Positions 1 to 33,335 of a stretch of DNA of 33,335 bases are shown here, piece by piece. A program made the position numbers and the translations under genes. The stretch's first letter is position 1. Each line of letters starts with the position of its first letter. Origin of the DNA: Nitrospira sp. bin75 (GTDB lineage: Bacteria; Nitrospirota; Nitrospiria; Nitrospirales; UBA8639); contig MPMZ01000033.1 of NCBI GenBank assembly GCA_002238765.1, positions 1-33,335 of the forward strand. Reading direction: 5' to 3'. The notes under the pieces were generated by a model. It worked only from the letters and a program-made list of their open reading frames with translations. It was not told where the DNA came from and searched no databases.

Positions 1-452
1 GGCCGGTGGCGCGTCTATTTTTGTCACCAGTATGTCAGCGAGCTTGATTTGCAGCAGCCCACAGAATAACTCACAATGTGTCCACCATGTCCCCGAACAC
101 CCGTCCACCATGTCTCCGGTCCATACACCCCCTTGAGGGGGAGTCGGGGAAGCCGAGCCGTCAGGCGAAGGCTGAACCGGTGGGGGGCATTGAGACGGCG
201 AGAAGGATCGCCTGCCCGAGAAAGGCGATATCCTGACGTCAACCGGGTCAGTCAACCTGCGGGTTCGAATCGGGCCTCAGACTCATATCATCGGCGTCAT
301 TTGCCAGGATGAACCAGTCAACGTGTTGAGAACCCACGCAGTAGCCGATGGCCATCACTGGGTGCAGGTGAAATGGATCCAAGAAAAAGAATAGTGAGTA
401 AACCAATGAATGATGAAAAACAATGCCACAACACAGAAAGGAGACAGGTGTC
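1..452. other. gene-free left edge
   Basis: I see no supportable gene here. Short open frames exist on both strands but lack ribosome sites and recognisable protein character. The stretch holds one copy of a GC-rich dispersed repeat (127-187) and the Shine-Dalgarno region of the next gene (AAAGGAG near 437-443). Confidence 0.6.
127..187. repeat. dispersed repeat family A, copy 1
   Basis: The element starts with CCCCCTTGAGGGGGAGTCG and ends with a G-run (CGGTGGGGGG). A second copy at 12821-12880 matches it over nearly the whole length with scattered substitutions. The C-run and G-run ends and the internal CCCCCTTGAGGGGG palindrome suggest a REP/MITE-like intergenic element. No coding potential is apparent. 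Confidence 0.75.
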
Positions 453-1424
453 ATGAAGTGTGGCATGAACAAAACGTATGAGAGTGGAGTGGTTTCCGGG
501 GTGGAACTGAAGAATGGTCCGACCGGGCGGCTTGATTCCGTCCTAGTCGTCACGTACCTTCTGGTCATCTTGGCTTTGGCTTCAACGGCGCAGGCGGATG
601 AAATGGCTCCAGGATCGACCTTTCGCGATTGCGAGCAGTGTCCGGAGATGGTGGTGATACCGGCAGGCAACTTCATAATGGGCGATTTGTCCGGCAAGGG
701 TTTCCGCGATGAACGGCCGCTGCATGATGTGGCCATTGATGCCCCGTTTGCGGTGGGTCGCTATGAAGTGACGCGAGGGGAGTTTGCCCGCTTTGTGCAG
801 GCGACCGGCTATGATGCCGGGACCACCCGTGGGGTATGGAACGAGGAGGAAGACAAAGTTGAGGCGCGAGCGGGTGTGGGATGGCGCAACCCGGGGTTTT
901 CGCAGACGGACCTGCATCCGGTGACATGCATGAATTGGCATGATGCGCAGGCCTACGTGCAGTGGGTGTCGCGTGAGACGGGCAAGCCCTACCGGTTGTT
1001 GAGCGAAGCGGAATGGGAGTACGTGGCCAGGGGGGGAACAAGGGCGGAATACTGGTCGGGCAAGACAGCCAGCCATGACTACGCCAACTATGGAGCGGAT
1101 CAGTGCTGCAAAGGGCTGGCAACTGGCGCGGATCAGTGGGTGTATACGGCGCCGGTGGGGAGTTTTGCGGCGAATGCGCTCGGGGTGTTTGATACGGCGG
1201 GGAACGTGTGGGAATCGGTAGAGGATTGCTGGTACGGCGATTATTTTGGAGCCCCAAGGGATGGGAGGGCGTGGACGAGCGGATACTGTCGCGGTCGCGT
1301 CTTACGCGGCGGTTCCTGGAGCCTCAATCCGGAGAGCGTGTCTTCCGCGAGCCGCGGGGGGTGGGAGCCCGGCGACCGGAACAACTATTTCGGCTTCCGC
1401 ATGGCCCGGACGCTTACCCAATGA
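453..1424 (+). CDS. secreted SUMF1/FGE-sulfatase-domain protein
   Basis: This is a 323-residue protein of the formylglycine-generating-enzyme-like (SUMF1) fold. The start at 453 is chosen over the upstream ATG at 423 because AAAGGAG lies 9 bases before it. A hydrophobic segment (about residues 20-37) ending in AQA-D predicts an exported protein. Family hallmarks follow in order: MVVIPAGNFIMGD, FAVGRYEVTRGEFARFV, HPVTCMNWHDAQAY, YRLLSEAEWEYVARGG, GVFDTAGNVWE, RVLRGGSW, and a terminal FGFRMAR. The conserved cysteine seen near the C-terminus of true formylglycine-generating enzymes is not present in the SASRGGWEPGDRNN stretch. It is therefore more likely a non-catalytic or binding member than a sulfatase activator. 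No sulfatase gene is adjacent. The role is unknown. Confidence 0.88.
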   Translation: MKCGMNKTYESGVVSGVELKNGPTGRLDSVLVVTYLLVILALASTAQADEMAPGSTFRDCEQCPEMVVIPAGNFIMGDLSGKGFRDERPLHDVAIDAPFAVGRYEVTRGEFARFVQATGYDAGTTRGVWNEEEDKVEARAGVGWRNPGFSQTDLHPVTCMNWHDAQAYVQWVSRETGKPYRLLSEAEWEYVARGGTRAEYWSGKTASHDYANYGADQCCKGLATGADQWVYTAPVGSFAANALGVFDTAGNVWESVEDCWYGDYFGAPRDGRAWTSGYCRGRVLRGGSWSLNPESVSSASRGGWEPGDRNNYFGFRMARTLTQ

Positions 1425-1531
1425 GTCCTGACCTCCTTACTCCCGTTGACCGTTTCTTCGCATCCTTTGTCAGGGGAATGATCGAGAATAGTTGACGGTC
1501 TCTGCTTATTTGTAGCCGTGCGATTCTGCGC

Positions 1532-1577
1532 GGGACGGCACCCTTCGGCTACGCTCAGGGCAGGCGCAGGCCGTCCC
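1532..1577. repeat. hairpin repeat, 8-bp terminal inverted repeats
   Basis: GGGACGGC (1532-1539) pairs with GCCGTCCC (1570-1577). Inside lies CCCTTCGGCTACGCTCAGGG, itself able to pair at its ends. The inner sequence resembles a widely dispersed intergenic repeat whose spurious translation contains ALSVAEG. It may also act as the transcript end of the upstream gene, although no T-run follows it. Confidence 0.6.
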
Positions 1578-1714
1578 CTACGGGCAGGAACATGCCTTAT
1601 CGCACTTTCTTCCAGGCGGGCAGGTCGGGATAGCGTAGCGTAACCCGACAGCGGAGAGGCGATTGACGTGACAAATTCAGCGTTGAATGCCGAAAAGTTT
1701 ACAAAACGCGGCGA

Positions 1715-1796
1715 ATTGTACAAAATGTACAAAAGTTAAAGTTTGTTACAAATGTTACAACTTGTACAAAAGTGTACATTTTGTACAAGTTGTCAC
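1715..1796. promoter_or_regulatory. TGTACA palindrome cluster, operator-like
   Basis: An 18-base inverted repeat with one mismatch spans 1754-1771 (gttacaacttgtacaaaa) and 1779-1796, separated by the 7-base spacer gtgtaca, itself containing TGTACA. Further TTGTACAA and TGTACA units lie at 1716-1730. The local composition is much more AT-rich than the surroundings. The arrangement resembles a multi-site operator or a binding array for a dimeric regulator, but no regulator gene is adjacent and the nearest gene start is about 400 bases away. Confidence 0.5.
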
Positions 1797-1871
1797 AAAC
1801 CTTACGGGTGCGTGTGGTGGCATTGCCAGGATCCGGTGTCCATGCGCCGCTATCGCAAGTTGTGAGCGGGA

Positions 1872-2020
1872 ATCCAGGGTCGTTGTTTTTTACGAACGGA
1901 AAAAGAAAACGCCCTGGATCTTCGATGAAAGATAGTCTGTCCCCGACGTGAGTAATCGGGGATTGAGGATGATAGACAAAGATACAAGACACTGGATCCT
2001 CGATTGAAGATGTCGAGGAT
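1872..2020. repeat. three successive stem-loop repeats
   Basis: ATCCAGGG (1872-1879) pairs with CCCTGGAT (1912-1919). CCCCGA (1941-1946) pairs with TCGGGG (1956-1961). ATCCTCGA (1996-2003) pairs with TCGAGGAT (2013-2020). The units share words such as GGATCTTCGATGA and GGATCCTCGATTGA, so they look like degenerate copies of one REP-like element. Confidence 0.55.
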
Positions 2021-2193
2021 GACAGATAAAAGATCAAGACAAAGCCCGTGTATCCCTGATCGGGTCTGACGTGTGCGCTTGACAGGCTGTCCGAATCGTT
2101 GGTACAAGTCGCTAAAGACGACTCGTGCACAGATCATCGGTGTTGGACAAAGGCGTCCTCACTCCCCCAGGGGAAGAGGACGTTTTTTTTGCG

Positions 2194-3978
2194 ATGCGCG
2201 CTTTCCGAATTGCCATGGTTCAGATGAATCCCGTCGTGGGCGACGTGGACGGGAACGTGCGTGCGATGGGCAAATGGGTGACACAGGCTCGTCGGGTGGG
2301 AGCGGATATCGTCGTCTTCCCGGAACTGGCGGTCACCGGCTATCCCCCGGAAGACCTGGTCTTGCGACCAAGTTTTCTTCGCGATACCACTCACGCACTT
2401 CAATGGTTGACCAAACAGTGCCGGGATCTCACCGTGGTCGCCGGCTATCTTGAAGAGGGACGTGTGATTCGTTTGCGGGATTCGACTCCTTTCGTCGTCC
2501 CCTCGGGACCCCGGCACGTGTTCAATGCGGCGGCGGTGATTCATGACCGGCGGGTCGTCGCCACCTGCCAAAAAACGTTCTTGCCGAATTATGGGGTATT
2601 CGACGAAAGCCGGTATTTTTCGCCGGGCAAACAAGCGTTGGTTTGCCAAGTCCAAGGCATGCGGTTTGGCGTGAACATCTGTGAGGACATATGGTACGCC
2701 GGTGGGCCGACTCGCGATCAGGTCTCCGTCGGGGGGGCGCGACTGATCCTGAACATCAATGCCTCGCCCTATCACGTGGGAAAAGCAAGAACGCGGGAAC
2801 GCATGTTGGCGCAACGTGCCAGGGAGAATGACGTGGTGGTGAGTTATACCAACATGGTCGGGGGGCAGGACGAAGTCGTCTTCGATGGAAACAGCCTGAT
2901 TGTCGATCGAACGGGAACGGTCATCACGCGTGCCGGGGCGTTTGAAGAAGAGCTTCTTGTGGCCGACTTGTCGTTCGATCGTCCACGGGAGACGAACCCT
3001 GTGGGTCGGGAGAAGCGGGCCGGGCAACGGTATCCCGTCAAGCGAGTCCGGCTGGCTTCCGTGGTACGACGGAAACCGAATAAGCCAGTGCCGTTGAAGA
3101 ACCCGCCCGTGCCTCACGATGTGGAAGAAATTTATCAGGCTCTGGTGACGGGCGTACGTGACTACGTCAGGAAGAACCGGTTCCAACGCGTGTTGATCGC
3201 CGTCAGCGGGGGGATTGATTCCGCCCTGACGGCGGTGATTGCCGTCGATGCCCTTGGCCCGGACCGGGTGACAGGGGTGTTCATGCCTTCACCGTTTACC
3301 TCGCGGGAAAGCCGCGTGGACGCCAACGCCTTGATGAAGGTGCTGAACGTTCGTTTGTTAACCATTCCCATTACGCGCCTCTGGAAGCAATACGTCAGGA
3401 CACTGTCCTCGACGTTCGGCGAACGCGCTCCCGATGTGACGGAAGAAAATCTTCAGGCTCGCATCCGTGGAACCATCGTCATGGCTTTGTCCAACAAGTT
3501 CGGCCACTTGGTCCTGACGACCGGCAATAAGAGCGAAATAAGCGTCGGGTATGCCACCTTGTACGGAGACATGGCGGGTGGCTTCGCCGTGATTAAAGAC
3601 GTCTCCAAAATCCTCGTCTATGACTTGGCCCGGTATCGGAACCGTAAAGCCGTTGATGCCCATGGCGCGGCCGTGATCCCCCAACGGATCATCGACCGGG
3701 CGCCGTCGGCCGAGCTCAAGCCCGATCAAACGGATCAGGACGCCTTGCCGCCGTATGAAGTCCTTGATCCCATACTGGAGGCGTACGTCGAGAAAGAACG
3801 TTCCCTTCAGGAAATTGCCGGACAGGGTTTCCCCTTGCAAACGGTCAAGCGCGTGATGACTCTGGTGGACCGCAGTGAATACAAACGTCGGCAGGCTCCG
3901 GTCGGGATCAAAATCACGCAAAAGGCACTCGGGAAAGACCGCCGGATGCCGATTACCAATCGATACGTCAAGCGTTGA
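2194..3978 (+). CDS. nadE: glutamine-dependent NAD+ synthetase
   Basis: This cytosolic enzyme converts nicotinic acid adenine dinucleotide to NAD+ using ATP and ammonia released from glutamine. It has 594 residues in two domains. The N-terminal nitrilase-like amidase shows the Glu-Lys-Cys triad at E44 (VVFPELAVTGY), K127 (CQKTFLPNYG) and C163 (GVNICEDIWY). The C-terminal synthetase has the ATP-pyrophosphatase loop SGGIDS (338-343) and the TTGNKSEISVGYATLYGD motif. The start at 2194 fits the family N-terminus (MRAFRIAMVQMNPVVGD) better than the in-frame ATG at 2125. GGGAAGAGGA at 2171-2180 is a plausible but distant ribosome site. glnD follows 83 bases downstream on the same strand, so the two may be co-transcribed and both respond to glutamine and nitrogen supply. 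Confidence 0.96.
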   Translation: MRAFRIAMVQMNPVVGDVDGNVRAMGKWVTQARRVGADIVVFPELAVTGYPPEDLVLRPSFLRDTTHALQWLTKQCRDLTVVAGYLEEGRVIRLRDSTPFVVPSGPRHVFNAAAVIHDRRVVATCQKTFLPNYGVFDESRYFSPGKQALVCQVQGMRFGVNICEDIWYAGGPTRDQVSVGGARLILNINASPYHVGKARTRERMLAQRARENDVVVSYTNMVGGQDEVVFDGNSLIVDRTGTVITRAGAFEEELLVADLSFDRPRETNPVGREKRAGQRYPVKRVRLASVVRRKPNKPVPLKNPPVPHDVEEIYQALVTGVRDYVRKNRFQRVLIAVSGGIDSALTAVIAVDALGPDRVTGVFMPSPFTSRESRVDANALMKVLNVRLLTIPITRLWKQYVRTLSSTFGERAPDVTEENLQARIRGTIVMALSNKFGHLVLTTGNKSEISVGYATLYGDMAGGFAVIKDVSKILVYDLARYRNRKAVDAHGAAVIPQRIIDRAPSAELKPDQTDQDALPPYEVLDPILEAYVEKERSLQEIAGQGFPLQTVKRVMTLVDRSEYKRRQAPVGIKITQKALGKDRRMPITNRYVKR

Positions 3979-4061
3979 CGAACAATGCTCGAGCCGGTAT
4001 GCGAACTCGGTAGGGAACAACGATTGTTGTGTGCTGTCGACAACGGCACAGGAGGACGTTC

Positions 4062-6797
4062 GTGAATCAGGAACATATGGAGCAGTCGGAGCGTCCCATT
4101 GACTCGTCTCCATCGAGTGTTTCCTCAACGCAAGCCGTACTGCAGGCGCGCCGCGAAGGTATCAGCCGGCGATTACGAGAGGGAGTATCCGGGACGGAAG
4201 TCGTGTCGGATTTTACCGCCCTCGTCGATACGGTTCTGATCGGCCGTTATCGAAACGTGGTCAGGCAGTGGGGCGGAGAAGCGCCTGCCGGCATACAGCA
4301 TTGCTGCCTTGTGGCCGTCGGAGGATATGGTCGCCGTGAGCTGTCGCCGTATTCCGACATCGACGTCATGATGCTCAATCGGACAGGTGGAGGCAAAGTC
4401 GTCCAGGATCTCTCGAAACAGGTGTTTCATCATTTGTGGGATTTGGGTTTTCAGGTGGGGCATAGCGTCCGGTCCATTCACGATTGCATGGTTGTGGCGG
4501 AAGAGGACGTGTCGGCCAAAACCGCGCTGATGGAGTCACGGTTTTTAGTCGGAAGCCCTTCGGTCTTTCAAGAATTTCAGCGACGTTTCGCCAAGCGCGT
4601 GCTCGGGAGGCGGGTGGAGAGTTTTATCCGTGAAAAGCTTGAAGAGCGGCAGCAGGACTATGCCAAATTCGGCGAAACCGTGTTTCTCCTCGAACCGAAT
4701 ATCAAGAAAACCAAAGGCGGGTTGAGAGACGTCCATTTGCTGCAATGGATCGGTATGGCCCGGTACCAAGCCTCCACGTTGCAGGAATTGGTCGATCGTG
4801 GAGCATTGGTGCATCAGGATTATCAGGCCCTACTCGAAGCGAGGGAATTCCTGTTCAAGGTGCGCGCCTTACTTCATTTGGAGGCGGGTCGCGCCCAGGA
4901 AATTTTATCGTTCGACGAACAAGTGCGCATGGCGCAAGAGTTCGGGTATCGGGATGAACCGCATATGCTGGGCGTCGAACAGTTCATGCAGCAATATTAT
5001 CGCCTGACCACGGGCATTCATCATCGGACAATGCGATTCGTGGAGCGTGCGGGTTCCGCGTCCCTCTGGACTCGCCTCAAGAAACTGTGGCCTTCTCCCG
5101 TGATCGACGGCTTGTTTCAGGTCGTTGACGGGAGGCTGTCCATCCGTGACGAAAAACTTATGCAGGTCCTGGATGATCCGGAGCATCTCCTGAGTCTTTT
5201 TCAGGTTGCTCAAGAACAGGGGGTGACGATCGACGGCCTGGTCCTGGAAGAGATTCATCGCCACATGGAGAGCATCCCCGACCATCTGTTTGTGTCCCCG
5301 GCCGTGAGCCGGCGGTTTCGGGGAGTCCTGTCGGGACCCAAGGGGGTCGCCGACACCTTGACGTTGATGCATCAGGCTCGGGTTTTGGAAAAACTGATCC
5401 CTGCCTTTGGTAGGGTCCGGGGTCTTATGCAGTTCAATCAATACCACAAGTATACGGTTGACGAGCATAGCCTTCTGGCCGTGAAGAAAGTCGAGTTTTT
5501 AGGGAAACAGGCCGGAGGAACGTTGGGAAGGGTATACGAGGAGATTCAAGAGAAGGATCTCCTGCACTTGGCCGTCCTTCTTCATGACGTGGGGAAAGGT
5601 CTCCCTGAAGACCACAGCGAAGTCGGCAGAAAGATTGCCCGGGACGTCTCCGTCAGGTTAGGACTCGACGCGCAAGAATCCCGGACTTTAGAGTTTCTTG
5701 TTCACGAGCATCTCCTGATGGCGAATACGGCCTTTCGACGGGACCCTCATGATGAAAAAGTGCGGCTGACGTTTTGCCGGGCCGTGGGCGGTCCCGAACG
5801 ATTGAAACAACTCTTGCTTCTGACTGCCGCGGACATTGCGGCGGTGGGGCCGGATATGCTGACAAAATGGAAAGAAGCGTTGCTGATCGAATTATATTTT
5901 CTGGCGTTCCCTGAAGTGTCAGGAAACAACGAACGAGTGGAATCCGCTCCGGACGTCGAGCACGTCACCGACGAGGTCCTGGCGGCCTGGAAGACGCAGG
6001 TTCCTCGCGTTGACGCAGGTGGTCAATCCGCCGAGGACCGGGTTCCTCCGAACCGTGAATGGGTCAAGGGTCAATTGGAAGCGTTTCCGACGCGCTATCT
6101 TTCCGGAACGGCCAAAGATCGAATCATCGCCCACCTTTCGGCCATCAGATTCTTGACCCCGGAACGTCCCAGGGTCGAATCCACCTACAATCGCGAACTC
6201 AAGGTCTGTGAGTATTCGCTCATTGCCTTCGAGGCCGTGGCGTCCGGGATGTTTATGAAGATGACGGGCGTGCTGGCTGCCAGAGGCCTTCGTGTGCTGG
6301 ATGCCCAGATTGTCACAAGACCGGACGGCATTGTCGTGGATACGTTTTTGGTCAAGGATTCGGATTTCAGCTGCGAGCCCACGCCGGCCCGGTTGGGAAA
6401 AGTAGGGAATGCGATTGTCAGCGTGCTGAGGGGAGAACTCTCGATCGAAGCGTTTATGGAACAAAATCAACGCGTGTCCTTTCGCAGTCGCATGCCGATT
6501 CGCCGGCATCGAACCGAAGTCAAAATCGACAACGAGACGTCGGATCACTTTACCGTCATCGACGTGTTTGCCGACGACAAGCAGGGCCTGCTGCATGAAA
6601 TAGCCAAAACCTTGTATGACCTCGGGCTCTCGGTGCATTCGGCCAAAATCGGGACGCGTCTGGATCAAGTCGTGGACGTGTTTTACGTCACGGAACGAAA
6701 CGGCCGAAAAGTCGAAGAGGCTCGCACGTGCGAATCCATTCAAGCGCGACTACAAGAACAGGTCGATCGTTTTTTGCAAGATGACGACGTGACGTGA
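4062..6797 (+). CDS. glnD: [protein-PII] uridylyltransferase/uridylyl-removing enzyme
   Basis: GlnD adds UMP to or removes it from the nitrogen regulator PII according to glutamine level. The 911-residue protein has the usual order. A nucleotidyltransferase domain carries GGYGRRELSPYSDIDVM (catalytic aspartates near 99 and 101). A linker follows, then an HD hydrolase domain with LLHDVGKG (H508, D509) and HEHLL, then two ACT domains near residues 715-790 and 827-905 that sense glutamine. I place the start at the GTG at 4062, since AGGAGG sits 6 bases before it; the ATG at 4029 has no such site. No PII or glutamine synthetase gene is in the window. Length and motifs are normal for an active bifunctional enzyme. 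Confidence 0.96.
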   Translation: MNQEHMEQSERPIDSSPSSVSSTQAVLQARREGISRRLREGVSGTEVVSDFTALVDTVLIGRYRNVVRQWGGEAPAGIQHCCLVAVGGYGRRELSPYSDIDVMMLNRTGGGKVVQDLSKQVFHHLWDLGFQVGHSVRSIHDCMVVAEEDVSAKTALMESRFLVGSPSVFQEFQRRFAKRVLGRRVESFIREKLEERQQDYAKFGETVFLLEPNIKKTKGGLRDVHLLQWIGMARYQASTLQELVDRGALVHQDYQALLEAREFLFKVRALLHLEAGRAQEILSFDEQVRMAQEFGYRDEPHMLGVEQFMQQYYRLTTGIHHRTMRFVERAGSASLWTRLKKLWPSPVIDGLFQVVDGRLSIRDEKLMQVLDDPEHLLSLFQVAQEQGVTIDGLVLEEIHRHMESIPDHLFVSPAVSRRFRGVLSGPKGVADTLTLMHQARVLEKLIPAFGRVRGLMQFNQYHKYTVDEHSLLAVKKVEFLGKQAGGTLGRVYEEIQEKDLLHLAVLLHDVGKGLPEDHSEVGRKIARDVSVRLGLDAQESRTLEFLVHEHLLMANTAFRRDPHDEKVRLTFCRAVGGPERLKQLLLLTAADIAAVGPDMLTKWKEALLIELYFLAFPEVSGNNERVESAPDVEHVTDEVLAAWKTQVPRVDAGGQSAEDRVPPNREWVKGQLEAFPTRYLSGTAKDRIIAHLSAIRFLTPERPRVESTYNRELKVCEYSLIAFEAVASGMFMKMTGVLAARGLRVLDAQIVTRPDGIVVDTFLVKDSDFSCEPTPARLGKVGNAIVSVLRGELSIEAFMEQNQRVSFRSRMPIRRHRTEVKIDNETSDHFTVIDVFADDKQGLLHEIAKTLYDLGLSVHSAKIGTRLDQVVDVFYVTERNGRKVEEARTCESIQARLQEQVDRFLQDDDVT

Positions 6798-7006
6798 ACA
6801 TCGAGATGAGGCTGGCTGCCTGTCCCCGAGGCAGGAGAATGGAACCACTTGGCCTGCCCCCTGTTTTCGGAGCAAGCCCTGCTTCCATATTCCCGTGTTG
6901 AGAAATTCGTTGACAATTTCCGCTGTCTGTTTCCGGTCGTTGCTCCGCTGACCGGGAGCAAGGAAAAACTTTCACGGGAAGGAGAGATTCAGGATGCGAG
7001 AAAAGG

Positions 7007-7037
7007 GCGGGACTGAGGCCGTCGGCCTCAGTCCCGC
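7007..7037 (-). terminator. Rho-independent terminator
   Basis: GCGGGACTGAGGCC (7007-7020) pairs perfectly over 14 bp with 7024-7037 around a 3-base loop. On the - strand it is followed by CCCTTTTCTC. It lies 28 bases past the stop of the small secreted protein gene at 7066-7308, so it most likely ends that transcript. It may also stop readthrough from glnD on the other strand. Confidence 0.85.
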
Positions 7038-7065
7038 AGGAACACTGGCCATAGCGCCGCTCCAG

Positions 7066-7308
7066 CTATTTTGCGTCCGAAGCTTTCGCCTCGCCGTCGG
7101 CTTTCTCTTCACCGTCAGCTTTCTTTTCACCCTCGGCCGGGGCCTCGCCGTCGGCTTTCTTTTCACCGTCGGCCGGGGCCTCGCCGGCAGGTTTCATCTC
7201 GGCTGCTTTCTCATCAGCCATGGCCATGCCGGAGAAGCCGAGAACAAGCACGAAGGCCAGCAGGCCGAGCAGGATAAAAGATCGAGAGATGTGGTGAATG
7301 AATCGCAT
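7066..7308 (-). CDS. small exported Lys/Glu/Ala/Gly repeat protein
   Basis: This is an 80-residue protein with a clear signal peptide (positive start, hydrophobic core at about 12-27, likely cleavage after AMA-D near 31). The mature part is a low-complexity string of GEAPADGEKKADGE-type repeats. It is highly charged and presumably disordered in the periplasm or on the surface. AAGGAGG lies 7-8 bases before the ATG and a strong terminator follows, which supports a real gene. The repeats are also nearly identical at DNA level (CGGCTTTCTTTTCACCGTCGG recurring on the + strand), so copy number could vary. I do not recognise a function. Similar Lys/Ala-rich exported peptides are often annotated as hypothetical. 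Confidence 0.8.
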   Translation of the reverse strand: MRFIHHISRSFILLGLLAFVLVLGFSGMAMADEKAAEMKPAGEAPADGEKKADGEAPAEGEKKADGEEKADGEAKASDAK

Positions 7309-7320
7309 AAATCTACCTCC

Positions 7321-7560
7321 TTATTGTGTAATGGTAAAGGTTGATGGACGCTCCAGCTTTGGCTCAGCCATCCTTGTCGGTCCTTTGAACCGTTCGGCAA
7401 CTTGCTGAATGGCTTGGTCAAGCCAGTGCGCGAAGGCCGGAGAGAGAAATCCTTTTCCCGTGAGTTGATGGTCAAGGCCGGCCAACATCTTGGAATACGG
7501 TCCCGGGCCGTAGAGGCGATTCGAGATAATCAGAGACCGTTCCGGTTTTGTTACGTTCAT
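7321..7560 (-). CDS. hypothetical 79-residue protein
   Basis: An open frame begins at an ATG at 7560, is bounded upstream by a stop 8 codons away, and ends just before the ribosome site of the next gene (7308). That spacing would suit a two-gene transcript. The predicted protein has plausible composition (GPGPYSKMLAGLDHQLTGKG, then an amphipathic AHWLDQAIQQVAERF stretch) and no signal peptide or membrane segment. No good Shine-Dalgarno site precedes the ATG. I do not recognise the family, and it may be non-coding leader of the downstream gene. Confidence 0.4.
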   Translation of the reverse strand: MNVTKPERSLIISNRLYGPGPYSKMLAGLDHQLTGKGFLSPAFAHWLDQAIQQVAERFKGPTRMAEPKLERPSTFTITQ

Positions 7561-8159
7561 GAATAAGTGCGTGCCCGTCCTTTACCACGTTGTTTTGCGA
7601 TTCCGGTCGATCCTTTCTGCCGGTCATGGCCTTGATGGTCTTCAGTTTTACGCAGTGGGACTCCTGTCAGAATGATTGGTCATTCGGTGTTGATAGCAGA
7701 AGCCATTGCTGATTATCCTCGCCTGACTGTGTCCTCTAGGAAAGCATGATGACGGTTTTTCCGAAGGGTCTTGACTCTTCTCCACGGCCCGTTCATGCAA
7801 CATCTTCGAAATGACGGCACCTGCCTCATATCCCCCCGCAAGCCGACAAAACCCGCGGCGCATCGAATCGGTGCCGGCAGGGTTCGATCCTGCTCAAATT
7901 CACGGAGAAGCTCATCGGGAAACTAGTAAATGTACCCTGTTTTGGCTGTCTTGGCAATACTTTTTGACATGGAAAAATGTTGATAACTCCCTGATCGGCA
8001 ATCCCCGATGCAGGTGAGTGACCACGATTCATGGATCCGGTCTGGCAGAATAGCGGTGAACGACGTGGGAGGACGGGCAGCAGTAGGGGGGGCCGGGAGG
8101 CGTATCAGGAGGAGGTTGCCTCCCGGCATCAAGGAATGGGGCATTCCCCACTCCTTCAA
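7561..8159. other. gene-free intergenic region with hairpins
   Basis: No frame here has both a ribosome site and protein-like content. A short palindrome, GAATGA-TTGG-TCATTC, lies at 7670-7685. Two GC-rich hairpins occupy 8092-8156. GGTTCGATCC near 7883 resembles a tRNA T-loop, but no acceptor or anticodon arm fits around it. The rest shows nothing I can name. Confidence 0.5.
8092..8156. repeat. two tandem hairpins
   Basis: GCCGGGAGGC (8092-8101) pairs with GCCTCCCGGC (8118-8127), 10 bp. AAGGAATGGGG (8131-8141) pairs with 8146-8156 with one mismatch around the loop CATT. They lie immediately beyond the T-run terminator of the - strand operon and may be a degenerate REP-like element or an extra transcription barrier. 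Confidence 0.5.
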
Positions 8160-8197
8160 CAAAAAAAGCCCAAGTATGCATACTGCATGCTTGGGCT
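8160..8197 (-). terminator. Rho-independent terminator of the porin/flavoprotein operon
   Basis: AGCCCAAGTATGCA (8167-8180) pairs with TGCATGCTTGGGCT (8184-8197) over 14 positions with one G-U type pair. On the - strand it runs into seven T residues (8161-8167 as A on +). It lies about 60 bases after the stop of the membrane protein gene at 8260. Confidence 0.88.
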
Positions 8198-8259
8198 CTG
8201 GACGAACGGTCTCTGGCTCTATTCGACGGATGAGTTAGGAATCTTTTTCTACAAAGGTG

Positions 8260-8772
8260 TTACTCAGAATCTCCTCGCATCATAAATGGATGATTCAAAA
8301 TCCACATTTCGTACATGGGAATCGCAAACATGATCAAAAACGCGATCGTCATGAGAACGTCGCCGGCCAACAGGGTCAACACGAAGAGGGGAGACACGTA
8401 GGTGATCAGCCACGGCGAGACGAGATCCAACGTCACACCCGCAAATGCGCCCCACGTGGTCAGCACCTTCGTGAGAGGTCCGGCCATGGTCAGGTACAAG
8501 ACGTGCACCATGATCAGGAACACGACGGGCATCGTGAACAAGTGAAAGTGCGAGGTTTCGGCCAATTGACCGAAGGACATGGGTTCACCGAAGTTATCGT
8601 CGGAACCGCGATAGTGTTGCGCGATGCCTTTCGGCGTCAGGTCGGTCATGCTGTGTGCCCAGACGAAAGTGAAGACAAATCCCACCAACATCAGGAGCAA
8701 GAACCACGTATACACCAACCGGATCTGCCGGTCGGTATCACGTAGTCGAAACCGGGTATTGAAATTACGCAT
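8260..8772 (-). CDS. four-helix membrane protein with histidine pairs, possible heme b carrier
   Basis: This 170-residue integral membrane protein has hydrophobic helices at about 19-39, 77-97, 106-133 and 135-157. Histidines lie at helix ends or inside helix 2 (H40, H53, H75, H77, H90, with H161 near the C-terminus), in the motif ETSHFHLFTMPVVFLIMVH. Such spacing could ligate heme b or a metal, but I cannot assign a named family. It begins 17 bases after the stop of the FMN-binding protein gene and ends at a strong terminator, so it is the last gene of the porin-lipoprotein-flavoprotein operon. Context suggests it passes electrons between the inner-membrane quinone pool and the exported flavoprotein. 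That role is inference. Confidence 0.8.
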   Translation of the reverse strand: MRNFNTRFRLRDTDRQIRLVYTWFLLLMLVGFVFTFVWAHSMTDLTPKGIAQHYRGSDDNFGEPMSFGQLAETSHFHLFTMPVVFLIMVHVLYLTMAGPLTKVLTTWGAFAGVTLDLVSPWLITYVSPLFVLTLLAGDVLMTIAFLIMFAIPMYEMWILNHPFMMRGDSE

Positions 8773-8789
8773 TGCAACGGAAATAGCCC

Positions 8790-9494
8790 CTAAAGCCCGA
8801 AGAGAGCTTCAAAAAATCCCTTTTCGGACTTGCTGGCGGCCATGACGTTGCTGCCGAGTCCGCGAGGCTTCAAATAGAATTCATTCACCAGGACGAGCAC
8901 GCGTTTCACCCCGGCGCTTGCGGACCGTACGGACATCGTCGCCCCGGTAATATTGATGATATCCCGATTGATCCGTATCGGGTCCGCGATGGTTTTTCCC
9001 TGGTACTGATAATTGAAGCGTTTCGTGGCGATCTCGTTACCCCGGGCCTCCCGGTACACCAGTACTTCAAAATTCGAGCATTCGCCTGTCGAATCAACGC
9101 CCACCATGTACGTAATCGGACGATGCTTGCCGATGGTATTCTGGATAAGCGCGTACCCATCGATGTTCCCCTTGGTTTCCCCGATAAAGACATCGAAGGT
9201 CGTTTCCGGAAATTTCCAGCCGATGACTTCTTCAACGAAGGCTTTTTGCTCTGGCGTTAACGTCAAGGTATCTTTACGGATCTTTTCGGAATCCGGAAAC
9301 ATGACTCTTGCGGCTTCTTCCTCGGTAAAATAAATTTCCAGATGGCCCAGTTCCTCCGGCGTGAGCCAGCGATTGAGCTCGTGGTCCCAGATTTGTTCAG
9401 CAGGTTGCTCCTGGGCGAGGACCTGGGAAGAAGAAAGCCCCGTTAAAATACTGCAAATAGTAAGAATAACTGCAATTCGGAGTGGTATGAACAT
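8790..9494 (-). CDS. exported FMN-binding domain protein with flavinylation motif
   Basis: This is a 234-residue protein with signal peptide MFIPLRIAVILTICSILTGL and probable cleavage after VLA near residue 26. The C-terminal half matches the FMN-binding domain found in NqrC/RnfG and related exported flavoproteins. It carries NITGATMSVRSASAGVKR, where the second Thr of TGAT (about T186) is the expected site of covalent FMN attachment by ApbE. The open frame extends upstream to 9566, but those 24 residues (KTLDTRFRGNDRFG) are a translated REP repeat, so I start at 9494. No strong ribosome site precedes it. An ApbE gene lies divergently at 12885. It probably moves single electrons in the periplasm between the membrane partner at 8260 and an unknown acceptor. 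Confidence 0.88.
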   Translation of the reverse strand: MFIPLRIAVILTICSILTGLSSSQVLAQEQPAEQIWDHELNRWLTPEELGHLEIYFTEEEAARVMFPDSEKIRKDTLTLTPEQKAFVEEVIGWKFPETTFDVFIGETKGNIDGYALIQNTIGKHRPITYMVGVDSTGECSNFEVLVYREARGNEIATKRFNYQYQGKTIADPIRINRDIINITGATMSVRSASAGVKRVLVLVNEFYLKPRGLGSNVMAASKSEKGFFEALFGL

Positions 9495-9515
9495 AGTCAA
9501 CCGCGCCCCGAATCT

Positions 9516-9545
9516 GTCATTCCCGCGAAAGCGGGTATCCAGTGT
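9516..9545. repeat. REP-type element
   Basis: GTCATTCCCGCGAAAGCGGG followed by TATCCAGTG is the common bacterial extragenic repeat with stem CCCGC-GAAA-GCGGG. It sits between the BamC-like lipoprotein gene and the flavoprotein gene, inside the operon, and artificially extends the flavoprotein reading frame. Confidence 0.8.
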
Positions 9546-9591
9546 CTTTCTCTTCTGTCCCTTCATTCGTGTGGCCCCGCAAGATTTCGTA

Positions 9592-10047
9592 TTAACCGAC
9601 GACAGTACATCCCTTACTCAGCAGTTGATTGGTAATCCGTTGGACCAGACGCTGTTCTTCTCCGGCGTTGGGAGGAATGCGCTTCCAGGCTATGCCTTGC
9701 GACCGCGCGCCCACCGGAGAAAAAAACTCCCGGGTCTGCCGGACGGAAATCCTGACAGGCTGCCGGGCTGCTTCGACGTTCACAAAAAACCGCGCGCGTT
9801 CCTTGTTGCCTTGGCGTTGGAACACCCCGATACTTCGCTGGGAAGCAAAGGTTGCCCAATCGGTTTCAATTACCCCCTTGTCCTTATCCTCTTGAGTCAA
9901 CACGAATTCGTCCATACTCGCGAGGGTGATGGCCCAGGCCTGGTCATAGGAACAGCCTGCCTTCACGGTGCTGGGCGCGCCGGAAACCGCGGCGCACCCC
10001 ACCGTGGAGACGATCAGAAACAAGGAAAGAACGATAAGTCTACCCAT
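9592..10047 (-). CDS. BamC-like periplasmic lipoprotein
   Basis: The 151-residue product begins MGRLIVLSLFLIVSTVGCAA, a lipoprotein signal with C18 as lipidation site; the -3 residue is Thr, slightly off consensus. The mature part has AWAITLASMDEFVLTQ, then GVIETDWATF, followed by beta-strand-like segments. This resembles the repeated domain of BamC/NlpB-type outer-membrane lipoproteins. The frame is open to 10185, but that extension translates a dispersed repeat (PPHPNPLPPRERG), so the start is set at 10047. The repeat's G-rich strand supplies the Shine-Dalgarno sequence (GGGGGGAAG). It lies 56 bases after the porin stop and is likely co-transcribed. It may help place or gate the porin; this is inference. 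Confidence 0.75.
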   Translation of the reverse strand: MGRLIVLSLFLIVSTVGCAAVSGAPSTVKAGCSYDQAWAITLASMDEFVLTQEDKDKGVIETDWATFASQRSIGVFQRQGNKERARFFVNVEAARQPVRISVRQTREFFSPVGARSQGIAWKRIPPNAGEEQRLVQRITNQLLSKGCTVVG

Positions 10048-10058
10048 AATTTCTTCCC

Positions 10059-10093
10059 CCCTCTCCCTTGGTGGGAGAGGGTTGGGGTGAGGG
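10059..10093. repeat. dispersed repeat family B, copy 1
   Basis: CCCTCTCCCTTGGTGGGAGAGGG forms a near-perfect hairpin, followed by TTGGGGTGAGGG. A copy in the opposite orientation lies at 12906-12940 with only about two differences over 35 bases. It sits between the porin and lipoprotein genes and provides the ribosome site of the latter. Confidence 0.85.
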
Positions 10094-10103
10094 GGCCTTT
10101 CGG

Positions 10104-11582
10104 TTAGAAATACGACGACAAATTGAATTGGAACCCGTTGTGATCCGTGGCTCCCATAGGATTGTTCACGCCCCTCCTGTTCCACGTATAGGCGAACTTG
10201 ATCACCGAATCTTCAATCGGCCGGAAATTGAGCCCCAGGGTCAACCGTTCTTCGTCAGTCGAGTTGTTGAGGTCGGAATCGGTGTTGGCATCCGCCTTTC
10301 CCCAACGAAGGATGCCCGTAAACGTCGAGTCCTGGCCGAAATAGCTGGGCAGGGCCCTGGTGAGGCCCTCGGGCATAAAGTGGTAATTCAATTGCACGTA
10401 ATATCCGAACATGTTTTCGGGGAGCCTGAATACTTTTTCTTCGGCTGCCATTCCTCGGCGCCTCAACGAGTCGTCATCATCCGAAGTGAATACGGTCGTC
10501 CCTTCCTCCACAACCGTATACGTGGGCCCTTCGGCGTTGCCCCAGGCGGCTTCACCCATGAGTTCAAAGGGTCCTCGTTGCAGGGCCCCGTCGATGGCCC
10601 ACAGAGTCAGGTCATACTTGTCCTTCTTGTCCCATTTGCCGTGGTGAACGGATCCGGCCACCTCGACACCCAACATCGGGCTGAACGAGACACGGCTGAC
10701 GATCGCCTTGTTTTCGTTGTTATCCTTCTTCAGACTTCCGCGAGACGACCGCGTCCCGGCACCATCGTTAAGCTGGCCGTTATCGCCGACAAAGCCATTC
10801 ACGACGTACATTTCGTAGTCGATCTTGGAAAGCGCGGTCGGATAGAACGTGCCGAAAAAGCCGAGTCCGGATTCGGCGAACGTGGAAGGCAGGATCGAAC
10901 GGCTCACCATCGGCCGGAGAGGCAAATCGTTCAAGGGCGAGTCGTGGATCATGTTGAACCGGCCCATGGGAACCAGGATGATGCCGCCCCGCAGGTTGAA
11001 CGCGTCGTTGAACCGGTAGTCCATGGTGGCGAATTCCATCTTGATGTCGCCGTCCCCTTGGTTGCCCTGGGGTCCGCCGTGTTCAACCTCGAGTTCGGCG
11101 GCCACGCTGAGCCGGTCCGTGACCTGGGAATAGAAGAATGGCACGAAGCGTTCCTGGTCGAATCCCGACTTCTTGTCGCAATCCCGTGCGCCTCCGTTGT
11201 CACATTTCGTGAGCGTAAAGTCGATGTAACCCCCGAGGATGGTCTTCGGAGCCTTGACGAAGGGTCTGGCATAGATGGTCCGTCCCCCTTGCAGGCCGCT
11301 ACCACCCGAGAATTCCTGGCCGTACCTGATCGACTGCTTTGTGGTGTCGCCCATGCCTGGCACGGAAGACCGCATTGTGGCCGGCGGCGCCGGCGGCCGC
11401 GCCACTGATCCTGCTGCCGGAGGCGGCTGTTGTTGGCGCTGTTGCTTTGACCACTCTTCAAACATTTTGCGTATCTGTTTCATTTGGGCGGGCGTAAATT
11501 CCGCATCTTCAGCCCAAACCGTTGCCTGCGGCATAATCATGAGGACTATCAGTGCCCCCGTGATCAAAAAAAATCGTCGCAT
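10104..11582 (-). CDS. outer-membrane beta-barrel porin
   Basis: This 492-residue protein has a signal peptide (cleavage near VWA-ED, residue 24). A short helical, Gln/Pro-rich segment follows (about 30-70, with KQIRKMFEEWSKQQRQQQ), possibly a coiled coil that trimerises or contacts peptidoglycan. The rest is a long series of alternating amphipathic strands ending in QFNLSSYF, the terminal-aromatic signature used by the Bam machinery. It resembles phosphate-selective OprP/OprO-type porins in layout, but the substrate cannot be read. AAGGAGG lies 7 bases before the ATG. It heads the operon that includes the lipoprotein, the flavoprotein and the four-helix membrane protein. A promoter with a Fur-like box lies upstream of the Com-like gene in front of it. 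Confidence 0.9.
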   Translation of the reverse strand: MRRFFLITGALIVLMIMPQATVWAEDAEFTPAQMKQIRKMFEEWSKQQRQQQPPPAAGSVARPPAPPATMRSSVPGMGDTTKQSIRYGQEFSGGSGLQGGRTIYARPFVKAPKTILGGYIDFTLTKCDNGGARDCDKKSGFDQERFVPFFYSQVTDRLSVAAELEVEHGGPQGNQGDGDIKMEFATMDYRFNDAFNLRGGIILVPMGRFNMIHDSPLNDLPLRPMVSRSILPSTFAESGLGFFGTFYPTALSKIDYEMYVVNGFVGDNGQLNDGAGTRSSRGSLKKDNNENKAIVSRVSFSPMLGVEVAGSVHHGKWDKKDKYDLTLWAIDGALQRGPFELMGEAAWGNAEGPTYTVVEEGTTVFTSDDDDSLRRRGMAAEEKVFRLPENMFGYYVQLNYHFMPEGLTRALPSYFGQDSTFTGILRWGKADANTDSDLNNSTDEERLTLGLNFRPIEDSVIKFAYTWNRRGVNNPMGATDHNGFQFNLSSYF

Positions 11583-11720
11583 CGGACGACCTCCTTGTTG
11601 TTGGGGACTCAGGTGGTCCTCTTGACCACTAAAGGGGCTCTCGGGCCCTCAAGTGATGTCTTGATCTGTTTAGTGTTTAATGGATTCGTCAGCCTCCTTA
11701 ACGGCATCCTTACTCTTCGG

Positions 11721-11918
11721 CTATTGCGCGCATGGTGCCAGGATGACTTCACTTTCCTTCAGACTGTTGTATGAAATGGTGACAATCCGTTTGCAGCGTT
11801 TGCACTTGACTTCGAGATTATCCCCGCGAAGTTTTGCGATAAGCTGGCCGCATCCACATCTGGCTTCGGAAGGTTTGACTTGTTTTCCAATCCACCGGGT
11901 GTTTCTGTCAAAATTCAT
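11721..11918 (-). CDS. Com-like zinc-ribbon protein
   Basis: This is a 65-residue protein with two cysteine pairs, C21-x-C23 and C39-x2-C42, in the context RCGCGQLIAKLRGDNLEVKC. The layout matches the small Com zinc-ribbon proteins first known from phage Mu, where Com activates translation of the mom DNA-modification gene. Here no mom or phage gene is adjacent, and it sits between a good promoter (12023-12051) and the porin operon. It may be a zinc-binding regulator of that operon, or a domesticated stand-alone gene. The ribosome site is weak, so translation level and start are uncertain. Confidence 0.65.
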   Translation of the reverse strand: MNFDRNTRWIGKQVKPSEARCGCGQLIAKLRGDNLEVKCKRCKRIVTISYNSLKESEVILAPCAQ

Positions 11919-12008
11919 TGAATGAAAAAGAAACGCAATGAGACTTTAGTAAATTCGTCGAAAATTGACAAAAATAAAAATGATTTTTGTTTTTATCTAA
12001 ATTGATTT

Positions 12009-12023
12009 TGATAACGGTTATTA
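12009..12023. promoter_or_regulatory. Fur-like operator
   Basis: TGATAACGGTTATTA is a 7-1-7 inverted repeat with one mismatch. It agrees at 11 of 14 positions with the 7-1-7 Fur core TGATAAT-N-ATTATCA. It directly abuts the -10 of the leftward promoter at 12023-12051, an expected place for repression. A fur gene lies at 22249-22737. The site sits in the gap between two divergent gene arms and could control both. Confidence 0.55.
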
Positions 12024-12051
12024 AAATACAGAATTTCCAATACCCTGTCAA
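12023..12051 (-). promoter_or_regulatory. sigma-70-type promoter, leftward
   Basis: On the - strand TTGACA (12051-12046) is followed after exactly 17 bases by TATTTT (12028-12023). It points to the Com-like gene and porin operon. The surrounding 11940-12080 stretch is strongly AT-rich compared with the flanking genes. Confidence 0.6.
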
Positions 12052-12190
12052 CTTTATTTCGTCATGAAAAAATATGACTGCAACCCGTTGTTCGTATTGG
12101 TAGAATGAGATGATTCGCTCTCATGTCACGCTCCGCTCATTGATGAGAGAGGGTTGGGCGAATGAACATCTACAAGGTCGGCGCAGGGCC

Positions 12191-12772
12191 ATGATGCGTG
12201 GAAAATTCTTTTTGGCGGGTCTTTCTCTTGTCCTGGCGCCGGCCTGTGTGTCCGGGGTTTCGGAGACTTCGCCGGACTCGACGGTGCATCAATTGGCCTT
12301 CGGCTATGTGCAAGTCGAGACCGATGGCCGTTATCCACGTAACTATCCGGCCAAACTGCGATTTTTTCTCCTGACGAATGAGGAGACGGGCGCCAGATCA
12401 CGGGTGAACGTGGATACCGAATCGGGAGTGTTTTCCATCAGTCTGCCGGCGGGACGGTATGTCGTTGACCGTTTGCAATTCAGTGAAGGCCCGTTCAGGG
12501 TGGAATCCCATGTGCAATTGGCTTTCCTCGTTCCCGAGAAAAAACTGGCGTATTTAGGCTCGTGGCAAATCGAGCTTGAAACGCCTCGGACCATTCGCCA
12601 TATGAGAATCCGTATCCTCGAGGGGGAGGCGGAGTTTTCAAAGAAATTTTCCGCAGTGCTTGGCTCGGAACGCACGCCCATTGCCACGGTCCTGCCGAAA
12701 CCCGAGACGTTCGAAACGCGAGGGTTTATGGTTGACGGGCAACCGAACGCGAGATATTTCCGTCGCAGATAA
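12191..12772 (+). CDS. hypothetical lipoprotein
   Basis: The start at 12191 gives a 193-residue product beginning MMRGKFFLAGLSLVLAPACV, a short signal with a cysteine at 19 that could be lipidated, although the lipobox (LAPAC) is imperfect. The frame is open from 12110, but the export signal argues for the later start. The mature part is beta-rich (LAFGYVQVET, FSISLPAGRYVVDRLQF, LAYLGSWQIEL), reminiscent of carboxypeptidase-regulatory-like or prealbumin-type domains. I do not recognise the family. It lies just upstream of apbE on the same strand and divergently from the porin operon, so it may belong to the same envelope redox locus. Confidence 0.7.
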   Translation: MMRGKFFLAGLSLVLAPACVSGVSETSPDSTVHQLAFGYVQVETDGRYPRNYPAKLRFFLLTNEETGARSRVNVDTESGVFSISLPAGRYVVDRLQFSEGPFRVESHVQLAFLVPEKKLAYLGSWQIELETPRTIRHMRIRILEGEAEFSKKFSAVLGSERTPIATVLPKPETFETRGFMVDGQPNARYFRRR

Positions 12773-12820
12773 GCTGCCACAGATGACAGATGAGGAAAAG
12801 TGGGGAACGGATTATCACTC

Positions 12821-12880
12821 CCCCCTTGAGGGGGAGTCGCCGAAGCCAAGCCGTCAGGCGCCGGCTGATACGGTGGGGGG
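12821..12880. repeat. dispersed repeat family A, copy 2
   Basis: It matches the element at 127-187: CCCCCTTGAGGGGGAGTCG, then AAGCCAAGCCGTCAGGCG, ending CGGTGGGGGG. It lies between the lipoprotein gene and apbE. Confidence 0.8.
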
Positions 12881-12884
12881 GATA

Positions 12885-13976
12885 ATGTACGGCTGCGACG
12901 TACCTCCCTCACCCCAGCCCTCTCCCACCAAGAGAGAGGGAGTAAGATTTCGGATTTCTCCCATCTTGTTGACGCTCATGGGTGTCGCCTTCGCGTGTGG
13001 GCTGGGGGTTGACCTGCCTGCCCATGCCGCCTCACCGCACGTGGTCAAGCGCGGCCAGATGCACATGGGCACCCTGGTCTTTCTGACGGCCGTGGCTCTG
13101 GACAAACAACTGGCCCATGAGGCCATTGATCAGGGTTTTGCGGAAATACATCGCTTGGAACAGATCCTGAGCACGTGGATCCCCGACAGCGAACTCTCAC
13201 GGATCAACGCCGCTGCCGGGCAACGCGCCGTCAAGGCCGGTCCGGAAACCATGGAACTGTTGGAATACTCCCTGGAAATGGCCCGGTTGACGGAGGGAGG
13301 CTTCAACATTGCCATCGGCCCGGCCGTTGAGGCCTGGAACGTCAGTCGCGAAGGGCGCATTCCGTCGCGGGAAGAATTGGAGTCCACGCGCCCGCTCATG
13401 GATCTTTCCGCCATTCAGATCGATCGGGAGGCGGGCACCGTGTACCTGGCGCGGTTCGGGATGCGAGTGGATATCGGCGGTATCGGCAAGGGCTATGCCG
13501 CGGATTTTGCGGCCCGTGTGATGCGGGAAGCCGGGGCTTTGTCTGGTGTGGTCGCCATTTCAGGGGATATCAAAACCTTCGGCCGCCTGCCCGACGGTCA
13601 ACGGTTCGTATTCGGCATCCAACATCCCCGTAAGGAAAATGGGATCACGATCGGGCAACTCGAACTCGAAGATGAAGCCGTCTCCACGGCGGGTGATTAT
13701 CAGCGATTTTTCGAGAAAGACGGCATTCGCTATCATCACATTCTCGATCCTCAAACGCTCCAGCCCGCACGTCTTTCTCAGAGTGTGACCATCGTGGCCT
13801 CGACCGGGGTGCTGGCCGACGGCCTCGATACCGGCATCTTCGTCATGGGTCCGGAACAAGGGATGGCGTTGATTGAACGCCTACCCGGTGTCGAAGGCGT
13901 GATCGTCGGTGCGGATGGCGCCGTGTCCGTCTCATCGGGCCTACAAGACCGGTTGCAGTTGAGTGCACAGAAATAG
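12885..13976 (+). CDS. apbE: FAD:protein FMN transferase (ApbE)
   Basis: ApbE cleaves FAD and links FMN to a Thr or Ser in exported target proteins. Family motifs are present in order: an N-terminal signal-like segment ending LPAHAA; GGFNIAIGPAVEAWN; VDIGGIGKGYAADFAARVM; AISGDIKTFG; the HHILDPQTLQPA metal/flavin site; and SVTIVAST plus DGLDTGIFVMG near the C-terminus. The start is uncertain. The ATG at 12885 gives 363 residues but its first codons are a dispersed repeat; the next ATG at 12978 would lack positive charges before the hydrophobic core; a TTG near 12966 is another option. Its likely substrate is the FMN-binding protein at 8790-9494, with its TGAT motif, encoded on the opposite arm of the locus. 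Confidence 0.92.
   Translation: MYGCDVPPSPQPSPTKREGVRFRISPILLTLMGVAFACGLGVDLPAHAASPHVVKRGQMHMGTLVFLTAVALDKQLAHEAIDQGFAEIHRLEQILSTWIPDSELSRINAAAGQRAVKAGPETMELLEYSLEMARLTEGGFNIAIGPAVEAWNVSREGRIPSREELESTRPLMDLSAIQIDREAGTVYLARFGMRVDIGGIGKGYAADFAARVMREAGALSGVVAISGDIKTFGRLPDGQRFVFGIQHPRKENGITIGQLELEDEAVSTAGDYQRFFEKDGIRYHHILDPQTLQPARLSQSVTIVASTGVLADGLDTGIFVMGPEQGMALIERLPGVEGVIVGADGAVSVSSGLQDRLQLSAQK
12906..12940. repeat. dispersed repeat family B, copy 2
   Basis: CCCTCACCCCAGCCCTCTCC continuing to CACCAAGAGAGAGGG is the reverse complement of the element at 10059-10093 with about two changes. It overlaps the first codons of the assigned apbE frame, so the true apbE start may lie after it. Confidence 0.85.
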
Positions 13977-14034
13977 CCTTGCTCCTCGCCCTGCCTTTTG
14001 CTACGAGTGGTCTGATAAGTTAAGGGAGACAATA

Positions 14035-14436
14035 ATGACCAAAGAACAAATATTGCTAACGGTAATATCCTCGTTACTCTCAGGACTCGTAGGGGTGGCA
14101 GTCTCTTCTTGGTTTTATGCGCGTCTTGAGAAACGAAGAATGAAAATGGAAACTGCAAGAAAAATGTTCGGCAACCGTCATGATATCAGCAGTCCCAAAT
14201 TCCAAGAATCGCTGAACGAAATAATGATTGTCTTTTCTGACAGCCAAGAAATAATCGAGGCAGTAGAAAATTCTCTTACTATCGCAGCAACATCTCCAGA
14301 TGCTAGACCAAAGGGAGCAGCAGATGAGGCTTTAATCAAGCTGATGAAAGCCGTGTGTCGCAATATCGGCATCAAGCAAAGACTTCCAGATGCGTATTAT
14401 TTGAAATACTTCTCCGTGCCAAAGCAAAATGTCTAG
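14035..14436 (+). CDS. small membrane-anchored hypothetical protein (DUF6680-like)
   Basis: The start at 14035 follows AAGGGAGA by 5 bases. The 133-residue product has one N-terminal transmembrane helix (about 6-28), a basic stretch RLEKRRMKMETARKMF, and a helical cytoplasmic part (SLNEIMIVFSDSQEIIEAVE). This order of anchor, basic linker and helix bundle resembles proteins annotated DUF6680, of unknown function. The codon use is more AT-rich than in apbE upstream, and it begins the accessory patch that continues to about 17.3 kb. It is probably acquired. Confidence 0.7.
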   Translation: MTKEQILLTVISSLLSGLVGVAVSSWFYARLEKRRMKMETARKMFGNRHDISSPKFQESLNEIMIVFSDSQEIIEAVENSLTIAATSPDARPKGAADEALIKLMKAVCRNIGIKQRLPDAYYLKYFSVPKQNV

Positions 14437-14457
14437 CAAGTGACGGTCCTCCTTCAA

Positions 14458-15356
14458 TTACTGCCGGCTCGCCCCAAACGCGCCAATCAGGTTATTGCGT
14501 TCAAAGACCCCGCCCACTTCCTGGTGCGTGTCGCCATAGAAGGTGCCGGGGAAATAAAGCCATCCCCTCCTGTGCGTCCGAACCGGCCCTGGAAGACCTC
14601 CAGATTGTCCCACTGCAGGTTAGGATAGGAGCGCGGACCACGAAGATTGGTCAACATCACATCGAGAAACGGTTCACTAAACGCATAAGTCATCGTCACT
14701 TGCCCATTGACCGGCTGGCTTGGTGCTGTGGCGTCAATGGCGATCACCACACCCGTCCATTCCGCTGAGCCCGTCATCGGGTTTGAGCCACTCGCGGTCC
14801 CTACAGAGAATGCAATCAAGTCTTCTAGGCCCTCGACGCTGCCGTAGACACTTCGCCCTTGATAGCGCGTCTGTTTGACACCAAAAAAGTTCTGAGCCAG
14901 CCACCCGCCATAGACGGTGTAATCGGTTGTAAAATTTCTACCCTCATCGAGTTCCACCGACGAGGTTTCACCCGTCAGGACTCCGGTGTTCACGCCATGC
15001 AGCGGGGCATCAACGCGAAGGCTGGCATCGGAAAACATGACTGCTAATTCCTGTACCGACCAATAGGGTTCCTCGTAGGCCGGTTCGGAAGAGCAACCCG
15101 TACCACCACACGTAGTTATTCCCCGGGCATTGGCATGGACCGCGCTTCGTGACGTGGCCACCAAATCTGTCATGAGAAGAGTGTTGGCGGCGGCGCTCAC
15201 TTGATTGACGCGGTCTTTCACATCGGACGGGGTTAATCTGCTGACATCGGGGGCGGAGTCCGGGTTGGGATTGAGCCGGCCATTCCCATTGCCGCCGCAA
15301 GCTGAAAGGAACACGTCAACGCTGAACACAAGTGCGCCAAAAGAAAAGAACTTCAT
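14458..15356 (-). pseudogene. TbpB-like surface lipoprotein, frameshifted near its 3' end
   Basis: The protein begins MKFFSFGALVFSVDVFLSAC with lipobox LSAC and a Gly/Asn-rich tether after C20. AAGAGG precedes the start at 15356. The C-terminal half looks like the transferrin-binding-protein-B beta-barrel domain carried by Slam-exported lipoproteins (ending normally in a GTFYG...EVGG-F...GAFGA pattern). In the intact frame the last 20 or so residues are unrelated and end at 14487. Another frame encodes GTFYGDTHQEVGGVFERNN and LIGAFGASRQ, stopping at 14458. Adding one C to the run of four at 14548-14551 restores the full barrel end. It is either a recent pseudogene, a phase-variable gene or a sequencing error. 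Probable role: surface binding of a host or environmental ligand; unknown. Confidence 0.78.
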
Positions 15357-15708
15357 ACGACACCTCTTGACTGTAAAGATGGATAAAGCCACCCGATTCA
15401 CAAAGGTCGGGCTGGCCCATCCAGTCAGGCAAGAGACTTCCCGTGTATTTACCGTGTGCATTCCTCAGCGAAACCGGAGATCAACCCGGTTCTCCCTGAG
15501 ACAGTTCTTGTATTTCACAGGCAACCCGACAAGGGGCAACCTGACTGGATGGAGAGAAAAAGCGTAGCAGAAGGCAAGTAGGGCGTCAAATTGCCTACAT
15601 AAGTCCCGTCAGGACGCCACACAACCACAAGATGGGCGTCAATTTAAAGAGATAGCTCTAAAGTTTCTGAACTTATGCAGACAACAGCAAGTATGTTAAA
15701 GTAGTGTG
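15357..15708. other. gene-free divergent intergenic region
   Basis: This separates the TbpB-like gene (leftward) from the HNH gene (rightward). AACCGG and CCGGTT near 15471-15491 can pair. TATGTTAAAG lies about 8-17 bases before the HNH start and could be a -10 element of a nearly leaderless transcript. No other signal is clear. Confidence 0.4.
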
Positions 15709-16587
15709 ATGGAGGTGTATCGCAAAAACCCCGTCCCAGTCATTTACACCGAGCTTGGGTTTGTTCGCGCTGCTCCACCGTCTATGCTTGCGGATTGCCC
15801 TGAAGATCTTCCTCGCCTGCAACTACTCCAAAGGGTTGCTGGCGGGAAATCCTGTGTTTCTGAGCTAGAACACTCGCACTGGTTGATCGTAAAGGCCGAA
15901 TTACCCGACGATATCTTCGCGTGGACTGGCAACACGTGGAAGGTTATTGAATGGCGAATGTACTTCTGGAAACTATGGGACGCTGAAACATTGGTAAACG
16001 ATTCTCAGCCTGCAGAGGCTATACGTCCAGCCGATGCGGGCGTCAGTGCCCAATTCCTCAACTCACTCGCCCACCCCACATCATGTCTGCCGATGCTTCG
16101 TGAAACTCAGAAGGTATTTGGTGAGGGCTACAAACTCAAGCAAGAAATAGCTACAGTGCTTGAACAAATTGAAAGCCCTCTCATTGCTTGCTTAAAGCTC
16201 GGCACAATGAAGCAATTGAAGCCGTCAGCAAATTCTCGATCGCAAAATGTGACAGGTGATCCCCAAATATCACCCAGGCTCCGTGAAACGATCCTGAGAA
16301 GAGGTAATTACCGCTGCCTGTTTTGCGGCCAGGACTCCTCTGCGACATCGTTGGAAGTGAACCACATCATTCCGAGAAACTTAATCAATAAACTGCATCT
16401 TGCGTCTGCCCTTCATACTGCCCTAGAAAATCTCTGTGTAACGTGCAGAGACTGCAACCGAGGAAAGTGTGACAATCTGACAAGCGAAGACATTGAATAT
16501 TACCGCAAAGCATTTTCCAGCCAGGGTCATCCGAATCATGACCTTCTTCCACACCTAACCAAGCTTTCCGAATTGCAAGCGTTATAG
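15709..16587 (+). CDS. HNH endonuclease-domain protein
   Basis: This is a 292-residue protein whose last third is a zinc-supported HNH nuclease domain: CLFCG, then LEVNHIIPRNL with the catalytic His pair context, then ENLCVTCRDCNRGKCDN. Two CxxC-type pairs flank the core. The N-terminal 180 residues (ELEHSHWLIVKAELPDDIF, WRMYFWKLWDAE) are of unknown fold and may recognise a target. GTG at 15706 and ATG at 15709 are adjacent starts; neither has a good ribosome site. AT-rich codon use and its place between a frameshifted lipoprotein gene and a toxin-antitoxin pair suggest an acquired defence or mobile-element gene. Confidence 0.8.
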   Translation: MEVYRKNPVPVIYTELGFVRAAPPSMLADCPEDLPRLQLLQRVAGGKSCVSELEHSHWLIVKAELPDDIFAWTGNTWKVIEWRMYFWKLWDAETLVNDSQPAEAIRPADAGVSAQFLNSLAHPTSCLPMLRETQKVFGEGYKLKQEIATVLEQIESPLIACLKLGTMKQLKPSANSRSQNVTGDPQISPRLRETILRRGNYRCLFCGQDSSATSLEVNHIIPRNLINKLHLASALHTALENLCVTCRDCNRGKCDNLTSEDIEYYRKAFSSQGHPNHDLLPHLTKLSELQAL

Positions 16588-16711
16588 CGAAAGCTCAACG
16601 ATAAGAAATCATTCACCATGGCTGCGGCTAGGCGTACTCGGCAATCAACATCTGCGGCACTCGACAACGTTCTGTTGAAGAAATCCTGCTGCACATCTGT
16701 TCACCTCACTT

Positions 16712-17110
16712 TTATCCGACGAGCGGATCAAGCGTATACGGTATCTTTACGAAATCGTAGCGATCCGGTGGGAAATCCTTCCTGTTCCGCGTGACGAGAT
16801 CAAGCCCGTGGCATTGCGCGATAGCTGCCTGTAAAGCGTCCGGAAGTCGCCAGCGTTCGGATCGACGGAGAGAAGCTGCCAAATCCGCCTCGATCGCGGT
16901 AATGGGCAGTGTTGGGAATTGGTCAAGCAGTTCGACTGCGGCGAGAAGGTGATTGTCGTCAAAGCCCACGAGTACTTCAGCACGGGTTATCGGTGACAAA
17001 GCAATATCCTCGCACTCATCGGCGATGAATTGAGTGGCGGCGTTGATCCCGTTGAAGTGGTCAATGAGGATGACTGAGTCAACCAGCCATCTCAAAGGCG
17101 TTGTTCCCAC
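16712..17110 (-). CDS. vapC: PIN-domain toxin (VapC-like)
   Basis: This is a 132-residue PIN ribonuclease. Acidic residues expected at the metal site are visible: D11 in WLVDSVILIDHF, E45 in ITRAEVLVG, D91 in RLPDALQAAIAQ, and D104/TRNRKDF near the end. VapC toxins cut tRNA or rRNA when freed from their antitoxin. The GTG start at 17110 overlaps the end of the antitoxin gene by 19 bases, typical translational coupling; a later TTG at 17095 is possible. It lies in a patch of accessory genes. Confidence 0.88.
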   Translation of the reverse strand: MGTTPLRWLVDSVILIDHFNGINAATQFIADECEDIALSPITRAEVLVGFDDNHLLAAVELLDQFPTLPITAIEADLAASLRRSERWRLPDALQAAIAQCHGLDLVTRNRKDFPPDRYDFVKIPYTLDPLVG

Positions 17111-17337
17111 TCTTTGCGAGTGTTGGACTGATAGCGGAGTCCATCGCCATGCTTCCAGCTACCACGAGTGCTGTCGAGCAACTCGGACAGGCGTTCTGAT
17201 TTGCCGTTGCCGTGACGTTCGCGGTATTCGCGCACGGCACGCCGCACAAGCTCACTCATAGGTACCCGCTGGGCCGAAGCTTGGCGGGCGAGCCATGTTT
17301 TGTCCTCATCCGGCAGACTGACGATGGTTCTGGACAT
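17092..17337 (-). CDS. vapB: ribbon-helix-helix antitoxin (VapB-like)
   Basis: This is an 81-residue protein with an N-terminal ribbon-helix-helix motif (SRTIVSLPDEDKTWLARQA, then VPMSELVRRAVREYRER) and a C-terminal tail that would wrap the toxin (SWKHGDGLRYQSNTRKEWEQ). GGAGG lies 9 bases before the ATG. It precedes and overlaps the PIN toxin gene, and the pair is probably autoregulated by this protein binding its own promoter in 17338-17400. Confidence 0.88.
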   Translation of the reverse strand: MSRTIVSLPDEDKTWLARQASAQRVPMSELVRRAVREYRERHGNGKSERLSELLDSTRGSWKHGDGLRYQSNTRKEWEQRL

Positions 17338-17477
17338 GAATCGCTACCTCCGTGGTATCGAATGAACGACAAGACTGTCTTGGGCGATTTTGAGGTATGC
17401 CAGCCCCTACGCTATTGGGCTGTAAGGTACTCCTTTTTCCTTTATGGACGCAAGAGGATGAGCAGAGGAGGGAAAGC

Positions 17478-17504
17478 AAAAGGGCCGCACGAGCCGGCCC
17501 TTTT
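17478..17504 (-). terminator. Rho-independent terminator
   Basis: AAAAGGGCCG (17478-17487) pairs with CGGCCCTTTT (17495-17504) around a 7-base loop. On the - strand CCCTTTTGCTTT follows. It lies 28 bases past the stop of the histidine-rich Spy-like gene; the flanking A/T runs would let it work in both directions. Confidence 0.82.
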
Positions 17505-17531
17505 GTATGGAGCGCATGGCAACGGAACGCG

Positions 17532-18236
17532 TTACTTCTTGTGACCGCCGGTTCCGTGGCCCTTGCTTTTCTTGTACTTGGAATAGTCGCCGGAATGTCC
17601 CATGCCGCCGCCATGGGATTTGATGCGTTCGTGAATTTTGTCCATCCGCGTGCGTTGCTCGTCGGTCAACACGGCTTGGGCGTCCCGTTTGGCTTTGATT
17701 GAAGCCATGTAGAGTTTTGTCTTCAAGGCGTGCAGCTTGTTGAATTCCGCTTCAATGTCGGACAGACCGGCCTTCTCGTTCTTCAGGACTTCATGTAAAT
17801 CGATACTGGCCAATTTCACGTCAGCCTTCATTGTGATTCGGCCCTTCTTGTAGTTGACCTTGAGGTCTTGCAGTTTCTGTTCCTGTTCGGCCGTCAGGCT
17901 CATGCCATCTTTGAATTTCAGGATGTGCTTGATAAATTGAATGGCATCCTGATGGTGCCCGGGATGCGTGGACCCGTGCCCATGGCCGCCGTGTCCGTGC
18001 TTCCCATGGCCTGACGAATGCATTGAATGATGGCCTTCGTCGTGTCCCTTCTGCATCCCGTCGTGATGCGCGGAATGGGGATGGTCCTCATGCCCCTCAG
18101 ACGACCCCTTAGGATGATGGCCGTCACGATGGACGGACCCGGACGCTTCGGCCAAGGCCGGAACGGCAGTCAGCAGGAAGAACGCGGTTAAGAGGGAAAG
18201 GGGTAAACGCCAACGCGGGGATTCATGGATTCTCAT
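17532..18236 (-). CDS. histidine-rich Spy/CpxP-like periplasmic protein
   Basis: This is a 234-residue protein with a signal peptide cut near ALA-E (residue 29). A histidine/glycine-rich region follows (about 35-95, over 25 His with HGKHGHGGHGHG runs), then a helical domain with two LTxxQ-type motifs (LTAEQ at 114-118, LTDEQ at 190-194). That is the signature of the Spy/CpxP/CnrX family of metal-stress and chaperone proteins. The C-terminus returns to a Gly/His tail. The histidine stretch should bind Ni, Zn, Cu or Co, in storage or sensing. AGGAGG is 7-8 bases before the start. A hairpin (18278-18284 with 18295-18301) lies in its upstream region. It is downstream of the iron transporter genes but separated by 195 bases, so probably separate. 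Confidence 0.85.
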   Translation of the reverse strand: MRIHESPRWRLPLSLLTAFFLLTAVPALAEASGSVHRDGHHPKGSSEGHEDHPHSAHHDGMQKGHDEGHHSMHSSGHGKHGHGGHGHGSTHPGHHQDAIQFIKHILKFKDGMSLTAEQEQKLQDLKVNYKKGRITMKADVKLASIDLHEVLKNEKAGLSDIEAEFNKLHALKTKLYMASIKAKRDAQAVLTDEQRTRMDKIHERIKSHGGGMGHSGDYSKYKKSKGHGTGGHKK

Positions 18237-18431
18237 GTTCAGCTCCTCCTAAAAAAGAAAAAGACGATACAAACGTTCAGTCGCTTTGAGACCGGCGACT
18301 GGAAAAAGGTCTCACGGTTCACGGTTTCGGGCCTCGCCACTTCGGCCATGACCACATTATAAACATGGATTGCCGAGATTGCGAATTCCGGCCTTTTTCA
18401 AGTGACGTCAGATAACTCATCGTCACCTTCT

Positions 18432-19493
18432 TCATGGTTTCCTATCGAATAACACCGTATGGGTGGCGTTGACTTCCAACTCCACCTTCGAGTCGAGAGG
18501 GAAGAATCGGGTCGACGCTTCGCTGCTGTGCACGACGTCGCCGGAACCCAGGCGGATACCATAGATGATCTCTGAGCCTCGAAACTGACGGGATTCCACG
18601 GTTCCGTCGCCATTCCCGTTTTCACGAATGTGAACGTCGTCCGGTCGAATCATGACCGAGACGTCCCGGCCGCCACGGTAGCTCGGAGGAACCGGGAACG
18701 TGCCGAGTTGAGTCACGACCGCGGAATCGCGAATGGCTCCGGGAATGAAGTCAGCCTGCCCCACGAACTCCGCGACAAAAGGCGAAACCGGAAGATGGTA
18801 CATGGTTTCGGGCGTGGCGAATTGTTCGAGTTGCCCATTGTTCAGGACGGCCACGTAATCAGCCATGGCAAAGGCCTCTTCATGATCATGCGTCACGAGA
18901 ACGGCGGTGGTTTGGGTGGTTTTCAGCAGATGCAGAAGTTCTATGCGCATGCGTTCGGTCGTATCGGGATCCAGGTTGCTGAACGGCTCATCCAACAGGA
19001 GCAGCACGGGTTGGGGGGCCAGGGCGCGAGCCAATGCCGCGCGTTGCTGTTGGCCGCCGGAGAGTGCATGGGGATATCGTCCGGCGAATTCTGAGAGTCC
19101 GGTGAGAGACAGCATCTCGTCGATTCGGTTTCCACGGTCTTCAGCCGTGGCTGACGCGAGCCCGAAACTCACGTTATCCCGTACCGTCAGGTGAGGAAAC
19201 AGGGCATAATCTTGAAATACCATGCCGACCCGCCGTCGTTCGGGAGGGACGTGCCGATCCGGGGCCGAGACGACTGCCGTGTTCAGCCGGATTTGGCCGG
19301 CGGAAACCGGTTCAAACCCCGCGATGGCCCGCAGCGTGGTAGTCTTCCCGCATCCGGATGGCCCCAATAGACAGATGACGTCGCCCTTCCGCGCCGAGAA
19401 GGAAATTCCCTCCACCGCAGGGGAGCCGGCGTCATACGAGCAAGCCACGTCCTGCAACTCAAGCACAAGGGGCGTATCGTCGGGAGAAGTCAT
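18432..19493 (-). CDS. fbpC: ferric-iron ABC transporter ATPase
   Basis: This 353-residue ATP-binding subunit drives iron import through the FbpB channel. Walker A (GPSGCGKTT, about 44-52), Q-loop (MVFQDYALFPHLTVRDN), signature (HALSGGQQQRAALARAL), Walker B (LLLLDEPFSNLD) and the H-loop (LVTHDHEEAF) are all present. They are followed by a C-terminal TOBE-type regulatory domain (VSVMIRPDDVHI). I start at 19493 (MTSPDDTPLVLELQDV); an in-frame ATG at 19538 would add 15 uncharacteristic residues, and neither start has a strong ribosome site. It is the last gene of fur-fbpA-fbpB-fbpC. Confidence 0.92.
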   Translation of the reverse strand: MTSPDDTPLVLELQDVACSYDAGSPAVEGISFSARKGDVICLLGPSGCGKTTTLRAIAGFEPVSAGQIRLNTAVVSAPDRHVPPERRRVGMVFQDYALFPHLTVRDNVSFGLASATAEDRGNRIDEMLSLTGLSEFAGRYPHALSGGQQQRAALARALAPQPVLLLLDEPFSNLDPDTTERMRIELLHLLKTTQTTAVLVTHDHEEAFAMADYVAVLNNGQLEQFATPETMYHLPVSPFVAEFVGQADFIPGAIRDSAVVTQLGTFPVPPSYRGGRDVSVMIRPDDVHIRENGNGDGTVESRQFRGSEIIYGIRLGSGDVVHSSEASTRFFPLDSKVELEVNATHTVLFDRKP

Positions 19494-19564
19494 ACCTGGG
19501 TAAGTGGAATGGCGCCTGGCGGGCTTGCCGAAGAACATCTCATGGCAAGGTGTGCGGGGCGCGG

Positions 19565-21178
19565 TTACGTCCGGTCTTTTCGCATCAATAGTAACACGAC
19601 CGGAATGGTAATGACCACGATCAGCAGGGCCGGGGCAGCCGCCAATTGATAGAGTTCTTCGCTGGCTTCAAGCCAAATCCTGACGGCGAGGGTATCGAAC
19701 CCCACGGGCCGCAGCAGGAGTGACGCCGGTAATTCCTTCATGCATTGGACGAACACCAGGATCCAGGCACTCAGAAATCCACCCTGCACCAACGGCAGGG
19801 TCACGCGAAAAAAAGTTCGAAGGGGGCGAGCCCCGAGGCTCCGCGCCGCTTCTTCGAGATTCGGAGTGAGTTGCTGGAGGGTGGATTCCATGCCTTGCAG
19901 CGCCGCCGGGAGAAAATGCACCAGATACGCCATGAGCAGGACGAGGATCGTGCCGTATAGTTGTGGAACGGTTTGGGAGACCAGGACTAGGACGGCGAGG
20001 GCGGCGACCGGGCCGGGTAGCACGTAGCCGGCATACGCCCCTTGCACGCAAAAGGTGCCGGCCCAGGTCGGGCGCCTGCACGCCAGGTAGGCGAGAGGAA
20101 TCCCGCAGATCACGGCCGCGGTGGCCGTCATGCCCGAAAGCGAAACACTGTTCCACACGTATCCGATGAACTGGTGAGCAATCTCACCCGCGGATGCCGC
20201 CTTGACGGTCCATTGAATGAGCAGCAGTACCGGCAGCCCGAATGAGGCTCCGAATACGAGGAGCAGGTAGCCGGTAAACAGCAGGGTCGTGAGGGGACGG
20301 CAGGGTTGAGGAACCGGTTTTCGATACCGGCCGGTCGTTTGGTAGAACCGGCTTCGCTGCCGGAACCACCGTTCGCCGAACAGGAAGACAAACGCGCAGG
20401 CGACCAGTATCAAGCTCAGGCAGGCAGCCGCCGTGTTGTCGAATCGTCCGGTCATTTGCTGGTACACGGCGTAGGTAAAGGTTTGAAAGCGCAACAGCGA
20501 GACCGCGCCGAAATCGGACGCGACGTAGAGAATCGCCAGGAACAGGCCGGCGATCAGCGACGGGCGGATAAGCGGCAGCGATATTCGGAAGAACGTCGTC
20601 ACTCGATTGGCTCCGGTCGTGCTGGCCACCTCTTCAAAGGAGACGTTGAAATTCTTGAGCGCCGAGCGAGTCAGCAGGTAGACGAACGGAAACGTGTTCA
20701 AGGCAAGGACGAGCACGGCGCCCGCGAAACTGAACGGTGAAAAGAACACGGCCTCCGGCCCGGCAATCGTCTGCCAGACCTGTTCCAGCAAGCCCCCGCG
20801 TTTCAACAGGTACGTGTAGGTATAGGCCAGGACGTAGGAGGGGATCGACAAGGGCAGGATCAGCAGCCAATCCCATATTTTCGATCCGGGAAAGGTATAG
20901 CGGGTCAGGATCCAGGCAAGCGAGACGCCCAGGGTCAGGTTGATGACCGCGACGCCCAGAGAGAGGGAGACCGTATTGAGGAACAGTTCAGGGACCCGCG
21001 TGGCCCACAGGCGTCGCCAGACCGCCGGATCTGCGGTCATTGCCGAAAAAACGACGTAGAGCAACGGCAGCATGAGCGCCACGGCCAGACAGAAGCCGAG
21101 CAGGATCAGCGGAGAAGGCAAACGAAAACGGATCAACGGCAGCGGGAGTAAAGTTTTAGCGGAGTCCAACTTCTTCAA
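19565..21178 (-). CDS. fbpB: ferric-iron ABC transporter permease
   Basis: This 537-residue inner-membrane permease has about 12 transmembrane helices in two homologous halves, each with the EAA-type loop for ATPase contact (FEEVASTTGANRVTTFFRI in the first, LEEAARSLGARPLRTFFRV in the second). This fused two-half layout is typical of FbpB/SfuB ferric-iron permeases, although thiamine permeases (ThiP) are similar. The start is a TTG at 21178, overlapping the end of fbpA by 23 bases, so translation is probably coupled. Confidence 0.92.
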   Translation of the reverse strand: MKKLDSAKTLLPLPLIRFRLPSPLILLGFCLAVALMLPLLYVVFSAMTADPAVWRRLWATRVPELFLNTVSLSLGVAVINLTLGVSLAWILTRYTFPGSKIWDWLLILPLSIPSYVLAYTYTYLLKRGGLLEQVWQTIAGPEAVFFSPFSFAGAVLVLALNTFPFVYLLTRSALKNFNVSFEEVASTTGANRVTTFFRISLPLIRPSLIAGLFLAILYVASDFGAVSLLRFQTFTYAVYQQMTGRFDNTAAACLSLILVACAFVFLFGERWFRQRSRFYQTTGRYRKPVPQPCRPLTTLLFTGYLLLVFGASFGLPVLLLIQWTVKAASAGEIAHQFIGYVWNSVSLSGMTATAAVICGIPLAYLACRRPTWAGTFCVQGAYAGYVLPGPVAALAVLVLVSQTVPQLYGTILVLLMAYLVHFLPAALQGMESTLQQLTPNLEEAARSLGARPLRTFFRVTLPLVQGGFLSAWILVFVQCMKELPASLLLRPVGFDTLAVRIWLEASEELYQLAAAPALLIVVITIPVVLLLMRKDRT

Positions 21179-22166
21179 TGACGGTCATGGTGGGATCGCG
21201 GAGTTGAGCCAACCGGCTTAACGGGACGCGGGCCACCTGAATGCTTTGAAGCGGCAACAGCTCAGGCGCAGCCGTTACGTGAGGATTCAAAGGATATTCT
21301 TTGTTTACATGCGCGAACATACGTTGCCCTTTGGGAGAAATCAGAAACCGGACCAATGCCCGAGCCTGCTCAAGGTGTTTGGTCTGCACGGTGACGCCGA
21401 TTCCAGCGGCATTGAGCACGACACCCATGCCTTGCTCTCCTTGATCCGCTGGAAGCGACGCAATCGGGGCATTCGGATGCTTGGCCAGGTGGCGGTTGAT
21501 ATAATAATGATTGACCGGCCCGGCGGCCACTTCCCCGCGTGCCACGGCTGCGACGATTTGCCGGTTTTTCCCATAAACGAGTGATCCCGCATTGTCCTTC
21601 AAGCCTCGCAGGAACGCGGTGGTCACCTCGTCTCCCTTCACCGCCCGAATGACCGACACGCCGGTCTGCAAATAGACGCTGCCCGCACTGGGGATCGCGA
21701 TTTTGCCTCGCCATTTCGGTTCGGCGAGATCCAGGATGGAGGAGATGTCGCCCGGACCGACCATCGTGGTGTTATAGACGATCACCCAAATTCGACCCGA
21801 CAAGCCGATCCACGTGTTGTCCGGTGCCCGGAACCGGCTGGGAATCGTTTCCTCAATGCCGGGGATGGTCGCGGGTTGGAGCAACTGCAATTCACGCGCG
21901 CGCTCCAGGGTGCCGGCGTCATTGGTGATGAGTACATCGGCCGGAGTCCGGGCCCCTTCCATCTGAAGCCGGTTGATCAGTGCCGTGCTGTCGGCCGTCA
22001 GCATTTGGACGTTGATGCCGGATTCCGCCTGAAACGCATCAAGTACCGGTTGAATGAGCCGTTCGGCGCGGCCGGAGTAGACGACCAGCGAATCCTCGGC
22101 ATGGCTCCAGGAGGGGAGACTCAAGGTCGCCGCTACGACGAAAAAGAAAAAAAAGACCCTTGGCAT
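21156..22166 (-). CDS. fbpA: ferric-iron-binding periplasmic protein
   Basis: This is a 336-residue solute-binding protein. The signal peptide MPRVFFFFFVVAATLSLPSW is cut near SHA-E. The mature protein starts with SLVVYSGRAERLIQPVLDAF and has the tyrosines used for Fe(III) in FbpA-type proteins (VYNTTMVG; NHYYINRH). The open frame reaches 22334, but that extension translates an intergenic repeat (IRNPQSQIRN), so 22166 is chosen for its export signal. Followed by permease and ATPase genes and preceded by fur, which supports iron as the substrate. Confidence 0.92.
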   Translation of the reverse strand: MPRVFFFFFVVAATLSLPSWSHAEDSLVVYSGRAERLIQPVLDAFQAESGINVQMLTADSTALINRLQMEGARTPADVLITNDAGTLERARELQLLQPATIPGIEETIPSRFRAPDNTWIGLSGRIWVIVYNTTMVGPGDISSILDLAEPKWRGKIAIPSAGSVYLQTGVSVIRAVKGDEVTTAFLRGLKDNAGSLVYGKNRQIVAAVARGEVAAGPVNHYYINRHLAKHPNAPIASLPADQGEQGMGVVLNAAGIGVTVQTKHLEQARALVRFLISPKGQRMFAHVNKEYPLNPHVTAAPELLPLQSIQVARVPLSRLAQLRDPTMTVIEEVGLR

Positions 22167-22180
22167 TTGAATGGTGAAAC

Positions 22181-22247
22181 GATTGCGGATTTGGGATTGT
22201 GGATTGCGGATTGTGGATTGAAATATTCTCAAATCAAAAATCCACAA
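22181..22247. repeat. GGATT tandem repeat plus inverted repeat between fur and fbpA
   Basis: GATTGCGGATT / GGGATTGTGGATT units repeat in tandem over 22181-22220. TTGTGGATT (22211-22219) can pair with AATCCACAA (22239-22247). The element fills the 82-base gap between fur and fbpA and extends the fbpA reading frame artificially. Confidence 0.75.
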
Positions 22248-22248
22248 T

Positions 22249-22737
22249 TCAACGTGGGCCTGGCCTGGCCTTGGTCTCCAAGTCCCGCCCGCAATTTTTG
22301 CAATCGCCGTTCGGCAACTGCATGGGAGTGCCATACAATTCCAGCTTATGGGTGCGAATCGAAAAACCGTTTTTTCTGGCGACCTCTTCCTGTAATTCTT
22401 CTATCTGGCAATTCTCGAATTCTATAATCTTGTCACATACCGTGCAAATAAGATGATCATGGTGCCCTTTATGGGCTACGTTGTCGAACTGGGTCTGACT
22501 GCCGAAGTGTTGTTCCTGGGCGAGGCCGGTCTCGCACAGGAGTTTGAGCGTGCGATACACCGTGGCCAGGCCGATATGGGGATCTTTCTTGGACAGCAGC
22601 CGATACATCTGCTCGGCCGTCACGTGTTCCATTTTCAAAAAGGTCGTGAGGATGTTCTCACGTTGGCGGGTCAGTTTCAGACCGTTTTTCGAAAGATGTT
22701 GCTTGAGAATCTCAAGCTCTTTGGTGGGTTTCGCCAT
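22249..22737 (-). CDS. fur: Fur-family metal-responsive repressor
   Basis: This 162-residue protein has an N-terminal winged helix (LTRQRENILTTFLKMEHVTA, ATVYRTLKLLCETGLA) and a C-terminal dimer/metal domain with HKGHHDHLICTVC and a second pair CKNC. Family context and the downstream fbpABC genes favour an iron-sensing Fur, though Zur, PerR and Nur share these motifs. No good ribosome site precedes the ATG. It probably controls fbpABC, and perhaps the Fur-like site at 12009. It is divergent from the Panacea-like gene at 22895. Confidence 0.9.
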   Translation of the reverse strand: MAKPTKELEILKQHLSKNGLKLTRQRENILTTFLKMEHVTAEQMYRLLSKKDPHIGLATVYRTLKLLCETGLAQEQHFGSQTQFDNVAHKGHHDHLICTVCDKIIEFENCQIEELQEEVARKNGFSIRTHKLELYGTPMQLPNGDCKNCGRDLETKARPGPR

Positions 22738-22894
22738 AACAATGAATTTCTACACGTATGGGAAACACATTTAACCGGAATCTGGTCGAAGGGTCAAGCG
22801 GGAATCGTGGCTCGTTTGCGAAATAATGACTCTCTCTTTGTGTTGACGGGTCTTCTTGTGGCTCGTTAGGATCACGCTCCTGCAGGGTTACGTT

Positions 22895-23464
22895 ATGCGA
22901 AAACCGCAAGAGATCACGATTGATCGGACGTTGCTGATTTATGGACTGCACCTGGCTCAGGAACAGGAATGTTCGATGGTCAGCGACGTCAAGGTACAGC
23001 AACTGATTTTTCTGGCCGAGTTGCAGATGCTCGGCAAAGGGGTGCGCGGGTTGCATTACGAATTCATGCGATTTCCCTATGGAGCGTTCAGCAAAGACCT
23101 CGATAACGATTTGCTGGCGTTGCGCAAGAAAGAACGGCTGCAGAATTTTGACGTCGTCGGTCCTGCGGAAGAATGCATCCCGTTGTTGGATGAAGAGGAG
23201 GCTTCAGGAGTCGAGGCCAACGAACAGGCCATGGAAATCCTGCAATCCGTCGTGGAAACCTATGGACCTCAAGACGTGGGCGAAATTACGAAGTCCGTGG
23301 AAGACGTTGAAATCAGCGTGGTCGATCGACCCGAAGAAAAATTGTGTGTTCGGGATATTCCGTTTCATTCCATTGTCCTGGTCCCCTCCCGCATCGAAGT
23401 CACCGGAGAATTCACCATTTCTCCCAAAACCTTGTCTCGTCTGAACAAGGCACTCGGCTCATAG
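22895..23464 (+). CDS. Panacea/SocA-like domain protein
   Basis: This 189-residue protein starts at 22895 (MRKPQEITIDRTLLIYGLHL). The first 90 residues resemble the Panacea (SocA/DUF4065-type) antitoxin domain: a leading helix, VKVQQLIFLAELQ, then GLHYEFMRFPYGAFSKDLDND. The C-terminal half is acidic and unrecognised. Panacea proteins neutralise many different toxins, usually encoded next to them, but no toxin candidate is adjacent here. A stand-alone role, or adaptation as a proteolytic adaptor like SocA, is possible. The ribosome site is weak. Confidence 0.65.
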   Translation: MRKPQEITIDRTLLIYGLHLAQEQECSMVSDVKVQQLIFLAELQMLGKGVRGLHYEFMRFPYGAFSKDLDNDLLALRKKERLQNFDVVGPAEECIPLLDEEEASGVEANEQAMEILQSVVETYGPQDVGEITKSVEDVEISVVDRPEEKLCVRDIPFHSIVLVPSRIEVTGEFTISPKTLSRLNKALGS

Positions 23465-23490
23465 TTGCCGGTTGTTCTTGTCGTAAAAGC

Positions 23491-23527
23491 GGAGTTGGGC
23501 CGGGCCGACTTGGCCCAACCCAACTCC
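23491..23527. terminator. hairpin between convergent genes, two alternative pairings
   Basis: GTTGGGCC (23494-23501) can pair with GGCCCAAC (23512-23519). Alternatively GGAGTTGGG (23491-23499) can pair with CCCAACTCC (23519-23527). It lies between the convergent Panacea-like and ComEA-like genes and may end both transcripts; there is no T-run. Confidence 0.4.
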
Positions 23528-23566
23528 CGTGTTGACGGTGCTCCAGCCTCGATGAAGACCTGCGAA

Positions 23567-23887
23567 TTACTCTGAGGCGGCTACCTGAGGGGAGTCGCCG
23601 ACGGTGATGCGTTCCTTCATTTTCGCGAACGTTTTCTTGCCGATACCCCTGACCTGCATCAAGTCTTCCGCGCTTTTGAATGGCCCGTTGGCAGTCCGGA
23701 ATTCGACAATCCGTTTGGCCAATCCTTTGCCGATTCCCGGCAATTGTTGAAGCTCTTTGGCAGTGCTGGTGTTCAAATCCACCTGGCCGTCGCCGGCGAA
23801 ACCCACTCCTGAAAAACTGACGATGAGCATCAGCGCAAGCAGGCTGATCGTGAAGTAGGATCGACTCAGTTGGTAAATGTTTCTCAT
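23567..23887 (-). CDS. exported ComEA-like helix-hairpin-helix protein
   Basis: This is a 106-residue protein with a signal peptide or membrane anchor (about 10-30, FSGVGFA-G) and one ComEA-type double helix-hairpin-helix domain: VDLNTSTAKELQQLPGIGKG and DLMQVRGIGKKTFAKMKERI. Such proteins bind DNA without sequence preference in the periplasm and help DNA uptake, but the same small form is common outside competence loci. AGGAGG lies about 8 bases before the ATG at 23887; the longer frame from 24076 is not favoured. No other competence gene is nearby. Confidence 0.88.
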   Translation of the reverse strand: MRNIYQLSRSYFTISLLALMLIVSFSGVGFAGDGQVDLNTSTAKELQQLPGIGKGLAKRIVEFRTANGPFKSAEDLMQVRGIGKKTFAKMKERITVGDSPQVAASE

Positions 23888-24163
23888 GGCTGTTCCTCCT
23901 GTGAAAGTTGGTGAATGGAAAAGTAACGTCCTGTTTTTTTGTAAAAGCAAGGAACGTGCCAGAGAGAACGGAACATGAATGATTCGGCGAACCCGTTGAT
24001 TGCTAAAGAGTTTTTGCTCATGGGTTTTTGCGGGGCCAGTAAAGGGTGGTTCCGAGAAACAGAAAGGACTGTCCACTGCGGGAGGCGGGGGTGTATCTTC
24101 AGGTGTCGGGTCGGAGAAGTCTTTGTGAACGAGACCGGCAGGGCGAGTACGACCCCGCAGTGG

Positions 24164-25705
24164 TCATTGAGTCGACGTGAAGCCGTAAATGTCCCCGATT
24201 TTGGTCCGGAGGTATAACAGGAACGGTTCGACACTCAGCGTCTGACCGGTGATCCGGTGCAGGAGATCGGTGGCTGAATATTGCCTCCCGCACTGGTGGA
24301 TATTGTGATTCAGCCACGCTTTGAGTGAGAGCAGGTGGCCGCGTTGGATTTCGATTTCCAGTCCGGGGATGTCTTGAAGGGCCTGCTGAAAAAACATGGA
24401 TGCGTAGAGGTTGCCCAAGGTATACGTGGGAAAGTAGCCCAATGCTCCAAGAGACCAATGGACGTCCTGCAGGACCCCGTCGGCGTCCCGTTCGGGGACA
24501 ATCCCGAGATATTCCTGCATCTTTTCCCGCCACAGACCGGGCAGGTCCTTGACTGGAACCCGTTGTTCAATCAGGGCCAACTCGATGTCAAAGCGCACCA
24601 TGATGTGGAGGTTGTAGGTGACTTCATCCGCTTCCACCCGAATCAGGGACGGGTTCACCTTATTCAAGGCGGCATGGAACGCGTCCAGGGAAACCGTCCC
24701 GAGTTGTGCCGGAAAATATTGTCGAAGCAAGGGCAGAAAATGCGTCCAAAAAGCCTTTGACCGCCCGACGTTGTTCTCCCACAACCGTGATTGGCTTTCA
24801 TGAATGCCGAGAGAAAGCGACTCGCCCAAGGGGGTGCCGTAGTGCTCCTGGGGCAGGCCCTGGTCATAGAGACCGTGTCCGCCCTCATGGATGCAACTGA
24901 ACAGGCAGGAGGGAAGATCTTTTTCAAAGACGCGCGTCGTCACGCGGACGTCGGTCGGGTGAAACGCCGTGGTAAAGGGGTGGGCCGAGAGATCCAGCCG
25001 TCCCCGGTTGAAGTCGTAGCCCATGCCGTGGAGCACCAGTTTCCCGAACGCGATCTGCTGCTGTTCCTCGTAGGCCTGAAACAGGATCCGGTCGTCCGGC
25101 TGAGCGGCTTCGCGGACGTGTCGCAACAATTCGAGCAATCCATGACGAAGCGAGGCGAACAACGGTTGGAGTTGGGCAAGAGTGGCTCCGGGTTCATAGG
25201 TATCCAGGAGTGCGTCGTACGGGGAACCGTCGTACCCCACGTGGCCGACCTCTTCGACCTTCAAAGCGATCACGTTCTGCAGGTTGGGAAGAAAGTGCAT
25301 GAAGTCATTACGCCGGCGTGCCTCGGCCCACACCTGCTGGGCCAGGGAACATTCGCGTTCCAGGCGATTGACGAAATCGGATGGGAGTTTTTTGGCCCTG
25401 CTGAAGTCCCGCCAGGTTTCCCGAAGGAGGGCCTTGGATGCGTCGTCGAGCCCGTCGGCATCGGCGTTCGCCAAGCCGGTCGCCGGATCGATATGGTGCA
25501 ACAGGAGGTCTTCGGTCTCCGGGGAGACGAATTTGGCGTGGGCCAGGGTCTGAAGCGTGGCAATTTGCTCGGCACGGGTTTGCCCTCCGCCGGCCGGCAT
25601 ATAGGTTTCCTGATCCCAGGAGAGCAGGGCAGCGGCATCCTTGAGATGTCGTATCTCAAGGAGCCGGGATTTCAAGGCGGTCAGATTGTGCGTGGAGTCC
25701 GGCAT
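24164..25705 (-). CDS. carboxypeptidase Taq (peptidase family M32)
   Basis: This is a 513-residue cytosolic metallocarboxypeptidase that trims C-terminal residues from peptides. The zinc motif HEGGH is at 273-277 (CIHEGGHGLYDQGLP), with the family motif GIHESQSRLWENNVGRS after it. The N-terminus (LKSRLLEIRHLKDAAALLSW, DQETYMP) is characteristic. Length matches the family (about 500). The start at 25705 follows AGGAGAGGAAACGTCC; the open frame upstream to 26413 is only the antisense of the O-methyltransferase gene. Divergent from that gene. Confidence 0.95.
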   Translation of the reverse strand: MPDSTHNLTALKSRLLEIRHLKDAAALLSWDQETYMPAGGGQTRAEQIATLQTLAHAKFVSPETEDLLLHHIDPATGLANADADGLDDASKALLRETWRDFSRAKKLPSDFVNRLERECSLAQQVWAEARRRNDFMHFLPNLQNVIALKVEEVGHVGYDGSPYDALLDTYEPGATLAQLQPLFASLRHGLLELLRHVREAAQPDDRILFQAYEEQQQIAFGKLVLHGMGYDFNRGRLDLSAHPFTTAFHPTDVRVTTRVFEKDLPSCLFSCIHEGGHGLYDQGLPQEHYGTPLGESLSLGIHESQSRLWENNVGRSKAFWTHFLPLLRQYFPAQLGTVSLDAFHAALNKVNPSLIRVEADEVTYNLHIMVRFDIELALIEQRVPVKDLPGLWREKMQEYLGIVPERDADGVLQDVHWSLGALGYFPTYTLGNLYASMFFQQALQDIPGLEIEIQRGHLLSLKAWLNHNIHQCGRQYSATDLLHRITGQTLSVEPFLLYLRTKIGDIYGFTSTQ

Positions 25706-25861
25706 GGACGTTTCCTCTCCTAGTGTAATGTACCAAGGCAGGCGGACTGTACAAAGCGCCACCATTGAATGCAAGGTGGCAGGCGAACATGGTACAGATA
25801 ACGGGAAAAGCTGATTCGACGCTATCCCTTCATGATGGAACACGCGAGAAAGGAGAGACAG

Positions 25862-26521
25862 ATGAGAGAATTGGTCGCGCCGGATATTGAAGCCTATGCG
25901 GAGGCGCATTCGATGCCGGAGTCCGACGTCTGTCGCCGGCTTCGAGAGGAAACCTATCGTTCCGTAGAACTTCCGCAAATGGTAGTCGGCCCGTTGGAAG
26001 GGGCGTTCTTGAAAATGATGGCGACGTTGGTGGAGGCCAAATCCGTGCTGGAAATCGGCACGTTTACCGGGTATGGCGCCCTTTGTTTTGCCGAGGCGTT
26101 GCCCGAAGATGGAACCGTCATGACGTGCGATATTGATGCCGAAACCACCGAGCTTGCCAAACGGTATTGGACCCAAAGTCCGGCCGGCGGAAAGATTGAA
26201 TTGCGGCTTGGGCCGGCCCTTGAGACAATGCAAACACTTGAAGGTGCGTTCGATCTGATTTTTATTGATGCGGATAAAATGAACTACTTGAATTATTATC
26301 AACGCGGGCTGGAATTGTTGTCTCCGAAAGGCGTCATGCTCATTGATAACGTACTTTGGAGTGGAGAGGTACTCAAACATCCGTCCCCGGACGGGGCGAC
26401 GGAGACCCTGCAAGAGTTGAATCGAAGCGTGGCCGCCGATTCGCGCGTGACGGCTGTATTGGTGACCATCAGGGATGGCATATTGGTTGTCCGTTGCAAC
26501 GGCAACACGCGTCTGCCATAA
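25862..26521 (+). CDS. SAM-dependent O-methyltransferase
   Basis: This is a 219-residue class I O-methyltransferase of the caffeoyl-CoA/catechol type. SAM motif I is VLEIGTFTGYGAL, followed by MTCDIDAETTELAKRYW. The metal site is DLIFIDADKMNYLNYY with IDNVLWSGEV. The start at 25862 follows AAGGAGAG by about 5 bases; the ATG at 25832 is not favoured. The substrate is unknown; bacterial members usually methylate small catechols. Single gene, divergent from the M32 peptidase. Confidence 0.92.
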   Translation: MRELVAPDIEAYAEAHSMPESDVCRRLREETYRSVELPQMVVGPLEGAFLKMMATLVEAKSVLEIGTFTGYGALCFAEALPEDGTVMTCDIDAETTELAKRYWTQSPAGGKIELRLGPALETMQTLEGAFDLIFIDADKMNYLNYYQRGLELLSPKGVMLIDNVLWSGEVLKHPSPDGATETLQELNRSVAADSRVTAVLVTIRDGILVVRCNGNTRLP

Positions 26522-26763
26522 GCCGCAATGGACGAATAATTTCGGGGCGACTGTTGCTCTAAGTACCCGACCCCAAGGGTATTTCCCTCACTAGATTTTG
26601 TGGTCTAAGTCACCAAACCCCTATGCCCCAAAGATAGGCAAATTGGTCAACGTTGCCTTCTGTACGATACATTTTTTTACATGACAAAACTAATCCACAA
26701 TGTTGTCCCCAATTTTGGTGGATGCCTGACTTGGCAACCTAAGTTTATAACAAATACAATATG

Positions 26764-26785
26764 TTACGTTAACTTGTTTACGTAA
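26764..26785. promoter_or_regulatory. TTACGT-N10-ACGTAA palindrome
   Basis: A 6-bp perfect inverted repeat with a 10-base spacer lies in an AT-rich stretch, spaced like a dimeric regulator site. No promoter or gene is clearly tied to it. Confidence 0.35.
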
Positions 26786-26939
26786 TGAACAATAAGTACC
26801 TGTGAGCAGGTAGTGGTTGACTCGCCGGATCGCACTCTCTTTTCAGAGACCGGGAGAAGGTCAGTGTGACGAAACCTTAACCGGGACGTAACCCGGAAGT
26901 AACATACACCGAATGCCCGCTTGTAGCAGACGGGAAGAC

Positions 26940-26962
26940 GATTCAGAGAAAGGAACTGAATC
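26940..26962 (-). terminator. hairpin just after the stop of the small gene
   Basis: GATTCAG (26940-26946) pairs with CTGAATC (26956-26962). On the - strand it starts two bases past the TGA of the 80-residue gene and is followed by GTCTTCCC. The T-run is poor, so the terminator call is tentative. Confidence 0.4.
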
Positions 26963-26964
26963 GG

Positions 26965-27207
26965 TCAACGGGGTGCAGGGAAATGACAATTGCTGGTAAG
27001 ACTCGGAAGTTCGCAGTCCAACAATTTTCGGAGTTCGAACTCGGCGCCTCCTCGAAACCGTTCGGCCTCCTGCTCGTCCGGGAAAGGACCATAGACTCGT
27101 GGATCGAGAAAGCTGCAGGATACGCGAACGAACCATCGAGTTTGTCCCTCCTGCTGGTGTTGTTTAAACACCGCGACTTCCTTTTCAATGGTGCCTCGAC
27201 TTGCCAT
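26965..27207 (-). CDS. small hypothetical protein
   Basis: This is an 80-residue protein with AAAGGAGG 6-7 bases before the ATG, which decides the start. The core TRWFVRVSCSFLDPRVYGPF followed by PDEQEAERFRGG reads like a small cytosolic alpha/beta fold in which a loop precedes a helix. There is no signal peptide or membrane segment, and I do not recognise the family. The 150 bases upstream are AT-rich with a palindrome (27330-27347), suggesting its own regulated promoter. Confidence 0.72.
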   Translation of the reverse strand: MASRGTIEKEVAVFKQHQQEGQTRWFVRVSCSFLDPRVYGPFPDEQEAERFRGGAEFELRKLLDCELPSLTSNCHFPAPR

Positions 27208-27563
27208 AACGTGCCTCCTTTCATGTGGAAACAGCTATGTTCTTCTCTACGATCATCATGAATCATCGAACCTGATGCAGCATCTTTCTCCTACTGAGAT
27301 GCCTTTCTACTATGATGCCAACTCATCATTTGGAATAATCATTCCAACTACACTATACCCCTATATTTTATATTTTTCAATTAATTATTAAATCCATATG
27401 CTGTAGCCGTAAAAATTATAGGCATATATATTGATTTATATTGTCTTTTCAAGGGCTTGGGACAAGTTTTCTTATGAGAAAGAGTGAGACCTCCCGGGGC
27501 AAAGCCCGTAAATGCCTTGTGCTGCCGACAGAAAGTGTTGGGACGGCCGGTGAGAAATGCAGA
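27208..27563. other. AT-rich gene-free region
   Basis: No credible gene is present. TTGGAAT-AATC-ATTCCAA at 27330-27347 is a perfect 7-bp palindrome with a 4-base spacer. It is followed by a very AT-rich stretch (27350-27460), suitable for a promoter of the leftward small gene. Confidence 0.5.
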
Positions 27564-28136
27564 CTAGCGAAGCATCCGGTAGCGAAAGCAATCAGTCGTA
27601 TGATCGTTGACCATGCCGATGGCTTGCATGAACGCATAGCAAATCGTCGAACCGACGAATGAGAACCCCCGGCGTTTCAGATCCTGACTGAGGGCATCGG
27701 AGACCGGCGTTTGACAGGGAACGTCTTGGGGAGAATTCCACCGATTGCGAATCGGCCGCTCTTCGACGAATTGCCAAATATACTTGTCAAAGCTGCCGAC
27801 TTCCTTTTGAACGAGAAGAAAGGCCCGTGCATTCGAAACGGCCGCTTGAATTTTGAGTCGATTTCGAATGATACCGGGGTTGTTTAACAGAGCCCGCACT
27901 TTTCGTGCGTCGTACTTGGCGATTGCAGCCGGGTCAAAATGATCAAAGGCCGTTCGAAAGGCCTCGCGTTTTTGCAGAATCGTATTCCAGCTCAATCCGG
28001 CTTGAGCACCTTCAAGGATGAGAAATTCGAATAACCGCCGGTCGTCGTGTACGGGAACGCCCCATTCGCGATCATGGTACTGAATCAGGAGCGTCCTGGT
28101 TGCCCAGGAACATCGTGTGGGTGAGGGCCGGCTCAT
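27564..28136 (-). CDS. tag: DNA-3-methyladenine glycosylase I
   Basis: This 190-residue base-excision repair enzyme removes 3-methyladenine from DNA. Tag motifs include CSWATRTLLIQYHDREWGVP (Cys and His of the zinc site), FEFLILEGAQAGLSW followed by NTILQKREAFR, FVGSTICYAFMQAIGMVNDH and the closing HTTDCF that supplies the other zinc ligands. The start ATG lies 2 bases after the stop of the upstream EEP gene (TGA-CC-ATG), so the two are translationally coupled; the longer frame from 28181 is rejected. Confidence 0.95.
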   Translation of the reverse strand: MSRPSPTRCSWATRTLLIQYHDREWGVPVHDDRRLFEFLILEGAQAGLSWNTILQKREAFRTAFDHFDPAAIAKYDARKVRALLNNPGIIRNRLKIQAAVSNARAFLLVQKEVGSFDKYIWQFVEERPIRNRWNSPQDVPCQTPVSDALSQDLKRRGFSFVGSTICYAFMQAIGMVNDHTTDCFRYRMLR

Positions 28137-28138
28137 GG

Positions 28139-29245
28139 TCAGTCCAGGTCCCGGTTGTCGATCTCGATGATCACGGGGCAATGATCGGACAGTCGTCGAT
28201 AGGCGGGCGGGTATTCACCTTTGATTCGCCGGCATCCGGCGACGGCACAATAGCCGGTGACACGCGCCGACCTCGTGCGCATTTCGGTCATGTCTTTTGC
28301 GACCAGCACGTGATCCAACCACTCGCCCCGGCCACGAAAATAATGCGAGCACCGGGGCTTCGGGGAAAGATCGTCAAATCCCGGCTCTTCTTTCGCCACC
28401 ATTCGTCTGAGGTATTTCAATTCAGACCGTTGTGAATGACGATCGCCGGCGCCCATGGTGTTCAAATCGCCGAGGATGATCACGTCCCGATCCTGTTCGA
28501 GAAAGCGCGCAACCGCCGTGTCGATCCGGTTGAGGGCCGCGTGTCGCTCTCCGACCGCAGAGACCGTGGGGCCCGACTTGAGGTGAAGACCGATCACATG
28601 GAAGTCCGCACCATGCTGGTGTGTCGATTGAACGCGTGCGTAGTGGCCGGGACGGAGTCCGCCTTTGCACGGCTCTTGGGAGGACGTGGCTTTACTGTTC
28701 AAGCGCCAGAGGCTCTGCATGGTGGAAAGCGTCACCCGACTTGCATTCCACAGTACCCCCACGTGGTGACCATCGGGCCTTCCGCATGATTGCACCGACC
28801 ATTGCCAGACATCTCCCGTTTGTTGTGCAAGCGTCGTCAAGACCCGGTCCCACGCGGCGCGGGCCTCGCTGGTAGTCAAGCTCTCTTGGATGACCAGCAG
28901 ATCCGTCTGCATCCAGACAAGGGTGCACGTCAGCCATACCAGGTCGGTCGGTGCCATGGAATGATCCGGCCGATCAGGCGGGCTGCCATAAGGAAACCAT
29001 CGGATATTCCACGTCCCGACGCGAAGTGTGTCGCGCTCCGGGACGGCCATGCGCCCGCCATCCTTGACAACGCGTTCACAGTGCGTTGAAGATTTCCAAA
29101 CCAGGGCTTCTTCCTGGGAAGAGCTTTGATGCAAAGCAGGCTGAGGTGCCGCTTCAGAGGCTTCGGCCATGGCGACAAGAACGGCGTCGGTACCCCCGAA
29201 CGTTGCGACGACGATGAGGCTGAGAACCAAAGAGTAAACCCGCAT
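28139..29245 (-). CDS. exported endonuclease/exonuclease/phosphatase-family protein
   Basis: This 368-residue protein has a hydrophobic export signal (MRVYSLVLSLIVVATFGG). The EEP fold has RVGTWNIRWFP (metal-binding Asn), DLLVIQES (Glu), FHVIGLHLKSG, DVIILGDLNTM (Asp/Asn) and RLSDHCPV with the terminal Asp-His pair. It could be an exported DNase or a phosphodiesterase/phosphatase. AGGAG is 7 bases before the ATG at 29245, favoured over the ATG at 29275. It is the first gene of a two-gene unit with tag. Pairing of a secreted EEP enzyme with a cytosolic repair enzyme is unexplained. Confidence 0.88.
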   Translation of the reverse strand: MRVYSLVLSLIVVATFGGTDAVLVAMAEASEAAPQPALHQSSSQEEALVWKSSTHCERVVKDGGRMAVPERDTLRVGTWNIRWFPYGSPPDRPDHSMAPTDLVWLTCTLVWMQTDLLVIQESLTTSEARAAWDRVLTTLAQQTGDVWQWSVQSCGRPDGHHVGVLWNASRVTLSTMQSLWRLNSKATSSQEPCKGGLRPGHYARVQSTHQHGADFHVIGLHLKSGPTVSAVGERHAALNRIDTAVARFLEQDRDVIILGDLNTMGAGDRHSQRSELKYLRRMVAKEEPGFDDLSPKPRCSHYFRGRGEWLDHVLVAKDMTEMRTRSARVTGYCAVAGCRRIKGEYPPAYRRLSDHCPVIIEIDNRDLD

Positions 29246-29411
29246 CACGATCTCCTGCATACGTTGCCGATACATGCCAAACCTTGGCCGGGAAGGGTAG
29301 GGTGGACCGGCAGGCCCACTTTTGACGTTGGTTGTTGAAGTGTTGGCAACACATTATGCTGTTTCACAATCCGGTGGTCAAAAACGTCAATCATGTTGAC
29401 TGAGGTAAGCC

Positions 29412-31094
29412 ATGGCACAAACAAACGTCAATATTGAAATCGCCAATAAGGCGGTCCTCCAACCAATCGAGCAGGTGGCGCAGGAAAAAATAGGGCTCGC
29501 TCGAGAGGCCCTGGACCTTTATGGAAAATACAAAGCCAAAATTCCGCTATCGGGGCTCAACGAATTGAAGCAAAAGCCCGATGGAAAATTGATATTGATG
29601 ACGGCCATGACACCCACCCCGGCCGGAGAAGGCAAAACCACGACGTCCGTCGGCTTGACCGACGGTCTGGCGAAAATCGGGAAAAAAGTGATGGTAGCCT
29701 TGCGGGAACCGAGTTTGGGGCCCTGTTTCGGGATGAAAGGTGGCGCCTGCGGAGGCGGGTACGCCCAAGTCGTGCCGATGACCGACATCAATCTGCATTT
29801 TACGGGAGACTTTCACGCCATTACCTCGGCGCATAATCTGCTTGCGGCGATGGTGGATAACCATTTGTATTGGGGGCATGAGCCGTCCCTGGATGCCAGG
29901 CACATCAGTTGGCGGCGGATCATGGATATGAACGACCGGTCGTTACGCCAGATCGTCACGGGGCTGGGTGCCGCCGTGAACGGCTTTGCCAGGGAAGGGA
30001 ACTTCGACATCACGGCGGCCTCCGAGGTCATGGCGGTGTTGTGCCTGGCAACGGATATCCACGATCTGCAGCGACGGTTGGGGAACATCAAAGTCGGACA
30101 GACTCCGCAAAAAGGATTTGTCTTTGCCAAAGACATCAAAGCCCACGGCGCCATGACCGCGTTATTGAAGGATGCGTTCAATCCCAACCTGGTCCAGACC
30201 CTGGAATGGAACCCCGCCTTGGTGCACGGGGGGCCGTTCGGCAACATTGCGCACGGGTGCAATTCGGTCGTGGCCACGAAGGCGGCTTTGAAATTGGCGG
30301 ACTACGTCGTGACCGAGGCGGGGTTCGGGGCGGACCTGGGTGCCGAGAAATTCTTCAACATCAAATGCCGGCGAGCGGGGTTGAGGCCGGACTGCGCCGT
30401 GGTCGTGGCCACGGTCAAGGCTTTGAAGCTGCACGGCGGAGCCAATCTCAAGGAACTGGCAACGGAAAACCTCGAAGCCCTCAAACGCGGCCTGCCGAAT
30501 TTAATCCGCCACCTGGACAACGTGAAGAAATTCGGGGTGCCCGTCGTGGTGGCCGTCAATGAATTCTCGAGCGATACCAAGGCCGAATTGGAACTGGTCC
30601 ATGAGGTCTGTGCCGGTCGCGGAGTGAAAATGGCCTTGGCGAATCATTGGGCCAAAGGAGGGGAAGGCGCCGTCGCGCTGGCGGAATTGGTGGTCAAGAC
30701 GATCGAAGACGAACCCACCGGCTTTCGTCCCCTCTATTCCGACGACCTGCCGCTTGCCGAAAAAGTCCGGATCGTGTCGCGAGAGATTTATGGCGCGGCT
30801 GATGCGGACATTCCTTCAGCCGTGCTGAAACAATTCGAGGAACTGGAAAACAAGGGATATCGCCGGTTTCCCATCTGCATGGCCAAGACCCAATACAGCT
30901 TTTCAACCGATCCTGATAAAAGAGGTGCCCCCACCGGATTTACGGTCCCCATTCGAGAAGTCCGGCTCTCCCTGGGAGCGGAGTTTCTCGTCGTGTTGAC
31001 CGGCGGGATCATGACGATGCCCGGCCTGCCGCGCGTCCCGGCTGCCGAAGCCGTAGGCCTCGATACCAAGGGCGACATCGTCGGCCTGTTTTAA
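29412..31094 (+). CDS. fhs: formate-tetrahydrofolate ligase
   Basis: This enzyme makes 10-formyl-tetrahydrofolate from formate, tetrahydrofolate and ATP, feeding one-carbon metabolism and purine synthesis. It has 560 residues, the usual length. The nucleotide loop [16 protein letters not shown] is at 67-82, followed by [37 protein letters not shown] and the C-terminal [25 protein letters not shown] precedes the ATG. It appears monocistronic; no clear terminator follows before the convergent gene at 31161. Confidence 0.97.
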
Positions 31095-31160
31095 GGGGAA
31101 GCTTTAATCTCTTCGAGGCTCGAACACCGCTGTTCACTTCCTTGTGCCTTTAAAGAGTGG

Positions 31161-31625
31161 TTATGAGTCAGCTTTTGCAAGTTGTCTCAAAATTTTGGAA
31201 AAGATACGAATCACTCGGTAACAACATATGACAGCCGTTGTCGTGATAAAGACCCACATCCCGGTAAAAATGACGGAAAACATCCAGCCGTTTGCATTTT
31301 CATGTAGACTCAATACCATTCCTATCCCCGTGAGAATTGTTGTGACGAATGACCAATTAACCGCCTTGACGACATATCCGACCAAATGACCATAAACGCC
31401 TCCTTGTTTTAAGCTTTTGATGACGTTTCGCTCATCTATAGACAAGATAATGGATTGTGCGGCCAAGAGAAATCCGACCGCGATGGCACTTATACTTGTC
31501 ACCACAGGGAAGAGGGCTTTAGCAGTCGAAGTTACATCGATCAGTTGATGGAAACAAAGATAGAATGTGGTTATGACAAAACTTATAACGTACGGGTACC
31601 GGCGCTCGATTGTTTCAGTTATCAT
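31161..31625 (-). CDS. four-helix membrane protein, RexB/KwaA-like effector
   Basis: This is a 154-residue protein with four transmembrane helices (about 11-29, 39-62, 80-107, 113-137) and a basic tail. From memory of lambda RexB (144 residues, four helices), the layout matches: PYVISFVITTFYLCFHQLID resembles RexB PYVIVSICYLLFRHYIPG, and a basic loop between helices 2 and 3 precedes a YG residue pair in both. RexB is a membrane ion channel that depolarises phage-infected cells. It follows the RexA-like gene by 9 bases, with AGGA before the ATG. KwaA of the Kiwa system is also a small four-helix membrane protein and an alternative relative. AT-rich codon use suggests acquisition. Confidence 0.6.
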   Translation of the reverse strand: MITETIERRYPYVISFVITTFYLCFHQLIDVTSTAKALFPVVTSISAIAVGFLLAAQSIILSIDERNVIKSLKQGGVYGHLVGYVVKAVNWSFVTTILTGIGMVLSLHENANGWMFSVIFTGMWVFITTTAVICCYRVIRIFSKILRQLAKADS

Positions 31626-31634
31626 TATGGGTCC

Positions 31635-32510
31635 TCATTGTCGTGAGAACATTTCTACTAATTCCTGCTTTCTGGAGGAGAAGGCTTCTTGAACGGCGTA
31701 TTCCCGCGCAGATGAAGAAAGAGTTCGACCAGACTTCAATTCAACTTCAATTTCCTCAACCATTCGATACTCAATCAAATCTAAAACAGACTTTTCCCCA
31801 TCCTCGGTTTTCCCTGATATTTCAAACTTATGAATAGAACTTTCTCCCTGTTGATTAGACTTTACAAACGATTGGGCAAAATCTTTGACCCATTCAAGCG
31901 ATCCTCGTTTTTTGCCCATTGAAAGCGTTAGTGTCAGGTTTGGAGATTTAAATTGATCAATTAATGCTATCATGGATTCTACGCCTTTTCCTAAGCCTTG
32001 AAAGACAGTCATATTTTCGGCACCGGCAATATTCAAAGACAGCTTCCGCACTTCTCTTATATTTGCGAGGCGTTGCAAGCCATCTTTTTGCAGAACAGGT
32101 TCAAGTTCGATTGGTGCCACAGATCCTTTTTCTCCAAAGTACCAGGCGAACACTCCGGCTGAAACCCCATAACGATTTCGTTGGATGGTAAGGACTCTAG
32201 TTGGGACATGATATAAAAAAGCAGTTTCTTCTCCAATCCCTTCATCTTTTTCGAGGTCAATAGGCGAGACTTCTCCGCTAAGTTTAGCCTTCATCGGCAA
32301 CTGATCCATACGAATTCGTATCATTTCGCCTTTCCAGCAATCTTCCGTTTGCCACGCATTTTGTAGCCTGAACGGACAAGTATTTCGGGTGACATTTCGA
32401 GTATCATCTTTAGGCGAATTATTAACAGCGTGTAAGATATGCTCGAATGAATGGGGAGAGTCATCTGGAAGGACGACTTTAAAGAAGTCCACTTTTAATT
32501 TTCTGGTCAT
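31635..32510 (-). CDS. RexA/KwaB-like sensor protein
   Basis: This is a 291-residue soluble protein (lambda RexA is 279) with no signal or membrane segment. Compared from memory with RexA, several blocks fall in the same order and spacing. DLEKDEGIGEETAFLY (85-100) resembles LADDESLGFPSFLF; IELEPVL (134-140) resembles VQIEPLM; SLEWVKDF (204-211) resembles IKKVAKDI; and a beta strand plus DGEKSVLDLIE falls where RexA has KDEAGDILTEHYL. RexA senses phage replication complexes and opens RexB. The immediately downstream four-helix gene supports such a pair. Kiwa KwaB (DUF4868) has the same general role and may be closer. Upstream lies the type I restriction specificity gene. AAGGA precedes the ATG. 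The overall similarity is low, so this is a hypothesis. Confidence 0.55.
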   Translation of the reverse strand: MTRKLKVDFFKVVLPDDSPHSFEHILHAVNNSPKDDTRNVTRNTCPFRLQNAWQTEDCWKGEMIRIRMDQLPMKAKLSGEVSPIDLEKDEGIGEETAFLYHVPTRVLTIQRNRYGVSAGVFAWYFGEKGSVAPIELEPVLQKDGLQRLANIREVRKLSLNIAGAENMTVFQGLGKGVESMIALIDQFKSPNLTLTLSMGKKRGSLEWVKDFAQSFVKSNQQGESSIHKFEISGKTEDGEKSVLDLIEYRMVEEIEVELKSGRTLSSSAREYAVQEAFSSRKQELVEMFSRQ

Positions 32511-32669
32511 AAAGGCGGTTCCTTTTCGAACGATTTCAAAGGATACTTATGCCTTCGCTAGGAGCACGTGCGATTTTTGCCTCTAGAGCAGGCTTGAGAC
32601 TTACGAGAAGCATGTACAATACTTCCGAATAATGAGTTCTGCTTTTTCGGCACCTCAATCATTGAGTCT

Positions 32670-33335
32670 TTACAGCCTACCCTTAAAGGCTTTGTCGAGG
32701 ATAGAGGGAAGAAGGGCATCGAGTTCAATGGTGGTTTGAGACAGTCCCTTTCTCATTTTTTCTACGGTTAACTGTAGTTTGTCAAACCAAAGTTGTTTCT
32801 CAAAAGAGGGGACAGGTACGGCTATGGCTTCAAGTTTCTCCAGTCCCAAGGTTCTATTTCTGCCCGCTCCACCCGGTGAGGCGAGCCCAATTTTTTCGAG
32901 ACCTGTTTCAGTGAGGAAGTAAAATCGCAAGAAATTTGCGGTGACGATTTTCTTCTTGGGAACGCAGGCAATAAACCTGTGTGAGCCAACACGTCCGGCA
33001 TCCTCAGGCCGAACGACGGCTATCGCACCTTCCCAAGCAAAGACATTATTAAGAAGAAGGTCATCTGCTTGAATCCTGTAAAGTTTTTTTGATCCGATCT
33101 CCCAACCGCTAATATTGGGCTTATGAAACGTTCCCTTTCCGAAGGATCGAATGCCAATTTCCGGATAACTAGAAGCGGTGTCAATCTTGACTGCGCGTCG
33201 TGTAATGGGAGAGGTGGCTCGGTTTCCTTGAACAGGTTGCAGGCTGTTGATAAGTGGCTCTCCGCTCTGGTTATGCCGCCGCCGGGATTGGCTTGGGCTG
33301 GTTGAAATAGACTTGGTCGGGCGTTTGCCCGCCAA
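32670..33335 (-). CDS. hsdS: type I restriction specificity subunit (HsdS), 5' end outside the window
   Basis: The window holds the last 221 residues. A target-recognition domain is visible (YPEIGIRSFGKGTFHK, DLLLNNVFAWEGAIAVV, HRFIACVPKKKIVTANFLRF). It is followed by the conserved exit LEKLEAIAVPVPSFEKQ and a helical dimerisation segment ending in LDALLPSILDKAFKGRL, typical of HsdS C-termini. HsdS sets the DNA site read by the HsdM/HsdR complex. The reading frame is open to the edge and the first visible residues (Ser/Pro/Arg-rich) could be linker or the end of another domain. hsdM and hsdR, if present, must lie beyond the right edge. Confidence 0.9.
   Translation of the reverse strand: MAGKRPTKSISTSPSQSRRRHNQSGEPLINSLQPVQGNRATSPITRRAVKIDTASSYPEIGIRSFGKGTFHKPNISGWEIGSKKLYRIQADDLLLNNVFAWEGAIAVVRPEDAGRVGSHRFIACVPKKKIVTANFLRFYFLTETGLEKIGLASPGGAGRNRTLGLEKLEAIAVPVPSFEKQLWFDKLQLTVEKMRKGLSQTTIELDALLPSILDKAFKGRL

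Follow-up and report, generated by a model that had tools for sequence, protein, structure and literature searches.

The window analysed here, which is the whole stretch of 33,335 nucleotides from Nitrospira sp. bin75 (contig MPMZ01000033.1, positions 1 to 33,335), contains the following genes and features:

8260..8772, minus strand: TM4, a 170-aa four-helix inner-membrane protein and candidate electron conduit (AlphaFold2 model and homologue alignment)
8790..9494, minus strand: exported FMN_bind protein with the flavinylation motif TGAT, Thr186 (PF04205, E=7e-7)
9592..10047, minus strand: small lipoprotein, weakly BamC/NlpB-like (PF06804, E=0.0012, below cut-off)
10104..11582, minus strand: outer-membrane porin with an N-terminal extension (AlphaFold2 beta-barrel, Foldseek matches)
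11721..11918, minus strand: Com-like zinc ribbon (CxC...CxxC), cytosolic, encoded first in its arm (PF10122, E=0.0075)
12009..12023, no strand assigned: palindrome TGATAACGGTTATTA of 7-1-7 form, resembling a Fur box, within the divergent promoter (pattern match)
12191..12772, plus strand: putative lipoprotein upstream of ApbE (ORF with a signal-like N-terminus)
12957..13976, plus strand: ApbE, FAD:protein FMN transferase, whose precise start is uncertain (PF02424, E=9e-79)
17532..18236, minus strand: His-rich periplasmic protein of LTXXQ (CpxP/Spy) type, lying between the locus halves (PF07813, E=1.7e-5)
18432..19538, minus strand: FbpC-type ATPase (ABC_tran and TOBE_2)
19565..21178, minus strand: FbpB-type fused permease (BPD_transp_1, two stretches)
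21156..22172, minus strand: FbpA/FutA-type ferric-binding protein (best PDB match 7li0, E=2.2e-47)
22249..22737, minus strand: Fur (PF01475, E=1.5e-36)

All the genes that had been described in an earlier, sequence-only reading of the divergent porin-flavoprotein locus were present at the positions and on the strands given there. Its labels 'Com-like' and 'BamC-like' both correspond to matches below the Pfam cut-offs, although the CxC...CxxC pattern of the former is conserved and the zinc-ribbon cysteines are kept across Nitrospirota. The BamC/NlpB-like lipoprotein is kept within the order and was not found in other classes, homologues of the lipoprotein upstream of ApbE occupy the same place in many members of the order, and the LTXXQ protein is conserved in the family. 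The porin model is a beta-barrel (mean pLDDT 77) that matches OmpM1, MOMP and OprP/OprO in Foldseek with E values of about 1e-10 to 1e-12. Fur and the ferric FbpABC transporter, which that reading had overlooked, lie in the same window, 4.5 kb away.

The FMN_bind match exceeds the curated Pfam cut-off and is the only one to do so in the 3.04 Mb genome, which also encodes a single ApbE. The flavoprotein has a signal-like N-terminus and its TGAT falls within the [S/T]GA[S/T] pattern. With translation started at 9494, the threonine of this motif, placed at about residue 186 from the sequence, is indeed Thr186 (codon 8937-8939). Among distinct FMN_bind homologues, 94 of 95 carry an xGA[ST] motif; it had seemed to be absent from 27 homologues, but only because domain ends had been trimmed and AGAT/GGAT variants occur, and with full ORFs the discrepancy disappeared. 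Further, ApbE and FMN_bind are fused as one ORF in 16 distinct loci. FMN is predicted, from motif and enzyme, to be attached covalently to Thr186 in vivo.

The sequence-only reading had proposed a genome survey for conserved synteny and had held that a rare co-occurrence of the four-helix and FMN proteins would speak against a common system. The opposite was observed: co-occurrence was perfect in 28 genomes of the order, the FMN protein being present in 14/14 TM4-positive members and absent from 14/14 TM4-negative ones. TM4 adjoins FMN_bind/ApbE in 95 of 96 distinct loci, and the exception lies at a contig end. The module is found in most of the order members examined, and the gene cluster is kept in Nitrospira-type bacteria and in at least five other bacterial phyla. 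Since genes in this arrangement are met again in other members of the order and outside it, chance does not explain the locus. In one locus (L144) the missing upstream genes were accounted for by 100-N gaps.

Genes for iron uptake recur beside the module. Nitrospirales, with Nitrospira defluvii (L132) among them, keep the linkage to Fur and FbpABC, and so do Manganitrophaceae (Ca. Manganitrophus, L098). Of the 37 Nitrospirota loci for which 8 kb of upstream sequence was available, 30 have an iron gene (FbpC counted). FTR1 and Fur replace FbpABC beside the module in other Nitrospirota and in Methylomirabilota, FeoB does so in Latescibacterota and one unclassified bacterium (L111, L157), and a gene for an iron-dependent repressor adjoins the module in locus L161. 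In Planctomycetes, Oligoflexia and Dadabacteria the surroundings of the module showed no iron importer, the stretches there being short or the neighbours unrelated. In the window itself, the 28 best PDB matches of the FbpA-type protein are all ferric/iron-binding or closely related proteins; NCBIfam gave only sub-cut-off models for it, such as 2-aminoethylphosphonate. The best NCBIfam model of the Fur gene is the Fur equivalog, at a score below its cut-off. P19 (PF10634) was not among the Pfam matches of the window or of the scanned genes of locus L054, which has cupredoxins (PF13473) instead. An alternative explanation is that the module maintains redox balance in the envelope (for example, peroxide removal or periplasmic thiol/methionine repair) and merely neighbours iron genes. 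MsrQ-like and DsbD-like classes do exist among flavinylated systems (PMC8238504), but the conserved neighbourhood showed no gene for MsrP, a thioredoxin-like protein or Dsb, and the recurring neighbours are metalloregulators and iron importers of three unrelated families, which makes this explanation very improbable.

The divergent promoter may also be connected with iron. Within the window, TGATAAYNRTTATYA is matched in full only at 12009-12023; this 7-1-7 palindrome scores 11/14, and a similar Fur-like site stands at a conserved place in relatives. Such sites, scoring at least 11/14, occur in 61% of the upstream regions versus 3% of shuffles; the reversed-motif control, with 36% at 11/14, is elevated too, an effect of the AT-rich region and of the common descent of the sites. 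Genome-wide, a narrow Fur pattern gave only two sites and a looser one 67 against 23 for the reversed control, which is supportive but mixed. Fur may bind at this candidate site.

The membrane protein TM4 is confidently modelled with four transmembrane helices (AlphaFold2 mean pLDDT 88.5, pTM 0.81), spanning residues 15-43, 67-93, 99-125 and 128-159. The description of a four-helix protein with several histidines was borne out: H75, H77 and H90 are conserved, all on one helix, with E72/H75/H77 near the periplasmic end of TM2 and H90 near its cytoplasmic end. Across the homologues gathered by profile similarity search (alignment A1), Y, G, E, H, H and H are invariant; the conservation of the histidines was taken from A1 alone, since the pattern used for the scan accounts in part for the HFH invariance in alignment A3. 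No relative of TM4 was found in Pfam, NCBIfam or PDB sequences, and 49 members searched against Pfam at E<=1 gave no MsrQ-, PepSY-, NapH-, DsbD- or NQR/RNF-like or DUF4405 family. Foldseek and VIA-align brought out nothing distinctive in the fold of TM4; the best VIA match, COX1 (Z 7.7), falls in the background of helical proteins, and a profile comparison (hhalign) of TM4 with the COX1 of one relative gave no match. Two points count against heme in TM4, a putative heme carrier: its conserved histidines are confined to one helix, and no known cytochrome fold was clearly matched. In paralogues of TM4 the TM1-TM2 loop contains a CxxCH domain, which favours a redox role and a periplasmic position of this loop. 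Some paralogues adjoin a CxxCH porin, and in one locus a c-heme paralogue stands beside a Rieske/cytochrome b operon.

Two further explanations depend on what TM4 does. In the first, TM4 carries no electrons: it is a permease for metal (Fe2+), or a subunit that binds metal, with its site at E72-H75-H77-H90, and the sole task of the flavoprotein is to hand reduced iron over to it. The conserved glutamate and three histidines on one helix could bind Fe2+, and FTR1 and a strong FeoB (best FeoB_N match 44 bits) were not found in this genome. However, a dedicated importer often adjoins TM4, a permease would be expected to have more than four helices, the flavin would be left with no obvious electron source, and the paralogues bear a c-heme motif, so that a permease is considered quite unlikely. 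The second explanation, close to the earlier reading, is respiratory extracellular electron transfer, in which electrons are disposed onto external metals or small acceptors, or taken in, with no part in iron nutrition. The parts list equals that of other flavinylated respiratory systems (PMC8238504). The c-heme paralogues beside heme-porins, and in one locus the Rieske/cytochrome b operon, point the same way. The module is also present in Ca. Manganitrophus, a genus known for manganese oxidation. Against this, the module is linked to Fur, FbpABC, FTR1 or FeoB and not to respiratory complexes, its promoter is Fur-box-like, and the locus has a single FMN domain and no multiheme conduit; respiratory transfer is unlikely, if less so than a permease.

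The reading that is preferred, and held to be reasonably probable, is that the locus forms part of an iron-regulated assimilatory iron-acquisition cluster in which electrons pass from TM4 to the flavinylated periplasmic protein and on to Fe(III) chelates entering through the porin. It draws on features visible in the DNA: gene content, the motif with its ApbE, co-occurrence, fusions, three importers with Fur, and the Fur-box-like site. The linkage to iron genes and flavinylation machinery is well supported; the electron source, the direction of electrons and Fe(III) as substrate are what we infer. Since the module stands beside iron-uptake genes, its probable function is iron reduction in the envelope, in aid of uptake. 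The earlier proposal of a flavinylation-based extracytosolic electron-transfer module stands as regards its own ApbE and TGAT substrate; it missed the assimilatory iron context. Its suggestion that electrons move to a metal or small acceptor passing the porin becomes specific with the conserved iron-uptake context, which narrows the metal to iron. When iron is scarce, Fur would release the divergent promoter. Small Fe(III) species would pass the porin into the periplasm, and the exported FMN_bind protein would receive FMN at Thr186 from ApbE. Electrons, probably from quinol, would be relayed to that flavin by TM4 in the inner membrane, perhaps by way of a b-type heme with H75/H77/H90 as its ligands, and possibly as a dimer. 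The flavin would then reduce Fe(III) chelates, and the freed iron would be captured by FbpA and imported by FbpABC, a step for which other lineages would use FTR1 or FeoB. The usual substrate of FbpABC is Fe(III), and neither FTR1 nor a strong FeoB was found in this genome; both points count against this reading, since they leave the reason for reducing the iron less clear. Because the same core stands beside three unrelated iron importers, a dedicated reductase role is directly testable. Many proteins on which Nitrospira-type nitrite oxidisers rely contain iron, and the literature searched gave no account of this iron-acquisition route for these bacteria, for which the locus is a concrete candidate.

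The ApbE-flavinylated extracytosolic systems comprise NapH-, MsrQ-, PepSY-, DsbD- and NQR/RNF-like classes, some of the systems being linked to iron assimilation (Meheust et al. 2021, PMC8238504). The module shares with them ApbE, an exported [S/T]GA[S/T] FMN_bind protein and a candidate membrane electron-transfer partner. It differs in that TM4 fits no named class, a porin recurs and FbpABC/FTR1/FeoB and Fur are linked. This gene combination is not described in the main texts of two flavinylation surveys (PMC8238504, PMC11334425), and with TM4 the flavinylation-associated electron-transfer systems gain a membrane component that is undescribed among them. TM4 resembles the DUF4405/FezC-type cytochromes (Huang et al. 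2024, PMC11334425) in being a small multi-helix membrane protein with conserved histidines and ties to flavinylation and iron. For FezC, heme sites formed by dimerisation have been proposed (PMC11334425). DUF4405 proteins, however, have six transmembrane helices and four central histidines, whereas TM4 has four helices, three conserved histidines on one of them and no DUF4405 match. More tentatively, TM4 might be the founding member of a novel cytochrome family, small and membrane-bound, with two forms. The first would pass electrons to a covalent flavin protein and go with a plain porin and iron uptake; the second would have its own c-type heme and go with a c-heme porin. Flavin and heme would then be exchangeable modules of one porin-linked electron-transfer system across several phyla.

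The encoding of FMN_bind with iron transport genes is shared with P19/FTR1 iron clusters (PMC8238504) and with SifABCDE of Bifidobacterium (PMC5449479), and reductive uptake has been proposed for both. P19 clusters with FMN_bind are mostly Gram-positive; here P19 is not the partner, and no counterpart of TM4 and the porin has been reported for P19/FTR1 clusters or SifABCDE. Reductive iron uptake in cyanobacteria involves porins, periplasmic reduction, ARTO and FutABC/FeoB/cFTR1 (PMC7676907). The module as proposed would resemble it in porin entry, periplasmic reduction and Fut/Fbp-type import. In cyanobacteria the proposed reductase is ARTO, a terminal oxidase, whereas here it would be a flavinylated protein acting with TM4.

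The module, in which the genes for TM4 (the four-helix membrane protein), FMN_bind (the exported flavin-carrying protein), a BamC-like lipoprotein, a porin and a Com-like protein face a divergent arm encoding a lipoprotein and ApbE (FAD:protein FMN transferase), is conserved as a unit. The sequence-only reading had described it as a candidate extracytosolic electron-transfer locus with its own ApbE. The places it gave to all seven genes were borne out by reading the window, and Pfam leaves no doubt about FMN_bind and ApbE; the labels Com-like and BamC-like fall below Pfam cut-offs, although both describe conserved small proteins. The TGAT attachment motif with Thr186 is present in the FMN protein as claimed, the porin model is a beta-barrel resembling OmpM1, MOMP and OprP/OprO, and the TM4 model has four membrane helices and a short loop helix. 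The genome holds one ApbE copy and one FMN_bind protein above the cut-off. Two copies of a 42-nt REP-like element, forming a 90% complementary inverted pair, lie just after the porin gene (10052-10093) and just before ApbE (12906-12947), and a small exported protein of AEGEKKADGE-type repeats is encoded just past the TM4 end (7066-7308).

TM4 is present in 109 of 296 Nitrospirota genomes, including most Nitrospirales at 64-96% identity, and scanning named genomes extended the list to Nitrospira defluvii, Ca. Manganitrophus and members of Methylomirabilota, Dadabacteria, Latescibacterota, Planctomycetes, Oligoflexia and Armatimonadetes. In wide fetched stretches, every member of the order checked had the porin-BamC-FMN_bind-TM4 core, and most also had Com together with the divergently oriented lipoprotein and ApbE genes. 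In the phylum's other classes, a single polypeptide comprises both ApbE and FMN_bind. Conserved synteny was confirmed by counts on distinct TM4 sequences only: TM4 is adjoined by FMN_bind or ApbE in 95 of 96 loci, 16 of the 96 carry an FMN_bind-ApbE fusion, and the xGA[ST] motif is found in 94 of 95. Within the order, the FMN protein accompanies TM4 in 14/14 members and occurs in 0/14 members without it. In Ca. Manganitrophus GAC4 (L098, CP114561.1) the ApbE-FMN gene and FbpB seem split into several frames, perhaps by sequencing errors.

A role in iron is suggested by the neighbourhood, most strongly because three unrelated importers adjoin one core. In the window, Fur, the sole Fur-type regulator found in the genome, and an FbpABC-type operon occupy 18432-22737, a linkage that recurs throughout the order and in Manganitrophaceae. 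The best PDB matches of FbpA are iron-binding proteins, which outweigh the phosphonate-type identity given by sub-cut-off NCBIfam names. Other Nitrospirota keep the module with FTR1 as importer, together with cupredoxins and Fur; Methylomirabilota keep it with FTR1 and Fur alongside; FeoB lies alongside in one Latescibacterota and one unclassified genome, and in an Armatimonadetes genome the neighbour is an iron-dependent repressor. Of the 37 Nitrospirota loci for which 8 kb upstream was available, 30 have an iron gene near the module, FbpC included. A His-rich LTXXQ-family periplasmic protein (17532-18236), which keeps its position between FbpC and ApbE across the family, could be a metal binder. 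The genome's other FUR-family protein is Zur-like and lies beside a TonB-dependent receptor (L077, G000:C113).

The divergent region contains one Fur-box-like palindrome, TGATAACGGTTATTA, at 12009-12023, and Nitrospira loci carry the site TAATAATCGTTCTCA at near-constant distance. A best 7-1-7 site of at least 11/14 was found in 61% of 87 upstream regions; dinucleotide shuffles reached this score in 3% and the reversed motif in 36%. These figures are not independent tests, the regions being related by descent. One of the better Fur-like sites genome-wide (L082, G000:C115 near 129139) lies between a PepSY-type membrane protein, identified by eye, and a TonB-type receptor, possibly a second ferric-reductase/siderophore locus.

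TM4 has no relatives by sequence in Pfam, NCBIfam or PDB, and fold comparison gave no distinctive match. The similarity-gathered homologue set shows no variation at Y54, G56, E72, H75, H77 and H90 (window numbering). The charge distribution weakly indicates an inside N-terminus, which would therefore place E72, H75 and H77 near the periplasm. Separate support for this orientation comes from longer paralogues (~250 aa): their TM1-TM2 loop contains an inserted CxxCH motif, which argues that the loop is periplasmic.

TM4 paralogues with CxxCH, by fetched genome stretch
L066, 1968-2750
L067
L068
L070, 4919-5668
L071, 7951-8769
L072, 7278-8045

A porin-like relative of CxxCH porins occurs in four of eight paralogue loci (L066, L070, L071 and L072), with an N-terminal CxxCH wherever its start was read (L070, L071). 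Rieske and cytochrome b genes lie in the operon of the L071 paralogue, and a cytochrome c gene is also there. Such flavin/cytochrome exchange is a described theme (PMC8238504).

In the proposed mechanism, Fe(III) chelates would come in via the porin, TM4 would take electrons from the membrane and pass them on to the flavin, and the flavin would reduce the chelates; iron freed from them would presumably be caught by FbpA and brought in by FbpABC, or by FTR1 or FeoB elsewhere. The scheme is weakest at one point: Fe(III) is what FbpABC transports, and a search of the window's genome for FTR1 and FeoB returned no FTR1 and no strong FeoB.

The two flavinylation surveys together name NapH-, MsrQ-, PepSY-, DsbD-, NQR/RNF-like and DUF4405/FezC membrane partners; the words 'porin' and 'Nitrospir' are absent from their main texts, and supplementary tables may list such clusters. 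Cyanobacterial iron uptake (PMC7676907) follows a logic similar to that proposed here, but with other parts. Flavinylated systems are already known as a kind, and the module is rated as a new form of that kind.
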